Shown here: piece by piece, positions 1-64,000 of the stretch | Layout of the letters: every line of letters starts with the position of its first letter | Position numbering within the stretch: the first letter of the stretch is position 1 | Assembly (NCBI GenBank): GCA_937899725.1 | Contig: CALCCA010000204.1 | Span: 1 to 64,000, forward strand | DNA from: an uncultured Halomicronema sp. | Lineage (GTDB): Bacteria; Cyanobacteriota; Cyanobacteriia; Phormidesmidales; Phormidesmidaceae | Length of the DNA: 64,000 bases | Direction of reading: 5' to 3' | Made by a program: the position numbers and the translations under genes | Notes under the pieces: generated by a model | Databases searched by the model: none | What the model saw: only the letters and a program-made list of their open reading frames with translations | Told to the model about the DNA's origin: nothing

Positions 1-849
1 ATGGGGCTCGGCTATGCCGAAATGTCCAACGATGGGGGCGACGTTCAATTTGGTCGCTATTGGGCACAGGTCTTTGCTGCGCCCGAAGCCGTTTCTCCCG
101 ATCCAGAAGTGATCCCAGCCCCGGTCATGCCGCCGGTATCGCCGACTGTGCCCATGTCGCCGTCGATTGTGGGCACTGATGGCGACGACGTGATTCGCGC
201 CGGGGCTGACAATGACGTAATTCAGGCGGGTGCCGGTCGGGACAGCATCTTTGGCCGCAAAGGTGACGATACGATCTGGGGCGAAGCCGGTGACGACAGA
301 GTGCTTGGCCAGCGAGGCGACGACACCCTCAAAGGCGGGGCTGGCAACGATCGCCTCAACGGTGGCCTCGGCAGCGATCGCCTATATGGCGACCAGGGCG
401 ATGATCGGCTCAATGGCCAAAAGGGAGATGACTATTTAACAGGCGGCAGCGGCAGCGATCGCCTCCGGGGCGGCCAGGGTCGCGATTGGCTGTTGGGAGC
501 AGAGGCCCAAGTGGGCGTGCCGGGCCGGCACGAACGCGATGTATTGATTGGCGGGCAAGACGCCGACATCTTTATCTTGGGTGATGAGTCCCGAGCCTAC
601 TATGACGATGGCCAAGCCAACACCACTGGCTTTGAGGATTATGCCTGGTTAAAGGATTTCAGTCTGACACAGGGAGACGAAATCCAACTGCATGGCGCAG
701 CCCAGGACTACTCACTGGGCGCAACGCCCAAGGGTGTCGCGAAGGGCCAAGGTCTGTTCTTGAAAACTGCTGGTGCTGATGAATTGATTGCGGTGGTGCA
801 AATAGAGGATGCCTTAACGCTGCCAAGCGACGCTTTCAATTTCGTGTAG
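1..849 (+). CDS. CAP/SCP-domain protein with C-terminal RTX calcium-binding repeats (5' end outside window)
   Basis: This is the 3' part of a secreted protein; the gene very probably begins before base 1, so the ATG at base 1 is likely an internal methionine. The first 28 residues (MGLGY... and YWAQVF) match the end of a CAP/PR-1-type domain. A Pro-rich linker follows at about residues 30-55. Some 12 glycine/aspartate nonapeptides of the GGxGxDxLx type (for example GGAGNDRLN, GDQGDDRLN) span about residues 57-185; these form a Ca2+-binding beta-roll. The last 90 residues (DADIFILGD..., FEDYAWLKDF, GDEIQLHG) resemble the cap found after RTX repeats in serralysin-type exported proteins. The family is usually exported by type I secretion, but no transporter gene is visible here. 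A strong hairpin follows the stop codon. Confidence 0.85.
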   Translation: MGLGYAEMSNDGGDVQFGRYWAQVFAAPEAVSPDPEVIPAPVMPPVSPTVPMSPSIVGTDGDDVIRAGADNDVIQAGAGRDSIFGRKGDDTIWGEAGDDRVLGQRGDDTLKGGAGNDRLNGGLGSDRLYGDQGDDRLNGQKGDDYLTGGSGSDRLRGGQGRDWLLGAEAQVGVPGRHERDVLIGGQDADIFILGDESRAYYDDGQANTTGFEDYAWLKDFSLTQGDEIQLHGAAQDYSLGATPKGVAKGQGLFLKTAGADELIAVVQIEDALTLPSDAFNFV

Positions 850-926
850 CACTCACTGCGATGGCACGAGAGAGCGGCTGTCAGGATGAGGATTGCTCCC
901 TGGAAGCCACTGCCCAACTGCCTCTA

Positions 927-964
927 GCCCATAGCCTGAGCAACTTACCGCTCAGGCTATGGGC
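927..964. terminator. 15-bp perfect hairpin between convergent genes
   Basis: GCCCATAGCCTGAGC (927-941) and its exact complement (950-964) are separated by an 8-nt loop. It lies between the RTX gene (+) and sufR (-), so it can serve both. A weak T-rich run (ATTTGATT) follows on the + side, so the terminator role is likely but not proven. Confidence 0.6.
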
Positions 965-1052
965 ATTTGATTGAGTATCATCTACAGAGATCGCCCTGAA
1001 CTGCCCCGCTTCGCCGAGAGCCAACGGTCTTCTCAGCTTCCCCAACATCGAT

Positions 1053-1742
1053 TCAAGCCAAGAGGCGACCGTCTGCTTCAACCGCTGGCGCTTGCACCAG
1101 GTAGCCGCAGCGATGCTCACCCTCCACGAGCCAGTGAGTGCGCTGCACCGTGCAATCAGGCAGCGCCAATTGAAACATCTCTAGCTCGTGGCCACAAACG
1201 CTGGGAAACGACTCGGCGATATGAGAAATGGCGCAGTTATATTCTGCAATAACGTAGCAGGGACCAGCCGCCGCCGACCCGTCACCCTCTGGCTGCACTT
1301 CTTGCCACTCCGCCATATACCCTTCTCGCTTGCGGAGTTTGACCAAGTGATCGACCCGATCCGTGATCGCTCCCTCGCCCATCTGCTTGCGATAGTCTTC
1401 GGCCTTACGCTGCCACTGCTTTTGCAGAATCGTGCCCACCTGATCTTGGCCCACGGTTTCGGCCAGGGTATCGAGCAGCGAAATCGCAAACTCGTCATAC
1501 TGGGCCGGAAAGCGATCGCGCCCTTTGCGGCTCAACCGGTAGAGATAGTTAGGACGACCCATCCCAGCCTGCTCGGCGCGATGCTCGATCAGGTCTTCCG
1601 CAATTAAATCTTTGAGATGTCGGCGAATCGCCTGGGGGCTAACGCCGAGGGATTCCGCCAACGCCTGGGCACCGGCCTCGCCCTGCTTCAACAAACTTTG
1701 CAGAATGTCTTCCTTAGTAGACGGCGGCTGTAGAGAAGTCAT
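1053..1742 (-). CDS. sufR: SufR, Fe-S-sensing transcriptional repressor of the suf operon
   Basis: This is a DeoR/ArsR-like winged-helix repressor that in cyanobacteria binds an Fe-S cluster and represses sufBCDS when clusters are sufficient. The helix-turn-helix is at about residues 14-48 (QALAESLGVSPQAIRRHLKDL). The C-terminal half carries the family cysteines in CYVIAEYNCAI, FPSVCGHELEMF, ALPDC and GEHRCGYLV. I chose the ATG at 1742 (MTSLQPPS), giving 229 residues, close to the family length; an in-frame GTG-type start 30 bases upstream is possible. It is divergent from ftrC-sufBCDS, and three palindromic operators fill the shared spacer, which suggests autoregulation as well as operon control. 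Confidence 0.95.
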   Translation of the reverse strand: MTSLQPPSTKEDILQSLLKQGEAGAQALAESLGVSPQAIRRHLKDLIAEDLIEHRAEQAGMGRPNYLYRLSRKGRDRFPAQYDEFAISLLDTLAETVGQDQVGTILQKQWQRKAEDYRKQMGEGAITDRVDHLVKLRKREGYMAEWQEVQPEGDGSAAAGPCYVIAEYNCAISHIAESFPSVCGHELEMFQLALPDCTVQRTHWLVEGEHRCGYLVQAPAVEADGRLLA

Positions 1743-1955
1743 TTTTGCAACCCAGTCAACGCTGACAGACACATCAAGTCAATGGCACACCCGAGTTCCA
1801 AGCACCTCGGCATCGCCCTGTAGCCGACTGCCGTCGCCGAACCGCGACCCAGCCATACCCACATTCAAGCCGTTCAACCGCCCAGCTCACACCAGCAAAT
1901 CACCTAGAGGCAAATCCCAGTAGCTGGCCCAGTCGGTTATCAAACCCCAATTTAA

Positions 1956-1969
1956 CAACATTGAAGTTG
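1956..1969. promoter_or_regulatory. SufR operator 1 (CAAC-N6-GTTG)
   Basis: The sequence CAACATTGAAGTTG fits the CAAC-N6-GTTG consensus described for cyanobacterial SufR. It lies just upstream of the -35 box of the ftrC promoter and on the sufR-proximal side, so it could also control sufR. Confidence 0.85.
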
Positions 1970-1976
1970 TTTTACT

Positions 1977-2006
1977 TTGACAACATCTGTGTTGTTAAAG
2001 TATTCT
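1977..2006 (+). promoter_or_regulatory. Predicted sigma70-type promoter of ftrC-suf operon
   Basis: A -35 box TTGACA (1977-1982) and a -10 box TATTCT (2001-2006) are separated by 18 bp. SufR operator 2 lies at the -35 end and inside the spacer, so bound SufR would block RNA polymerase. Confidence 0.7.
1981..1994. promoter_or_regulatory. SufR operator 2 (CAAC-N6-GTTG)
   Basis: CAACATCTGTGTTG, extended by one pair to ACAAC-N6-GTTGT, begins 25 bp after operator 1. It overlaps the predicted -35/spacer of the ftrC-suf promoter. Confidence 0.88.
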
Positions 2007-2020
2007 AGGCATACATTGAG

Positions 2021-2034
2021 CAACCTAGAGGTTG
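2021..2034. promoter_or_regulatory. SufR operator 3 (CAAC-N6-GTTG)
   Basis: CAACCTAGAGGTTG starts 40 bp after operator 2 and downstream of the predicted -10 box, so it lies in the transcribed leader. Its central six bases (CTAGAG) differ from those of the other two sites. Confidence 0.8.
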
Positions 2035-2086
2035 TTTTAATTATAAGATTGAACTGTTCATACGCCACTTCATCCCCAAAAGTCAG

Positions 2087-2446
2087 ATGCAAGATAATAC
2101 GACAACTCAAGGTACAGAAAAGAATTTAGAGCTGATGCGGAACTTTGCTCAGAGTTACGCCAAGCGCACAGGCACGTATTTCTGCTCTGACTTGGGCGTC
2201 ACCGCAGTGGTGCTAGAGGGCTTAGCGAAGCATAAAGATGACTTGGGTGCACCGCTCTGTCCCTGTCGCCATTACGAAGACAAAGAAGCGGAAGCCAAAG
2301 CCACCTATTGGAACTGCCCTTGCGTCCCAATGCAAGAGCGGCATGAATGTCACTGCATGTTGTTTTTGACTGAAGACAATCCCTTTGCCGGTGATCAGCA
2401 AGATATCTCCTTCGAAGAGATTCGCTCCGAAACCAACCAGTATTAA
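2087..2446 (+). CDS. ftrC: Ferredoxin-thioredoxin reductase catalytic (beta) subunit
   Basis: This is the catalytic subunit of FTR, which passes electrons from photosynthetic ferredoxin to thioredoxin through an Fe4S4 cluster next to a redox disulfide. The protein has 119 residues, typical of the family. The diagnostic cysteine motifs are LCPC, NCPC and CHC, with one further Cys in YFCSDLG. It is the first gene after the SufR operators and lies 90 bp before sufB, so it appears to be co-transcribed with the Fe-S assembly genes. The variable alpha subunit is not in the window. The ATG at 2087 is the only plausible start. Confidence 0.95.
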   Translation: MQDNTTTQGTEKNLELMRNFAQSYAKRTGTYFCSDLGVTAVVLEGLAKHKDDLGAPLCPCRHYEDKEAEAKATYWNCPCVPMQERHECHCMLFLTEDNPFAGDQQDISFEEIRSETNQY

Positions 2447-2536
2447 ATTCCCAACCAGGGCTCAGCCTGTGGGTTGGGAAACGCCTTGATCGGGCGATCG
2501 CCCGGATACTTTATTGCTGTCTCTCCCCCTGTGTCT

Positions 2537-3973
2537 ATGACTGCCTCTGTTAAGTCTCTCGTTAGCCAGCCTTACAAGTACGGTTTCACGACGGATATCG
2601 AAGCCGACACCATTCCCCGTGGCCTGACTGAAGACACGGTGCGGCTGATTTCGGCCAAAAAGAATGAGCCCGAATTCATGCTGGAGTTTCGGCTCAAGGC
2701 CTATCGCAAATGGCTGACCATGACCGAGCCCGACTGGCCTAACGTCGGGTATCCGCCCATCAGCTATCAAGACATCATTTATTACTCCGCCCCCAAGCAA
2801 GAGAAGAAAAAGCTCGATAGCCTCGATGATGCCGACCCGGCGCTGCTGGAAACCTTTGAAAAGCTGGGTTTACCCCTCTCCGAGCAAAAGCGACTGGCGA
2901 ACGTCGCGGTTGATGCCGTCTTTGACAGCGTCTCCATTGGCACCACCTATAAAGAAAAGCTGGCCGAAGATGGCGTCATCTTCTGTTCCATTTCGGAAGC
3001 CTTGGAAGAGCATCCAGAGCTAATCGAAAAGTACTTGGGTACGGTGGTGCCGGTCGGTGATAACTACTTTGCGGCGCTGAACTCAGCAGTCTTCAGTGAC
3101 GGCTCCTTTGTGTTCATTCCCAAGAACACGAAGTGCCCGATGGATTTGTCCACCTATTTCCGCATCAACAACGGCGACTCGGGACAGTTTGAGCGGACGC
3201 TGATCATTGCCGAAGAAGGCAGTTCAGTTACCTATTTAGAAGGCTGCACGGCCCCCATGTATGACAGCAACCAGCTGCATGCCGCCGTAGTAGAGCTGGT
3301 GGCGCTCGACGATGCTGACATCAAATATTCCACCGTCCAAAACTGGTTTGCCGGTGACAAAGACGGCAAAGGCGGCATCTATAACTTTGTGACCAAGCGC
3401 GGTACTTGCCACAAAAACGCCAAGATTTCTTGGACGCAGGTCGAGACTGGCTCAGCCATTACTTGGAAGTATCCCAGTTGCGTGCTGCTGGGGGACAACT
3501 CGGTTGGGGAGTTTTACTCCGTCGCGCTAACCAACAACATGCAGCAGGCCGACACCGGCACCAAAATGGTGCACATCGGCAAAAACACCCGCAGCACCAT
3601 CGTGTCGAAGGGCATTTCGGCGGGCAAGTCCAAAAACAGCTATCGCGGCTTGGTGAAAATTGGGCCAAAGGCGGCAGGCGCGCGCAATTATTCCCAGTGC
3701 GACTCCATGCTGATTGGCGATACCTCCAACGCCAATACCTACCCCTACATCCAAGTCCAAAACAGCACTGCTCAGGTGGAGCACGAAGCCTCAACTTCCA
3801 AAATTGGGGAAGACCAGCTGTTCTACTTTGCGCAGCGGGGCATTTCCCCCGAAGATGCGGTATCGATGATCATCAGCGGCTTCTGCCGTCAGGTCTTTAA
3901 CGAGCTGCCGATGGAATTTGCCGCCGAGGCGGACAAGCTGATGGCCTTGAAGTTGGAAAACACCGTGGGTTAG
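2537..3973 (+). CDS. sufB: SufB, Fe-S cluster assembly scaffold
   Basis: This is a SUF scaffold component that forms SufBC2D and accepts sulfur from SufS to build Fe-S clusters in the cytoplasm. The start ATG at 2537 gives 478 residues beginning MTASVKSLV, as in cyanobacterial SufB. The frame is open from a TTG at 2474, but those extra 21 residues lack family character. Typical stretches are present: [40 protein letters not shown] and the C-terminal [16 protein letters not shown]. The stop is four bases from the next gene, a retropepsin-like protease, which separates sufB from sufC. Confidence 0.97.
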
Positions 3974-3977
3974 AGCC

Positions 3978-4400
3978 ATGATGGGCATCACCTACGCCGA
4001 TATTGAACTCATCAGAGGCGACGATCTGGCTTTGGAGCGAGCGCGCTACCTCAAACCCAGTCAAGTTAGTCGTGTCCAAGTCAGCGCGCTCGTCGATAGT
4101 GGGGCTTCAATGCTGGCAATTTCTCGCTCTTTAGCCCGTCTGCTCAACCTCAACAAAGTGGATGAGGTACAAACAGAATTGGCCCATGGTGAGGTGATGC
4201 AGGCAGAGGTTGTCGGGCCGATTGAGGTGCGGTTTGCTAACCGTCGGGCATCAGTAGATGCCGTTGTGATTGAGGCGGAGACTGAAGTTTTGCTGGGCGC
4301 AATTCCGATGCAGGGCATGGACGTGATGATTGACCCTAAATGCGAGCGGTTGATTGTCAACCCAGACAGTCCCAATCAAGCCCGCATGTTACTGAAATGA
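3978..4400 (+). CDS. Retropepsin-like (clan AA) aspartic protease-fold protein inside the suf operon
   Basis: This 140-residue single-domain protein has the retropepsin signature: a VSALVDSGAS active-site loop (D-S-G-A) at about residues 34-43 and a hydrophobic-hydrophobic-Gly motif VLLGAIPMQGMD at about residues 103-114. Such single-domain proteins act as dimers in clan AA, with one catalytic Asp from each chain. It starts four bases after sufB (ATGATG, so 3978 or 3981) and ends 69 bases before sufC, so it is almost certainly translated from the suf transcript. There is no signal peptide or membrane segment. Substrate and role are unknown, and a toxin-antitoxin-like or housekeeping role cannot be excluded. 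The family call is good; the function is not assigned. Confidence 0.85.
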   Translation: MMGITYADIELIRGDDLALERARYLKPSQVSRVQVSALVDSGASMLAISRSLARLLNLNKVDEVQTELAHGEVMQAEVVGPIEVRFANRRASVDAVVIEAETEVLLGAIPMQGMDVMIDPKCERLIVNPDSPNQARMLLK

Positions 4401-4469
4401 GCTTTTTCCAGCGTTTGACTGTGTATTGATTTGATTTTGACGTAGTTAGGATTGCTAGCCCCGAAGACC

Positions 4470-5258
4470 ATGATTAACGAGAACAGTAAAGTAATTTTGT
4501 CCGTGCGTGACCTGCAGGCCACCGTCGACGGCACGACGATCCTAAAGGGGGTCAATCTGGAAGTAAAGGCGGGAGAAGTGCATGCCATCATGGGGCTCAA
4601 CGGCTCTGGCAAGAGTACTTTCTCCAAAGTGCTGGCAGGCCATCCCGATTATGAAGTGACCGGCGGTGAGATTCAGTTTCAGGGGGCCGATATCTCGGAG
4701 CTAGAACCCCACGATCGCGCCACTGCCGGGATCTTTCTGGCTTTTCAATATCCGTTAGAAATTCCCGGCGTCAGCAATCGCGACTTTTTGCGGGTGGCCT
4801 TTAACGCCCATCGCAAGTCGCGCGGCGAAGACGAGATGGATGTTTTTGACTTTGACGACCTGATCGAAGAAAAGCTAGCAGTCGTCAAGATGGACGCCGC
4901 ATTTTTGGATCGCAGCGTCAACGAGGGCTTCTCAGGCGGTGAGAAAAAGCGCAACGAAATTCTACAAATGGCGCTGCTAGAGCCGTCTCTGGCAATTCTT
5001 GACGAGACGGATTCGGGCCTCGACATTGACGCGCTGAAAACAGTCGCAGGCGGCGTCAATCAGCTGGCTAATGCCGACAATGCGGTGGTGATGATCACCC
5101 ACTACCAGCGGCTGCTCAACTACATCGTGCCGGACTATGTGCACGTCATGGCCGATGGGCGCATCATCACGACGGGCGGTAAAGAACTCGCCGAACGTTT
5201 AGAAGCCGAAGGCTACGAAGATATCATGGCGGCGTACACAGCAGGGGCGGCAGTGTAA
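4470..5258 (+). CDS. sufC: SufC, ABC-type ATPase of Fe-S cluster assembly
   Basis: This is the cytosolic ATPase of the SufBC2D scaffold. It shows Walker [11 protein letters not shown]-loop FQYP, the ABC signature SGGEKKRNE and Walker [13 protein letters not shown], followed by the switch-region histidine in VVMITHYQR. The ATG at 4470 ([10 protein letters not shown]) gives 262 residues, near the family norm; an upstream in-frame start at 4452 adds only six residues. Its stop overlaps the sufD start by one base (TAATG), indicating translational coupling. Confidence 0.97.
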
Positions 5259-6601
5259 TGGCAATTCCGGTTTCTAGCATCGACCCACCCACGCAGCTAA
5301 CCAAACGCGAGCAGCGAGCCGCGTATCTCAAAGCGTTGCTCGGCACCCTGCAGGCCAACGTTCCCGCAGCCGTGGCCCTAGAGGACTTGCGCGCTCAAGC
5401 GGCGGCGATCGCCCATGAGCACACCTTCCCCACCACACGGGACGAAGACTGGCGCTTTACCGATTTAAGCGCCATGCTGTCGGTGCCCTTTCAGGCCATG
5501 CCAGCGGCCCCTGAGGTGGATGCAGGAGTCTTAGCAGCCATTGAGATGCCCGAGGCGATCGCCCGCATCGTGCTGGTCAATGGTCAGTTCAGCGCCGAGC
5601 TCTCCGATCTGGCGCAACTGCCTGCGGGTGTTGTCGTAGGCAACCTGGCGGCGCTGCAAACGGGGGCCATGGCTGACCAACTAACAGCTCGGCTAGCGCA
5701 ATCGAGCGGCGGGCATGACCTGTTCACCGCGCTCAATACCGTGGGCTTTCCAGCGGCGGCGGTCGTTTGGGTATCGCGTCATCAAGTGATTGAGCAACCG
5801 ATTCACGTGGTTTACCTGTCGGTAGATGGCGGCACTCCCACCGTCACGAGTCCGCGGTGTGTGGTCGTCGCGGAAACGGGTAGTGCCCTTACCTTGGTGG
5901 AAGACTTTTACGGGACTCACAACCAGGCTCAGTTCAACAACAGCGTGACGGAGGTGTGGGCTGATGAGAATGCCCAAGTGACCCATGTGCGGCTGCAGCG
6001 CGAAGGGCTCGGCACCTTTCACATTGGCAAGACGGCCATCACCCAGGGGCGCGATAGTCGCTACACCATCATTCCGGTGAGCTTGGGAGCGCAGGTCTCT
6101 CGCCACAACTTAGAGATGCATCAGACAGGCCCCCAAACCGATACCAATCTGTACGGGTTGGCGGCGATCTCCCAGTCGCAACTGGCTGACACCCACAGTC
6201 TGATCGCCATGAATCATCCTCACGGTACAGCGGAACAGCTGCACAAATGCATCGTGGATGATGCCGCCCATACGGTATTTAACGGCAAGGTCTGGGTGCC
6301 TCACAACGCGCAGTTGACCAACACGAGCCAGCTCAACCGCAACCTGCTGCTCTCGAACAAAGCGCGGGTCGATACCAAGCCAGAATTGGACATTGTGGCC
6401 GACAATGTAAAGTGCGCCCACGGGGCGACGGTCAGTCAACTCGATGCCAATGAGGTGTTTTATCTGCAAAGTCGGGGCATTAGTGCTGAGGCGGCGCAGC
6501 GACTGTTGATTTATGGCTTTGCGATGGACATTATCGATCGCATTCCGGTTTCCTCCTTACAAGAGACGCTGATGGCCACGGTGACCCAGCGAACGCAGTA
6601 G
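5258..6601 (+). CDS. sufD: SufD, Fe-S cluster assembly scaffold partner
   Basis: This is the SufB-related subunit of the SufBC2D complex, needed for iron acquisition. It has 447 residues. The N-terminal helical region contains TRDEDWRFTDLS, a motif typical of SufD (RDE.WRYT). The C-terminal beta-helix includes the conserved CAHGATVSQLDANEVFYLQSRGIS region. The ATG overlaps the sufC stop by one base. sufS follows after 40 bases. Confidence 0.96.
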   Translation: MAIPVSSIDPPTQLTKREQRAAYLKALLGTLQANVPAAVALEDLRAQAAAIAHEHTFPTTRDEDWRFTDLSAMLSVPFQAMPAAPEVDAGVLAAIEMPEAIARIVLVNGQFSAELSDLAQLPAGVVVGNLAALQTGAMADQLTARLAQSSGGHDLFTALNTVGFPAAAVVWVSRHQVIEQPIHVVYLSVDGGTPTVTSPRCVVVAETGSALTLVEDFYGTHNQAQFNNSVTEVWADENAQVTHVRLQREGLGTFHIGKTAITQGRDSRYTIIPVSLGAQVSRHNLEMHQTGPQTDTNLYGLAAISQSQLADTHSLIAMNHPHGTAEQLHKCIVDDAAHTVFNGKVWVPHNAQLTNTSQLNRNLLLSNKARVDTKPELDIVADNVKCAHGATVSQLDANEVFYLQSRGISAEAAQRLLIYGFAMDIIDRIPVSSLQETLMATVTQRTQ

Positions 6602-6641
6602 AGAGGTTGGCTGTTAGTGTGTTTACTTACCCTCCGTTTGA

Positions 6642-7919
6642 ATGCTTCCTATGACTCTGGCTCAAGAACTCACCCTCGCCACTAAGGTTCGTGACGACTT
6701 TCCGATTCTTCATCAGGAAGTCAACGGCCATCCGTTGGTGTATTTTGACAATGCCGCCACGTCACAAAAGCCAAAGGCAGTGCTGGAGAGCATTCGCCAT
6801 TATTACGCCGCCGACAACGCCAACGTGCACCGGGGGGTACATGCGCTGAGTGCGCGGGCGACCGATGCCTACGAGGGCGCCCGAGACAAGATTGCGGCCT
6901 TCGTCAACGCGGCGTCACGGGATGAAATCGTCTTCACTCGCAATGCCAGCGAAGCCATCAATCTGGTGGCCTACGCTTGGGGCATGAACACGCTGCAGGC
7001 GGGGGATGAAATCATTCTGTCGGTGATGGAACACCACAGTAATTTGGTGCCCTGGCAGTTTGTCGCCCAGCGGACAGGCGCGGTGCTGAAGTTCGTCGGG
7101 CTGACAGAGACCCACGAGCTGGATATGGATGAGCTGCGATCGCACCTTTCCGACCAAACCAAACTGATCACGTTGAACCACGTTTCCAACACGCTGGGCT
7201 GCATTAACCCGGTGGAAGATATTGTGGCGCTGGCTCAGCGCTATGGCGCGAAGGTGCTGATCGACGCCTGCCAGAGCACACCTCACATGCCGTTGGATGT
7301 GCAGGCATTAGGCTGTGACTGGCTGGTCGCCTCCGGCCATAAGATGTGCGGCCCGACCGGGGCCGGCTTCCTCTACGGCAAGCTGGATTTGCTGAAAGCC
7401 ATGCCACCCTTTTTGGGCGGCGGTGAAATGATTGCCGATGTGTTTTTAGATCACTCCACCTATGCGGAGCTGCCCCACAAGTTTGAAGCGGGGACGCCAG
7501 CCATTTGTGAGGCCATCACCCTGGGGGCAGCGGTGGATTATTTAAACGCGGTGGGCATGGATAAGATTGCTGATTATGAGCATGAGCTGACCCAGTACCT
7601 CTATCAGCAAATCAATCAAATTCCCCACATCACGCTCTATGGCCCTCAACCGCAGGCAGACGGCAGCGGTCGGGCCTCGTTGGCCACCTTCACGGTGGAT
7701 GGCGTGCATGCTCAAGATCTCTCGACGCTGCTAGATCAATCGGGCATTGCGGTGCGATCGGGCCATCACTGCACACAACCCCTACACCGAATTTTGGGCG
7801 TGACTTCCACAGCGCGGGCGAGCCTGTATTTCTACAACACCCGTGAGGAAATTGATATTTTCATCGCGGCGCTGAAGGACACGATCGACTTTTTCGCTAG
7901 CGTGTTTGACGACGATTGA
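6642..7919 (+). CDS. sufS: SufS, group II cysteine desulfurase
   Basis: This PLP enzyme converts cysteine to alanine and delivers persulfide sulfur to the SufBCD scaffold. The PLP lysine is in [11 protein letters not shown] and the catalytic cysteine in [11 protein letters not shown], typical of group II enzymes. The N-terminal stretch [11 protein letters not shown] and the VHRGVHALS motif are diagnostic. The protein has 425 residues from the ATG at 6642; a second ATG at 6651 is also possible. It is the last gene of the operon. No SufE gene is visible nearby. Confidence 0.96.
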
Positions 7920-8001
7920 TGGCATGGGGCGATCGCGCCAACCCGACAGGCATCGCCTAACGAGATACCGTTTATCCCAACGCATAACGGCATTATTTTG
8001 A

Positions 8002-8675
8002 TTACCGCAATTGATCGAGCCCCCAATTTTGCGGATTGGCGTGGATGTAGGCGCGAACGTTGTCCAATTGTTGCTGGGTGCGGATGATGCGATCGTGATA
8101 ATTGCGTTGCCAGACCGGGGTACCAGGGGAACGCCGCAGGCGGTTGATTTGCCGGGTGGAAACGGATTTGTAATTGCCGATAATTGCGCCGATGGATCCG
8201 GGTGGGGGGCCGTTGGGGCGATTGGTGCCGGGTTTCACCGATCGTAGGGGCGAGGCATTGTCGCCAGATCCATCTTGCTTCAATCCAGAAAGTTGCTCCG
8301 ACAATGCCTCGCCCCTACCGGGTGTGGGTGGTTCACAAAATGCCGCGCCCCTACCGGATGTCGGCGATGCCCCCTCCGCATCATCTGCAATGGATATATC
8401 GGGCGCTTCAACAATTTCGATGATGCCGTGAACGTGGTTGGGCATCACCACAAAGGCATCCAACCGGATGTGAACAAAATGGTGCATCAACCGATGCCAT
8501 ACGCCTGGGCGGCGCGACCCGCATCATTCAACACCATGCCCTCATCTCGGATTTCCCCAAACAGATGCTGTCGCTGGTGGGCGCAAATGGTCACGAAATA
8601 ATCGCCAGGTAAGACGTAATCATACTGCCGAAGACGGGTTGACCGCCGTCGATGAATCGCTGGGTTGTAGGGCAC
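8002..8675 (-). pseudogene. REP-associated tyrosine transposase (RAYT, IS200-like), frameshifted
   Basis: Two overlapping reading frames together rebuild one RAYT. The 5' part (8675 to about 8490) gives MPYNPAIHRRRSTRLRQYDY...GRAAQA and then a stop. The 3' part (about 8500 to 8002) carries the HUH motif VVMPNHVHGII and the C-terminal YIHANPQNW signature. A one-base loss near 8495-8505 breaks the frame: restoring one base gives AVWHRLMHHFVHIRLDAF, which fits the family exactly. Between the HUH motif and the C-terminal block lies a Gly/Pro-rich insertion of about 75 residues, encoded by REP-like palindromes (see 8245-8317). The gene is likely dead, but could supply clues to the REP family it once mobilised. 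Confidence 0.85.
8245..8317. repeat. REP-like 19-bp inverted repeat pair
   Basis: TAGGGGCGAGGCATTGTCG (8245-8263) and its perfect complement (8299-8317) are separated by 35 bp. A third, shorter copy of the outer part (GCGCCCCTACCGG) lies at about 8345-8357. The pair is inside the broken RAYT gene. RAYT enzymes are known to act on REP palindromes, so this is a plausible substrate copy. Confidence 0.8.
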
Positions 8676-8825
8676 AGCCGTTCATCCTGATCAATGCTGT
8701 GCTGATAATTCCCCGATCGCAACGTCAAGATGCGGTCAGGGGGCGATCGCCGCGACGGTTGCGATCGCCTCCTGGCCAAAAGCATCACGCCTAATACGCC
8801 AGCCTTTTTGCTGATTGGGCATCGC

Positions 8826-9611
8826 TTATCGGTAGCCGGCCTCAGTCAACCAGTGGGCCAGCCATGGGGCATCGGCACCGGCTAGGGCGGGCACAGGATC
8901 AGCCGCATAATTAATCGCCAGGTCATAGCCTGACTGGTCATAAATCTCATCAAGCAGCGATTTCAAATTCACGATGGGTTCAGCATCCCCAGCGGCCAAG
9001 GGTAACGGAAAAGCGGGTACCGCATCTTGCAAGTTGAAGGCATACACACTGGCCTGGGGACGGAGCAGGCTGGCGCTCACCAAAATCCGGTAATGGGTGG
9101 CGAATTCGTCTGAGAGCTTGACACAGGGCTGCCACTGTCGCAGCAGGTCAATCTCAACAAAGTTGGTGGTGCTGGCTAAAATCGTCTGGCGCTTCGCCAG
9201 ATACGTCAGCCGCCCCTCACCTGGACGCTTGTTGACGGGAGACAGCACTTCTAAAGCGGTGACGACCTCACTCGTGGCCACATCTCGAATCTCTAGGTAT
9301 CCCTGGCGGATCACTGTCGGTATGGGCAGTTCGACCTCAATGGGTTGAGCAATGGCCACGCCACGGGTTGGGTGTAAGTCAGCCGGTTGGCTAGCACGCG
9401 CAGCCTTTTGTACTGCCACATCGGGAATGCCGACAAGGACAGAATCTTGCTGAGCGGTTTGATAGATTGCCTCTTCCACAACGACACGATATTTAGGGCG
9501 CAGTTGGGGGCCGAGAGAAATGGCAATAGCGGTGATCAGCCGATGTTGTAGATTTTGCCAGGAACGGGGATGTTCTAGATAGGGATCCATTCCAGGCAGC
9601 GGCGAGGGCAT
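8826..9611 (-). CDS. DUF4058 family protein
   Basis: A 261-residue cytoplasmic protein of a family common and often multicopy in cyanobacteria; its function is unknown. The N-terminal motif PSPLPGMDPYLEHPRSWQNLQHRLI is diagnostic, and the middle contains ALEVLSPVNKRPG and FVEIDLLR. The pattern E-x(n)-E-V-L-S-P...VEIDLLR resembles a PD-(D/E)XK nuclease-type core, but this is only a suggestion. No signal peptide or membrane segment is seen. The gene stands alone, downstream of the AT-rich helical-repeat pair on the same strand. Confidence 0.85.
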   Translation of the reverse strand: MPSPLPGMDPYLEHPRSWQNLQHRLITAIAISLGPQLRPKYRVVVEEAIYQTAQQDSVLVGIPDVAVQKAARASQPADLHPTRGVAIAQPIEVELPIPTVIRQGYLEIRDVATSEVVTALEVLSPVNKRPGEGRLTYLAKRQTILASTTNFVEIDLLRQWQPCVKLSDEFATHYRILVSASLLRPQASVYAFNLQDAVPAFPLPLAAGDAEPIVNLKSLLDEIYDQSGYDLAINYAADPVPALAGADAPWLAHWLTEAGYR

Positions 9612-9702
9612 CTAGGTTCCTCAGGGATGGGCTGAGTTTATTCTAAGCAGTGATCGCGGTAATAGTTGCACGGCGATATCGATAGCAGTTACGAGAACGT
9701 AC

Positions 9703-11346
9703 TTAATTTTGGGTGTCATGCACCTGAGATTCGTCAAGAATATCGAGGTCATAAAGCTCAGTAGAAATATTAGCTAACGCTTTCACCTGTTGCTCTGAAG
9801 GTGGCATTCTATTGGCTATTTCTAATGCTTGGTCAAGCCAACCAACACTAAGCAGGACGCCGACATTCCCCTCGTCTCTTTGTGAAATCTCATTGACGTA
9901 CTTTATGTCTGTGGGGAATTCAAATTTGTTTTTCCGACGGTCATAGGTATTGATCAGATCACTTATATCGGATGGCAGACTCTCCAAAAACTTAGCTGCC
10001 AAGTCAATCTGATCAGCTTCGTCAAAGGCAACTGCAAGATTAATTCTTGCAACAATGCTTCTAAACAGTCTTCCCTTATCTATATCCTCAGCAATCTCTA
10101 AACATAACAAAAGATCTCCCGATTCCCTTGCACTACACCGACTTATTTCTTCATAGCCGAATCTATTAATGAGTAACTGTTTACTTTCCAAAAAGACAGC
10201 TTGAAATATTCTTTCGGCAGTATCATAATCTCCAGCTTCATTCAGATCATCGCCAACTCTAATCAACAAAAGGAGAACAACTAATCGATCTCCAGAAAAG
10301 TCAGGTACCTCTTGAAGCTTGCGTGCCGCATAAACTGCGGCGTCTAGTTTTCCTTGTTCTAAAAACGAAGTTGTTAGGTGAGACCAAACATATTCCACCG
10401 CATTCCAGCTCGCATCATGCTGCCTTACAAATTGAGTTTTATTTGCGACATTAATCGCTTTATCTACGTCGCCCAACTCCGCTAGCCGAATTGCAAATTC
10501 AGCTTTTGCTGCATTTGTATCGAGAAGATCGTTAGTACCTTCCCAGTGTGCAGGCAAAAATCTTATGACCTCAGATACTGTATTGAGATCATCCAGTATG
10601 TCACGAACTAAATCTCCCCTATCACCAGGCACCGAACTAGGAAAACCAACTGCACTAAAGCAGGTGTTGACATAGGCAACTGCTTCACTAGCTTCTTCCA
10701 GTGCATCAATTTCGGCAAAACTCCTTGCAATCTGCGCATAAACACCAGCACGAGCATTTGCACAGCTACCATTACTCATATATCCGTAAGGTAATTCTGG
10801 AACTAGCGCTAATGCTTCGTTCAAAATTTCGCGCGCACGGTCGCTTTGTCCATTCTTTGCCACTGCCACTGCAATCGCAGCTAGAGCGCTGACTTTACCT
10901 GACGAAAAAGGTTCTCCATATCCTGTAGTTGTAGATAGAACTACAGGCTGCTGTTCTGCAATACCCAATGCCATTTCAATTTTTCCGCTTTTTGCTAAAG
11001 CAATAGCGATAGCCAGCTGTTGTCCTGGCGTAAAGTTTTCATGTTCTAGAAGAGCTAAGGCATCATCAACAAAACCAACACCTACCAAATATTCAGCAAA
11101 CAGAGCATTTTGCTCAAGGGTCAACTCCTCATTTTTGACAGCTTCAATCAAAGCATGCGGCGTATTGGCTTCATTATCACCTAGTTGAATATAGATCTTG
11201 ATGAGATTGAGCTGCTGCTCTATATCGAGTGGACTAGAATTTAACTGTATTATTTTAGAGGTAAGCGCATCGGCCAGATCAAGCTCTTCAAGCTCAATTG
11301 CCCTATCAACTAAAGTGATTAGATATTCAAAATCCCCAGAATTCAA
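9703..11346 (-). CDS. Helical-repeat (TPR/SEL1-like) protein, possibly the 3' part of a split gene
   Basis: This 547-residue protein is built of alpha-hairpin repeats with the recurring pattern AxxLAxxGxxDxAxxIAxxI (for example IAIALAKSGKIEMALGIAEQ, FAIRLAELGDVDKAINVANK, VLLSVGWLDQALEIANRM). Function is unknown. There is no ATG near the start: the first possible start is a TTG at 11346, yet the frame stays open to a stop at 11416-11418. This, and the lack of a signal sequence while the gene just upstream has one, suggests that the two were once a single exported protein. The segment is AT-rich with no HIP1 site, unlike its neighbours. Confidence 0.7.
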   Translation of the reverse strand: MNSGDFEYLITLVDRAIELEELDLADALTSKIIQLNSSPLDIEQQLNLIKIYIQLGDNEANTPHALIEAVKNEELTLEQNALFAEYLVGVGFVDDALALLEHENFTPGQQLAIAIALAKSGKIEMALGIAEQQPVVLSTTTGYGEPFSSGKVSALAAIAVAVAKNGQSDRAREILNEALALVPELPYGYMSNGSCANARAGVYAQIARSFAEIDALEEASEAVAYVNTCFSAVGFPSSVPGDRGDLVRDILDDLNTVSEVIRFLPAHWEGTNDLLDTNAAKAEFAIRLAELGDVDKAINVANKTQFVRQHDASWNAVEYVWSHLTTSFLEQGKLDAAVYAARKLQEVPDFSGDRLVVLLLLIRVGDDLNEAGDYDTAERIFQAVFLESKQLLINRFGYEEISRCSARESGDLLLCLEIAEDIDKGRLFRSIVARINLAVAFDEADQIDLAAKFLESLPSDISDLINTYDRRKNKFEFPTDIKYVNEISQRDEGNVGVLLSVGWLDQALEIANRMPPSEQQVKALANISTELYDLDILDESQVHDTQN

Positions 11347-11496
11347 AGCTTGAGAAAGCTGATTATCAAACTCACCTTCTAAGAGCTTTTCCTGAACTAG
11401 CTCTGATGGGCACCTCTATTAATTCAAGGTTATTGAGAATTGGGTCTCACTATTGAGAAGCAATGACGAGGTCTCAAGGGTTTCAGTCACTGATTT

Positions 11497-11967
11497 TTAA
11501 GGCCGAGTCAATTTTTCGAGGTGCCCTGATGCAATTTCTCTTTTCAAGTCTTCCATTTCAGAGAAATATATTGAACTCTGAGCTCGCGACTGACTCAAAA
11601 CATCAATCAAAGATAAAGGATAAAGGTTTACTTCTAGATTGTCAGCATGGCTGATAAGTTCAATAGCTTTGTTCACTCTTCCAGCTTCAATTAGTCTTAT
11701 TGCTATTGAGTGAAGTAGGTGCCTAGCATCTTGTTCTGAAAAATTGGAATCCGGATCTTGAATGATCTCAATTGATTGCTCAAGAATCTCGTCAGGATTC
11801 TGCTCAGGTAGTCGTAATCTTGTTCCGTCTTTCAGAAAAGCATAAGATTTTTTATGAAGGAAAGAATTGGCAAAAGAATTCTCTAGTGGATCAAAGCTCG
11901 TATTTGATAGTATTACCCCTCCAGTGAGGATAAATAATAACAATCCGATATAACCAAATTTATTCAT
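11497..11967 (-). CDS. Exported short helical-repeat protein, possible 5' part of split gene
   Basis: A 156-residue protein starting at the ATG at 11967 (MNKFGYIGLLLFILTGGVIL), an N-terminal signal/anchor segment; an ATG at 11979 is four codons upstream. The rest is alpha-helical, with one clear TPR-like hairpin (LLHSIAIRLIEAGRVNKAIELISHADNL) at about residues 85-115. It ends 150 bp before the larger repeat gene on the same strand. The intervening 150 bp have stops in each frame that I followed. Either a two-gene operon or a decayed single gene fits. Confidence 0.65.
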   Translation of the reverse strand: MNKFGYIGLLLFILTGGVILSNTSFDPLENSFANSFLHKKSYAFLKDGTRLRLPEQNPDEILEQSIEIIQDPDSNFSEQDARHLLHSIAIRLIEAGRVNKAIELISHADNLEVNLYPLSLIDVLSQSRAQSSIYFSEMEDLKREIASGHLEKLTRP

Positions 11968-12092
11968 GGTTGTAGGCAAAAAATACTAAACTTCTGTGCT
12001 ACTCAGTGAAAGACGTGATCCCACCTAAAGACAACATCTATTTTGGCATTGCTGAATCGAAGTATGGATCTACTTAGAGTTGCCATGATCTC

Positions 12093-12131
12093 GCCCCCTT
12101 TTCTTGTATGCCCGAAGGGCTTTAAGCCCCC
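12093..12131 (-). repeat. Fragment related to the 16.3/20.3/28.9-kb MITE-like repeat
   Basis: On the minus strand this segment reads GGGGGCTTAAAGCCCTTCGG...AAGGGGGC, almost identical to the right-hand inner part of the repeats at 16329-16501 and 28853-29025. The outer inverted ends are missing, so this is either a truncated copy or a different element sharing one module. Confidence 0.7.
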
Positions 12132-12236
12132 AATTCTGGGGGACTTTGAGAAATCCGGCTCCCCCAGAGTGGGGGGCTGAGGGACGAATTCATCCTGTAA
12201 TTCAGCAACGCCGAATATTTTTGATGTGGAAGTACC

Positions 12237-15200
12237 CTAAGAATCGTCAGCGGGTTCAGCTGCATCGGGCGATACCGGGACATCAATCAAACCAGGAACC
12301 AAATCATCCAGGGTTTGAGCGTCGTCTTCAATATCTCGCAGTACCGGTGCCGCCGCTTCCCGTTCTTGCACAAAGATGGCAGAGAGGGCATCAGCGAGAT
12401 TTTCGGCCATGGCGATGCGGTTGCGATAGACCAAAATCACCCGTGCCAAAATCGGCAGGCTGTTTTGCTCCGCTTCCAGATACAGCGGCTCGACATACAG
12501 CAGCGATCGCTCGATCGGAATCACCAGCAAATTGCCTTGAATCGCCCGCGACCCCTGCGTGTTCCACAATGAAATGCGTTGAGAGATCGCTGGGTCTTGA
12601 TTGATGCGGGCTTCGATTTGCTCTGGCCCAAACACCAACACCTGCTTGGGAAAGCGGTAGAGCAGCATTTCACCATAGCGATCGCCGGTCGAACTGGCCG
12701 CCAACCAGGCCACCTGATTATTGCGCTGGGCAGGGGTAAAGGGCCGCAGCTGAATGAATTCTTCCGTCTCAGCGTCAGGCAACCGCATGATCAAATAGTA
12801 GGGTTGCACCTCCTGCGCTTCGTTGGCATAGATCTCATTAGGGGCGCGCCACTGATCTTCGCGGTTGTAGAACACCTGCGGATCGGTCATGTGGTACGTC
12901 ATCAACTGATTCGACTGCACCTCAAAATAATCCTGCGGGTAGCGGATATGGTCGAAGAGGGCCGGAGGCATCGCCTCAATCGGATGAAACATGCCCGGTA
13001 AGAGACGGCTCCAGGTTTGAATGATCGGGTCACCCGGATCGGTGATGAAGAATCGGGTCGCCCCGTTGTAGGCGTCGATGACAACCTTCACCGAGTTGCG
13101 AATGTAGTTGAAATCGTTGCCCAGCGGGTCGGAATAGGGATAGCGATCGCTGGTGGTGTAAGCATCGATCACCCAATACAGGTAGTCGGGCTCAGTAGGC
13201 GGAGCCGAGGCTTCACTTGCTGGGGCACGCGTCCGCCAGGTGCGCGGATCTTCGCCAATGTCCGCGACTACCAGGTAAGGATCAGTATCAAAGCGCAGAA
13301 AGGGGGCGATCGCTTCAACGCGATCGGTAATGCGGCGACGAAAGAGCAGGCGTGTCGAGTCAGTGAAGTCCTCCGTAAAGAGCATTTGCCAGTCTTTGAG
13401 ATGCCAGGCAAACAGCAGCCGCGTGAAGGGATTGGCCAGCGCTATGCCACTGTCACCGCCATAGGTGGTATAGGCATTGTCGTCACCACTGGGGTAGTCG
13501 AGTTCAGGCACCTGGGTATCGACCATGACGTAGGAATCGGTCAGCTCGCCAAAATAAATGCGTGGCTGGCCGACGGGAACGCTGCGCTGCACCGCCGCAT
13601 TGCTGGGGGTATGGTCGATGTCTTGAATGAAGTAAGTGGGCAACCCGTCTTCGTCAGCAGTGTTCACTGGGCTCATGGTAAAGCCGTAGCCGTGGGTATA
13701 GACCAGATGCTGGTTGACCCAGGTTTTAGCCACGTCGGGCACCTGTTCAAAATTCAGCTCGCGGGCCGAGATCAATACCTGGCGCAGAGACGCCGAGCCA
13801 TCATCTTGCTGAAACGCATAGCGATCGACATCGGCATCCGCAAATTCGTAATACAAGCGAATCTGCTGCAGCTGGCGGTTACTTTCCAGCAGGGGGCGAG
13901 TGTCCCACAGGCGAATGTTGTCTAAGGTGAGGCGGTTTTCTTCGAGGTCGGCAGCGACCAGATCGCCTTGTGGCTCAAAGGGCTGCACGTCAATATCGTC
14001 AAGGTCAAAGGCGTGGCGAGTGAGGGCGATCGCCCGCTCGATATATGGGGCTTCCCGCTGCAGTTCATTGGGTTTAACCACAATCTGCTGCACCACCCTC
14101 GGCAACCCCAGCCCGCCCACCAAGGCTAGCAGCAGGTAAGCGGCTAAGCCCCATAGCAACGGACGGGCCGATAACGGTCGAGCGGCGATCGGGGGCAATT
14201 TGGCATAACGGCGCTGGCCCACTTCCCCCAGCCAAACAAACACGTCGCGCACCCCCACCGCCCAAAACACCGTGCGCCAGAGCATGCCCAACCCCAACAG
14301 CAGCGATATCAGACTTAGTGCGGTATACACCGGCAGCCCCACCGTCACATCGGTGTAGCTCGCGCCGTACACCACCCCCTGGGGAGAATACAAAATCTCG
14401 TAGCGACCCAGCCAGTGATTCAAGCTAGTCGCGAGTAGCAGAACGCCGCCCAAACCGTAGAGATGGCGCTGCTGCGAGGGCAAAAAGCCGGGAAACCGGC
14501 CGTTGCTCAAACTTTCGCCCGACGAAAGATAAATCAGCGTCACACTGACCAGGGCAAAAAACATCAGGCTGATCCACCAAAATTCCAGCACCTCTAAGAA
14601 CGGCAGCCGAAACAGATAGTAGCTGATGTCTTGATCAAATAATGGATCGGTGGCCCCAAAGGGAACCGGATTGACGGCGGTGAGCACCTTCGTCCACTGC
14701 TCCGACAGCACCAGCCCCAGGGCAAAACTGGCAAAAATCGCCGCGATCGCCGTGCAAAACTGCGGTAAAAAGACCAGGGCGATCGCCACCAGCAGCAGCG
14801 CCAACCCCTGCCAGGGCGCATCAATCAGCTGCTCTAGCACGGTCCCCAGCGCTTCGGGCTTCGCCCACAGCGGCAGCGGCGGCGCGGGATTATATACCGA
14901 AGACGTCAGCGCCCAGTAGCTGGCCACCACGCGGCCCAAATACAGCATTTGAATGCCGATGAGTAACGCCAGACCACTGCTCAGCATCAGCAAAGGCAAG
15001 AGCCCCAACCCCGGCGGGGAACGGCGCGACTCTGTCGTGGATGCTGGTCGCGCGGCGGGCAAGGCCGGAAACCGACGGGCGATCGCCCAATTGCCCCACA
15101 GCACTGCCAGACTCACCCCCGCCACACCAGTGCCCAGCAAAAACTGACTCCACAGCCGCAGTTGAAAGACGTCGCGATAGCCCGCATCCTCGAACCACAG

Positions 15201-15305
15201 CCCTTCAGCCCAAAAATAGGTGACCCCCTGAAAAATCAGGAAGCCTCCCAGGATGACGGTTACCCACGGCCAGCCGGGCCAGTGTCGGAGTCGTTTCTCT
15301 AACAT
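12237..15305 (-). CDS. UPF0182 (COG1615) family large membrane protein
   Basis: A 1022-residue inner-membrane protein of a conserved but uncharacterised family found in actinobacteria and cyanobacteria. About seven or eight hydrophobic segments occupy the first 400 residues (WVTVILGGFLIFQGVTYFW, LWSQFLLGTGVAGVSLAVLW, LLWGLAAYLLLALVGGLGL). A large extracytoplasmic part follows, with family features such as PNELQREAPYIERAI, LWDTRPLLE, FTMSPVN, and a final acidic tail. The ATG at 15305 gives the expected length. It is not evidently part of an operon. Function is unknown. Confidence 0.92.
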   Translation of the reverse strand: MLEKRLRHWPGWPWVTVILGGFLIFQGVTYFWAEGLWFEDAGYRDVFQLRLWSQFLLGTGVAGVSLAVLWGNWAIARRFPALPAARPASTTESRRSPPGLGLLPLLMLSSGLALLIGIQMLYLGRVVASYWALTSSVYNPAPPLPLWAKPEALGTVLEQLIDAPWQGLALLLVAIALVFLPQFCTAIAAIFASFALGLVLSEQWTKVLTAVNPVPFGATDPLFDQDISYYLFRLPFLEVLEFWWISLMFFALVSVTLIYLSSGESLSNGRFPGFLPSQQRHLYGLGGVLLLATSLNHWLGRYEILYSPQGVVYGASYTDVTVGLPVYTALSLISLLLGLGMLWRTVFWAVGVRDVFVWLGEVGQRRYAKLPPIAARPLSARPLLWGLAAYLLLALVGGLGLPRVVQQIVVKPNELQREAPYIERAIALTRHAFDLDDIDVQPFEPQGDLVAADLEENRLTLDNIRLWDTRPLLESNRQLQQIRLYYEFADADVDRYAFQQDDGSASLRQVLISARELNFEQVPDVAKTWVNQHLVYTHGYGFTMSPVNTADEDGLPTYFIQDIDHTPSNAAVQRSVPVGQPRIYFGELTDSYVMVDTQVPELDYPSGDDNAYTTYGGDSGIALANPFTRLLFAWHLKDWQMLFTEDFTDSTRLLFRRRITDRVEAIAPFLRFDTDPYLVVADIGEDPRTWRTRAPASEASAPPTEPDYLYWVIDAYTTSDRYPYSDPLGNDFNYIRNSVKVVIDAYNGATRFFITDPGDPIIQTWSRLLPGMFHPIEAMPPALFDHIRYPQDYFEVQSNQLMTYHMTDPQVFYNREDQWRAPNEIYANEAQEVQPYYLIMRLPDAETEEFIQLRPFTPAQRNNQVAWLAASSTGDRYGEMLLYRFPKQVLVFGPEQIEARINQDPAISQRISLWNTQGSRAIQGNLLVIPIERSLLYVEPLYLEAEQNSLPILARVILVYRNRIAMAENLADALSAIFVQEREAAAPVLRDIEDDAQTLDDLVPGLIDVPVSPDAAEPADDS

Positions 15306-15317
15306 GCCTGCATTTTA

Positions 15318-15360
15318 GTCGGAAGTCAGAAGGCGGAAGTCGGAGTTCGGAAGTCGGAAC
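15318..15360. repeat. Short degenerate tandem repeat (GGAAGTCGGA-type)
   Basis: Four imperfect copies of GGAAGTCGGA/GGAAGTCAGA lie just upstream of the UPF0182 gene. It looks like simple-sequence expansion rather than a regulatory site. Confidence 0.6.
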
Positions 15361-15427
15361 CCTTGAGGAAAAGATAGAGACCGACAGAATTTCAATTTCG
15401 CATGCCTAATTCTGCATTCCGCACTCT

Positions 15428-16117
15428 CTACTCACAGGTTTTGTTAGCAAAGTCACACTGATACACCACTGGCTCCTGCCAAGAGAGGGGAATTTCGAGC
15501 AGGTCGCGCGTGCCGGTAACGCCCATACCCACAAACAGCAGCAGTGCGATCACATTCAAGGCAATATGACTCCGCCGCCAGGCTTTCGATTTGTAGATTT
15601 CAGGCAGAGCGGCGACGGAAATCACCATCAGCACAGCGGCCACGATGCCGTAGTAATAGTGAGAGATAAACCACTCGTTAGAGCGACGAAAGATGCCAGG
15701 CTGGCAGCCCAGAATGATGATGCCCATGCTCGACAGGGTGGCAAAGGCTCCGCGCCAGGCAGGGGTTTTGGCTTGATAGAGCACAATGAACGCCGCGATG
15801 GTCAACCCATACATGGCCGCGATAAACACCACCTGAAATGGCGCTTCGGCCCACACGTTATTGCCAATAATGGTTTTGATCAGAGGATGCGCCATGCCTA
15901 AGAGAGAAATACCCACGACCGATGCCGCCAGCAATCGGCCAATTTTGACGTGCTCTTGACCCACGACCGGAGCGATTTTCGTCTTCTCCTTATTCACTGC
16001 AGCCAGGCGGCGCTGGCGAGTTTGCAGGGCAAAATAAGTCGCGATACCAATCAACGGAAACACATAGAAAACCGCGATCGCGGGATGAACCAGGCGAAAA
16101 ATGTCAGTGGTGTTCAT
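15428..16117 (-). CDS. DUF4079 family membrane protein (cytochrome b561-like topology)
   Basis: A 229-residue integral membrane protein, with about six hydrophobic segments, from a family restricted largely to cyanobacteria and plastids. Conserved histidines sit in or at the membrane segments: LVHPAIAVFYVFPLIG (residues 10-25), GQEHVKIGRLLA, WFISHYYYGIVAAV and WRRSHIALNVIALLLF. This spacing resembles a b-type haem protein such as cytochrome b561. Haem binding is an inference. The short C-terminal tail has two cysteines (YQCDFANKTCE). The ATG at 16117 is well placed. Confidence 0.85.
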   Translation of the reverse strand: MNTTDIFRLVHPAIAVFYVFPLIGIATYFALQTRQRRLAAVNKEKTKIAPVVGQEHVKIGRLLAASVVGISLLGMAHPLIKTIIGNNVWAEAPFQVVFIAAMYGLTIAAFIVLYQAKTPAWRGAFATLSSMGIIILGCQPGIFRRSNEWFISHYYYGIVAAVLMVISVAALPEIYKSKAWRRSHIALNVIALLLFVGMGVTGTRDLLEIPLSWQEPVVYQCDFANKTCE

Positions 16118-16729
16118 AGTCTCAACTTCAGCAACAGTACCAGTTAGCCCTTGGGAGAATTGTAGAGACTAATTCCCCGAGGTGATGTATTTCCTAATCA
16201 AAAAGACTATAGGAATCTTGCCTGAGAACTGTCTGAGTAAGCCCTGATAAGCTTTAAAAATGCCGATCGCTCCAGACAGCACAGTCAGTTGCTCAATTGA
16301 GTGCCGTGGTTCATGGCCTGACAACAGTAGACCTCTTGCACGAATAAAATCAGGCCCCCTTCCGTCCCCCAAATTTGGGGGAAACTGCTCTTGAAGGTTC
16401 TGCATATCCCTACTATGGGCTTTAAGTCCCCTAGGATTGGGGGCTTAAAGCCCTTCGGGCAGACAAGAAAAGGGGGCACTCAGCATTGATGCGAGAGGTC
16501 TCGTGATTCAAAACGACTTCATTAGCCCAGTGATGAGGGCTTTGTCAGCTCCCAAAGAATCTTCTCTCTGCCCCCCGAACAAGTGAGTGAGGTAAGGCGA
16601 TCGCACCGGACTCAAAATTGCCAGCGACGTCGCATCGGGCAAACCACACGGGGGAAAATCAGCCGTTGGGAGAGGGCTCCTGAATATTTCCTTGGCAACT
16701 CAGCGCTGAGAGAAACCAACAGGCAGAGT
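16118..16729. other. Non-coding stretch with a MITE-like repeat
   Basis: The main content is the repeat at 16329-16501. I see no other gene or structured RNA in the rest. Confidence 0.6.
16329..16501 (+). mobile_element. MITE-like element, copy 1 (173 bp)
   Basis: Left end AGACCTCTTGCACGAAT is nearly complementary to right end ATTGATGCGAGAGGTCT. The inside is rich in short hairpins (CCCCCAAATTTGGGGG; GGGCTTAAAGCCC) and has no coding capacity. The left flank is TA just outside GACCTC; the right flank is TC. See the copies at 20334 and 28853. Confidence 0.8.
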
Positions 16730-17473
16730 TTACCGTCGAAATTCTATAGCCCTCATTGCAGAACTCTCTTTCCCTTCCTTCGGCAACCTATCTTGCTCAG
16801 GATATTGGCTTAGGGTGGCTTGCAACGCTTGAAAGCTGACATTTACCAGAAAGCTAGTCCAGCTCACAATGCCTAAAAACTTAAAGGAGTCTTCCACAAA
16901 GACTCCAGAGTTAAACGACAGAGGCACAAAAGGGGCATCAACCAGGAAGTCAACCCCCGTTGAGGCACTAAAGAATACAAGTGAAATCCAAAACAGAATT
17001 GACTTTCTAACAAATAGAATCTTCCGAAAATATTGCATAGATAAAAGCAAAAAAGCTACATAAATTGGAAACAAAATCATTTCATGGATATGCAGTGCAT
17101 ATGTTCCTTCATGCAGCATAAAAAGATCATCTAACAAGAGCATAGAGGTAAACAAACCAAAGCTCAGAAAAAAACGAGCTAAGAACGTAGAATATCTAAC
17201 TTGCTTATAGATGATGCGAGAGAAAAGGCATATACTGGCGGCGATCGTCCAAAGCAATATCCCCACAGTTGAGACTAGCCCAGTAAGCTGATGTCCTTCA
17301 AGAACTGCAATTGGATCACGAGTTAAATCAGATAGGCGCAGCTCAAGATCAGTTGCCGCGATCACCGCGACAATACATAGAAACAGCAGAGACCCACCAT
17401 ACAGTGCGATCATTACTGTGGCACCCTTATGCTGATTGATGGCCGCAGAAAAAGACGAGGACTGATTTGGCAT
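16730..17473 (-). CDS. Unrecognised multi-pass membrane protein
   Basis: A 247-residue protein with about six membrane segments: residues 20-40, 65-85, 98-118, 130-150, 155-175 and 200-220. The loops hold a striking acidic/histidine pattern, LLLDDLFMLHEGTYALHIHE, followed later by FVEDSFKFLGI; D-D-x(4)-L-H-E plus E-D could form a metal site, as in membrane hydrolases of the CREST type, but this is speculation. I do not recognise the family. The gene stands alone, with lower GC than its neighbours. The ATG at 17473 (MPNQSSSFSA) is the likely start. Confidence 0.7.
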   Translation of the reverse strand: MPNQSSSFSAAINQHKGATVMIALYGGSLLFLCIVAVIAATDLELRLSDLTRDPIAVLEGHQLTGLVSTVGILLWTIAASICLFSRIIYKQVRYSTFLARFFLSFGLFTSMLLLDDLFMLHEGTYALHIHEMILFPIYVAFLLLSMQYFRKILFVRKSILFWISLVFFSASTGVDFLVDAPFVPLSFNSGVFVEDSFKFLGIVSWTSFLVNVSFQALQATLSQYPEQDRLPKEGKESSAMRAIEFRR

Positions 17474-18282
17474 GCTTTATACTCACCAAGCGCTTTAACA
17501 CTCACTACTTAACTTACTCTTAAACTCAAGATAATGTGGCGAGAGCTCGAATTTTGAACGCTTTCTTAACAGAAATATCGAGATTTCAAGCACAAAGTAC
17601 CCTCAAGAAAAATAGAATCCTGAATTATAAAAATTTTTGAGATATCTAACATGAGAAAAATAAGAAAAAAGTAAGAAAAATAAGAGTTGAAATGAGAAAA
17701 ATGAGAAGTTATCGATTTCTATAATGGATGTTGAAGCAGCAAAATATTTCCAGAAGCAGCACAAGCGTTTTGTGTTCTTAGGCTGGCTTGAGGTGCTGCC
17801 GTCAGCGACCATTCAACGTTGCAGAAGTGGCTGGCATATGCTTGTTTAAGATTTGAAAGTCAGTTCCCAATAAACGCAAAGGCTGAAAAGACAAAGCCAC
17901 AGTGGATAGGCAACCTTTTCGAATCGGCGAAATTGATGATGTGCTAACCCATGAGGATCAATGAGGTGAGGCGGGTCAATCTCTGAGTGATTTCATCGGC
18001 ACGGTGAGGGGGCGTTTCCGCCCAATTGTGATCCGCTCTTGGGGGGCGTGAGTCTCTAAGAAAACGTCCAGAAGCAATCAATCGAAGGCTTTTAAGTCAA
18101 CGTAGCTCTGGCCAGAGTTGAGCTGCTGCGATCGCTCCGGCGACAATTACTCGGCTAAGTCCCCAGTAGTGAGCCATATTGTAGAGATAGGCCAAATGCC
18201 TTTGCTGGAGAGCTCCTGGATGGATCGGAGATGCTTTTGAACACCGCTTGGGCAGATATCAGTGCGTTGCTGGAGACGTCTG
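17474..18282. other. Long non-coding stretch
   Basis: About 0.8 kb with no convincing gene. The left part is strongly AT-rich with an A/G-rich tandem repeat (17651-17708). A short ORF of about 42 codons (ATG at about 17724) is not recognisable. The right part returns to normal base composition and may hold the lepB promoter. Confidence 0.5.
17651..17708. repeat. Purine-rich tandem repeat (ATGAGAAAAATAAGAA type)
   Basis: Four to five degenerate copies of an A/G unit (GAGAAAAATAAGAAAAAAG and similar) run head to tail in an otherwise gene-free region. Confidence 0.6.
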
Positions 18283-19347
18283 ATGTCCGTTAACGCTGCA
18301 CCGAGGCGCCGCGAGATGCCAGGGGCCGATCCGTGGTTGGCCGTGAACTATGCGCTGATCTGGCCGGGTTTGGGCCAGCTGTATAGTCGCCATTGGGTTA
18401 AGGGCAGCAGCCTTATGGCGATCGCCCTGGGCCTGTTGCTTTATGCCGTGTGGTCAATTTTTGCGGCCAACGGCAATACGGTGTGGGGGTTGGGGGCGAT
18501 CGCGGCCCTGATACTGCTCTATGCCTTCAATATTTTGGATGCCTATCGCGGCACGCAGCGGGGTTACGCCGCCCGCATTACGGTGCCCAAGGGCCGTTTA
18601 GATCCTTGGTATGCCGTCTTTTTATCGCAAATTTTGCCCGGTCTCGGCCATCTCTATACGCAGCAGGTGGCGATCGGGGGGGCCTTGCTCGTATTGGGCA
18701 TCGTCACTGCCTGGCTAGCCTCTCAGCTTCCTTGGCTGCTGCCCGTGCCACCCGCGATTTGGGCTTTCAGCTGTTATCACCTGTACTCCATCTTTCCCCA
18801 TCGAGCGAAACGCCAGTCGGGGGCCATCGCGGCCTTGATTTTAGGTCTGTTCTTAATACGGCTGGGGTTGGGCCATGCCCCCCATTGGGTGCATCAGTCG
18901 TTCATTCAAGGTATTGTGCCGAGCGACTCGATGACGCCAACGCTGCAGGTGGGCGATCGCCTGTTTGTGCGGCGCGATCAGCCCTATCAGCCGCGAGTCG
19001 GTGATGTCATCGTGTTTGCACCGCCGCCCGCTGTCGCGCAGCGATCGGCGGCGGCCGCGTCCACCCTCTTTGTCAAACGCCTGATCGGTTTGCCCGGACA
19101 GCAGATCGCCGTGGCGCAGGGACAGATCTTGGTGGACGGGCAAGTGCTGGCGGAGCCCTACCAACCATCGCCGCCGACCTATCAGTGGGGGCCAGAACGC
19201 GTGCCCCCTGACAGCTATTTTGTGCTGGGTGATAACCGGGACTTCAGCGATGATTCGCATATTTGGGGCTATCTGCCCGCCGACAATCTGCTGGGCAAAG
19301 CCTACAAAATCTATTGGCCCCCCGGACGGATTCGTCCCTTGCAGTGA
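18283..19347 (+). CDS. lepB: Signal peptidase I with N-terminal duplicated membrane module
   Basis: The C-terminal 150 residues are a leader peptidase that removes signal peptides on the outer face of the membrane. The catalytic Ser is in IVPSDSMTPTL (about residue 216), the general-base Lys in LFVKRLIGLPGQ (about residue 265), and the box-E motif is GDNRDFSDDSHIWGYLP. The first 195 residues are an extra membrane region of about six helices containing a duplicated motif: W-L-A-V-N...PGLGQLYSRHWVKG (about 18-41) and W-Y-A-V-F...PGLGHLYTQQVAIG (about 109-132). This PGLGQLY module is otherwise seen as a stand-alone membrane protein. The ATG at 18283 is preferred to the GTG at 18262. Confidence 0.92.
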   Translation: MSVNAAPRRREMPGADPWLAVNYALIWPGLGQLYSRHWVKGSSLMAIALGLLLYAVWSIFAANGNTVWGLGAIAALILLYAFNILDAYRGTQRGYAARITVPKGRLDPWYAVFLSQILPGLGHLYTQQVAIGGALLVLGIVTAWLASQLPWLLPVPPAIWAFSCYHLYSIFPHRAKRQSGAIAALILGLFLIRLGLGHAPHWVHQSFIQGIVPSDSMTPTLQVGDRLFVRRDQPYQPRVGDVIVFAPPPAVAQRSAAAASTLFVKRLIGLPGQQIAVAQGQILVDGQVLAEPYQPSPPTYQWGPERVPPDSYFVLGDNRDFSDDSHIWGYLPADNLLGKAYKIYWPPGRIRPLQ

Positions 19348-19634
19348 GGGTCAGGCAGAGCATCGCCGTTCTGGCAGGGAGGTCAGACGACAGTTCCCCT
19401 TGGTAGAATGGAAACCGTTTGGAGCTGGGCTAGGCTGGCTTTCCCAGGCGTATTCCAATCAATAGCGTGTTTAAGAACCCGGTTGCTGGGGACAGGTCAA
19501 TAGTCTCCAGCCGGTTTTTCATAGAAACCGGATTCTTCAGGTGAGATTTTTGATGTGGGATTACTCCAGTGACTGATCAGCCAGGCCAAGCCGTTTCACA
19601 CTGTGTTTTCTGCCGATAGCGAGCCCGATTGTTC

Positions 19635-20312
19635 ATGGCTGCAACTGACCCCAATGTTTGGCTCCGCCGCTTGCCGATCGCCACCGGCATCCTCGGCAGT
19701 TCATTGCTGATGGTCAACCGGTTGCTGACGCCCGCGCTGACTGAATCGCAGGCCCGATCGGACGTGATGGGGGTGATTCTCTGTGCGGTGCTGGTGCTCA
19801 CAGGGCTGCTGTGGCAGCGCGTGCAGCCGCGATCGCCCGATGCCGTTATCCTCGAAGGTGAGGCGGGATTTGAACTGGATGAGGCGCTGCCAGAGACAGT
19901 TCAAACCGAACTCGCTTGGGCCTCACACCTGCTGTTGACCAATACCGTGACGCGATCGCTGGTGGTGTATTACGACGGTCGGGTGCTGTTGCGACGGGGC
20001 GTGCTGGGGCCGACCGCTGAGGTGACGCCGGGAGCCATCCTCCAACGAGTGTTGACCAAAGGCAAAGCGGTTTACCTGGTGAATACGAAGCTATATCCGG
20101 GCTGGCTGGAATTTGGCTACATGCCACCCAATACTCAGGGCTTGATTTGCCAACCGCTGGGCGATCGCGGCGCGTTGCTGTTGGGCGCTAACGCCCCCCG
20201 CAGCTACACTCGGCAAGACGAAATCTGGGTCGCTGGCATTGCCGACAAGCTGGGCGAAACCTTAGATCGGGTCATGGCTGACGAGCCGTCAGCCCCCTCA
20301 GCGCTCACATAA
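19635..20312 (+). CDS. Cofactor assembly of complex C subunit, CCB2/CCB4-like
   Basis: A 225-residue protein of the family needed to attach the unusual haem c(n) to cytochrome b6 of the b6f complex. Two N-terminal membrane helices (about residues 13-32 and 45-62) anchor a soluble domain. That domain has the family-like LEGEAGFELDEALPETVQTELAWASHLLLTNT region and a GAF-like end (ICQPLGDRGALLLGANAPRSYTRQDEIWVAGIADKL). I chose the ATG at 19635; a TTG lies two codons upstream. A CCB1 homologue is encoded at 52.9 kb in this window. Confidence 0.85.
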   Translation: MAATDPNVWLRRLPIATGILGSSLLMVNRLLTPALTESQARSDVMGVILCAVLVLTGLLWQRVQPRSPDAVILEGEAGFELDEALPETVQTELAWASHLLLTNTVTRSLVVYYDGRVLLRRGVLGPTAEVTPGAILQRVLTKGKAVYLVNTKLYPGWLEFGYMPPNTQGLICQPLGDRGALLLGANAPRSYTRQDEIWVAGIADKLGETLDRVMADEPSAPSALT

Positions 20313-20333
20313 CGTCCACAAGATAGCAACATC

Positions 20334-20485
20334 AGATCTCTTGCACGAATAAAATAAGGACCCCTTCCGTCCCCCAAATTGGGGGAAAACCGCTCTTGAA
20401 GGTTCTGTATATCCCTAGCTATGGGCTCGAAAGTCCCCCAGTATTGGGGAATTTAGGGGGCACTCAGCATTGATGCAAGAGGTCA
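20334..20485 (+). mobile_element. MITE-like element, copy 2 (about 152 bp)
   Basis: Left end AGATCTCTTGCACGAAT pairs with right end ATTGATGCAAGAGGTCA. It is about 20 bp shorter than copies 1 and 3 because the CTTAAAGCCC...AAGAAA part of the right half is missing. Confidence 0.75.
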
Positions 20486-20505
20486 TTATCTGTAGGGTTT
20501 TGGCA

Positions 20506-23145
20506 CTAGCCCAAAGTCTCCAAAAGCTGTTGCTTGGCGGTTTGTAGTGCCTCGGGCAGCTTGGTGGCATCGCGTCCACCGGCCTGCGCCAAATTCGGTC
20601 GCCCGCCCCCCCCGCCGCCACACAGTTTGGCGATCGCGCCGATGAATTTGCCCGCCTGCAGTTTTTTCTCGATGACAGCCGGACTAAAAGCCGCGACCAG
20701 GCTGACTTTGCCCGCTTCCGGCACCGAACCCAAAACGACGGCCCCTTCACCGAGTTTTTGCAGCAATCGTTCGGCAGCAGTTTTGAGGGCTTCGGGGGCC
20801 ACTCCCGCCATTTCTGCGACGAGAACTTTCACGGTGCCCACCGTTTCGGCCTGATCGACCAGCTGATCCGACTTGACGACGGCCAGCTCCGACTTCAAGG
20901 TTTCCAGCTCCTTTTGGGCCGACTTCAGTTCTGCTTGCAGGCTGGTGATGCGCTCGGGCACCGCTTCGGGCTTGACCTTAAAGCGATCTGACAAATCTTT
21001 AACGACCGCCTCACGCACGTTGAGATAGTCAAGCACCGCCGGGCCAGCGACCGCCTCAATGCGCCGAATGCCGGAGGCGACACCCGTTTCAGAAATGATT
21101 TTGAACAGGCCGATTTCCGCCGTATTGCCCACATGGGTGCCGCCACACAGCTCCATCGAGACGCCGGGAAAGTCGATAACGCGGACCTCCGCGCCGTACT
21201 TTTCGCCAAACATCGCCACTGCACCCCGTTGCTTGGCCTCATCAATGGGCATCACCTCTACGGTCGCGGCATGACCTTCCGCAATCCAGGTATTCACCTG
21301 GTCTTCGACCTGCTGCACTTCGTCTGCCGTCAGCGCGTGAGAGCAGTTGAAATCAAACCGGAGGCGATCAAAGTCGACCAGAGAACCGGCTTGGGAAATG
21401 CCATCGTCCACCAGTTTTTTGAGGGCCGCCTGCAGCAGATGGGTGGCCGTGTGATTCGCCATAGCACGACGGCGACAGGCCCGGTCGATTTGAGCCGTGA
21501 CGTGATCGCCCACCGTCACCGTGCCTCGCTCGACTCGACCGACATGCAAAAAGAAATCCTGCTCTTGGCGCACGTCTTCGACCCGAAAGACAAAGTCTTC
21601 GCCTAATAGATAGCCGCGATCGCCGATTTGGCCGCCCGACTCGGCATAAAACGGCGTCTGATCCATCACGATTTGGCCAGCGGTGCCCGCCGCTGCCGTT
21701 GCCGCCGCTGCCCCCGCCACCAAAATGGCCTCGACCTGACTCGCACTCACCGGCTCCGTGTAGCCCAAAAAGGCCGTGGCCCCTACCCGCTGCGCCAGGC
21801 CATCCAGGCTGCTGAGGGCGGTCAGATCAATCGTTTCGTGAGCATCTTTCGAGCGCTGCCGCTGCTGCTCCATGGCCGCTTCAAAACCGGCGACATCCAC
21901 CGTCAAGCCATTTTCCTCAGCGATTTCCTGCGTCAGCTCAAGGGGAAAGCCGTGGGTGTCGTAGAGGACAAAGGCATCCGCGCCAGCAATTTGCTCAGTT
22001 TCCTGCGCTAGGATGTCGGCCAGCAGCTTTTCGCCCTGTTCTAGCGTTTCTAAAAATCGGGTTTCTTCCCGCGCGAGTTCGGCCGTGATGACTGACTCGC
22101 GCTCGCGCACGTTGGCATACACCGCCTCTGACAGGGCGATCGCCGTGGCCGCCACCTGATTAATAAAGTTACCCTCAATGCCCAGCAGCCGACCGTGGCG
22201 TACCACCCGCCGAATCAGTCGCCGCAGCACATAGCCCCGCCCCACGTTCGATGCCGTAATGCCATCGGCAATCATGTGCACCACCGCGCGCACGTGGTCG
22301 CCAATCACTTTGAGCGACACCTGGGTTTTGTCATCACCGTCGGCGTAGTTCAACCCGGCCAGGTTAGCCGCCGTCTCAATGATGGGGAAGATCAGGTCGG
22401 TTTCGTAGTTGTTGGGCTTTTGCTGCAGAATTTGCGCCATCCGCTCTAGGCCCAGCCCGGTGTCAATGTTCTGCTTCTGCAGCGGCGTTAGCTGCTCATC
22501 AGCGTCACGGTTGTACTGCATAAAGACCAGGTTATAAAACTCGATAAACCGAGTGTCATCTTCCAAGTCGATCGCATCATCGCCCCGCTCTGGGTGAAAG
22601 TCATAGTAAATTTCGGAACAGGGGCCGCAGGGGCCGGTGGGGCCAGAGGTCCAAAAATTATCCGCCTCATCCATGCGCAAAATGCGCTGAGGGGGGACGC
22701 CGATCTGATCACGCCAGATGGCAAAGGCTTCGTCATCTTCGCGAAAGACGCTCACCACTAGCCGCTCGGCGGGTAGCTGAAACACTTCGGTCGAGAGTTC
22801 CCAGGCCCAAGCGATCGCCTGCTCTTTGAAATAGTCACCAAAGCTAAAGTTGCCCAGCATCTCAAAAAACGTATGATGCCGTGCCGTACGACCGACGTTT
22901 TCAATATCGTTGGTGCGAATGCACTTTTGCGAAGTGGTGGCGCGATCTACCGTGGCAGGGCGCTGCCCCAAAAAGATCGGCTTGAACTGCAGCATGCCCG
23001 CGATCGTCAGCAGCACCGTGGGATCTTCTGGCACCAGGGAGGCACTAGGCAAGATCGCATGCTGCCGTTGCGCATAAAACTCTAGAAAGGTTTTCCGAAT
23101 ATCGGCACCCTGAGTGACCACAGGCTGAGAGGGAGAAGTAGACAT
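20506..23145 (-). CDS. alaS: Alanyl-tRNA synthetase
   Basis: Full-length (879 residues) class II synthetase that charges tRNA-Ala. The catalytic core starts with [20 protein letters not shown] and contains [20 protein letters not shown]. The editing domain has the zinc-site motifs [14 protein letters not shown] and [13 protein letters not shown]. The C-terminal DHHA1-like domain ends with [18 protein letters not shown]. The ATG at 23145 fits. The coding strand is opposite to its neighbours, so it forms its own transcription unit. Confidence 0.98.
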
Positions 23146-23946
23146 AGGACGAGAAACGCGGGGCGATCGGGGACGCGAATAATTTTGACGACTATTTCCT
23201 TATTGTGAGGGATGTTAGCCCATCTCGTGGACAAACCCACAATAAACTCACCACACCGCTCAAGGGCGACGATCTGGCATCCTCACCATCGCCCTTCAAT
23301 TCGGCTCTCGGCCTGAATGAGGAGCAACTTTTGTCCCTGCCGGCTCAGTCCGAGGATCATCAATAATCAGCACTCGATAATCAGCACTCAATTGCTCAAC
23401 CTGTGAGCATAGATGTCTTTCGGCATTCTCCCGCAGGACGCTATGGCGCCGGGGCAACGGCTGCAAACGTTGATGCGCATGGTTTATGAACGAATCTGGG
23501 AGCGGAGCGGGCATTTAGCTAGGGGCTGACAAAGCTGACGTGATTGCGACCGAGGCGCACGGCAATTCTCAGGATGGCGGCCGTTTGACGAGGAACCCAA
23601 GCCGATTTTGGTAGGGAGATCGCCAGATTGTCCGGGAATCGTCAACATTAGATTGAATAAAAGTTAACCGTTAGCTAAAGTCACAGACCAACCGAGCGCG
23701 TGTTCATCAAGTCCCCTGGTCTTTCACAAGCGTGATTTAGCCACAGCGGCCCATCAGCAGAGAGTTTCGAAACCCAGCTTCCAAGGTGTCGAAGTTTTTT
23801 CTCTACCCTAGTGCGTCCACGTTTACAGATCTGGTGAGGGTACCTCAAGATGAGTATGTAGCAGTGAATTACACTCTTCATATACTTGTAGGCACTTGCT
23901 CTCCCGTGATCTCTCTTTTCCGCACAGGCTCACTTCTTATCCGGCA
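23146..23946. other. Non-coding stretch between alaS and the GGDEF gene
   Basis: It holds the divergent promoters of alaS and the diguanylate cyclase gene, and a 13-bp direct repeat ATAATCAGCACTC at 23363-23375 and 23377-23389. Short ORFs here (for example minus strand 23296-23514) show no protein family character; decayed gene remnants are possible. Confidence 0.5.
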
Positions 23947-24927
23947 ATGAATGCATCGGTTTTAATCGTTGGCGAGTCTGAATTCTCTGAACGCCTTTGT
24001 GAACAAGTTCGGGGGCTCGCTGCCATGACGTCTTGGCAAGCAGAGAGTGCAGCTGCCGCTTTCAAGCTCTTAGAGTCAGAGACGCCAGACATCATCATGT
24101 TGCAGGCCAATGTCTCAAGCAACTGGGAGTTTTGTCGCACGCTCAAGCAACAGCGTCATCTAATGTGGTGCTACTGCATTTTGTTAGACGAGCGTCTCTG
24201 CCCTGACGAACATACGTCAACAGAAATTCTGCTCCGTCAAACGGGTCTGACCACCACGGCGATCGAAACGGGAGCCGATGCTTACCTGTGGTTGCCCAAA
24301 ATCGCCGAGAGCACCTCGGCAGCTTCGGCAGAGCATCTCAACCGCCTGCTGCAGGCCCATATTAGAGCCGCCACTCGGCGTAATCAGGCCTATCGAGAGC
24401 TATCTCAGGCGAATGATTTGCTATCGGCGATCGCCCTCGTTGACCCCCTCACGCAACTGGGCAATCGCCGCGCCTTTGATTGGGAAATGCCGCGCCAGAT
24501 TCAAGTCACCCGCGAGCAAAACCATCCGTTGAGCCTGCTGGTGCTCGACATTGACTTCTTCAAGCAGGTGAATGACGCCCATGGTCACCTTGTGGGCGAT
24601 CAGGTCTTGCGCATGTTTGCCGAACGCCTGCGACATCACATGCGATTTTATGAAACGCCCTTTCGCTACGGGGGGGAAGAATTTGTCGTAATTTTGCAAA
24701 ACACCTCTTTTGAGGAAGCGGAGCAGGTCGCTGAACGGCTCCGGCGGCTGATTGATAATGCCCCTTTTGTGGTTTCTCAACGGCTCGATTTGTCGCTGAC
24801 GGTCAGCATTGGAGCCGCCACCTTAGATATTGGTGATGATAGTAAGGGCGAAGACTTGATTCGCCGCGCCGATAGCAATCTCTTAAAAGCCAAAAACACC
24901 GGTCGCAACCGCGTCATCATTAGCTAG
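23947..24927 (+). CDS. Diguanylate cyclase with degenerate receiver domain
   Basis: Synthesises cyclic di-GMP, judging by an intact GGDEF-type active site: FRYGGEEFVV, preceded by LDIDFFKQVNDAHGHLVGD. The N-terminal 130 residues fold like a response-regulator receiver (SVLIVGESEFSERLC..., TPDIIMLQANVSSNW), but the phospho-acceptor Asp position is occupied by Gln (IIMLQ), so classical phosphorylation is unlikely. The inhibitory I-site RxxD is replaced by RFYE, suggesting no product inhibition through that site. I chose the ATG at 23947 (MNASVLIVG), giving 326 residues. A 12-bp hairpin overlaps the stop codon. Confidence 0.92.
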   Translation: MNASVLIVGESEFSERLCEQVRGLAAMTSWQAESAAAAFKLLESETPDIIMLQANVSSNWEFCRTLKQQRHLMWCYCILLDERLCPDEHTSTEILLRQTGLTTTAIETGADAYLWLPKIAESTSAASAEHLNRLLQAHIRAATRRNQAYRELSQANDLLSAIALVDPLTQLGNRRAFDWEMPRQIQVTREQNHPLSLLVLDIDFFKQVNDAHGHLVGDQVLRMFAERLRHHMRFYETPFRYGGEEFVVILQNTSFEEAEQVAERLRRLIDNAPFVVSQRLDLSLTVSIGAATLDIGDDSKGEDLIRRADSNLLKAKNTGRNRVIIS

Positions 24928-24966
24928 CGGCTGAGTCTTGCTGCGGCAAGCGGTTCAGCCGCTAGC
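24923..24966 (+). terminator. Hairpin at the end of the diguanylate cyclase gene
   Basis: GCTAGCGGCTGA (24923-24934) pairs perfectly with 24955-24966. The stem includes the stop codon; there is no clear U-tract, so termination efficiency is uncertain. Confidence 0.5.
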
Positions 24967-25210
24967 CAGGTTTACGAAGCGGGCGCGGCAATGCCCATAC
25001 TGCCAGGTTTTCGCGTTTAATTGAGGATGCGCCCTGGTGGACTCGTGTGCGTAGACAGTACCGTTCACCCAAGTGGATTGAGGCGAAAGTGGCCCGTTCT
25101 AGTGACGCCCAGGCGACGCCATCAGCCTGGGCACATTGGGGACAATGATGCCGTCTGTTAAGTTAAGCCCAACCCACGTTTTGAGACCTACATTTTTCTG
25201 GAATTGTCTG

Positions 25211-25840
25211 ATGCGTTATACCTCGATCGCTCTTTTTGCCAATCATTTAACGGGCGATCGCCCTCGCCGTCAACGCCTGCATTGGCGGCATCAGGCTCTC
25301 TCCTTGAGCAGCCTGCTATTGGCCGTCGGCAGCGTCTTTTTGCCCTTCTCTAACGCCAGCGCCTTAGAAGAAGTACGGCTGTCATACCGAGGGTTTCAGT
25401 TTGGGAGCCTGCTCGTCAGTGACTTGGCGACCTTTTCCGAAACGGGACAGCCCTCGCAAAACTTAGAAACTTTTTTGAATGTCATTGACGTTGATGAGGC
25501 CACCGCGATCGAGGCGTTAACCACAGAAGTAGCGGTTGACAGCTCGCTTTTGAGCGAGGCCAGTCAAACCTTTGCGGGCGAGAGTTTTTTTCAGTTATTG
25601 GGCACCACAATCAAGATGACCGACTCGTCATCTTCTCCCAGCTGGGTCTATCTGCGCGATGCCGTAGTTGCGTCAGCCTCTGATAATCAGGTCACCGCGT
25701 TAGAAATCTTGCAGGCGTTTCCCACTAGTGCCATCGTGCTTGAAACTGACAAAATTGGGCCAGTCGTTGAGCAAATTCAATCCGATAGCTCTGTCCTGGA
25801 AGCGTTCTTAGAAGAGGGCTTTCTCGAGTCTTCTGACTAG
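25211..25840 (+). CDS. DUF1400-type exported protein
   Basis: A 209-residue secreted protein resembling the DUF1400 domain that, in cyanobacteria, often precedes an alpha/beta hydrolase. The start ATG at 25211 (MRYTSIALF) leads into a signal peptide with hydrophobic core LSLSSLLLAVGSVFLPF and probable cleavage after SNASA. The mature part has the family pattern EEVRLSYRGFQFGSLLVSDLATFSETG, FFQLLGTTIKM, YLRDAVVASAS and LEILQAFPTSAIVLET. No hydrolase domain is fused, so only the accessory domain is present. Function is unknown. Confidence 0.85.
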   Translation: MRYTSIALFANHLTGDRPRRQRLHWRHQALSLSSLLLAVGSVFLPFSNASALEEVRLSYRGFQFGSLLVSDLATFSETGQPSQNLETFLNVIDVDEATAIEALTTEVAVDSSLLSEASQTFAGESFFQLLGTTIKMTDSSSSPSWVYLRDAVVASASDNQVTALEILQAFPTSAIVLETDKIGPVVEQIQSDSSVLEAFLEEGFLESSD

Positions 25841-26196
25841 GCGATCGCCGCCAACGGCACCGCGACATCCCCAGAGCAACGCCGCTCCGGCAGCGCCGGT
25901 ATCCGGCAGTCACCGCCCGCTGCCGAGGGAAAGTCGGGCCACTGAGTCCGAGCAGCGCCGGCGCAGACTGGGCTGGTCTTGCGGCGGGTAAGATGCCAAG
26001 ATATGAGGCCAGAGAGTTGCTCCACCATCGCCTCCAGCGCGGCAGAGTCAAACCCTGACGGCGAATTGTCTGTCCTTGAGGATGTGATTGGCCGGCAGGT
26101 TCCTGATGAGTCTTTCATTAACTGCCCCAGTGCAAGCGTGGGTCAGGCTTGGTGAGCAAGGGCCGGTTCTATTAGCAATGACCAAGAGAGGTAAGC
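25841..26196. other. Non-coding stretch
   Basis: GC-rich, one HIP1 site. A 93-codon minus-strand ORF (26118 to 25837) shows no recognisable family and ends against the DUF1400 gene; I do not support it as a gene. Confidence 0.4.
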
Positions 26197-26808
26197 GTGA
26201 GTCGATCTGATCAGGTGAGACGCCACATGATGGCTATCGGCATTTGGGCCTTGAGTGCTGGAGTCGCGATCGCTCAAACGCCCCCGGCGACCCCAGCGGA
26301 GGAGTCACCGGCCGCCGCTCCCGCCGTGGTGGAAGACACCAACCTTGAAAGCTTTGAGATCTATCGATTAGTTGATCGCTTTTCAATCGAAATTCCGGCG
26401 GGCTGGTTGGTGCAGGAAGATGACACCGGGCAGGCAGTGACCATCACCAGCTACAGTGCCGACGGGCCACCGCCCCTAGCAACTGACATCAAAACAGAAG
26501 TCACCCTGGTGAATGAGCCCCCCACAACCTACGTCGAACGAGAACTGGCTAGCTTGATCAGCCAGGCCAATGAGCAGGGTTACATCATCGATCAGTATGG
26601 CCTAGCAGCAGTGGGCAACAACGAAGCCCTGCGACTGTGGATTATCGACCTGCCAGGCGAATTTTCTGAGCAAATGATTACTTTCGTTGGGTACGAGACC
26701 GGCCAAACTGCGAAAATCGTCTCCTATTTCAACGACGCTTCTATAGCGACTAAAGACACGATTCTGCAAATGCATGGTTCCTTTGACTTTGCGACAGCGG
26801 CAGAATAG
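26197..26808 (+). CDS. Exported PsbP/DcrB-like protein (hypothetical)
   Basis: A secreted protein of about 200 residues. The signal peptide is clear if translation starts at ATG 26227 or 26230 (MMAIGIWALSAGVAIAQ, cleavage near AIA-Q); the GTG at 26197 adds ten charged residues and is also possible. After a Pro/Ala-rich linker comes one domain: IYRLVDRFSIEIPAGWLVQEDD, VTITSY, LRLWIIDLPG, MITFVGY and IVSYFND. This strand order and the FSIxxPxGW start resemble the PsbP/DcrB/DUF1795 fold. The fold call is tentative and no function is assigned. Confidence 0.75.
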   Translation: MSRSDQVRRHMMAIGIWALSAGVAIAQTPPATPAEESPAAAPAVVEDTNLESFEIYRLVDRFSIEIPAGWLVQEDDTGQAVTITSYSADGPPPLATDIKTEVTLVNEPPTTYVERELASLISQANEQGYIIDQYGLAAVGNNEALRLWIIDLPGEFSEQMITFVGYETGQTAKIVSYFNDASIATKDTILQMHGSFDFATAAE

Positions 26809-26858
26809 GGCTGCTACAGTAGGTGGAACCTTTGAGGCAACGTCGGGGGCTGAGGCGC

Positions 26859-27611
26859 ATGAACCCAATTTTAGTCATCGTTCACCAACCCACCTCAGAT
26901 CCCGGTTTGGTGGGCGAAAAGCTGCGATCGCGCGGTTACGCCCTCGATATCCGCTGTCCGGCTTTGGGCGATGAGCTGCCGCCGACGATGGCGCATCATG
27001 CCGGGGCCGTGGTGTTTGGCGGGCCGATGAGTGCCAATGATGACGAGACCCTACCCTTTATTCGCACCGAATTAGACTGGATTGCGATCGCCCTCGCCTC
27101 GGGCCAACCGTACTTGGGCATTTGCCTGGGGGCGCAGCTGTTGGCCCGAGTGTTGGGGGCTGAGGTTTCGCCTCACGCTGCAGGCATTAGCGAAATTGGC
27201 TATGGCGAGCTGCGGCCCACGGCAGCAGGCACTCCTTACATGCCAACGCCGATGAGCGTTTACCAGTGGCATAGTGAAGGGTTCACTTTACCGGTAGGGG
27301 CCGTGGGTCTGGCAACGGGGGAGACGTTTCCGCATCAGGCATTTACCTATGGTGAGAGGGTGTTTGGTCTACAGTTTCATCCTGAAATGACGACAGCCCT
27401 GATTGCCGACTGGACAACCCGAGGTGCTGGCCAGCTGCAGCGACTGGGGGCTCAGCCCCGCGAGCAGCATTTTCAACAGCATCACCAGCATGGTGCTCAC
27501 GTTGACCAATGGCTGGATCATTTTTTGGCCGCTTGGCTCAAGGGTCAAGCAGGGCCAGTTCAGCAGTCAGCTGAGGGCGCGGCGCTCTTGGCACATCAAC
27601 GCTCGCTTTGA
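26859..27611 (+). CDS. Class I glutamine amidotransferase (GMP-synthase-like)
   Basis: A cytoplasmic glutaminase-type enzyme of 250 residues. The nucleophile elbow is YLGICLGAQLLA (Cys), and the His/Glu pair is in LQFHPEM. FGGPMSANDD near residue 50 is typical of the stand-alone GATase1_GMPS-like group often annotated as type 1 glutamine amidotransferase. The amino-acceptor partner is not known for most members. The ATG at 26859 was chosen because MNPILVIVHQP begins the Rossmann-like fold. The C-terminus has a His/Gln-rich stretch (EQHFQQHHQHGAHVDQW) that may be lineage-specific. Confidence 0.92.
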   Translation: MNPILVIVHQPTSDPGLVGEKLRSRGYALDIRCPALGDELPPTMAHHAGAVVFGGPMSANDDETLPFIRTELDWIAIALASGQPYLGICLGAQLLARVLGAEVSPHAAGISEIGYGELRPTAAGTPYMPTPMSVYQWHSEGFTLPVGAVGLATGETFPHQAFTYGERVFGLQFHPEMTTALIADWTTRGAGQLQRLGAQPREQHFQQHHQHGAHVDQWLDHFLAAWLKGQAGPVQQSAEGAALLAHQRSL

Positions 27612-27920
27612 CCAAGTTGCCGGCGGGATGCTCATGCGACACTGTGGGCAAGGGATCTGCGTTTAAATAACATCTCCAGGGACAGACACGCTTCCTGTAA
27701 GGGTTTGGCAGTGCCAAACCCCTGCGATCGAGGAGGCTATTTGTGAGCAACGCCCCAACTGCTTTTAACCGTAAATCATCGCCATGATGACACTCTCAGA
27801 GTGGGCGATCGCCCTGGCCCATGCATGCGATTATTGGTGCGATCGACGACAAATTACGGCCCAACCTGGGGAAAAGTCGGCCTGATTCTGTGAAAAACGC
27901 CAATAAACTGGGGAAAAGAT
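27612..27920. other. Intergenic stretch with a short hairpin
   Basis: GGGTTTGGCAGTGCCAAACCC (27701-27721) is a near-continuous palindrome. One HIP1 site lies nearby. No gene was seen. Confidence 0.5.
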
Positions 27921-28808
27921 GTGAAAGTTGGGATTTTAGGAACAGGACTCATGGGCGCGCCGATGGCGCTGCAGCTGCAAGCCTGTGGCCATGAGGTGGT
28001 GGTTTACAACCGGTCAGCGACCAAACTGCAGTCGTTGACGGCTAGCGGCATCATCGCTAAGGGCACGGCAGGGGAAGTCCTGCAGTCCACTGACTGCACA
28101 ATTTTGATGCTGGCAGACGCAACCGCGATCGCCGAGACGCTACTCACCCCGACGGCAGCGGCTGCTCTGGCAAACCACACCGTCATTCAGATGGGCACCA
28201 TTGCGCCCAATGAAAGTCGGCATCTCCTGGCGCAGGTGACCGCCGCCGGGGGCGCTTATCTAGAGGCTCCGGTGCTGGGCAGCATTCCCCAAGTCAAAAC
28301 GGGGAGTTTAATTGTCATGGTAGGGAGCACAGCGGCTCAGTTCGAGCAGTGGCAGCCGCTGCTGCAGGGCTTGGGCAATCAGATCACCCACATCGGGCCA
28401 GTGGGCGCCGGGGCCGCGGTGAAGCTGGCCATGAATCAACTGATTGGCTCACTGACTGCAGCCTTTGCCCAAAGCTTAGCCCTTGTGCAGCGCGAAGCGA
28501 TCGCGGTCGAGCAGTTTATGGAAATCGTGCGTCACAGCGCCCTATATGCGCCGACGTTCGATAAAAAATTGAGCCGCATGTGCGATCGCGACTTTGACCA
28601 TCCCAACTTTCCCACCAAGCACTTGCTGAAAGATATGCGGCTGTTTTCTCAAGCCGCCACGACGGCAGGCATCGTCCCCACGGTGGCCGATAGTGTTGCG
28701 GCACTCGTCGAGCAGGCGATCGCCCAAGGGTTAGCCGACCAAGATTATTCAGCGCTGTATGCAGCGGTCGATCCCTTGCCAGCAGCAGCAGCAGAGGCCA
28801 TGGGCTGA
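27921..28808 (+). CDS. NAD(P)-dependent oxidoreductase, 3-hydroxyisobutyrate dehydrogenase family
   Basis: A 295-residue beta-hydroxyacid dehydrogenase. The dinucleotide-binding loop is ILGTGLMGAPMA (residues 4-15). The substrate-side motif is FLEAPVLGS-like (YLEAPVLGSIPQVKTG). The catalytic Lys lies in GAGAAVKLAMNQL. Members reduce small semialdehydes such as glyoxylate or succinate semialdehyde, or oxidise 3-hydroxyisobutyrate; the exact substrate cannot be told here. The start is a GTG at 27921 (GTGAAAGTTGGG); no ATG lies near. A MITE-like element follows 44 bases downstream. Confidence 0.92.
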   Translation: MKVGILGTGLMGAPMALQLQACGHEVVVYNRSATKLQSLTASGIIAKGTAGEVLQSTDCTILMLADATAIAETLLTPTAAAALANHTVIQMGTIAPNESRHLLAQVTAAGGAYLEAPVLGSIPQVKTGSLIVMVGSTAAQFEQWQPLLQGLGNQITHIGPVGAGAAVKLAMNQLIGSLTAAFAQSLALVQREAIAVEQFMEIVRHSALYAPTFDKKLSRMCDRDFDHPNFPTKHLLKDMRLFSQAATTAGIVPTVADSVAALVEQAIAQGLADQDYSALYAAVDPLPAAAAEAMG

Positions 28809-28852
28809 CTGATGATGTCGCTCAGGGGGACGTCCCCTCGCGACCGGTTATT

Positions 28853-29025
28853 AGACCTCTTGCACGAATGAAATAAGGCCCCCTTCCGTCCCCCAAATTT
28901 GGGGAAACGGCTCTTGAAGGTTCGGTATGTCCCTCATATCGGCGCGAAAGTCCCCCAGTATTGGGGGCTTAAAGCCCTCCGGGCATACAAGAAAAGGGGG
29001 CGCTCAATATTGACGCCAGAGGTCT
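28853..29025 (+). mobile_element. MITE-like element, copy 3 (173 bp)
   Basis: Left end AGACCTCTTGCACGAAT pairs with right end ATTGACGCCAGAGGTCT. The flanks read TA|GACCTC...GAGGTC|TA, consistent with a TA target duplication as left by IS630/Tc1-type transposases. The inside matches copy 1 closely, including GGGGGCTTAAAGCCC. Confidence 0.82.
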
Positions 29026-29076
29026 ATTCAATCCTCACTTCCCCCTTCTGTACTATGGCCAACGGGGAAAACGGCC

Positions 29077-31209
29077 TCACTGCGGTGGGACATGAGCAAC
29101 GCGGTGGCCTGAGCGTTGGGCGAGCTGCCGGAAGGTTTCCTGCGCCGATCGCCGTGGTGTGTCAGGCGGCGAGGATGGGCGAATGTATTGCCCGTTGGGC
29201 TGCAGGTGCCAGCTATTTTGAGTGTCGGTTAACAGACACTCAAGGCGCTGGTGCAGATCGGCAATCAGCTCTGGGGCATCGATCGGCACCATCACTTCGA
29301 TCCGTTGGTTCAGCCCCCGAGGCGTCCAGTCGGCAGTCCCAATCCACGCTTCGGGCTGTCCCGCATTTTGGCAATAAAGAATGCGACTGTGTTCGACATA
29401 CTCGCCCAAAATGCTGACGACGCGAATGCGATCGCTGAGGCCCGGTACGCCCGGTCGCAGGCGACAGATACTGCGCACAATCAGATCAATCTCGACCCCG
29501 GCCGCCGCCGCTTCGTACAGCGCCTCAATAATGTCAGGATCGGCCAGCAAATTGAGTTTGGCCATCAGCCGTGCGGGCTGCCCCTGGCGAGCATGGTGCG
29601 CTTCGCGCTCGATCAGGCCGGTGAGCTGTTGCTTGAGCTGGCCCGGTGCCACCATCAGCGTGGTGTAGTCAACCTGACGCGAGCAGCCGGTCAAAAAGTT
29701 AAATAAATGGCTCAAATCGACGCCTATGTCGGCCCGACTGGTGAGCAGGCCGAGGTCTTCGTAGGGTTGTGGGCGATCGGGCAGATAATCGCCCGTCCCC
29801 AGGTAGGCATACTGACGAATCTGCTGCTTTTCACGGCGGGCCACGAGCACCAGATTGGTGTGCGTCCGAAATCCCACCACGCCATACACCACATGGGCTC
29901 CGGCTTTTTCTAAGCGTTTGGCCCAATGAATATTGATGGCCTCATCGAGGGGTGCGGTCAGCTCGACCAGCACCACAATTTGCTTGCCGGTTTTGGCGGC
30001 GGCCATCAGCGATCGCACAATCGGGGCATCGACAGCGGTGCGATAGAGGGTCATCTTAATGGCCAGCACCGCCGGATCGAGCGCGGCCTGAGCCACGAAG
30101 CTTTCGACCGTGGCCGCAAACGAGTGATAGGGAAAATGCAGCAGCAGATCACGCTGGGCGATCGTCGCCAGCAGGTCTTGGGTGGGCTCAGGGGCGGGGA
30201 CCCATGACAGCATCGCCGGCTTGGGCGGAGTCACTAAAGCGGCGGGGACAACGGGCTGCCAGGTCGGCACAAAGAGGTCAGGTCGGGGAATCCGAGCAAG
30301 TTCTTTGAGGTCACTGAGGCCCGACCAGCCGTGGAGCTGATAGGTATCAGCAGGGCCGAGCTGCAGGTTGGTGGTCAAGTGCGATCGCACCCAATCGGGC
30401 ATGGTTTTCGACACTTCTAAACGCACGGGACGCCCCTGCTGCTGGCGCTGCTGCAGGCTCTCTTGAATCATCTCCAGCAGATTGGCAGTTTCGGAATCGA
30501 GGGTGCCCAGGTTGGCGCTGCGCGTGACGCGAAAGGGAAAACAGCCGCGCACCCGATATTGGGGAAATAGCGCGGGCAGATGAGCCGCGATCACCTGCTC
30601 TAGCGGCGTGGCCACCCACTCGGCAGCCCCACCAGTGCCCGACAGGATGATAAAGCGCGGCAGCACGCGCGGCAGCTTGACCCAGCCCAACTGGTCGCCC
30701 TGGCCAGTTTCCAACCAAACGGCCAGGTGCAAACTGAGGTTAGAAAAGTCAGGCGTCGGTTTGAGCGGTGATGTAATCAAGGCCGTCAACACCGGCACCA
30801 CTTCATCTTCGAAGCGTTGATAGCCGTGCTGTTGTTGGCGATCGCTCAGGGCAGCATAGTTCACTAAATGCACGCCGTGCTGCGCCAAGCAGGGCTTCAA
30901 GTTGTAGATAAAGTGAGCCTGCTGCCGGGCCACAAGTGCCCGCAAATAAGGGCGAATATGCTGCAAAGAATCGGGATGATCGGCGATCGCAACGGGGCCG
31001 TGGGCAGTTTTTAATAGCGGCACGCGCACCATAAAATATTCGTCCAGCGCTGCGGCCGCTTGAGCGAGCCGGAGCAAACGGCTAAACGGCGGTTGGGCGG
31101 TGTCAGCGAGGTCATAAATCAAGCGCCGATTAAAGGCAATCCAGCTGAGTTCTCGGTCTAACAGCCGTGGCGGGTGATTATTTGCGGTGAACTCAGAAGA
31201 TGACAGCAT
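29077..31209 (-). CDS. ppk: Polyphosphate kinase 1 homologue with altered active-site residues
   Basis: A PPK1-family protein that would reversibly polymerise ATP gamma-phosphate into polyphosphate. The ATG at 31209 (MLSSSEFTAN) gives 710 residues; the frame extends 30 codons further up. N-terminal RELSWIAFNRRL, a central MTLYR and a C-terminal LIVRSICRLRPG, VEHSRILY and IGTADWTPRGLNQRIEV place it in the family. The phospho-acceptor His is kept (FRTHTN, equivalent to E. coli H435), as are R375, Y468, R564 and H592 equivalents. Three others are changed: N45 is Ala (AAALDEYF), R405 is Pro (VELTAPLDE) and K437 is Asn (HTN instead of HAK). It may be a divergent paralogue rather than the main PPK. 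An in-frame TTG start is possible. Confidence 0.9.
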   Translation of the reverse strand: MLSSSEFTANNHPPRLLDRELSWIAFNRRLIYDLADTAQPPFSRLLRLAQAAAALDEYFMVRVPLLKTAHGPVAIADHPDSLQHIRPYLRALVARQQAHFIYNLKPCLAQHGVHLVNYAALSDRQQQHGYQRFEDEVVPVLTALITSPLKPTPDFSNLSLHLAVWLETGQGDQLGWVKLPRVLPRFIILSGTGGAAEWVATPLEQVIAAHLPALFPQYRVRGCFPFRVTRSANLGTLDSETANLLEMIQESLQQRQQQGRPVRLEVSKTMPDWVRSHLTTNLQLGPADTYQLHGWSGLSDLKELARIPRPDLFVPTWQPVVPAALVTPPKPAMLSWVPAPEPTQDLLATIAQRDLLLHFPYHSFAATVESFVAQAALDPAVLAIKMTLYRTAVDAPIVRSLMAAAKTGKQIVVLVELTAPLDEAINIHWAKRLEKAGAHVVYGVVGFRTHTNLVLVARREKQQIRQYAYLGTGDYLPDRPQPYEDLGLLTSRADIGVDLSHLFNFLTGCSRQVDYTTLMVAPGQLKQQLTGLIEREAHHARQGQPARLMAKLNLLADPDIIEALYEAAAAGVEIDLIVRSICRLRPGVPGLSDRIRVVSILGEYVEHSRILYCQNAGQPEAWIGTADWTPRGLNQRIEVMVPIDAPELIADLHQRLECLLTDTQNSWHLQPNGQYIRPSSPPDTPRRSAQETFRQLAQRSGHRVAHVPPQ

Positions 31210-31668
31210 ATTCAATAATATTCGGGCGCGATCGCCCAACGACTGAATGACGCCTGCTCGGTGCCCGTGAGCGGCCATGACCCATGGGGAACGACTCAAG
31301 ACATCAGTTATCAGCGCGTAGGGGATGGCCTAGGCTATCACTTCATCCCGGTAGTCACTGTGGTTTCTCGAACAACTCAAATATCCCGCGAACAATCTCC
31401 AGCATTTTTACGGGTAAAGCCGGAGATTGAGCTGTGGCTGCATAAAAACCGGCAACAAATTTTGCATTGGGCTCTCTGGGCCTTAGCTTGCTGGCTCTAT
31501 GCGCACTAGCTGTGCAGCCCTGGCAGTGACTCTAGAAGCGGTCATGATTGAGCTGACAAATGGTGCAACCTTGAGATTGCCCATGTGCAATGGTGCGTTT
31601 GCCGCCCCGAGTTGCTGGGGTTATGGCAAGCGTGGTCATCCGTCACCTCCCGCTCAGGAAACGGCCCC
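31210..31668. other. Non-coding stretch
   Basis: No supported gene. A short + strand fragment near 31544-31586 reads VMIELTNGATLRLP, reminiscent of DUF2442, but it is too short to call. Confidence 0.4.
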
Positions 31669-31875
31669 TTAAAAGACTTCGTTTTCCTGTCCTTGCCACC
31701 ATTCCCCCAACTTCATCAACGACTGATGGAGTTCTGACAGCTCTTCGAGGTAAGTCTCAGGCGCCATCGTGGCTTGGCGCTCCCGCAGCTTTTGCAAGCG
31801 CCACTGAATTACCATCCAAGGTTTGGAGAGACTATCAGTCTGTTCAATATAGCGAGCGATGTCGTCACTGTTCAT
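31669..31875 (-). CDS. Small conserved-looking protein of unknown function
   Basis: A 68-residue charged, largely helical protein from the ATG at 31875 (MNSDDIARYIEQTDSLSKPW). It contains VIQWRLQKLRERQATMAPETYLEELSELHQSLMKLGEWW. There is no signal peptide or membrane segment. An upstream in-frame ATG at 31917 adds 14 residues. The tidy amphipathic pattern and codon use support a real gene, but I recognise no family. Confidence 0.65.
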   Translation of the reverse strand: MNSDDIARYIEQTDSLSKPWMVIQWRLQKLRERQATMAPETYLEELSELHQSLMKLGEWWQGQENEVF

Positions 31876-32147
31876 AGCGGGCTCACCCAAGAACTTGAAG
31901 ATTAGCGGTGTAGACACTATAGCGCTGGTCGGGTCGAGCCCTCGGCAGCAGTCAGGGATAGCGCCAAAGGATGAAGGCTGAAAGCAGAACTCAAAGTCTT
32001 GCTAAGTGCGGATTGCAGCAACTTGAGTTAGCCGAATCAAATGGCGGTTTACGAGACGCTCGCCCCAGTACGCGACCTTGATCACCAAAGCCCCCCCGTT
32101 AGCAAACCAACGAGAGGGCTTTGGGATAAGACAGGGGACGAATCGCG

Positions 32148-33833
32148 TTAACGCTGCTTAAAGGCGTTTAGCCATTCGCGCATTTGCTCAGCTGCCAGGT
32201 CACGGCCCCCCAACCCAAAGGCGATCGCGATCGCCACAGAGATGGCCCCTAACAGCAGACCAAAGGCCAGATTGACGATGTCAGTGGCAACGCCCATCTG
32301 TTGCAGACCCATCGCGCCCACCAAGGTAATGATGGCAATGCGGGCCGCCTGCGCCAAGAAGTTGGCTTGGCGCCCACCCATACTGCGAATCAAGCGGAAC
32401 GCCAAGTTGGCAAAATAGAGACCGACCGCAAACACCACCAAACCGCTCAGCACGCGTGCTGAAATCCGCAAGATCGCCTGCACGATTTGCGTCAAGGTGG
32501 CAAAGCCGAGAATTTCGGTAGCGGTGATGGCCCCAAACAGCACAATGGCGACTAGAGTCACCAGTCCAGCAATATCAGCGGGAGAACGCCCGGCCTCTTC
32601 TACCCGGACTTCAGGCTGACCGGTCGGATAGACATCAGGCTGAGTGCCGGCACCGGCAGCCGCATCCGGATAGACCGTAGTCGGCGGCGTGGTTGTGAGT
32701 TCCGGCAGCCCTAAAATACTGAAAATGTTGTCAAACCCCACCGAGCGGAGCAGGCTCGTCACCAAGTCGCCGACAAAGCGACCCACCACATAGGACACGA
32801 CTAACACCACACCCGCCATGATGATCTGCGGAATGGTATCCAGGATCAGCTCCAGCATGGAGATCGCTGGCCCCGAAATCGCGTCGATGTCCAGCTCGTT
32901 GAGCGCCACCACCACCGCCGGAATCAGAATCAAGACAAAGACAATCGTGCCCGCCAACTTGGACAGTGAGATGCCCTCAGTGGCTTCTGTCGAAGCCAGC
33001 CCAAAGCGAGCACCGATGCTGTCGGCCTGAGTTGCATGCAACAAGTTAGTGACGATATCGCGCACGATACGAGCGATAAACCAGCCCACTGCCAAGCTGA
33101 TGCCAGCGATCAGAATGCGCGGAATTGCCTGCAGAAATTGCTCAATCAGCCCCTCAATCGGCTCCAACAGACCCGGCAGATCCAGCGCACTCAAAATGAG
33201 GGGAATGAACAGGAGAAAGATGAACCAGTAGAGAATGTTGCCAATTGACTCGTTCACCATGATGGGGCTGCTGCCATCGTCCCCCATTTGCTCAGACAGG
33301 CGATCGTCTAAGTTAAACCGCGATAACCCTTGAGTGACTAAGACTTTGACAATGGTCGCCGTCGCCCAAGCCACGGCCAGCAGCAGCAGAGCGCCCCCAA
33401 TGCGCGGCAAATACTGAAAGATTTCTTGTAAGAATTCGTTCAGAGGCTCAGAAACCACCTCTAAGTTGAGGGCATTCAAGAACGCCACCAGCGTAAAGAT
33501 CATGATGAGCCAATACACGGCGGTGGCCACCCACTGCTCGATCGGCACATCACGATCGCTGCTTTGACCCATCACCATGTTGGTGAGGCGATCGTCCAGA
33601 GTGGTGCGCAGCAGTAAATTTTTAATAAGGGAAGCCGCCACAGTCGCCACGATCCATCCCGCGATCAAGATGACGATGGCCCAAATTAGGCTGGGCAAGA
33701 ACGCGCCGAGGGTGCGGCTCATTTCTTCCACAAAGTTGCCGAGTGGCGTGATATCGACTTGAGCAAGTAGAGGAGCTGGCTCCAGGGGCGGAGACACCGA
33801 GGCGCTCAGTAAGTTGTTAGGGCTGACTATCAT
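32148..33833 (-). CDS. Mechanosensitive-channel-like membrane protein with repeated TM helices
   Basis: A 561-residue inner-membrane protein with at least eight hydrophobic segments. It repeats the pattern LPxIxxAxxILxxGWxxAxxVxxLxxxLL four or five times: FLPSLIWAIVILIAGWIVATV, YLPRIGGALLLLAVAWATATIV, AIPRILIAGISLAVGWFIARIV and TIPQIIMAGVVLVVSYVVGRFV. This is the conserved TM-helix (PF05552-like) repeat of proteins annotated as mechanosensitive ion channels. It ends at AFGLGGRDLAAEQMREWLNAFKQR, so the cytoplasmic MscS beta-domain is absent. The function as an osmotic valve is therefore inferred only. The ATG at 33833 fits. Confidence 0.85.
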   Translation of the reverse strand: MIVSPNNLLSASVSPPLEPAPLLAQVDITPLGNFVEEMSRTLGAFLPSLIWAIVILIAGWIVATVAASLIKNLLLRTTLDDRLTNMVMGQSSDRDVPIEQWVATAVYWLIMIFTLVAFLNALNLEVVSEPLNEFLQEIFQYLPRIGGALLLLAVAWATATIVKVLVTQGLSRFNLDDRLSEQMGDDGSSPIMVNESIGNILYWFIFLLFIPLILSALDLPGLLEPIEGLIEQFLQAIPRILIAGISLAVGWFIARIVRDIVTNLLHATQADSIGARFGLASTEATEGISLSKLAGTIVFVLILIPAVVVALNELDIDAISGPAISMLELILDTIPQIIMAGVVLVVSYVVGRFVGDLVTSLLRSVGFDNIFSILGLPELTTTPPTTVYPDAAAGAGTQPDVYPTGQPEVRVEEAGRSPADIAGLVTLVAIVLFGAITATEILGFATLTQIVQAILRISARVLSGLVVFAVGLYFANLAFRLIRSMGGRQANFLAQAARIAIITLVGAMGLQQMGVATDIVNLAFGLLLGAISVAIAIAFGLGGRDLAAEQMREWLNAFKQR

Positions 33834-34135
33834 GGTTCCTGAGATACGATTTCTTCACTGATTTCTGGCGTTTTTGGCCACAACGCACGATCTACGCGAC
33901 CTAAATACCGTCGAGTCCACTTATGGAGCTATATTTGCGTGAAATCACCATTAATACAACCCTGCCCCCCCTCCCATTAGATAGAAATTATTGATATCTC
34001 TCTGGGGATACGCCTTGGCTACCGCGATCAGAGTCATTGCGGGCGCTCGCGAGGAGAAGCACGCCTCCCAGTCGCTGCCAGCGCCCGCGATCGCGGCGGT
34101 GAGCCAGTGGCTAGAAAGTTTGTCAGAATTGAAGC
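33834..34135. other. Divergent intergenic region
   Basis: It holds the promoters of the mechanosensitive-type gene (-) and the SRPBCC gene (+). Apart from one HIP1-rich patch I see nothing distinctive. Confidence 0.4.
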
Positions 34136-34582
34136 ATGACCAGTCCCCAAGTCTTTGAGCAGTCGATTCAGATTCAGGCCAGTGCCACCGTTGTCGAGCG
34201 CTGTCTCGTCGAGCGCGACCTCATGGGGCAGTGGCTCAACCCGGCCCTGCGCTGCGAACCGCTCGGCGAGACCTGGGATACCGCACTCGGTGGCCAAAGC
34301 CGCTTCGTGATCCAAGTGCCGCTGATTGAACCCGCGCTGATCAGCACCGTTGTCGAAAGAACGCCGGGCCTGATTGTGTGGGGGTTCTCTGGCTTTTTTA
34401 CGGGGCACGATCGCTGGGAATGTCAGCCCAACGCCACCGGTACGCGTTTGCTCAATCGATTTGAGTTTGTGATTACGAATCCGCTGGTAGCCTTTGGGTT
34501 TAAGACCTTTGCCGCCACGTGGACGAAGCAAGATATGGTGGCTCAGCTGCAGCGCCTGAAGCAGGTCGCCGAGCGCCTGTAA
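34136..34582 (+). CDS. SRPBCC (START/Bet v1-like) family protein
   Basis: A 148-residue single-domain protein of the helix-grip fold. Typical features are the opening FEQSIQIQASATVVERCLVERDLMGQWLNP, the central strands FVIQVPLIEPALISTVVERTPGLIVWGFSGFFTG, and the long C-terminal helix KTFAATWTKQDMVAQLQRLKQVAERL. Members bind hydrophobic ligands or act as cyclase/aromatase-like proteins; the ligand is unknown. The ATG at 34136 fits. The gene is convergent with the TPR gene at 34.6 kb. Confidence 0.85.
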   Translation: MTSPQVFEQSIQIQASATVVERCLVERDLMGQWLNPALRCEPLGETWDTALGGQSRFVIQVPLIEPALISTVVERTPGLIVWGFSGFFTGHDRWECQPNATGTRLLNRFEFVITNPLVAFGFKTFAATWTKQDMVAQLQRLKQVAERL

Positions 34583-34630
34583 GCCAGTTGCGCCGCGCCT
34601 CACTAGTCGGACGGTCTGCGCCTAGGGCAG

Positions 34631-35167
34631 CTATCCCCTTAACCACCATAGGCTCCCCAAGGTCAGCACCACCAGGGCGATCGCCGCCAACAGAAAACCG
34701 TTATCGCCGGTATTCATCTGACTGAGATCCTCCGGTTTGGGCTCAGCACTCAGGGAGGGCCGTGATTTTCGGGGGAGATCAGCTTGACTGAGAGAAAAGC
34801 TCGCCCGGTCACTCTCGTCTAAAGCGCTGAGGTCAGGCAGCGGCGTCAACCAGTCGGCACGGCGCTGCAGTTGGGGTGCCTGCAAAATTTCGAGAACTCG
34901 CTTACTCTGCTTGCGCACATTGACGTCAGGATGCTTAGTGAGTTTTTCTCCCAGGGCGATCGCGTCGGCTTGTCGCCCTGCCGCCGAGTAGGCATTCATT
35001 AACCAGAGCTGAATGCTGCCGCCCAAGAGCGTTGCGCCCCCGGCCAGGCGGCTGCCCGTTTCCAACGCTAAAACGGCATCCCGATAGTTGCCCCTTTCAA
35101 ACGCCAGTTGGCCCGCCGCATAGAGTGATTCGGCTTGAGCAATTTTCTCAGAGGACGGTGATGTCAT
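34631..35167 (-). CDS. TPR-like protein with C-terminal membrane anchor
   Basis: A 178-residue protein from the ATG at 35167 (MTSPSSEKIAQAESLY). One or two TPR-like hairpins lie at about residues 8-80 (ESLYAAGQLAFERGNYRDAVLALETGSRLA; QLWLMNAYSAAGRQADAIALGEKL). A linker rich in Ser/Pro/Lys follows, and a single hydrophobic helix (FLLAAIALVVLTLGSLWWL) ends the chain, giving a tail-anchored topology. The frame is open 77 codons upstream, but that part looks like translated repeat sequence. It appears to be a cyanobacterial protein of unknown function. Confidence 0.78.
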   Translation of the reverse strand: MTSPSSEKIAQAESLYAAGQLAFERGNYRDAVLALETGSRLAGGATLLGGSIQLWLMNAYSAAGRQADAIALGEKLTKHPDVNVRKQSKRVLEILQAPQLQRRADWLTPLPDLSALDESDRASFSLSQADLPRKSRPSLSAEPKPEDLSQMNTGDNGFLLAAIALVVLTLGSLWWLRG

Positions 35168-35620
35168 GGCTTTGCAATGTCTGGTCGAATATCGACGGGG
35201 TTCCCTTCGATTAAAGTATTCATCAGTCCGATACATTTTGCCGTCAGGTTGGCTAGGTCGATGGCCAGGGGCGGTTAGCCCAAGACGCTCTAATACTGCA
35301 GAACGGCAGGCCGCCGCACCCGGACCGGGTTCCCTGAGCCCCACCATTTCGGGAAACCGGATGCCACCGCCCGAGTTGGGGGGGACACCGGGGGCCAAGG
35401 TCGTTCAGAAAAGCAGACTTTGAGGCTCAATGAGCCCCCCGTTAGCGGCCTCACTTTCCGCACCCAGTATTAAGCTTCGTGAATTTAACGAAGGACGTTG
35501 GTAGGATCACTAATGCGAGTCAGCTTAGGTGTCTCAGCGCTTTTTTCCCACAAGCCTCGACGTTCAGCCAGCTCGCGCCTTCGGCACATCTTCATAATCA
35601 TCATTTAGACGTTTTATCTT
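35168..35620. other. Non-coding stretch with repeat-like sequence
   Basis: It contains a segment near 35310-35400 rich in CCGG and GGGG (ACCGGGTTCCCTGAGCCCC, GGGAAACCGGATGCC) that resembles dispersed cyanobacterial repeats; a related GAAACCGG motif is at 19525. No gene is seen on either strand. Confidence 0.45.
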
Positions 35621-35743
35621 ATGGATATCAAGGCAATTTTGTTAGTGCTAACCGGCATTTTTGTCGTCGCAACGCTCTTTTTCGGTACTCGCAACGGTTT
35701 CTACGACAGTGATGATTACCACGGCAATGGCTCTGCCCACTAG
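35621..35743 (+). CDS. Small single-pass membrane protein (40 aa)
   Basis: The ORF begins ATGGATATCAAGGCAATTTT and encodes MDIKAILLVLTGIFVVATLF followed by FGTRNGFYDSDDYHGNGSAH. One membrane helix (residues 4-22) is followed by a polar tail rich in Asp/Tyr/Gly/His. The size and layout recall small photosystem or NDH subunits, but I cannot match it to a named one. A sharp hydrophobic-to-polar transition and a terminal stop right after the tail support reality. A ribosome site is not obvious. It sits alone upstream of the beta-CASP gene. Confidence 0.6.
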   Translation: MDIKAILLVLTGIFVVATLFFGTRNGFYDSDDYHGNGSAH

Positions 35744-35878
35744 GTCGAGTGCTGTCAAGCTGCCATAGCGTCTGCTCTTTCGTCACTGACTCAGCGAGCT
35801 TGTGTACTCGTGACAGTGGCTCTGATTGATGCACCTTGAGCGGGGCAGCTAAGGGGGTGATCATTAGCTAGGAAACCG

Positions 35879-37558
35879 GTGAGCGAATTATCTTGTTTAC
35901 CCTACGGCGTCGGTCACGCTGAAGAGGGGGTCTGCCTGCAGGTACAGATGGGGCCTTATCGCGTGATGTTGGACTGTGGCTTGACGTCTCTCGAAGCCCG
36001 ATTGCCAGCCACCGACCCGCTTGCCCCAGTTGATTTGGTATTTTGTAGCCACGCCCATCCCGATCATGGGCGATCGCTACTAGAGCTGCATCAGCGCTGG
36101 CCGGAGCTGCCGATTTATTGCAGTGAGGCGACTGCCGAGCTACTGCCGCTGAACTGGCCGCTAGAGACATTACCGGCGGGGGCTGATTTTTGTCAGCGCT
36201 TGCCTTGGCGACAATCGGTTGAGTTGGCGGCGGGCTTAACGGCTCAACTCTGGCCCGCCGGGCATCTGCCAGGTGCCGCCTGTATTTTCATCACCTATGC
36301 CGCGCCCGAGCGACACTACAGCGTTTTTTACACTGGCGACTACTTTCTCTCAAACTCACGGCTAGTCGAAGGCTTGCCGCTCGACGAACTGCGCGGGTTA
36401 AAGCCCGACGTGCTCATTGTCGAAGGCAGTCAGGGCACAGCCCGGTATCCCCATCGTCGCCAGCAAGAAAATCGGCTCGCGGATCAGATTAATCAGGCGA
36501 TCGCCACGGGCCACAATGTGCTTTTGCCAGTCCCGCGGATGGGGTTAGGCCAAGAACTGCTGATGCTCTTGCGCAGCCACCATCATTTTACCGGCCGTGA
36601 TTTGACCATCTGGGTCGATGCCTGGGTGGCCCAAGTCTGTGACATCTATCTCGATCTGCTGCCGCACCTGCCGAGCAATGTGCAAAACTTTGCCCGGCAT
36701 CAGCCGCTCTTTTGGGACGATCGCGTGCTGCCCCATCTGCAGCGCCTGCCACCTACCTTGCCCGACGACCCCGGCCATCCCGCCATTCTGGTGGGATATC
36801 AAAACGCCAACTTGGCGGCACTGGTGCGCTGGGGCAAGCGACCCTGGCGCATCTTTTTGCCCGATGACCTGGCCAGCAGCGTGGTCAACGCTGGGTTAGA
36901 CCATGACCCAACGCACTCCCAGCCCACGCTCAATTGGCTGCAAGACCTCGGCCCCGAACTAGGGCAGGGGCAAGTGCATTTGGATGCCTATTTGTTGACG
37001 ACCCACAGCGATGGCGCGGGGACTACGCAGCTGATTCACAATTTGCGGCCGCACCATGTGGTATTTGTCCATGGTTCCCCCGGCTTTCTCGCCGATTTGG
37101 CCAGTTTAGAAGATTTGCAGAGCCGCTATAAGTTACATTTGCCGTCTGCCAGTCAGGTGGTGGAGCTGCCCATTGGGGATACCTTTTTACAGCCCGTCGC
37201 CCCGGATACGGTGTTTGAAGGGGAAATTGCCGCCACTGAGGCCGGGTTAACCGTGACCCTGCCCCCCGAATTGCAGGACGACCCCCGGTGGAACCGATTA
37301 GCCGATACCGGCGTGGTGCAGATTCGCTGGCAGGGCAATGAGCTAGTGGTGCGCGGGCTGACGCAACAGTCGCTCCTGCGGCAGAGCAACTCGCCCGCCA
37401 CCCTGAATCCGTCGGTGCAGTGCTGTTTTAATTGCGTGCACTGGCAGCAACCGCGCTGCAATAACACTGCCTCGTCGATGTATGGCTTTCCGGTCGCAGC
37501 CGAGGGCTATTGCCCGCAATTTGCGGCCTCACAAGACACCGAAGCCAACGCAGACTGA
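35879..37558 (+). CDS. Metallo-beta-lactamase/beta-CASP family hydrolase (RNase J/CPSF-like)
   Basis: A 559-residue cytoplasmic metallo-hydrolase. Metal ligands are visible in order: SHAHPDHG (about residue 58), the AGHLPGAA histidine, and FYTGDYF. The beta-CASP insert has the acidic motif A region (LIVEGSQG), and a late LLTTHSDGAG histidine. Family members process RNA or DNA ends. The C-terminal 60 residues carry a cysteine cluster (CCFNCVHW...RCNNTASSMYGFPVAAEGYC) that could bind zinc or an Fe-S cluster. The start is a GTG at 35879 (GTGAGCGAATTA). The substrate is not known. Confidence 0.88.
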   Translation: MSELSCLPYGVGHAEEGVCLQVQMGPYRVMLDCGLTSLEARLPATDPLAPVDLVFCSHAHPDHGRSLLELHQRWPELPIYCSEATAELLPLNWPLETLPAGADFCQRLPWRQSVELAAGLTAQLWPAGHLPGAACIFITYAAPERHYSVFYTGDYFLSNSRLVEGLPLDELRGLKPDVLIVEGSQGTARYPHRRQQENRLADQINQAIATGHNVLLPVPRMGLGQELLMLLRSHHHFTGRDLTIWVDAWVAQVCDIYLDLLPHLPSNVQNFARHQPLFWDDRVLPHLQRLPPTLPDDPGHPAILVGYQNANLAALVRWGKRPWRIFLPDDLASSVVNAGLDHDPTHSQPTLNWLQDLGPELGQGQVHLDAYLLTTHSDGAGTTQLIHNLRPHHVVFVHGSPGFLADLASLEDLQSRYKLHLPSASQVVELPIGDTFLQPVAPDTVFEGEIAATEAGLTVTLPPELQDDPRWNRLADTGVVQIRWQGNELVVRGLTQQSLLRQSNSPATLNPSVQCCFNCVHWQQPRCNNTASSMYGFPVAAEGYCPQFAASQDTEANAD

Positions 37559-37902
37559 GCCCCATCGGCGACGGGGTTCAGGCGAGAAATCTGAGCCCAC
37601 AAGCCTCCCCAACTGCCGGACATGGCACGGTTCAACCCTGCCCCCACGCCAACTAGTTACTGCCGCCAGATGACATAATCTGGCGGCAGTAACGCGATCA
37701 ATGTGGGGCTGAGTCACAGTTAGTCCTCTGGCAACTAAGTTTCTGGCCGTATCGCTGCGATGGTAGCTTGATCCCCCGCTGTCGCCGCCCCCTTAAAAGA
37801 GGGGGCTATTCACATCCAGGATTGGGCTGCCCCCTTTTTCAAGGGGGGTTGGGGGGATCAAGCCTCCATTACTAACGGTCAAAAACTTAATTTACGCTGT
37901 AG
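37559..37902. other. Intergenic stretch between convergent genes
   Basis: It holds the hairpin at 37656-37693 and, at about 37785-37862, G/C-run repeats (CCCCCTTAAAAGAGGGGGC; CCCCCTTTTTCAAGGGGGG) that are themselves hairpin-prone dispersed repeats. Confidence 0.5.
37656..37693. terminator. 15-bp perfect hairpin after the beta-CASP gene
   Basis: GTTACTGCCGCCAGA (37656-37670) is followed by an 8-nt loop and its exact complement (37679-37693). It lies between convergent genes and can act on both strands. No long T-run follows. Confidence 0.6.
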
Positions 37903-38217
37903 TTAATCGGGGTTTGACTCGTGGCGATGGGGGTCAGAGAGCTGCTCTGTCTCCGGGCAGTCTTCTGCCAGGGGGAAGTCAAATTCGCCGCGGGGCACTG
38001 TGGCCAACCGCTGCATAATGGAGCCAATGCTTTCGAGGCGAATCAGCTCCTCCCAAGAACTCACCTCGTCTTCTTCATCGGTTTCGTAGCGAACGGTGAC
38101 GAGATCGCCTTCAATATCTAAAATCGTGGCGCGTTCGAGCCAGCGCTGCTGGTCCCGTAAGAAAATCCAGACCTCTTTACCCTCACAGCAAAGTTGATAG
38201 ATCTTGCGGTGAAGCAT
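37903..38217 (-). CDS. Small cyanobacterial conserved protein (DUF6679-like)
   Basis: A 104-residue cytoplasmic protein from the ATG at 38217, with a good ribosome-binding site (GAGGAG nine bases upstream). The sequence MLHRKIYQLCCEGKEVWIF, then LRDQQRWLERATILDIEGDL, LVTVRYETDEEDEVSSWEE and RLATVPRG matches, from memory, a widespread cyanobacterial family of unknown function. It looks like a small beta-barrel (SH3/Tudor-like strands) with an acidic tail. The family number is from memory and should be treated as tentative. Confidence 0.82.
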   Translation of the reverse strand: MLHRKIYQLCCEGKEVWIFLRDQQRWLERATILDIEGDLVTVRYETDEEDEVSSWEELIRLESIGSIMQRLATVPRGEFDFPLAEDCPETEQLSDPHRHESNPD

Positions 38218-38856
38218 GAAACGTAACTCCTCAGTAGTGATATTCAAACGGGTTCGATTTTTAGGTCTTTAGGGTTTACATGTACAGCCATCATCGCCGC
38301 GATCACCGTTTAACTGACGACCCGCGAATAGACCTTTGCCAGGAAGCCCTAGCCTGATTGACCATCACACGTCAAATGACTTCTCTCTAGTCTATCCCTC
38401 CCTTAGACGAACGAGATCATTTGCCCTGGTAAACACTTAAAAAAGTGACGGGATGTCCCCCAGCAGGTTCCCCAGGGCAATTTTCCTGGCCGCCAGCTCA
38501 AGGGCGAAGAAGCTAGTCAGGCAACGGTTTGAGCGGACGGCACGAGCGTTGAGCGATCGCCCAACCCCGGTTTTTTGATGGGTCAGGTTGTCGCCCTTTA
38601 AGATGTAAAAAATCATACGGGGGCACGATCGGCCCAGCCCATAGATCGTCAGCAGCACCTATCGAGCAGTATGCGACAGCCATAACAGGGATTTTATGTC
38701 CCCTGTTTTTCAAGCCAATTAGGACTGATGCCGGGGCATCGGGTGTGGTCTCTCGCGTCCCCCAGTTTGAGAAACCCAGTGCCACACCCTGATTCAGGAA
38801 CAAACGGTGAAGGCGTCAGTTCGCCCCTAAGAGATGAGGAAACGGTGGTTTCGACG
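38218..38856. other. Non-coding stretch upstream of recJ
   Basis: Divergent promoters for the small protein (-) and recJ (+). Short ORFs in both orientations have no family character. Near 38681-38715 an imperfect inverted repeat (AACAGGGATTTTATGTCCCCTGTTTT) could act as a hairpin. Confidence 0.4.
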
Positions 38857-41253
38857 ATGGCCTATCCCCACTATCAATGGTGTCTCGCAGATACCTCACC
38901 GCCCCCCGCTGACTGGCGGCAAGCCTTTGTGCAGTGGCTCTCGACGATTGAGGGGGCCGGGGCCTTTGCTCCACTACTGGGGCAATTGCTCTGGCAGCGG
39001 GGCTGGCGTCGCCTCGCCGACGTTCAAACCTTTATTCAAGCCGAGGCCTATCAACCGACATCGCCCTGGGCCTTCGGTGACGAAATGGAGTGGGCGATCG
39101 CCCGCCTGCAGCAGGCCCACGAGCATTCGGAAAAGGTGGCAATTTGGGGTGATTTTGATGCGGATGGTCTGACCGCCACTGCCGTCTTATGGGAAGGGCT
39201 GGGGCAGTTTTGGAGGCAGCACAGCCACCTGCGCTACTACGTGCCGAACCGCTTCACCGAATCCCACGGGTTGTCAAAAGCAGGGCTAGATGACCTCGCT
39301 GATTGGGGCTGCACGCTGATCGTCACCTGCGATACGGGCAGCACCGCTGAGGCGGAGTTAACCTATGCCCAAAGCCTCGGCATGGCGGTGATCGTGACGG
39401 ATCATCACACGCTGCCAGAGACGCGCCCGCCCGTCGTGGCGCTGATCAATCCGCGTCAGCTCGCTGAGGCCCATCCCCTGCACGATTTGTCAGGGGTGGC
39501 GGTGGCCTACAAGCTGCTCGAAGCGCTCTATGACCGGTTACCCACCGTGCCGTCGCAGCCCCTAGAGACCGTACTAGATTTGGTGGCGATCGGTCTGATT
39601 GCCGACTTAGTGGCGCTGCGAGGCGACTGCCGCTATCTCACTCAGGTCGGACTCAAGCAGCTCGAAGCCCAAGCCAAACAAGGATTACGGCCAGGGTTAA
39701 CGAAGCTGCTGCAGTTTTGCAAACGCACGGGCGATCGCCCCTCCGATGTGGCGTTTGGCATTGGCCCGCGCATCAATGCGGTCAGTCGGATTCACGGCGA
39801 TGCGCGCTTTGGAGTCGAGCTGTTGACCAGTCGCGATCGCCCCCGCGCCGAAGCCCTCGCCCTCGAAGCGGAACTGGCGAACACCCGCCGCAAAGACCTG
39901 CAGGCCTCGGTGATGGCTCAAGCCGAAGCTCAGCTGGCCCAGCTTGACTTGAGTACAACCCAGGTGATTTTACTCAGCGATCCGCAATGGTCACCAGGAG
40001 TGTTGGGCCTGGTCGCCAGTCAAATTGCCCAAGCCTATGGTCGTCCCACCATTTTGTTTCAAACGGAGACGACGGCAACGGCTGGTCAACCCTTGATGGC
40101 GCGGGGGTCCGCGCGATCGGTGCGGCAGATTGATCTGTATGAATTGGTGCAGGCGCAGTCACATCTGCTCACCAGCTTTGGCGGCCATCCCTTGGCGGCG
40201 GGCATGAGCCTACCAGTAGAAAATCTGCCCTTGTTTACGGCGGGCCTGAACCGAGCCGTGCGATCGCAACTCCCCACAGCGAATCTGACTCAGCCGCCCC
40301 CCTTAACCCTTGATTTGAAAGTTACAGTGGCTGACTTGGGCAGGGATCTCTTTCGCGCCCTCAAGCTGCTAGAGCCCTACGGTATGGGCAACCCGACCCC
40401 GCGCCTCTGGCTCCAGCAGGTGCAAATCGAACACCTGCGAGAAGAGCGGATTAAAGATCGGCGCGGCGGTAAACAGCGCTATTTCAAAGTAACTTTTGAC
40501 ATGACTGATCCGGCGACCCAAACCACCTTTCCTGGTCACTGGTGGGGCCATCGCCGTCAAGACTTGCCAGCGGGGTGCCATGACGTCGTCATTGAGCTGG
40601 ACTTTAATGCCTATCAGAAACGCTACGAAGCACGTCTCATCGATTATCGGCCCTTGACCACTGCCCCGCCGCCGCCCGCCGAAACCGCTGGTTGGCTGGT
40701 TGATCGGCGCCAAACCGCCCCCGCGAAGGCGCCCCCCCCAGCACTGTTGACCTGTCCGCTCGACTGGTCAGCATTTACCCGCTATGCCGATGAGGCGCAG
40801 CCGCTAACCTTAGCCTATCCGCCGCCGCCCGCCGCGCCGCCCGCCCAGCGCTGGCAACAACTGCTGGGCATTGCCAAATACCTGGCTCGCACCGGCGAAT
40901 GGCATGCCCGATCGCAAGTGGCGGCGAAATTAGGCATCAGCGATCGCACCCTGCAAATCGGTCTGTTGGCCCTACAGACCCTAGGCTTTACCCTGCAGCA
41001 GACGGAGACCGAGTTGGCGCTAGCGGCACCGGCGCAGTCACCGAATCCGGCGCAATCCGAACTCGCTGCGGCTGACTTTTTAGTGGCGGTTCAAGAAGAG
41101 TCCTTTCGGCAGCGGTACTTCTACGAGGTACCGGTAGCGACCCTGCAGCAGGTGTTGACTCGGGCAACTCCGGCAGCAGCAGCGCCCCAGCCTAGCCAGC
41201 CAGCCACGCCGCTGTCCGGGGAGTCTACCGAGCGAGCAAGCGACGCCGTCTAG
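38857..41253 (+). CDS. recJ: Single-stranded-DNA-specific exonuclease RecJ
   Basis: A 5'-3' ssDNA exonuclease of recombination and mismatch repair. The DHH-domain motifs are IWGDFDADGLTAT (about residue 93), NRFTESHGLS and VIVTDHHTLPE. The DHHA1 part has SARSVRQIDLYELV and TSFGGHPLAAGMSLP. The OB-like domain follows (LRPGMGNPTP-type: EPYGMGNPTPRLWL). Beyond residue 600 there is an extension of about 190 residues containing a helix-turn-helix-like stretch (ARSQVAAKLGISDRTLQIGLLALQTLGFTL). I chose the ATG at 38857 (MAYPHYQWCL), giving 798 residues; an upstream in-frame ATG at 38728 lies in repeat-like sequence. Confidence 0.95.
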   Translation: MAYPHYQWCLADTSPPPADWRQAFVQWLSTIEGAGAFAPLLGQLLWQRGWRRLADVQTFIQAEAYQPTSPWAFGDEMEWAIARLQQAHEHSEKVAIWGDFDADGLTATAVLWEGLGQFWRQHSHLRYYVPNRFTESHGLSKAGLDDLADWGCTLIVTCDTGSTAEAELTYAQSLGMAVIVTDHHTLPETRPPVVALINPRQLAEAHPLHDLSGVAVAYKLLEALYDRLPTVPSQPLETVLDLVAIGLIADLVALRGDCRYLTQVGLKQLEAQAKQGLRPGLTKLLQFCKRTGDRPSDVAFGIGPRINAVSRIHGDARFGVELLTSRDRPRAEALALEAELANTRRKDLQASVMAQAEAQLAQLDLSTTQVILLSDPQWSPGVLGLVASQIAQAYGRPTILFQTETTATAGQPLMARGSARSVRQIDLYELVQAQSHLLTSFGGHPLAAGMSLPVENLPLFTAGLNRAVRSQLPTANLTQPPPLTLDLKVTVADLGRDLFRALKLLEPYGMGNPTPRLWLQQVQIEHLREERIKDRRGGKQRYFKVTFDMTDPATQTTFPGHWWGHRRQDLPAGCHDVVIELDFNAYQKRYEARLIDYRPLTTAPPPPAETAGWLVDRRQTAPAKAPPPALLTCPLDWSAFTRYADEAQPLTLAYPPPPAAPPAQRWQQLLGIAKYLARTGEWHARSQVAAKLGISDRTLQIGLLALQTLGFTLQQTETELALAAPAQSPNPAQSELAAADFLVAVQEESFRQRYFYEVPVATLQQVLTRATPAAAAPQPSQPATPLSGESTERASDAV

Positions 41254-41274
41254 CAACTGCGCATCACGCAACGG

Positions 41275-41622
41275 CTATTCCGCATAGCGGCGCTCTAGCC
41301 ACATCCGGACTTCTCGCTCTGACCCACAGATATCGCGTTGTCGGGTGAGCGGATCATAAACCCGCCAAAAAATGCGTCCGTGCTCATCAAAATCCTGACA
41401 AATTTGCGGCTCAGTGCGATCGCGCGTCAGTTCTCGAATCAGCCACTGACCGACTTGCTGAGAAAGTTGGCGCAATCGGACGTGCGCTGGGATCACCGAT
41501 GATCGCTGATAAAGCGACTCTAACTGTTGACGGACTTGAATCTGATTAGGACAAACCACCTTCAACCTCGCTTGCGCATTGGGCGCTGTAAGTTTTGGCT
41601 GTCTGTACCCTACGAGGTACAT
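41275..41622 (-). CDS. Unknown small protein
   Basis: A 115-residue cytoplasmic protein from the ATG at 41622 (MYLVGYRQPKLTAPN), convergent with recJ and 21 bases from it. It shows LESLYQRSSVIPAHVRLRQLSQQVGQWLIRELT and FDEHGRIFWRVYDPLTRQRDICGSEREVRMWLERRY. The W-x-V-Y-D-P and S-E-x-E-V-x-x-W-L-E patterns look structured. I do not recognise the family, though the composition is that of a normal cyanobacterial gene. Confidence 0.72.
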   Translation of the reverse strand: MYLVGYRQPKLTAPNAQARLKVVCPNQIQVRQQLESLYQRSSVIPAHVRLRQLSQQVGQWLIRELTRDRTEPQICQDFDEHGRIFWRVYDPLTRQRDICGSEREVRMWLERRYAE

Positions 41623-42323
41623 CCCCCAACCTTCAAAGCACAAAGCAGATTGCTACTATGCACAACATCGATGGTGCAGCTTGTGACAGCATTCGTCATA
41701 CCTGTTGAGACCCAAATCTTCACGTAGCAGAATCCGGCAGGCAGCAGTCGAAATCCCCAGCCGGCAGAGTCAGTCCGACAAAATTGAGAGGCTGATCAAA
41801 TCACGATTTCAACGACCGGGCGTACCTGAGCTCAGACAACCGCGCTTAAATCAATCTCCCCAGGACAGCCAATTTCTGTGGCGGGTTGCCATCAGCTAGC
41901 TTGCCGACCGGCAAGATTTTGAGGATTGAGCGGAGTCGTGAGCCCCAGAGGCAGGCGGTGCCCACGCAACACGCCACCGCCAGCAGAAACCTCGTCCACC
42001 AGCTCATGGTGTCTGCCAACTGACCAGGAACCACCGCCAAACATGTATCGTCACACTTCAAAAAGTTGCTATCAGTCAGAGTCAAATCGCCTCTTAACGG
42101 GGCAAAGAATTTATCGCTGATTGGACAATGCCTTAAACCGCCGGTCTTTGGCAACGGTTAGGCCAATTATGGGCTCGGTTCAATAAAATAGCCCATGACT
42201 CTCTAAAATTGGAATGCCTGTTGGGGTAGACGTTTCTTTGGCCGAGGCGATCGCTAACAGGACGATTCGCATTACCATAGGGTGCCTTAGTAGCGTCCTT
42301 CGCCCAGATTCAGGAGGTGCCTG
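41623..42323. other. Long non-coding stretch before exbB
   Basis: About 0.7 kb. A minus-strand ORF with one hydrophobic stretch (from an ATG near 42006, MSWWTRFLLAVACCVGTACL) is not supported by anything else. The end holds the exbB ribosome-binding site (AGGAGGT at about 42312). Confidence 0.4.
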
Positions 42324-43016
42324 TTGAATATCACAGAACTGTTTGCCCGAGGCGGCATTGCCATGTGGCCATTGCTGTTCCTCTCGGTTCTGGCATTTGG
42401 TACCATCATTGACCGCATTTGGTTTTGGTCGCGCATTTTGACCAAAGAGCGTGAAGTTGCCGGTCGAGTGCTCGAAGCGGCCCGCCGCGAATGGGCCGCC
42501 GCCAAAGACATTGCCCAGCGAGCGAACAAGCTGCCGATGGGCCGGTTTTTGCAATCAGCGCTGTCGTTAGAGACGCCTGATCCGGAAGTGTTTCGCCTCG
42601 CGCTGGAAACCTCTGCCGACGAAGAACTAACGGTCATGCGCAAGGGTGAGAAAGGGCTGGAAGCCGTGATTGCGCTGGCCCCGATGCTGGGGTTGTTAGG
42701 CACGGTGTTGGGCCTGATCAACTCCCTCGGCTCAATTCGCTTATCGGACTTGGCCAGTGACAGCACCTCCGGCACAGTCTTAGGCATTGGGGAAGCGTTG
42801 ATCAGCACGGCCGCCGGTCTGGTGATCGCGATCGTCAGCCTGGCGTTTTATCGCTTGTTTCAAGGCTTTGTGTTTGGTCAGGCAAAAGTATTTCGGCAGT
42901 CAGGCAGTGAGCTAGAGCTGTTATATCGCCAGGCCTGGTCGGCCAATGAGCGCGCCCAAGCGCAGGCTAAGCCCGATGGTGTCGTCGCTGAGGTGCGCAC
43001 CGGTCATGAAAGTTGA
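42324..43016 (+). CDS. exbB: ExbB/TolQ/MotA-family proton channel protein
   Basis: The proton-channel subunit of an ExbBD-type motor that energises outer-membrane transport or cell-envelope work. The protein has 230 residues with three membrane segments: residues 12-30 (MWPLLFLSVLAFGTIIDRI), about 112-132 (GLEAVIALAPMLGLLGTVLGLI) and about 155-175 (GIGEALISTAAGLVIAIVSLAFY). These are the signature TolQ helices. The start is a TTG at 42324 behind a strong AGGAGGT site six bases upstream, so it is well supported. It overlaps exbD by 11 bases. No TonB gene is visible. Confidence 0.92.
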   Translation: MNITELFARGGIAMWPLLFLSVLAFGTIIDRIWFWSRILTKEREVAGRVLEAARREWAAAKDIAQRANKLPMGRFLQSALSLETPDPEVFRLALETSADEELTVMRKGEKGLEAVIALAPMLGLLGTVLGLINSLGSIRLSDLASDSTSGTVLGIGEALISTAAGLVIAIVSLAFYRLFQGFVFGQAKVFRQSGSELELLYRQAWSANERAQAQAKPDGVVAEVRTGHES

Positions 43017-43644
43017 TCTCCTCGATACCCCTTCCGAAGACGTCAGAATTGAGATCATTCCGCTCATTGACGTCATTTTCTGCATTCTGACGTTCTTTAT
43101 TTTGGCCGCCGTGGGGTTAACGCGTCAGCAGGCCATTGATTTAGATTTGCCCAACGCCAGTACGGGCAATCCGTTACCGCCCCAAGGGCTCGGGGCAGAA
43201 GCGCTCCAGCGAGAGCGGCTCTATGTCAGCGTGGATGCCATTGGGCAGGTTTATCTTGACCAGCAGCCAGTTACCTTAGATTTGCTGTACGACGTCCTGT
43301 TGCAGCATCAGCAGGTGTCTCCCGAGGGGCTGATCGTGCTGTATGCCTCTCGCGATGCCCGCTACGAAGACGTGATTCAAGTGCTCGATCTGTTGCGGTC
43401 GGTCGGGGGCGATCGCGTTGCTCTGGCGACCCTACCGGGCGAGTCGTTTGAGGCACCGGGGACAGGCCTCGAAGGGCTGCCGGGCAATGACCCCCTAGAC
43501 GGTGGCCTGCTGGATTTGACGCCGCTGCCGACCAATCCTCAGCCGGGTCTAGATGAGTCGGGTCTACTCGACCCCTTGGAACCGTTGCCAACGGAACCCG
43601 CTGACGCCCCGCTCCAACCATCGACTACCGACGAATCAGAATGA
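43006..43644 (+). CDS. exbD: ExbD/TolR-family motor protein with long acidic-Pro tail
   Basis: The partner of exbB: one N-terminal membrane helix (IEIIPLIDVIFCILTFFILAAVG), with the essential Asp in PLIDVIF, followed by the periplasmic domain (LYVSVDAIGQVYLDQQPVT...VLYASRDARYEDVIQVLDLLRSVGGDRVALAT). A tail of about 65 residues rich in Pro, Leu, Asp and Gly (about residues 148-212) is longer than in typical ExbD. The ATG at 43006 overlaps the exbB end, indicating coupling. The 3' end overlaps the next, convergent gene by 20 bases. Confidence 0.92.
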   Translation: MKVDLLDTPSEDVRIEIIPLIDVIFCILTFFILAAVGLTRQQAIDLDLPNASTGNPLPPQGLGAEALQRERLYVSVDAIGQVYLDQQPVTLDLLYDVLLQHQQVSPEGLIVLYASRDARYEDVIQVLDLLRSVGGDRVALATLPGESFEAPGTGLEGLPGNDPLDGGLLDLTPLPTNPQPGLDESGLLDPLEPLPTEPADAPLQPSTTDESE

Positions 43645-44185
43645 CCTCAATTTCGAGGTCGTCATAGTCATCGAGTAAGTTGAGATCTTCAAAGCTGATC
43701 TCATACAAATCACCGTTGCTATAAATCGTTTTGCGGACGCGCACCGCTTCGGAATGATCCCAGCCCACATTGCCATTAGGCCGATTGTCCCCATCAAAAT
43801 AGTAGGTAAAGAAATTGCCCTCGGTGCCTAAAAAGAACCATTCTGATGAGTTGCTGTTGGCCACCTCGTAAACAATGTTTGACTCGGGGGGCAACATATC
43901 AGGTGAGCGCGGCGGGGCTTGCTCTTTATACACCCGCAGACGCTGCTGAAAATCGGCTTCGCCGCCTAAAATGCGAAACCAGACTTCATGCCGTTGCTCT
44001 TGGCCTGCGTTCCAGAGGGCATAAGCTGTTGCTTCGGGTCGCTCAATATCAAAGGAATGAATCACCTGTTGCAAGCGGGGCGGACCGCTTTGCGCCCACA
44101 GCGCTCGCGACGGCACGAGAGCCGTGACGAATGCCGCTGCCAATAAACATTGACCAATTTTGCCAGGTCCAACGCGATCGCCCAT
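43625..44185 (-). CDS. Exported protein of unknown function
   Basis: A 186-residue protein from the ATG at 44185. The signal peptide is clear (IGQCLLAAAFVTALVPSRALWA-QSG). The mature part has FDIERPEATAYALWNAGQEQRHEVWFRILGG, NIVYEVANSNSSEWFFLGTEGNFFTYYF and a C-terminal acidic segment (LNLLDDYDDLEIEVILIRR). It is convergent with exbBD and overlaps it by 20 bp, so any link is positional only. No family was recognised. Confidence 0.75.
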   Translation of the reverse strand: MGDRVGPGKIGQCLLAAAFVTALVPSRALWAQSGPPRLQQVIHSFDIERPEATAYALWNAGQEQRHEVWFRILGGEADFQQRLRVYKEQAPPRSPDMLPPESNIVYEVANSNSSEWFFLGTEGNFFTYYFDGDNRPNGNVGWDHSEAVRVRKTIYSNGDLYEISFEDLNLLDDYDDLEIEVILIRR

Positions 44186-44600
44186 CTCCTCAAGACCTCA
44201 AGTGACGTTTTTCTGCCCTAAACGATACCTTGCTTGGCGATTTTTGGAAGCATTACGCCCCAAAAAGCTAAATTCATCAAAATTCACATGTTTTTCTCCA
44301 AGGTTCGAAAACGAACTGGAAGCAGATCTCTGCTGATCTCACCCCTGTCTGTTGAGGGGAGCTGGTGATCGAGATCGCTAGCTCCACTCCATCAATCGAT
44401 TAGTTTTGAGAATGATCTAGACCATTGGCTAAAACCTTCGAGCGCTGGCAGCAATCAGGGTAGGCACCCGAACTCACGTTACTGAGGAAGATGGCGCAAG
44501 GTGCGAGACTGTCAGTGAGCTAGCCCCTTCAACCGAAGGCGATAAAATGGGGCCGTCCCATCGTCCCGCCACCGCTTGTCCTACAACTGCTTTTGTGGCC
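44186..44600. other. Divergent non-coding stretch
   Basis: It holds the promoters of the exported protein (-) and P-loop kinase (+) genes. I see no RNA gene or repeat. Confidence 0.4.
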
Positions 44601-45149
44601 ATGACTCCTCCGGTAGACGTTCCCCTTTGGTTGCTCATTGGCCTGCCCGGCAGCGGCAAATCTACTTGGGCCAGCCACTTTAATCAATCAGCGCCGCCAC
44701 TCGCCATCATTTCGACCGATCAAATTCGCGCCCAGATCTTTGGCAACGCCGCCACCCAAGGCCCCTGGCTGCAGATTTGGCACCGTGTCACCGAGCAGCT
44801 GCGGGCCACAGCCGAGCAAACTCGACAGGGTCACATCAGTGGCGCGATTTACGATGCCACGAACGGACAGCGCCAGGGTCGCTGCACCGTGATTCAGGCA
44901 GCGCAAGCAGCCGGTTTTACTCGCCTCTTAGCCGTTTGGCTGGATGCGCCAACCGCCCTTTGTATGCACAGAAACGGGCAGCGATCGCGCCAGGTGCCCA
45001 CTGACGTGCTTGAGACTATGGCCCGACAGCTGGCCGGCGCCCCACCCCATTGTGATGAAGGCTTTGATGCGCTCTATCGCCTTCAGTTCCCTGGCGAGGT
45101 GAGCGCGACGACAGCCGTACCGCCCAGCCTGATCAACACTCGCCGCTAA
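44601..45149 (+). CDS. P-loop ATPase, polynucleotide-kinase-like
   Basis: A 182-residue cytoplasmic kinase-like protein from the ATG at 44601 (MTPPVDVPLWLLIGLPGSGKST). Walker A is GLPGSGKST. Further motifs are IISTDQIRAQIFG and AIYDATNGQRQGR (the DATN box typical of T4 polynucleotide kinase-like and zeta-toxin-related P-loop kinases), with a lid arginine in MHRNGQRSRQVP. The substrate (RNA end, small molecule or protein) is unknown. It is convergent with the TIGR01777 gene. Confidence 0.85.
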   Translation: MTPPVDVPLWLLIGLPGSGKSTWASHFNQSAPPLAIISTDQIRAQIFGNAATQGPWLQIWHRVTEQLRATAEQTRQGHISGAIYDATNGQRQGRCTVIQAAQAAGFTRLLAVWLDAPTALCMHRNGQRSRQVPTDVLETMARQLAGAPPHCDEGFDALYRLQFPGEVSATTAVPPSLINTRR

Positions 45150-45154
45150 TGCAC

Positions 45155-46084
45155 CTAAGTTGCCGCGACGACGGCCTGCATCGCCTGCTCAACCGTGGGA
45201 TATTGATAGGCAAAATTCTCGGCCTGCAGATGTTTGGGCAGCACCTGTTGCCCCTCCAGCACGACCACCGCCCCATCACCGAGCAGCGCCTCAATCACAA
45301 AATCAGGCACGGGCAACCAGGAGGGCCGGTTGAGAGCCTGTCCTAGGGCCTCACACACGGTGGCCATACGAACAGGCGTCGGGGCCGTGGCATTGTAAAC
45401 TCCTGACATGGTGTGATCGGTCAGCGCTCGCACTAACACGGCTACCAAGTCGTCAATGTGAATCCAGGAAAACCACTGACGGCCACTGCCGATTGGCCCC
45501 CCCGCAAATAAGCGAAAGGGTGTGAGCATGCGCTCTAGCGCCCCGCCCTGGCCCAACACGATGCCAATGCGAGGAATCACTAAGCGCACGCCCTCGATAT
45601 CTTTCACCTTGGTGGCTTCGGCTTCCCACGCCTGGCACACGTGCGATAAAAAGTCCTGATCGGCGGGCGCACTGGTTTCATCAAACGTTTTGGTTTCGCT
45701 CGTGCCGTAGTACCCGATCGCCGAAGCGCTGACGAGGACTTGGGGTTTAACGTCAGCCTGGGCGATCGCTTCAACGATTTTGGTCGTGCCGACTTGGCGA
45801 CTGTTGAGAATAGCCTGTTTGTGAGCCGCACTCCAGCGCTCAGAGATCGTGGCTCCGGCCAGATTGACGACGCCATCACAGCCAGAAATTGCGGTTTGCC
45901 AGTCACCAGATTGCTGTGGGGTATAGGCTACCAGCGTCACCTGAGGAAAGGTCGCCGCTGGCAGCACGCGACGGGCTCGGGCCACATCACGGGTTAACAC
46001 CACCACCTCATGCCCTGCCTGCTGGAGGGCGGCGGTAAGCTGGCTCCCAACGAACCCAGTGCCCCCGGTAATGGCAACTTTCAT
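45155..46084 (-). CDS. TIGR01777 family NAD(P)-binding epimerase-like protein
   Basis: A 309-residue extended short-chain dehydrogenase-like protein from the ATG at 46084 (MKVAITGGTGFVGSQL). The glycine loop is TGGTGFVGS. The SDR-type Ser and YxxxK-like region is SASAIGYYGTS, and the family motif is VVNLAGATISERWSAAHKQAILNSR. The C-terminal domain contains NRPSWLPVPDFVIEALLGD. The family acts as a putative epimerase/cell-division-associated protein, but the substrate is unknown. The upstream extension to 46150 is not needed. Confidence 0.92.
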   Translation of the reverse strand: MKVAITGGTGFVGSQLTAALQQAGHEVVVLTRDVARARRVLPAATFPQVTLVAYTPQQSGDWQTAISGCDGVVNLAGATISERWSAAHKQAILNSRQVGTTKIVEAIAQADVKPQVLVSASAIGYYGTSETKTFDETSAPADQDFLSHVCQAWEAEATKVKDIEGVRLVIPRIGIVLGQGGALERMLTPFRLFAGGPIGSGRQWFSWIHIDDLVAVLVRALTDHTMSGVYNATAPTPVRMATVCEALGQALNRPSWLPVPDFVIEALLGDGAVVVLEGQQVLPKHLQAENFAYQYPTVEQAMQAVVAAT

Positions 46085-46394
46085 GAACCCCGACTCCTTT
46101 GCTGTGATGTGAACTGACTTACCTGGCCCAGTAGGCAACTGGCAGAGCAACTATTCTATGCTAGCGACCGCTGCGATCGCTCAGCTGTGAACTGCCCACG
46201 CTCCCCTCACGTTGGGGTAGCTGTCGGATGAATCTCAGCCCGTCTGAGAACTCTGCGTGTCCAGCGGCGCAGTGCCGATTAAGCCGCCAGGCTGCAAGTG
46301 CCTGATCCAACCCTGACCGACCGACACCGTGACGATCGCCCGCCCTGGGCAGCGGCGGCGCTAACGCACAGGGCTAAGGTCCGCCATGACTAGA
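46085..46394. other. Non-coding stretch
   Basis: Nothing notable beyond one HIP1-like site. Confidence 0.35.
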
Positions 46395-46775
46395 CTAATC
46401 TGCCGCCGCCGGTTCACCATAGGCCATGCCGTTAGCTTCAGCATACCGGTGCATAAAGCGCATGAAGCGCTCCCAATGGTCGGGGCGGTCAATGGCGAGG
46501 GTGCATTCAACCTGCTTCAGATCATCGCCCTCTGGCCCACTGAAGATAAATTTGACGCCCGAAGGTTCGATGGTAATGACGCCTTCGCTGTCGGTGAGCT
46601 TGAGCGCTTTCGAAAAGCGACTGCGGAAGCTTCTAAATTCTTCGATCGCCTGCAGTCGTTCAAACAACAGCAGCACGATGCGATCGCCCGTATCGTTGTC
46701 TTGCCGCAGACTCACATTACTAATCTCTTCAGAAATGCCGTCAAAAAACTCGACGGTGGGGGTTTCAGAGGCCAT
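46395..46775 (-). CDS. psb28: Photosystem II assembly protein Psb28 (Psb28-2 type)
   Basis: Psb28 proteins bind the cytoplasmic face of PSII assembly intermediates and are absent from finished PSII. The 126-residue sequence begins MASETPTVEFFDGISEEISNV and ends DHWERFMRFMHRYAEANGM, both diagnostic. The divergent middle (VKFIFSGPEGDDLKQVECTLAI) resembles the second paralogue (Psb28-2) more than Psb28-1, as far as I can recall. The ATG at 46775 is preferred over the GTG two codons earlier. It is 55 bases downstream of the response regulator gene, on the same strand. Confidence 0.9.
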   Translation of the reverse strand: MASETPTVEFFDGISEEISNVSLRQDNDTGDRIVLLLFERLQAIEEFRSFRSRFSKALKLTDSEGVITIEPSGVKFIFSGPEGDDLKQVECTLAIDRPDHWERFMRFMHRYAEANGMAYGEPAAAD

Positions 46776-46830
46776 AACCACACGGACTAACTCAGGTGTT
46801 TAGTATAGCGACTGCCGGTTCACCCCCCGA

Positions 46831-47511
46831 TCAACTCCCAAGCCGATAGCCCTTGCCGTACACCGTATGAATTAAGGGCAACGTGCCGCTGGGCTCAATT
46901 TTGCGCCGCAGCAGTCGCATTTGCGCCGCCAAGACATTGCTAGCAGGCTCTTCGGCATCGGCCCACACCGCTTGGTGAATCTGGCTGCGGGTCAGCACCT
47001 GATCGGGGTGCCGCAACAGATAGCTCAACAGCTGCGTTTCTTTTTCTGACAGCTCAATTGTTTGATCCTGGCGATAGGCTAGCTGATTCGCTTCGTCTAA
47101 GGCCAGGTCTTCATATTGCAATCGCGTGACGCGGGGCGCGGCCTCCAGCGTCGGGGGGCGTCGCAGCAAAGCTCGCACCCGTGCCAGCAATTCTCGCAGT
47201 TCAAAGGGCTTTACCAGATAGTCATCGGCCCCAGCATCTAACCCTTCGACCCGGTCATTCAGCGTATCCTTAGCGGTTAGAAATAAGACAGGGGTAGCAT
47301 CCCCGCGTGATCGCACCTGCTGGCAAATTTCTAACCCGCTGTAGTGGGGCAGCATCCAATCTAAAATCAGCAGATCATAGGTAGCGTCAGCCGCCAATTG
47401 GCTACCGACCTGCCCATCCGTAGCAATATCCACCTGATAGCCCTGCCGGGTCAAAACTCGACTGAGGGGCTCGGCTAATTCTGCTTCGTCATCTACCAGC
47501 AAAATTCTCAT
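46831..47511 (-). CDS. OmpR-family response regulator
   Basis: A DNA-binding two-component regulator of 226 residues. The receiver has the phospho-acceptor in LLILDWMLP (D51) and the acidic pocket VDDE, plus the conserved Lys in DYLVKPFELREL. The C-terminal winged helix carries IELSEKETQLLSYLLRHPDQVLTRSQIHQAVW and IHTVYGKGYRLG. Sequence style resembles cyanobacterial ManR/RppA-class regulators, but the ligand cannot be told. No histidine kinase gene is adjacent. It lies upstream of psb28 with a 55-base gap, so co-transcription is possible. Confidence 0.92.
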   Translation of the reverse strand: MRILLVDDEAELAEPLSRVLTRQGYQVDIATDGQVGSQLAADATYDLLILDWMLPHYSGLEICQQVRSRGDATPVLFLTAKDTLNDRVEGLDAGADDYLVKPFELRELLARVRALLRRPPTLEAAPRVTRLQYEDLALDEANQLAYRQDQTIELSEKETQLLSYLLRHPDQVLTRSQIHQAVWADAEEPASNVLAAQMRLLRRKIEPSGTLPLIHTVYGKGYRLGS

Positions 47512-48099
47512 GGGCAGCCATCGGCAAGCATTGCCGCATCTTAGAGCAGAAACTGATGGCCATCAAATGTAGCCTTGACAAGGCGAAGTGTCACATTCAA
47601 CATCAAAGCCGAAAACCCTGACAAATCAGCAGCAATTCAAGCCTTGATAGTGCTCTTGAACGGTTTCACGCTGTTCTCAACAAGGATGCACGATCTCGCA
47701 CAAGCCGAGAATGAATTGCTGTGAGCCGCGTTCTTGCATTCTTAATATCAGGTGTGCCAGTGGCAAGTACAGAATTAAGCGTCTTTGCTGAGCCATCAGA
47801 ATCAACAGCGTTTCAATCTTGATTGTCCAACGTGAGTTCGATGAAATAAAAGCTCAAACCCCCCAGAAATACGTACGCTTGGAGATCCGCCCTCCTCAAA
47901 GAATTGTCATTGAGTCGCCCTTATTGAGAAAATCTCCTATATTCGCAATAGTCTACCTCTATTGCGAATAAATTTTGGGGCAAGCTTTTCAAAAGCCCTG
48001 GATCTGCCTGGATTTCAGCAACAAAATCCCGTCGAACTCACGTTGTCCAAATTATTGCCTGCCTTGGCTATGAGTAGAGCGATCGCCCGATTCATGCGC
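47512..48099. other. Non-coding stretch
   Basis: About 0.6 kb without a gene. The only structured feature is the inverted repeat at 47941-47969. Its left part would contain the response-regulator promoter. Confidence 0.4.
47941..47969. repeat. 11-bp perfect inverted repeat, AT-rich
   Basis: ATTCGCAATAG (47941-47951), a 7-nt loop, then CTATTGCGAAT (47959-47969). It extends to 12 of 14 matched pairs. It could be an operator or a hairpin downstream of the hemerythrin gene. Confidence 0.55.
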
Positions 48100-48543
48100 T
48101 TATTGATCAGCGGCTAGCGCCAAGCGCTTAACACCGGCAACATTGCGACTCTGAAAAAAGCGAATCATTTGCTGATCTTCACCGCGAATGTGATGCACCA
48201 TCCAATCAGCTAGAACCGGCGTCACCTCCGCCGTTGCCGTGTCAGCAACCTGGTCAAACTTAGCGAGTAAAGCCGTCACTTTATTGACCAGCGCCTTGTG
48301 AGTGCCACAGTGAACTTGCAGATTGGGGTAATCGTGCTCAGCCATCAGCCCTTCTTCTAACTCAAAGTGCTCAACCGCACAATCAGCGAACTCCGTGAGG
48401 CGCGTTTTGATCACAGCCATGGGCGGTGTCGGCAGCTGAGTCAGGTCGTAGATTTCATTCACCAGGCTGAACAAACGGCGATGCTGCTGATCGATCGCCT
48501 CGTGTCCAGTGCAATAGTCATCTTGCCATACTGCAATTGCCAT
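48100..48543 (-). CDS. Bacteriohemerythrin (di-iron O2-binding protein)
   Basis: A 147-residue hemerythrin that binds O2 reversibly at a di-iron centre in the cytoplasm. The iron ligands are all visible: GHEAIDQQHRRLF (His, His), CAVEHFELEEGLMAEHDYPNLQVHCGTHKALV (His/Glu and two later His) and WMVHHIRGEDQQM (His, Asp). The ATG at 48543 (MAIAVWQDDYCTGHEAID) begins at the canonical W-x-(D/E) start. Single-gene unit. Confidence 0.95.
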   Translation of the reverse strand: MAIAVWQDDYCTGHEAIDQQHRRLFSLVNEIYDLTQLPTPPMAVIKTRLTEFADCAVEHFELEEGLMAEHDYPNLQVHCGTHKALVNKVTALLAKFDQVADTATAEVTPVLADWMVHHIRGEDQQMIRFFQSRNVAGVKRLALAADQ

Positions 48544-48702
48544 AAAACTCCACTGTTAAAAGCTGCTGCAACGGTGCAAAACCGTCTGCTGGATTACCGT
48601 AAACCACTCTACGCCAGCCGTTATTTGAGCCCTAGGCTCTGTCATAATTCTTGTCGCAACGGTAACAATATGGAGTTCAGAGCCGCCCCACTGTTCTACC
48701 CA

Positions 48703-48835
48703 CGGATCCCCTCACTCATCCCCACTACTCCCGACTCTCTATCCGCTACTCCCCACTCTCCACCCCCTACCCACTACTCCCCACCCACTCGCGATCTCTT
48801 CACTCCTCACTCCAAATTCCTCACACATCTTCCAA
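48703..48835. repeat. Low-complexity C/T-rich tandem repeats
   Basis: Repeated variants of CCACTACTCCC and CTCCCCACTC run through the region between the hemerythrin gene and the end of the symporter gene; this is typical short-repeat expansion. Confidence 0.6.
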
Positions 48836-50734
48836 ACCAGGTCGGGGCATTGGCGCAATACGCGCTCGTTTGAGCCGCTGTAGCCACCAGCTACCGAGCA
48901 CTGCAAACAGTAATGCGCCCCAGCCGACCAGCGGCTGCAGCAGCAAAAAGCCACCCACCGTAAACATGGCACCAAACAACAGGCACAGTGCTGCCAACAC
49001 CTGTTGCAGCTGCAGCAACAAATCTTGCTCAGGGTTAATCCCTGGCTGGTCAAAATACAGGCGTGGCCAGCCACCGGCAAAGGTAACTAATTGAATCGGT
49101 CGCTCGCCCAGGCGAGTGCGCTGCCGGTTCCACCCAGGGCCGCCGGGATGCACTTTGCGATAAAAGCGATCGAGGGTTTCGTCGGTTTCGGGGGTAGTGA
49201 TGAGCATAACAGTCACCCAAATCACCGTGGTGATGCCCGCAATCACCAACAGCCGTTGGCCAAAATCAGTGGTTTGCAACACCGTCACCCGAGCCTGAAT
49301 CAACCCCACCAAGGTGAGCACCGGATTCTGAACGGCCTCATCAGCAATGGGCATTGTCAAAATGCCGATGATAAATCCGGCCACCATCGCCGCCAGCTCC
49401 GCCGCCGCATTGATGCGCCACCAAAACCAGCGCAAGATCAGCACCAGCCCTGGCCCAGTGCCGATGGCAATCACCAGACGAAAAATCGCCGTGACATCGG
49501 TCGAATAAAACGCCGCGATCGCGCCCAACACCGTCACTAACACCGATGCCATCCGCCCTGCGAAAACCAACTGGGCATCGTCAGCCGCCGGCGCGATGAA
49601 GCGACCATAAAGGTCGTTGGTCAAGTAAGACGCGCCCCAGTTGATCAATGTGGACACCGTACTCATAAACGCAGCAATCAAAGAGGCGACCACCAGCCCC
49701 AGCAGCACCGGCGGCAAAAAGTCGAGCATGAGCTGCGGATAGCCCAGTTCGCGATCTTCCAGGTTGGGATAGACCACCAACGCCACCAGCGCCACGATCA
49801 CCCACGGCCAGGTGCGAATCACGTAGTGCAAAATGTTGAAAAACCAAGCGGCCTTTTCGGCTTCCGCCTCATTTTTAGAGGCGGCCAGCCGCTGAATAAA
49901 TTCGCCACCGCCATCGCTGCGGCGAAAGGCCCACCACTGCAAACCCAAATAGGCCAAAAACGTATTGGCCGAAATGCCCGCCGCTTCGCTCCAGCGGAGG
50001 CCGCCCCCCTGCCAATTCAGCGGCACCAAAGACAGCGTTTCGGCCCCAAACTGATTGCTGACCTGCTCGATCAGCGTCGGCATGCCGCCGATTTTGATCA
50101 GTGCCGCCCCCGCCACGACGATTGCCCCAAACAAAGCGAGAAAAAACTGAAAGAAGTCGGTCGCAACGACGCCCCACAAGCCCGACAGGCCTGCATAGAC
50201 CAACACAAATAAGCTGATGCCGACCACAGTCCACAGTTTGGTTTGGTCACCAGGGTCAATGCCCAGACTTTCCCAGAGCTGCAGGGCCGTGATCACCTTG
50301 ACCATCGCCAACATGGCATAGCCGATGCCGATGCAGTTGATCGGCACCGCAAACAAAAAGGCCTTGATGCCGCGCAGCGCTGCCCCCATCGCGCCGCCGT
50401 AGCGCAGCTCCGTGAGTTCCGCGTCGGTGACAATTTCCGATCGCCGCCACAGCCGCGAAAAGACATAAATCATTACCACATGAGCAATGCCAAAGCTCCA
50501 CCATTCCCAGTTGCCCGCAAGGCCGCGCGTGCCCACGACTCCAGCGATGTAAAGGGGCGTGTCAATCGAAAAGGTCGTAGCGGCCATGCTCGTGCCTGCT
50601 AGCCACCAGGGCAGCGATCGCCCCGACACAAAAAAGTCCACCAGTGACCCTGATGCCTGGCGCGACAGATAAACCCCCAACCACAGGGTCGCCATCAGAT
50701 ACGCCAACACAATCAGCCAGTCAATCCAAATCAT
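48821..50734 (-). CDS. Sodium:solute symporter (SSS) family transporter
   Basis: A 637-residue inner-membrane secondary transporter with about 13 helices. Start MIWIDWLIVLAYLMATLWLGVYLS, then the family signature DFFVSGRSLPWWLAGTSMAATTFS (residues about 33-56), which lines the Na+ and substrate site, and LIAAFMSTVSTLINWGASYLTND. The C-terminal 110 residues are extra, ending with two helices. The substrate cannot be inferred. The ATG at 50734 is preferred over a TTG three codons up. It lies 92 bases downstream of a histidine kinase gene on the same strand, and both could be one transcript. Confidence 0.9.
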   Translation of the reverse strand: MIWIDWLIVLAYLMATLWLGVYLSRQASGSLVDFFVSGRSLPWWLAGTSMAATTFSIDTPLYIAGVVGTRGLAGNWEWWSFGIAHVVMIYVFSRLWRRSEIVTDAELTELRYGGAMGAALRGIKAFLFAVPINCIGIGYAMLAMVKVITALQLWESLGIDPGDQTKLWTVVGISLFVLVYAGLSGLWGVVATDFFQFFLALFGAIVVAGAALIKIGGMPTLIEQVSNQFGAETLSLVPLNWQGGGLRWSEAAGISANTFLAYLGLQWWAFRRSDGGGEFIQRLAASKNEAEAEKAAWFFNILHYVIRTWPWVIVALVALVVYPNLEDRELGYPQLMLDFLPPVLLGLVVASLIAAFMSTVSTLINWGASYLTNDLYGRFIAPAADDAQLVFAGRMASVLVTVLGAIAAFYSTDVTAIFRLVIAIGTGPGLVLILRWFWWRINAAAELAAMVAGFIIGILTMPIADEAVQNPVLTLVGLIQARVTVLQTTDFGQRLLVIAGITTVIWVTVMLITTPETDETLDRFYRKVHPGGPGWNRQRTRLGERPIQLVTFAGGWPRLYFDQPGINPEQDLLLQLQQVLAALCLLFGAMFTVGGFLLLQPLVGWGALLFAVLGSWWLQRLKRARIAPMPRPGLEDV

Positions 50735-50826
50735 CGGGGGCAACCCTCCAACCCATTCCCGCTATCTTCTCATAAGGGATGAAACCCCAGCGGGCTTTAG
50801 CGTTGGCGGATCAACTCCGGTGCGGT

Positions 50827-52224
50827 TCAAGCCTCGGCAGCGGCGATTGGCAACCACAGCACAAAGGCCGTCCCGACGGTGGCTGCGGGGATAGGCAGGG
50901 CGGCTGGCAGCGCCCAGGGCAGCTTCGAGAGCGGACTGTAAACCTCGATTTGGCCGCGCATTTCCCCCATCAAGTCGGCCGCGATCGCCAATCCCAAGCC
51001 GCTGCCGTCCAGTTCGCCCGCCGCCTGCAGCCCGCGATAATGACGTTCAAAAATGTGTTCCTGATCCAGGGAGGGAATGCCGGGTCCCGTATCCCCGAGC
51101 AAAATGCCGCCCAGGGTAGACTGATCGGGGCGCGATAGACCCCACTGCAGCCAGACGTCGGTCTCTGAAGATGAATATTTCAGCGCATTGTCAAGCAGGT
51201 TGTTGAGAATTTCCCCCAGTGCCTTGGGATCAAACTGCAGCCAAACGTCCTCAGCGGGCGGCACTAAATGTAACCTCATCTCGGCGGCTTCGGCCAAGGG
51301 CTGATTCAGTCTCACCAGGGGCTCAATCATCGCGGCGACTGAATTGGCCTGCACCGCCAAAGCACCGCCAAAGTGAGCCAAAGAATCCGCTGCCGTCAGC
51401 AAAGCCTGCGGCTCATCGGAGGTTTCATCGGCAGGCGCTAAGAGGAGGGGGGCTACTGTCGATGCGGCTTCACGGGTATCGTCAGCGGCCTGCAGCGTCT
51501 CGTCAAAATAGCCCAGCAGCTCTTGCAGGCGATCGCTCTCCCGCAGCATGTTGGCCACTAGCAGCTGATTTTGATCTTCTGAAGGCAGGCGCTTGATCAG
51601 GAGCTTGCCAAAGGTTTTCAAGGCGGTGAGCGGGCTCCGCAGCTGATGCAACAATTCGTGAAAGCGATCGGACTGTTGAGCCTGAATGCGATCTAAAGAA
51701 GATGTCCGACGGCTCAACCACTGACCCCGCTGATCAAGCACACAGGCCAGCGTCAACGAGTGGGCACATTCTGCCATCTGATCGCGTTCTGGCTGCTGCC
51801 AGGGCCGATCGGCACGCCAACTGACTAAGACGCCAAATACACCGCCCTCATGCATCAGGGGAATCGCGAGCCGTTGCCGGGTCGTGTGATCGGCATCGCG
51901 AGCCGTTGCATAGGTCGGATCAGACAACACGCGCGGATCAGGCTGACTGGGCACTGCATCCGTCGCGGCCGCGAACTGAGCCGAGACTGGCCCGCCGCCG
52001 CTGGATGTTGCGGCTGGCAGCCGGCGATCAAGCCGGGGCGCCGGCGATTGAGACGATTGGGGGGTGGGATAAACCGCGATCGAAATTAGCTGCGGGACGG
52101 CCTGATCAGACCAACCTTCGGCCAAATAGACAGCCGTTGAGTCAGCCCCGACCACCCCAGCCATCATAGTAATTTGAGATTGACAGAGCGCCGCAAATTC
52201 CGCGCTGGCAGGCATTAGTATCAT
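50827..52224 (-). CDS. GAF-like sensor histidine kinase
   Basis: A soluble histidine kinase of 465 residues. The N-terminal 170 residues look like a GAF sensor domain (SAEFAALCQSQITMMAGVVGADSTAVYLAEG..., RQRLAIPLMHEGGVFGVLVSWR). The H-box is FHELLHQLRSPLTALKTFGK (His at about residue 190). N, G1 and G2 boxes follow: EILNNLLDNALKYS, GDTGPGIP and GSGLGLAIAADLM. No membrane segment is seen. It precedes the Na+/solute symporter gene and has no adjacent response regulator. The start could be the ATG at 52224 or 52215. Confidence 0.9.
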   Translation of the reverse strand: MILMPASAEFAALCQSQITMMAGVVGADSTAVYLAEGWSDQAVPQLISIAVYPTPQSSQSPAPRLDRRLPAATSSGGGPVSAQFAAATDAVPSQPDPRVLSDPTYATARDADHTTRQRLAIPLMHEGGVFGVLVSWRADRPWQQPERDQMAECAHSLTLACVLDQRGQWLSRRTSSLDRIQAQQSDRFHELLHQLRSPLTALKTFGKLLIKRLPSEDQNQLLVANMLRESDRLQELLGYFDETLQAADDTREAASTVAPLLLAPADETSDEPQALLTAADSLAHFGGALAVQANSVAAMIEPLVRLNQPLAEAAEMRLHLVPPAEDVWLQFDPKALGEILNNLLDNALKYSSSETDVWLQWGLSRPDQSTLGGILLGDTGPGIPSLDQEHIFERHYRGLQAAGELDGSGLGLAIAADLMGEMRGQIEVYSPLSKLPWALPAALPIPAATVGTAFVLWLPIAAAEA

Positions 52225-52370
52225 CAAACGTCGCGGGTGATTATCCCTTCGTCACAAAGAAATGCGGGTGGTTACGAGCTGAATGAAGCACATATCAACA
52301 TGCTAATCAAGAAATGAATAGAAAGTCTATTATTTTAACCATGTCGTTACCCAAAAGACATGCAAATAAG

Positions 52371-52399
52371 TTGAAATTTTAGTTTGTACCGGATATACT
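52371..52399 (+). promoter_or_regulatory. Strong sigma70-type promoter of the DUF3155 gene
   Basis: A -35 box TTGAAA (52371-52376) and a -10 box TATACT (52394-52399) with an exact 17-bp spacer. Transcription would begin near 52406, leaving a 5' leader of about 70 bases. Confidence 0.75.
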
Positions 52400-52476
52400 T
52401 TGCAAGGTTAGGGGTTTTGTAGCACAAACTACATACCTTGGCAGTTTTGTACACCAGAGAGTAGGAGGTAGGCAGG

Positions 52477-52791
52477 TTGGCAAGAAGACGTAAACGTAAG
52501 AGCCGCCGTCGTCTAGAAGGTAGGCGAATTCTGGAGTGTGTACCTCAATATAGTATCGAGAGCGGGACGGATAAACCAGTCACCGCAGCTCGTAATTTTA
52601 TCCACAATGAAAACATTGCGCCCCCGGCACTGTTACTTGTGAAGCGTAACGAGCACACCACTGATCGATATTTTTGGGCTGAGAAAGGTCTTTTCGGTGC
52701 CCAGTATGTTGAAGAGAACCACTTTCTGTTTCCGAGTTTGAGAGCCCTGCTCAACGAAGAAGAAGACGAAGTTGTGAGCTTGTCGAAGTGA
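52477..52791 (+). CDS. DUF3155 family protein
   Basis: A 104-residue basic-N-terminal protein conserved across cyanobacteria. The sequence MARRRKRKSRRRLEGRRILE, then CVPQYSIESGTDKPVTAARN, LLLVKRNEHTTDRYFWAEKG and LFGAQYVEENHFLFPSLR is characteristic. The start is a TTG at 52477 behind an AGGAGGT ribosome-binding site, which settles the start. The RRKRKSRRRL head suggests RNA or DNA binding, an inference only. A strong promoter lies 80-105 bases upstream. Confidence 0.88.
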   Translation: MARRRKRKSRRRLEGRRILECVPQYSIESGTDKPVTAARNFIHNENIAPPALLLVKRNEHTTDRYFWAEKGLFGAQYVEENHFLFPSLRALLNEEEDEVVSLSK

Positions 52792-52893
52792 AGTTTCAGC
52801 TTTAATTGCTGAAATGACGAGCAATCGTCTGACTTTTATAGCCTCAAACCCCACAGCTAAAGCCCATTGCAAGCCAAGAGACGGCAGTATCTA

Positions 52894-53451
52894 TTACTCC
52901 GTCTCTTGGCGTTTTAAAGCGAGCTGAGACTCTAAAACGGCCAGCTCATCACGATGAGCTGAGACCCAAAGCTGGGTAACTGATCGCTCAACGTCACTGA
53001 TGCTGTCAGCGGTCGATCGCACTTGAAAATCGACCTGCTCGACGCGGGTTGACCCCTGCCAATAAAACCAAGAAGCGAGCGGTGAGAGCACCAGCAATCC
53101 GTAGGGCCAGTAGCCCAATTGAGGATAGGCGATCGCCAATACCAGGGCCAAACAAGCAAAGCCAATACCCGCCAGGCTGCCTAAAAAGACCGCCATAAAA
53201 ATGCTGGCCCCAACCTTGCCCTTGAGGGAAATTGAGCCCGACTCGGCATTGACCGCTATGACCTGATAAGCCCGATTGGCGAAGTACTGCTGCAGCGTTT
53301 CCAGCAGAGAAACGTCATCCATCTCGGTGGCGTAGAGCGCGGTTTCAGTGCGGTCTTTAGTCGAAGCGCGGATAAAAAAGACCAGCCCGATGGCGAGCAC
53401 AACGGTCAGGGTAAAAATTGAGGGCGAAATGAATTGAATCGGTACAGTCAT
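52894..53451 (-). CDS. Cofactor assembly of complex C subunit, CCB1-like
   Basis: A 185-residue membrane protein of the CCB1 family, required with other CCB factors to attach haem c(n) to cytochrome b6. It has an N-terminal helix (SIFTLTVVLAIGLVFFIRA), the hallmark RASTKDRTE, a soluble stretch (LLETLQQYFANRAYQVIAVNAESGSISLKG), two further helices (SIFMAVFLGSLAGIGFACLALVLAIAY; GYWPYGLLVLSPLASWFYW) and a C-terminal helical tail. The ATG at 53451 fits. Its presence with a CCB2/4 homologue at 19.6 kb is consistent with an oxygenic phototroph. Confidence 0.85.
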   Translation of the reverse strand: MTVPIQFISPSIFTLTVVLAIGLVFFIRASTKDRTETALYATEMDDVSLLETLQQYFANRAYQVIAVNAESGSISLKGKVGASIFMAVFLGSLAGIGFACLALVLAIAYPQLGYWPYGLLVLSPLASWFYWQGSTRVEQVDFQVRSTADSISDVERSVTQLWVSAHRDELAVLESQLALKRQETE

Positions 53452-53757
53452 GGGGTTGAATTAGGAAGCTATAGGGCCTGGTGGAGCAGCCGACGCTTGG
53501 ATCTCTCCTATCCTCGCATTTCACGAGCCCAAGGGAAGCAAAAGCGGTGACGGTCACCCAGATCAGCAGTTCTTCCCTTAGACCAACAATTTCACCGGCA
53601 TCCACTCAATTTGCCTTTGTGAGTTCAGGGCAAAAATCCATGGGGCATTCAAGCGGCATTCACGTTGCAGACGCCCCCTGGACGACCACCCCCCCGGCGA
53701 TCGCTCTCCACGGCGGCTGTAGCGGCACCCTGCCAGCCTGATGCTTGAATGATGGTG
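53452..53757. other. Non-coding stretch
   Basis: No gene supported; a + strand ORF (53481-53741) has no protein character. Confidence 0.35.
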
Positions 53758-53788
53758 TTGACTTAGAGTGCACTCTAAGTTTTATGGT
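53758..53788 (+). promoter_or_regulatory. MerR-type promoter and operator
   Basis: A -35 box TTGACT (53758-53763) and a -10 box TATGGT (53783-53788) are separated by 19 bp, the over-long spacer typical of MerR-regulated promoters. The perfect 20-bp palindrome ACTTAGAGTGCACTCTAAGT (53761-53780) fills the spacer. The start codon at 53796 would be at or next to the transcription start. Confidence 0.85.
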
Positions 53789-53795
53789 AAGAGCC

Positions 53796-54197
53796 ATGGA
53801 TACGGAACTGTCAATTCAACAGGTTGCCGCCATCACTCAAGTGAGCGCACATACGTTGCGTTATTACGAACGCATTGGCCTGCTGACCGGGGTTGCCAGG
53901 GCAACCAGCGGTCATCGTCGCTATGCCAGTCAAGATATTGCCTGGATCAACTTTTTGATGCGGCTGCGGGCCACCGGTATGCCCATTCGAGAGATGCAGC
54001 AATTTGCTGAGTTACGGCGACAGGGCGATCGCACACTGACGCGACGGCGACAACTGCTGGAAATCCATCAGCAGCAGATCCAGCAGCAGCTAGACGAACT
54101 GGCTCAGAACCTGCAGGTTATCCACGACAAGATTCAACACTACCAAGCACTAGAGGCCCTCCATGGGACAAATTCATCCACCGGATGCCCCGACTGA
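53796..54197 (+). CDS. MerR-family regulator (AdhR/NmlR-like)
   Basis: A 133-residue one-component regulator. The N-terminal winged helix has the MerR signature [27 protein letters not shown], followed by the dimerisation helix. The layout (short, with [24 protein letters not shown]) resembles AdhR/NmlR, sensors of aldehydes or electrophiles. The cysteine that AdhR uses, in the xKCMRNAG segment, is replaced by Leu (FLMRLRATG); the only Cys is near the C-terminus (SSTGCPD). Start ATG at 53796; another in-frame ATG at 53784 lies within the -10 box. It overlaps the next gene by 35 bases. Confidence 0.9.
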
Positions 54198-54576
54198 CCG
54201 TTATCAGCGAGGATGGCAAAAACTCGCCGAAGTTGATGGCCAGGCGGGAGAACACGTGATTGCCAGCTTAAAAGACATTGCACCGGATTTGGCCCGGTAC
54301 ATCATTGAATTTCCCTTTGGCGATATCTATTCCCGTCCTGGACTCGATTTGAAATCTAGAGAAATTGCCACCGTGGCGGCACTGACAGCCATGGGAAACG
54401 CCCAACCACAGCTCAAAGTCCACATTCACGGGGCCTTAAATGTGGGCTGCACCCGCGAAGAAGTGGTCGAAGTCATCATGCAGATGGCCGTCTATGCCGG
54501 TTTTCCAGCTGCTTTGAGCGGCGTTTTTGCGGCCAAAGACGTGTTTGCCGACCGCGATGCTAGCGCCATGAGTTGA
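54163..54576 (+). CDS. Carboxymuconolactone decarboxylase (CMD/AhpD) family protein
   Basis: A 137-residue all-helical protein of the CMD superfamily. The family pattern is visible in [57 protein letters not shown]. Only one Cys (NVGC) is present in the core, so an AhpD-type CxxC peroxidase mechanism is excluded. In other bacteria, AdhR-like regulators control neighbouring CMD genes during carbonyl stress. The ATG at 54163 is inside the regulator gene (35-base overlap), so translation is likely coupled. Confidence 0.9.
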
Positions 54577-54951
54577 GCCAGGGCGTTCAGTTAAGAGGAA
54601 AAAAGCGGCCAATTCGCACACTTGGAACGCTAGGATTAGCCATTTCGGCTCTCGGGTTGGGCGGTTCGGATGAGTTCAGCCGATGAAACCGCGAGGCATC
54701 GGCAGCGGTGCGCCCCCTTCCCCACAATCAGCACCTGAAACCAAAGGCCGCTCATGTCTCTGCGGGATATCCGACCGCTGCAGGCGCTCAACCGTCCGCC
54801 CACTTTGACTAAACTGTAGGCGTGCCAACCCATTCATCCTAAGCCATGCCCATTATTTCGACCCTGCTGACCCTGATGATCTTTGCCTGGTCACTGTTGA
54901 TTATTTTCAGCCAATTTGTGGCCTAGAGACCGACCGGCCCCGACCTGGCAC
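54577..54951. other. Gene-poor stretch with one tiny ORF
   Basis: Apart from the 26-codon ORF at 54846 nothing is recognised. Confidence 0.35.
54846..54926 (+). CDS. Possible 26-aa membrane peptide
   Basis: The ORF encodes MPIISTLLTLMIFAWSLLII and then FSQFVA, a single hydrophobic helix with no charged residue. Its size is that of small photosynthetic subunits such as PetN or PetL, but the sequence does not match any I know. No clear ribosome-binding site precedes it. It is convergent with nth, 25 bases away. Treat it as a candidate only. Confidence 0.35.
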   Translation: MPIISTLLTLMIFAWSLLIIFSQFVA

Positions 54952-55653
54952 CTAAGCAATTGGCGTGCTGGACTGTTCAGAGATCGCCTCACTCGGTGGC
55001 GAGAGTTTGGCAGCGGCGCAGAGGTCGGCCAGCTCGCAGCGATCGCAGGCGGGCTTGCGCGCATTGCACACGGCGCGACCGTGATAAATCAGCCGAATCG
55101 ACCAGTTCTCCCAATCTGGTTGGGGAATCAGCTTCATCAAATCCTGCTCAATCTTTTTCGGGTCGCTGTGCTTGGTGAAACCCAGTCGATTGGTCAAGCG
55201 CTTGACGTGAGTATCGACCGTCACGCCAGCATTGATGCCAAAGGCGTGGGCCAACACGACATTCGCGGTTTTTCTGGCGGCACCCGGTAAACTCGTCAGC
55301 TCCGCCATGGTTTGCGGCACTTCGCCGCCAAAATCCGTCACGATTTTGCGGCAGGCTCCCTGAATGTTCTTAGCTTTATTGCGGTAAAAGCCGGTCGATC
55401 GCACCAGCGTTTCCAGCTCGCTCAGGTCAGCTTCAGCCATGGCCCGCGCGTCGGGAAACCGCGCAAACAAGGCTGGAGTCACCAGATTCACCCGTTCGTC
55501 CGTACATTGGGCCGATAAAATAGTCGCCACCAACAGCTGCACCGGCGTTTCATAGTCCAGCGAGCAGGTGGCGTCAGGATACAGGCGCTTGAGCCGAGCT
55601 AGCACTTCAAGGGCGCGCTGCTTTTTGGGCAACCGCTGGCGGCGCGGACTCAC
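54952..55653 (-). CDS. nth: Endonuclease III (DNA glycosylase/AP lyase)
   Basis: Removes oxidised pyrimidines from DNA and cleaves abasic sites. It shows the helix-hairpin-helix LTSLPGAARKTANVVLAHAFG with the catalytic Lys, the catalytic Asp in VTVDTHVKRL, and the Fe4S4 motif CNARKPACDRCELADLC (C-x6-C-x2-C-x5-C). The hairpin reads LPGAARKTA instead of the usual LPGVGRKTA. The GTG start at 55653 overlaps the rseP stop by four bases (GTGA), making an rseP-nth operon. The length of 233 residues includes a C-terminal Ser/Pro-rich extension of about 20 residues. Confidence 0.95.
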   Translation of the reverse strand: MSPRRQRLPKKQRALEVLARLKRLYPDATCSLDYETPVQLLVATILSAQCTDERVNLVTPALFARFPDARAMAEADLSELETLVRSTGFYRNKAKNIQGACRKIVTDFGGEVPQTMAELTSLPGAARKTANVVLAHAFGINAGVTVDTHVKRLTNRLGFTKHSDPKKIEQDLMKLIPQPDWENWSIRLIYHGRAVCNARKPACDRCELADLCAAAKLSPPSEAISEQSSTPIA

Positions 55654-56741
55654 TGCAGCAAATCCTGAAAGATTTCTAGCTGGGAGGTATCGCGCACGAT
55701 CAAAAAGACTCCGAGACCGAGCAGCAGCACTAAGCCCGTCTGCATCACGTTTTCTTGCAGGCGATCGGGCAGGGGCTTGCCCCGCAGCGCCTCAATTAAC
55801 AAAAAGGCCAACTGCCCCCCATCTAAAGCGGGCAGGGGCAAAATGTTGATAATCGCCAGGTTAATGCTGATGATCGCGGTGAAAGGGAATAGCGTCGCGA
55901 CATTTTTGGAAACTAAGTCTGCACCCTGTTCGGCAATTCCGACTGGGCCAGCAATCTGCCCTGACATGGCTGAAAAGTTGGTGATCAGCATGGCAAAGCC
56001 CTGCACTGTTTGCAGCAACATGCCCTGGAACTGTTGAGCCGCTAACGAAAAGACTTCAAAGACGTTATTTGCCCGACGGTACTCGACCTCACCATTGCGC
56101 TGTAGCCGCACCCCAATCTCCGATTTCCCGTCTGGGCCAATCTCTGGCGTCACCGTCAGGTCAAGAATTTCGCCCTGTCGCTGCACAGTCATCTCAATCG
56201 GCTGTTCGGGATTGTCTTGAATCAGCTGCACAAACGACTGAACGGTGGTTTCGTCCGTGCCAAAGTCGATGCCGCCAGCAGAAAGAATCACGTCACCCGA
56301 ACGCATTCCGGCCACCGCTGCCGGATCAGATTCTGAAATCAGTTGGGGGATGAGAATACCCGGTTCTGGAGTGAATGCTTGGGGCACCCCCACAGACGCA
56401 AACTGAGCGACAAAGATCAAGTAAGCAAACAGCAGATTAGCCACCACGCCCGCGCTGATGACGATCGCCCGATCCAAAATCGGGCGATTTCTCAAAAGGT
56501 CGGGATCTTCGGGCGGAATTTCGCTCTCGGGATCATCGTCGGGAAAGCCCACAAAGCCACCCAGGGGAATCGCCCGCAGGGCATATTCCGTGTCTGGCCC
56601 CTGATACTTCCACAGGATCGGGCCAAAACCAATTGAGAAGCGGTTGACGTGAATTCCCTGGAATCGAGCAGCCAGGAAGTGCCCTGATTCATGAACAAAG
56701 ATGAGCAAGGCGATAGCGGCGATCACGGCCAGAACGGACAT
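55650..56741 (-). CDS. rseP: Site-2 (RIP) metalloprotease RseP
   Basis: An intramembrane zinc protease that cleaves anti-sigma factors and other membrane proteins. The HExxH motif is FVHESGHFLAAR (about residue 16), the second metal motif is NILPLPALDGGQLAFLLIEAL, and a PDZ domain lies between (PAAVAGMRSGDVILSAGGIDF). Four membrane segments are seen. The ATG at 56741 (MSVLAVIAAIALLIF) begins at the first helix. It is translationally coupled to nth by GTGA. A site-1 partner is not in the window. Confidence 0.94.
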   Translation of the reverse strand: MSVLAVIAAIALLIFVHESGHFLAARFQGIHVNRFSIGFGPILWKYQGPDTEYALRAIPLGGFVGFPDDDPESEIPPEDPDLLRNRPILDRAIVISAGVVANLLFAYLIFVAQFASVGVPQAFTPEPGILIPQLISESDPAAVAGMRSGDVILSAGGIDFGTDETTVQSFVQLIQDNPEQPIEMTVQRQGEILDLTVTPEIGPDGKSEIGVRLQRNGEVEYRRANNVFEVFSLAAQQFQGMLLQTVQGFAMLITNFSAMSGQIAGPVGIAEQGADLVSKNVATLFPFTAIISINLAIINILPLPALDGGQLAFLLIEALRGKPLPDRLQENVMQTGLVLLLGLGVFLIVRDTSQLEIFQDLLQ

Positions 56742-56999
56742 AGATTCTCGGTGTTGTAACAAATACGTTGTCTTATTCTATCTGCCTACCCCCGCGATCA
56801 CCGGCGAATTTGTGACGGTCAACGGTGAGGAGATCCCTATCGGTCGCAGTGGATGCGGCGAGCCCCCCCATTTGTCCGATTTGTATTAGCCCAGCGGCAG
56901 GTGGCTGCAGGCATTCAAGCCGGGGAATTTACGAAAAGCCTGATCCCCTCGCTGTGTTCAGTAGTGTCAGCCGTTCACCCAGTTAATTCAGGCAAGGCG

Positions 57000-57424
57000 A
57001 TGACACCTCACACCCCCGAGCAGAGGGCGATCAACGTCCGGTCATGGCTCCAACCCAAGACGGTGTTAGCGGTGACCGGCAGCGGGCTCCTCAGTTTGGC
57101 AGCGTTGATAATGACCAATCCTGGCCAAGACGCTTATGTGAGCTATGCCGCTAAGCGGTTCCCAGCAGAACTCAAGCAAGACTGTGACGAGCTGCAAAGA
57201 GAGATTCACGTTGGCGGGGTCGTGACCTTGCCCAGCGAGGACTTGTGCCGCTCTTTGGTAAACAGTGCCGACCTGGTCGGACGCGGCGTGGTCAGCGGCT
57301 AATTGATCGCTCAACCGATCGCACAAACTGGGGTGCTTGCAGCATTTACACCACCACCATCGCGGGCAGAGCGATCAAAACGGTGGGCATCGGTAGGCAC
57401 TTTTTCCCGTTTTATCACCCATAG
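57000..57424 (+). pseudogene. DUF4359 family exported protein, frameshifted
   Basis: The first frame runs from the ATG at 57000 (MTPHTPEQRAINVRSWLQPK) through a membrane/signal segment (VLAVTGSGLLSLAALIMTNP) to a stop at 57300-57302. Shifting by one base at about 57298 restores the C-terminal half, LIDRSTDRTNWGACSIYTTT and IAGRAIKTVGIGRHFFPFYH, ending at a stop 57422-57424. This second half fits the DUF4359 end (I..ST.R.N...S.Y.T...TIGI..HF). A one-base loss, or a sequencing error, explains it. The gene runs into the serS 3' end eight bases away. Confidence 0.75.
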
Positions 57425-57431
57425 GCGGGCG

Positions 57432-59160
<1,729 letters not shown>

Positions 59161-59184
59161 TGACAATAAATATTGTCATTGACA
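59161..59184. promoter_or_regulatory. Candidate operator/promoter of the MerR-VWA operon
   Basis: TGACAATAAATATTGTCA (59161-59178) is a near-perfect palindrome (8 of 9 pairs). It abuts a -35-like TTGACA (59179-59184); no equally good -10 box is seen, so the promoter itself is uncertain. Confidence 0.55.
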
Positions 59185-59214
59185 ATTTAGTATGTCAGCA
59201 TTTACGATGGCGGT

Positions 59215-59898
59215 ATGGAGAAGCTACAGCAAATTGCCGACCAGCAGCCGGAGTTGACCCTGGAAGGCTTTGTCGAAACCGTCAACGATTGTTTGCCCCA
59301 GTGTTTACCCGAGTCAACCACCGGGGGACGCGGGCAAGAGTCGGTGAATGCTCGACTAGTACGCCATTACACCACCCAAGGGTTACTGGATAAACCGCTC
59401 AAGCAAGGCCGAGAAGCCCGCTATGTCTATCGGCATGTGCTGCAACTTTTAGCACTGCGGCGATTGTTGGCAGACGGGTACAGCGTCAGCTCGATTACCG
59501 GGCTGATCGACGGTCAAGCTAACCCGGTGTTGGAAAGCATTTTGCAGGGACGTACTCAACTCACGGTTGAGGCGGCCAATCCAGCCCTGGCCTTTTTATC
59601 CCAGATTCGAGATCGCGCCACGCCTGCTGCTCCGGTTCCCGCTCCGGCAGCTCGCCAACGCCGGTCGGCTCCGGCCCCCTCAGCACGCACAGCGTCTACT
59701 CCGTCTCCAGCTACGCCCGCAGCTTCCTCAGGGGAACTGCCCTCCCAAACCTGGACTCGCGTAGAACTGCGTAACGGTTTGGAATTGCATCTACGGCAGG
59801 ACTTTATCGCCCCAGCCACCGCCGCTGAACGCGAACAACTTCTACAACTGATTGCTCACCATCTCACCCCTCAGCCTGATCGGAGGCCAACCCTATGA
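59215..59898 (+). CDS. MerR-like HTH protein with C-terminal extension, upstream of a VWA gene
   Basis: A 227-residue protein whose residues 45-100 form a MerR-type winged helix (ARLVRHYTTQGLLDKPLKQGREARYVYRHVLQLLALRRLLADGY), though the usual N-terminal HTH of MerR is offset by about 40 residues. A Pro/Ala/Ser-rich linker (residues 130-175) connects to a small C-terminal module (TWTRVELRNGLELHLRQDF, then a helix). Its 3' end overlaps the next gene's ATG by four bases (ATGA), so both are translated together. The C-terminal module is not one I recognise. Confidence 0.8.
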   Translation: MEKLQQIADQQPELTLEGFVETVNDCLPQCLPESTTGGRGQESVNARLVRHYTTQGLLDKPLKQGREARYVYRHVLQLLALRRLLADGYSVSSITGLIDGQANPVLESILQGRTQLTVEAANPALAFLSQIRDRATPAAPVPAPAARQRRSAPAPSARTASTPSPATPAASSGELPSQTWTRVELRNGLELHLRQDFIAPATAAEREQLLQLIAHHLTPQPDRRPTL

Positions 59899-61169
59899 CT
59901 CAATCCCCCAACCAACCCCAAATTGAATTAATTCCCTTGCATGACGCCATCGTGGCGCAGCGATCAGTCACGCTAGATGTGCTCGTTCGCATTACACCGC
60001 CCACCATTACCCCAAAAACCGAGCGGCCGGCGCTCAACCTCAGCCTGGTGATCGATCGCTCAGGTTCCATGGGCGGTGCGAAGATTGCCCGCGCCCGTGA
60101 GGCCGCTCGCTTTGCGATCGAAAATCTGTTGCCCAGCGATCGCCTCAGCATCGTCCTGTTTGACAACCAGATTGAAACGCTGGTACCCAGCACCCTGGCC
60201 ACCGATAAAAATAGCCTGCTTGGCCAGCTCGATCAGGTCAAGGCGCGAGGGACGACCGCCCTGCATGCGGGCTGGGTGGAGGGCGGCCTGCAGGTGAGCC
60301 AATATCTCAATCCTGACCAGCTCAATCGCGTCATTCTCTTGTCAGATGGACTGGCCAACGTGGGCGAAACCCGCCCCGACGCGATCGCCACCGATGTGCA
60401 TGGGTTAGCCCAGCGCGGCGTTAGCACCACCGCCTTAGGCATCGGCGACGACTACAGCGAGGATCTGCTGGCGGCGATGGCAACCAGCGGCGACGGCAAT
60501 TTTGTACACATTGCCTCGGCTGAGCAACTGGCTGCCATCTTTGAAACCGAGCTATCGGGCCTCGCCGCCACCCTGGGCCAACGCGTTAGCCTGGGCTTAG
60601 AGCCCCAATCGGGCGTCAAGGTGATGGCGGTGCTCAATGACTTTGCGCCAACCTCGACCGGTCGATACAAGCTGCCCAATTTGACCGTGGGCAACCCGCT
60701 CAATGTGGTGGTGCGCCTGCAAGTGCCCGCGCTCGATCAAGGCGGTGAACTGCTGCGCGTGCGTCTGGCTTGGGATGCGGCTGACCAGCGCGATCGCCAG
60801 GTTTTAGAGGCCGAGTTATCGCTGCCCCTCGTCAGTCAAGAACAGTTTAGTGATTTTCCAGCGAATGCGGTGGTGCAAGAGCAAGTGGCGCTGATGATGG
60901 CGGCGCGGGCGCGCCGCGAAGCAATCGCCTTAACCGATAGCGGTGACTATGAACGCGCTCGCGCTTCTTTGCAAGATGCGCGGCTGGCCATGGCGGCGAT
61001 GGCCCCGTCGCCCGCCCTGCAAGAAGAACAGTCGGTGTTGGCCGACCTGGAAGCAGATTATCAGGGCGGTAAAATCTCTAGCGCCCGCAAAAAAGCGGCT
61101 TCGCAGTCCTATAACCTGCAGCGAGCGGGCAAATCACAGCCCCGGCGATCGATGGATTCTATTTCCTGA
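59895..61169 (+). CDS. von Willebrand factor A (VWA) domain protein
   Basis: A 424-residue cytoplasmic protein with one VWA domain at about residues 48-225. The metal-ion-dependent adhesion site is NLSLVIDRSGSMGG (DxSxS), with the Thr in ARGTTALHAG and the Asp in ILLSDGLANVG. The second half contains a beta-rich domain and then an Ala/Arg-rich helical region (MMAARARREAIALTDSGDYERARASLQDARL, then a Lys/Ser/Arg tail). VWA proteins commonly assemble with AAA ATPases; none is adjacent. It is co-translated with the MerR-like gene. Confidence 0.9.
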   Translation: MTQSPNQPQIELIPLHDAIVAQRSVTLDVLVRITPPTITPKTERPALNLSLVIDRSGSMGGAKIARAREAARFAIENLLPSDRLSIVLFDNQIETLVPSTLATDKNSLLGQLDQVKARGTTALHAGWVEGGLQVSQYLNPDQLNRVILLSDGLANVGETRPDAIATDVHGLAQRGVSTTALGIGDDYSEDLLAAMATSGDGNFVHIASAEQLAAIFETELSGLAATLGQRVSLGLEPQSGVKVMAVLNDFAPTSTGRYKLPNLTVGNPLNVVVRLQVPALDQGGELLRVRLAWDAADQRDRQVLEAELSLPLVSQEQFSDFPANAVVQEQVALMMAARARREAIALTDSGDYERARASLQDARLAMAAMAPSPALQEEQSVLADLEADYQGGKISSARKKAASQSYNLQRAGKSQPRRSMDSIS

Positions 61170-61188
61170 TCAGAATATGGGCTCGGTT

Positions 61189-61338
61189 CTAAAGGTGATC
61201 GGGATCGACAAACTCAATGCCATATTTGGCCGCGATCGGAGCCATTTTTGCCAAACTGGGTACGCCCAAGTCAGAGGCTTCTCCCGCCGCTGGGGTTGAG
61301 GCCTCTAGTAAAAAGTTCTGAAACCAGTAATACCAGTT
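61189..61338 (-). pseudogene. 3' remnant of a cupin-like gene
   Basis: Reading the minus strand, an open frame of about 48 codons ends at a TAG (61189-61191). It encodes WYYWFQNFLLEASTPAAGEA, then SDLGVPSLAKMAPIAAKYGI and EFVDPDHL, a credible protein tail like those ending some cupin-domain proteins. The frame is closed by a stop just upstream, and no start or core domain remains. It is a decayed or truncated gene. Confidence 0.45.
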
Positions 61339-61397
61339 CTACGAATTACAGCTACACAGACAAGTCGGCTTTCTCCCTCGGGGAGACGCGATGCGAA

Positions 61398-61433
61398 CGA
61401 CTCCGCTCAGCCGACGTTCCTTGAGCGGAGTCG
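61398..61433. repeat. 12-bp perfect hairpin in a dispersed-repeat-like segment
   Basis: CGACTCCGCTCA (61398-61409) and TGAGCGGAGTCG (61422-61433) with a 12-nt loop. The segment starts with GGGAGACGCGATGCGAACG, a motif that recurs in cyanobacterial REP/RAYT-type dispersed repeats. Confidence 0.6.
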
Positions 61434-61568
61434 CAAGGAAGATCTGTAGCCCAGTTTCAGAGAATTGGTATAAGTAGTTAGCCTGATGAGATGTGGGCAA
61501 GCAATAACGAAGTTGAGATTACGCCGAGCGTCCTTATAGATTAAGGAGCGACGACGAAGGATGGCTGT

Positions 61569-62663
61569 GTGAAGGACAAGAATACGACCAAGAAGAAGGC
61601 GACGCGCAAGACGCTCCCCAAGGATCTGGACGAGCTCTTGGACGCGGCGGCGGCGAGCGACGACTACAGGGCGGTCTACGAGGCGCTCCAGCGGTGCCTG
61701 CCGGATGCGCGTGGAGGCTACGGTAAGGGGACGCTGCTGATGAACGGTCGCTGCACTGTCGAGCTGGCACGCTGGGCGATCGAGCGCGGCACGGACATTC
61801 ACGCCACCGACACCTGGGGCTACACGGCCCTCCACGAAAGCGCCCGCTCCCGCTTCCACCACCGGCTCACGCCTGCCCAATTGATCGATCTGGGGGCTGA
61901 CGTGCACCGGACCTCGAACGAAGGCCTCACCCCCCTGCACTCCGCCGTCGATGGCAAGCACCTCGACGCCGTCCAGGCGCTCCTAGCGCATGGCGCTCAC
62001 GTGAACGCGCGCTCGACCAACGACTTAACACCCTTGGAATACGGATTTCTTCGGATGTCAAACGTCCACCTTGTGGCCATGGTCCCGGTGGCGAAGGCGC
62101 TCCTAAACGCTGGCGCGGAGGTGACTCAGCAAGCGAAGGAGGCGGTCCTGCGCGCGAGCCAGAACTTTGAATTCCATCGAGCCGGCTTCAACAGCGACTC
62201 GGTCGAGGAAACTTCCGCTGCTGCCGAGGCGCTCTGTGCTCTGTTCTCGGTGGAACCGGCAGCAAGGCGGCGCATGCATGACGGCAATTCACCCATCGTC
62301 GCTATTGCGCGGACGCCCGCCGAGCGCTTCGCTGAGCTCTGGGACCTCCTAGTGCCCTCGAGCGGTCCCTGCAAGACGCTACAGGGCGAGGTCGTACGGA
62401 TTGCCGGTCGTGTCCGCGACGAGTGGTATCGCAATGGCGGTGGAAACTGGGATCGAGACTACGCCTCCATGGCCAGCGCCTTCAACAAACACGTGGGCAC
62501 ACACCAGGCTCTGGACCCGGCGGACCTCGACGCCTGCGCACAGGTCGTGCGGTCGCTTCGTAAGAACCCCGACGGCAGCGACCGCCTGGTAAATTGGGCT
62601 GTGGAGTGGGTTGCCCGGAACCCGGCCCCGATCCCACTCCCGCCGCCGCCATACCAACGGTGA
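61569..62663 (+). CDS. Ankyrin-repeat protein, probably acquired
   Basis: A 364-residue protein. Ankyrin repeats lie at about residues 75-165: DTWGYTALHESA, then NEGLTPLHSAVDGKHLDAVQALLAHGAHVN, and NDLTPLEYGF. The C-terminal half is unrecognised (MHDGNSPIVAIARTPAERFAELWDLL, VVRIAGRVRDEWYRNGGGNWDRDY) and ends in a Pro-rich tail. The start is a GTG at 61569, because the ATG at 61561 runs into a stop. No complete HIP1 site occurs in the gene, and its GC-rich codon use (CGC/GCG, CTC) differs from nearby genes, which suggests transfer. Upstream lies a repeat-rich scar. Confidence 0.82.
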   Translation: MKDKNTTKKKATRKTLPKDLDELLDAAAASDDYRAVYEALQRCLPDARGGYGKGTLLMNGRCTVELARWAIERGTDIHATDTWGYTALHESARSRFHHRLTPAQLIDLGADVHRTSNEGLTPLHSAVDGKHLDAVQALLAHGAHVNARSTNDLTPLEYGFLRMSNVHLVAMVPVAKALLNAGAEVTQQAKEAVLRASQNFEFHRAGFNSDSVEETSAAAEALCALFSVEPAARRRMHDGNSPIVAIARTPAERFAELWDLLVPSSGPCKTLQGEVVRIAGRVRDEWYRNGGGNWDRDYASMASAFNKHVGTHQALDPADLDACAQVVRSLRKNPDGSDRLVNWAVEWVARNPAPIPLPPPPYQR

Positions 62664-62814
62664 TCAGCGAGAGAGTGTTGAACACAGCCGCAAGCTTACT
62701 TCTTGGTGCTTGGTAATTGAGGTGGTGTAAAGCTATCGGACAGATGGTGCTTTGGTGCTAGTGGCGAGATGATCGCCACTCAAGCACTGCATTCAAACCG
62801 TTGGCCGCAAGCTT

Positions 62815-64000
62815 TTAAGCCGCTTCCAGCAAAAACTGCTGCATGAACAGGATGTTGGTATAGAACTGGTAATCGATGTTCTGCTTTTTAGAAAACCCAT
62901 GACCCTCATCCGTCGCCACTAAATACCAAACCGGCACGTCCTTGCCTTCCAAAATATCCACTAACTGCTCAGCTTCACTCAGCGGTACGCGCGGGTCATT
63001 CGCGCCATGTACCACCAGCATCGGCTGCTGAATTTTATCCGCATTGGTCATCGGCGAAATATCGATCAGGAACTGCCGCATTTGCGGATCGCGCTCATCG
63101 CCATATTCCGCCCGGCGCAGGTCGCGACGGTAGTCTTCGGTATTTTCTAAAAAGGTGACGAAGTTAGAGATGCCGACGACATTAATCGAGGCGCGGATGC
63201 GATCGCTGTAGTTGGTCGCCACCGCCAGAGACATGTAGCCACCATAGCTTGACCCATTCACCAGCACGCGATCGCTATCCAACGCTGGTTGGGTCTCGAT
63301 CCAGTCCAACAGCGCTCCAATATCTTTGACCGAATCTTCGCGCAGGTAGCCGTTGTCGAGTTTGACGAAGGTCTTGCCGTAACCGGTGGAGCCGCGCACG
63401 TTAGGAAAGAGCAGGGCAATGCCCAGTTCATTCAAGTAATAGTTGAGGCGGCCCAAATAAGCGGGACGAAACTGACCTTCTGGCCCGCCGTGAATGTACA
63501 TCGCCACCGGACGCGGCCCCGTGAACTGGGCGGGAGGGCGATACAAAAATCCGGTAATGGTGCGCCCATCAAAGCTCTGCCAAGAAACGAGTTCGGGTTC
63601 AGAGAACGTCTCGGGGTTGAGGCCCGCCGTTTCACTTTGAGTCCAGCGCTGCACCTCACCCGTGGCGACATTCAGCGAAAAGATGTCGGCGGTAGACCGG
63701 GCTGACATCAAAGTGAAGCCCAATTCTTCACCATTTTTGCGCCACTCCAACCCGCGCATCATCCCAGCGGGCAGCGCAGACAGCGGTTGCTTTTGCCCTG
63801 TGGTCGTCTCCATTAAATAGAGTCTGCTCGCGCCATTTTCATTAATGATGAAGGCCAACTGCTGCCCGTTGGGAGACAGAGTGACTGCTTCCACATTCCA
63901 GGCAATATCGTCGGTGAGGGCGGTGAGGGTCTGAGTCGGCAACTCGAAGTAGCCGAGCTGCAAAAACTCGGAGCCGCGATCGCTCACCACATAAAGACCC
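62815..64000 (-). CDS. S9 family peptidase (prolyl oligopeptidase-like), 5' end outside window
   Basis: The C-terminal 395 residues of a serine peptidase; the gene begins beyond base 64000, so the first GTG seen in the frame is probably internal. The end of the beta-propeller is visible (VEAVTLSPNGQQLAFIINENGASRLYL, GLEWRKNGEELGFTL). The alpha/beta-hydrolase domain has the nucleophile in NGSSYGGYMSLAVAT, the Asp in VHGANDPRVPLSEAEQLV and the His in ATDEGHGFSKKQNID. This is the acyl-aminoacyl-peptidase/S9C arrangement. No signal can be judged because the start is missing. Confidence 0.92.
   Translation of the reverse strand, partial: GLYVVSDRGSEFLQLGYFELPTQTLTALTDDIAWNVEAVTLSPNGQQLAFIINENGASRLYLMETTTGQKQPLSALPAGMMRGLEWRKNGEELGFTLMSARSTADIFSLNVATGEVQRWTQSETAGLNPETFSEPELVSWQSFDGRTITGFLYRPPAQFTGPRPVAMYIHGGPEGQFRPAYLGRLNYYLNELGIALLFPNVRGSTGYGKTFVKLDNGYLREDSVKDIGALLDWIETQPALDSDRVLVNGSSYGGYMSLAVATNYSDRIRASINVVGISNFVTFLENTEDYRRDLRRAEYGDERDPQMRQFLIDISPMTNADKIQQPMLVVHGANDPRVPLSEAEQLVDILEGKDVPVWYLVATDEGHGFSKKQNIDYQFYTNILFMQQFLLEAA

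Follow-up and report, generated by a model that had tools for sequence, protein, structure and literature searches.

Between sufB and sufC of an uncultured Halomicronema sp. lies a gene for a retropepsin-like aspartic protease, here called AP, and the reading to which we give a probability of roughly 55% is that it is an old passenger of the sufBCDS operon, selected but dispensable, co-expressed with suf and probably acting on a substrate other than a Suf protein. The window analysed is the whole stretch of 64,000 nucleotides at positions 1 to 64,000 of contig CALCCA010000204.1. In oxygenic phototrophs Fe-S clusters are assembled mainly by Suf, whose post-transcriptional control is, to our knowledge, poorly understood. 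A selected protease gene in the suf operon is a testable candidate for such control. Even if AP is only a passenger, the locus shows that an optional gene can persist for very long in an essential operon, and it cautions against inferring function from operon membership alone. The open-licence literature yielded no earlier report of a conserved protease gene inside a sufBCDS operon, and the word ‘protease’ is absent from a review of cyanobacterial Fe-S metabolism (PMC7058544).

The order of genes in the window is sufR/ftrB-sufB-AP-sufC-sufD-sufS (Table 1). The AP frame opens with an ATG at 3978, followed by a further in-frame ATG at 3981, and is separated by 4 nt from the sufB stop (3971-3973) and, at its other end, by 69 bp from the ATG of sufC. 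This agrees with the earlier note, which had described a 140-residue protein with a D-S-G-A loop placed four bases after sufB, and had taken sufB and sufC to be normally adjacent; in relatives lacking AP the gap between them is indeed mostly 24-280 bp, with other orphan ORFs in a minority. Same strand, tight spacing and a position shared by 24 genomes make AP a member of the suf operon in genomic terms, and since its orthologues elsewhere occupy this position too, its location is far from chance. The layout of the operon also suggests co-expression with suf, perhaps stoichiometric. Gene set, order and divergent sufR are those of the cyanobacterial sufR-sufBCDS operon of PMC7058544; the window differs in having an ftrB-like gene between sufR and sufB and a protease gene where the part of that review available describes nothing intervening between sufB and sufC. 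The ftrB-like gene occupies the same place in four relatives (L004, L006, L007, L008). The leader just ahead of sufC is probably its ribosome-binding region or a regulatory leader. Downstream of sufS an IS200-like (Y1_Tnp) transposase gene (8002-8675, minus strand) seems to be divided between two frames, which probably means that it is broken.

Table 1. Features of the suf locus in the window (positions are those of the window)
Feature	Position	Strand	Assignment or remark
sufR, divergent repressor of the suf operon	1053-1772	-	TIGR02702
ftrB-like gene (ferredoxin-thioredoxin reductase catalytic chain), between sufR and sufB	2087-2446	+	PF02943
sufB, 479 aa	2534-3973	+	NCBIfam NF008773, TIGR01980
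AP, suf-embedded retropepsin-like aspartic protease gene, 140 aa	3978-4400	+	D40-S41-G42-A43 loop, L105-L106-G107 motif
Dimorphic N-terminal helix segment, codons 11-36 of AP	4008-4085	+	Exchanged relative to the nearest relative, G006
Leader GACGTAGTTAGGATTGCTAG... / GACGTAGTTAGGATTGCTAGACCC, immediately 5' of sufC	4439-4469	+	Kept in relatives with and without AP (L039, L040, L041, L044)
sufC, 262 aa	4470-5258	+	TIGR01978
sufD	5258-6601	+	TIGR01981
sufS	6642-7919	+	TIGR01979

The protein belongs to a known fold class. Its putative active-site loop, V39-D40-S41-G42-A43-S44, conforms to the D-[ST]-G-[AST] pattern of clan AA, and the second, hydrophobic-hydrophobic-Gly motif of that clan is present as L105-L106-G107, invariant in A3. 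Scores exceed the Pfam cut-offs for Asp_protease_2 (PF13650; 42.6 bits against a gathering threshold of 24.3) and gag-asp_proteas (PF13975; 40.3 against 28.2), and for NCBIfam TIGR03698 (clan_AA_DTGF) the 45.6 bits obtained are below the curated cut-off of 57.35. An AlphaFold2 model built with 37 sequences (mean pLDDT 89.4, pTM 0.82) aligns with retroviral proteases and Ddi1 at Z 10-11.7 over about 100 residues with an rmsd of about 2.6 (VIA-align). In Foldseek it finds at probability 1.00, as top match, a Rickettsia retropepsin-like enzyme, and profile searching of PDB sequences gives weak matches to Ddi1, retroviral-like aspartic protease 1 and ApRick. On the strength of the model a retropepsin fold can be predicted with confidence. 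Since each chain of 140 residues has a single catalytic motif, the sequence implies that AP would act as a homodimer with a shared active site.

With the clan AA retropepsin-like proteins (PF13650/PF13975, TIGR03698) AP has in common the D[ST]G loop, the hydrophobic-hydrophobic-Gly motif, single-domain size and the predicted retropepsin fold; unlike TIGR03698 members it has DSGA in place of DTGF and is located in a suf operon. Small bacterial retropepsin-like proteases already described include RimB of Pseudomonas (PMC11957791) and RloA (PMC12239564), both of which act on polyglutamate. RimB works with a partner enzyme, RimK, on whose product it acts (PMC11957791), and the RloA proteases are secreted and have signal peptides (PMC12239564). 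Neither has a suf link, in contrast to AP, and no rimK is among the identified genes adjoining AP. ApRick/APRc of Rickettsia conorii (PMC4140852; PDB 5c9b, 5c9d, 5c9f), the top Foldseek match, is a bacterial retropepsin-like enzyme of solved structure but with about 17% identity to AP, a different gene context and no suf link. The window's genome has another clan AA protease-like gene, distant (28%) and without suf link (L002 1501-1902, minus strand), which belongs to a widespread cyanobacterial subfamily.

How might such a passenger function? AP would be a small endopeptidase of the retropepsin-like kind, located in the cytoplasm. Its transcript would be shared with sufB and arise from the promoter under SufR control (iron, redox, high light), and its translation would be coupled, from a start 4 nt past the sufB stop. 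Two chains would pair, their two D40 residues making one active site, and the predicted β-hairpin flaps would close over an extended peptide, so that a specific cellular protein, probably not a Suf component, is cut. A helix at residues 14-21, apparently swapped by recombination, is a possible patch for recognizing partner or substrate. As part of an operon that the cell cannot do without, the suf locus would offer a stable site with good expression, and the conserved flanks at sufB-sufC a route for gain or loss of the gene.

Comparison of suf loci across cyanobacteria makes it plain that AP is not peculiar to this genome, an eventuality that the earlier note had raised: full-length sufB-linked copies are present in 24 genomes from four cyanobacterial orders. 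Within the window's own order 10 of 65 genomes have full-length orthologues, nine of them at sufB-sufC and one (G012) elsewhere; in addition, AP has an internal deletion in G009 and is cut by a contig end in G052. Relatives with a name are Halomicronema, Oscillatoria sp. CS-180 and a Leptolyngbya MAG; in the carrier Halomicronema sp. CCY15110 the active-site motif reads D-S-S. Within the window's family, orthologues in the corresponding position have 61-86% protein identity. AP is absent, with a short sufB-sufC gap of 118-152 bp, from G002 and G003, which are of the same genus as the window, and from G060. A class-wide sample of 390 genomes revealed sufB-linked AP in three more orders, represented by families f15, f24 and f17, and the counts from order-level searches with a check of the locus were 10 of 42 genomes for f15, 4 of 36 for f24 and 1 of 1 for f17. 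Several of the genomes compared are fragmentary MAGs. Matches with E <= 1e-36, plus G096, were mapped relative to suf.

Close copies also occur outside suf (G012, G333, G302, G380, G256, G270:C211 and one alphaproteobacterial MAG). The suf-linked copies fall into a single group of the AP tree, along with three non-suf copies (G380, G256 and the long-branch alphaproteobacterial one), and support for the split between this group and the other stand-alone copies is 97/79 (SH-aLRT/bootstrap). The alphaproteobacterial gene (L010 2003-2383) starts 3 nt past a GNAT gene and ends 12 nt ahead of an lpd-like gene, with a sucB-like gene upstream; these neighbors were identified by inspection, and the surroundings look like a 2-oxoglutarate dehydrogenase operon. 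On Synechocystis plasmids, pSYSA among them, a homologue with 39-40% identity lies antisense between cmr4 and cmr3 of a type III-B CRISPR operon (L142 3998-4378, L143 4001-4411); in PCC 7338 a Uma2-type gene is likewise nested, between cmr3 and cas10. The stand-alone copies, the alphaproteobacterial copy and the pSYSA homologue (about 40%) together argue that AP is not Suf-specific. An origin in phages was considered and set aside, as viral contigs and phage records held no homologue and there was no PHROG match, as was carriage by plasmids, for which the distant Synechocystis copies (37-41%) were all that was found.

Has the gene been kept by selection? Pairwise Nei-Gojobori dN/dS, taken from pairs with unsaturated dS since dS is saturated in distant pairs, is 0.03-0.20 for AP, far from the value near 1 entertained beforehand, and 0.005-0.05 for SufB. 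An open frame together with D[ST]G and LLG is retained in 20 of the 24 copies; simulated neutral evolution leaves all three in place in 1.7% of cases at 0.2 substitutions per site, falling to about 0.15% at 0.35. Lineages that keep AP have therefore been selected to do so. That the insertion is instead neutral or decaying and without function, the alternative offered at the outset, finds some encouragement in a very patchy presence and in the damage, or reduction to a remnant, seen at about one in three of the known sites that have AP sequence. It is nonetheless very improbable, with dN/dS so low, 20 of 24 copies intact and the catalytic motifs conserved over distances at which neutral frames break, and for the clade it can be regarded as largely refuted.

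Loss and decay in place are frequent all the same. Nine loci have an inactivated, truncated or remnant AP (G009, G096, G126, G340, G304, G247, G185, G004, G229), including premature stops in G126 and G340, some of which may be sequencing errors, disappearance of D[ST]G in G004, G229 and G340, the deletion in G009 and a truncation in G096. The remnants in G304, G247 and G185, of 15-28 residues, score 29-45 bits; the highest score among 20 shuffled sets was 22.3. When mapped on a tree of SufB from 90 genomes, which is a gene tree, the presence of AP needs 18 changes; over 1000 shuffles the mean is 24.9 and the minimum 19. Its distribution is thus only weakly bound to clades, and a single ancestral gain would require 27 losses. 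Transfer of AP between lineages is likely, because in G080 (f17) AP groups with f15 copies (90/94) and SufB groups, at low support, with f24 genomes, and because silent-site divergence between G142 and G080 is lower in AP than in SufB.

With proteolysis of a Suf component, the function that the earlier note had put forward as an example, these facts sit uneasily. A protease dedicated to Suf would be made with SufB and would trim or degrade SufB, SufD, SufR or misassembled scaffold under iron or oxidative stress. Its attraction is that the sufB-sufC position is held in four orders and that the catalytic motifs are under selection, and RimB acting on the RimK product (PMC11957791) is a precedent for a link between protease and partner. 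However, of the sampled relatives whose sufB and sufC are intact, most have a degraded AP or none, which is not the distribution of a core Suf component, and it is lost frequently with SufB nearly unchanged. SufB of G329, which has an intact AP, differs from that of G247, left with a 15-residue remnant, by two residues, both conservative, and SufB of G142 (with AP) differs from that of G264 (100-bp gap) at nine positions. Comparison of SufB in sister pairs showed clade-level differences and no recurring change that would suggest dependence on AP. Coevolving SufB residues were looked for and rejected, no column following AP beyond shared ancestry. Non-suf copies of AP have branch lengths similar to those at suf. 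A dedicated Suf regulator is accordingly doubtful in our estimation, and the fuller proposal is unlikely, namely that some cyanobacteria make AP along with the SufBCD scaffold, use it under iron or oxidative stress to cut a suf product and so regulate Fe-S assembly, and gain and lose it as a module by recombination at sufB-sufC. What stands of the original interpretation is a retropepsin-like protein in the suf operon that is not unique and is selected; the step from co-location to Suf proteolysis does not, and proteolytic control of Suf is possible but not favored.

A further consideration comes from the N-terminal helix. Codons 11-36 encode one of two main types of segment, GDDLAL-x-R-x-GYL or (G/A)ADL(I/V)L-x-(Q/E)EGYL, with D15 always accompanied by R21 and A15 by Q21 or E21; one type is found in L003, L004, L091, L092, L097 and L100 and the other at the remaining loci, and the types are intermixed on the tree. 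Between the window's genome (G000) and G006, 38 of 78 nt differ in these codons as against 30 of 312 in the remainder of AP (p = 1.4e-13), and identity is 98.8% for SufB, 98.5% for SufC and 96% for SufD. In the model the segment forms a helix inserted past the first strand. If that helix is a recognition surface, its exchange while the Suf proteins remained 96-99% identical makes a Suf protein unlikely as its partner, a point that also tells against a Suf regulator; the dimorphism may instead be structural.

For the passenger reading, dispensability rests on degraded and remnant copies, on motif loss, on the clean absence from G002 and G003 and on the near-unchanged SufB. Against that reading it can be said that the closest subfamily is mostly at this one site in four orders, as a Suf link would also predict, and that patchiness could mean that Suf control is needed in some habitats only. 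Relatives with natural in-place deletions of AP and near-identical SufB are ready comparison strains.

The junction between sufB and sufC receives other genes as well. In f15, f24 and f17 a further gene is often found in the gap, for a 206-aa protein weakly similar to PD-(D/E)XK/Cas4, and sometimes another, for a 340-aa protein (MPNPLFSRYSQGENRV...) with a marginal match of the AlwI restriction-enzyme type; one or both are present in L092, L096, L098, L100, L102, L103, L104, L107 and L109, and the 206-aa gene occupies the gap without AP in G087, G147, G333, G224, G122, G247 and G322. It is conceivable that AP and these genes form an island of the defence or conflict type, directed against invaders such as phages. 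Outside the window's family, 12 of 15 carriers have AP together with genes of this sort at the junction, a homologue of AP is inside the Synechocystis type III-B CRISPR operon, and a dimorphic segment and patchy distribution would suit a conflict gene. Yet in the window's family AP is alone in the gap, the PD_DExK and AlwI-type library matches are marginal, AP has no phage homologue, and most genomes tested have several members of the 206-aa family (up to 11), the suf-linked ones scoring highest, as expected of a lineage kept at the junction. All told, we consider a defence cassette rather improbable. Membership of a known defence system was also looked for and dismissed, PADLOC giving a match at E 0.035 only. 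Where the junction is empty (G002, G003, G022, G264, G319, G380 and others), strong hairpins or palindromic repeats are frequent, and these may be repeat elements or processing signals.
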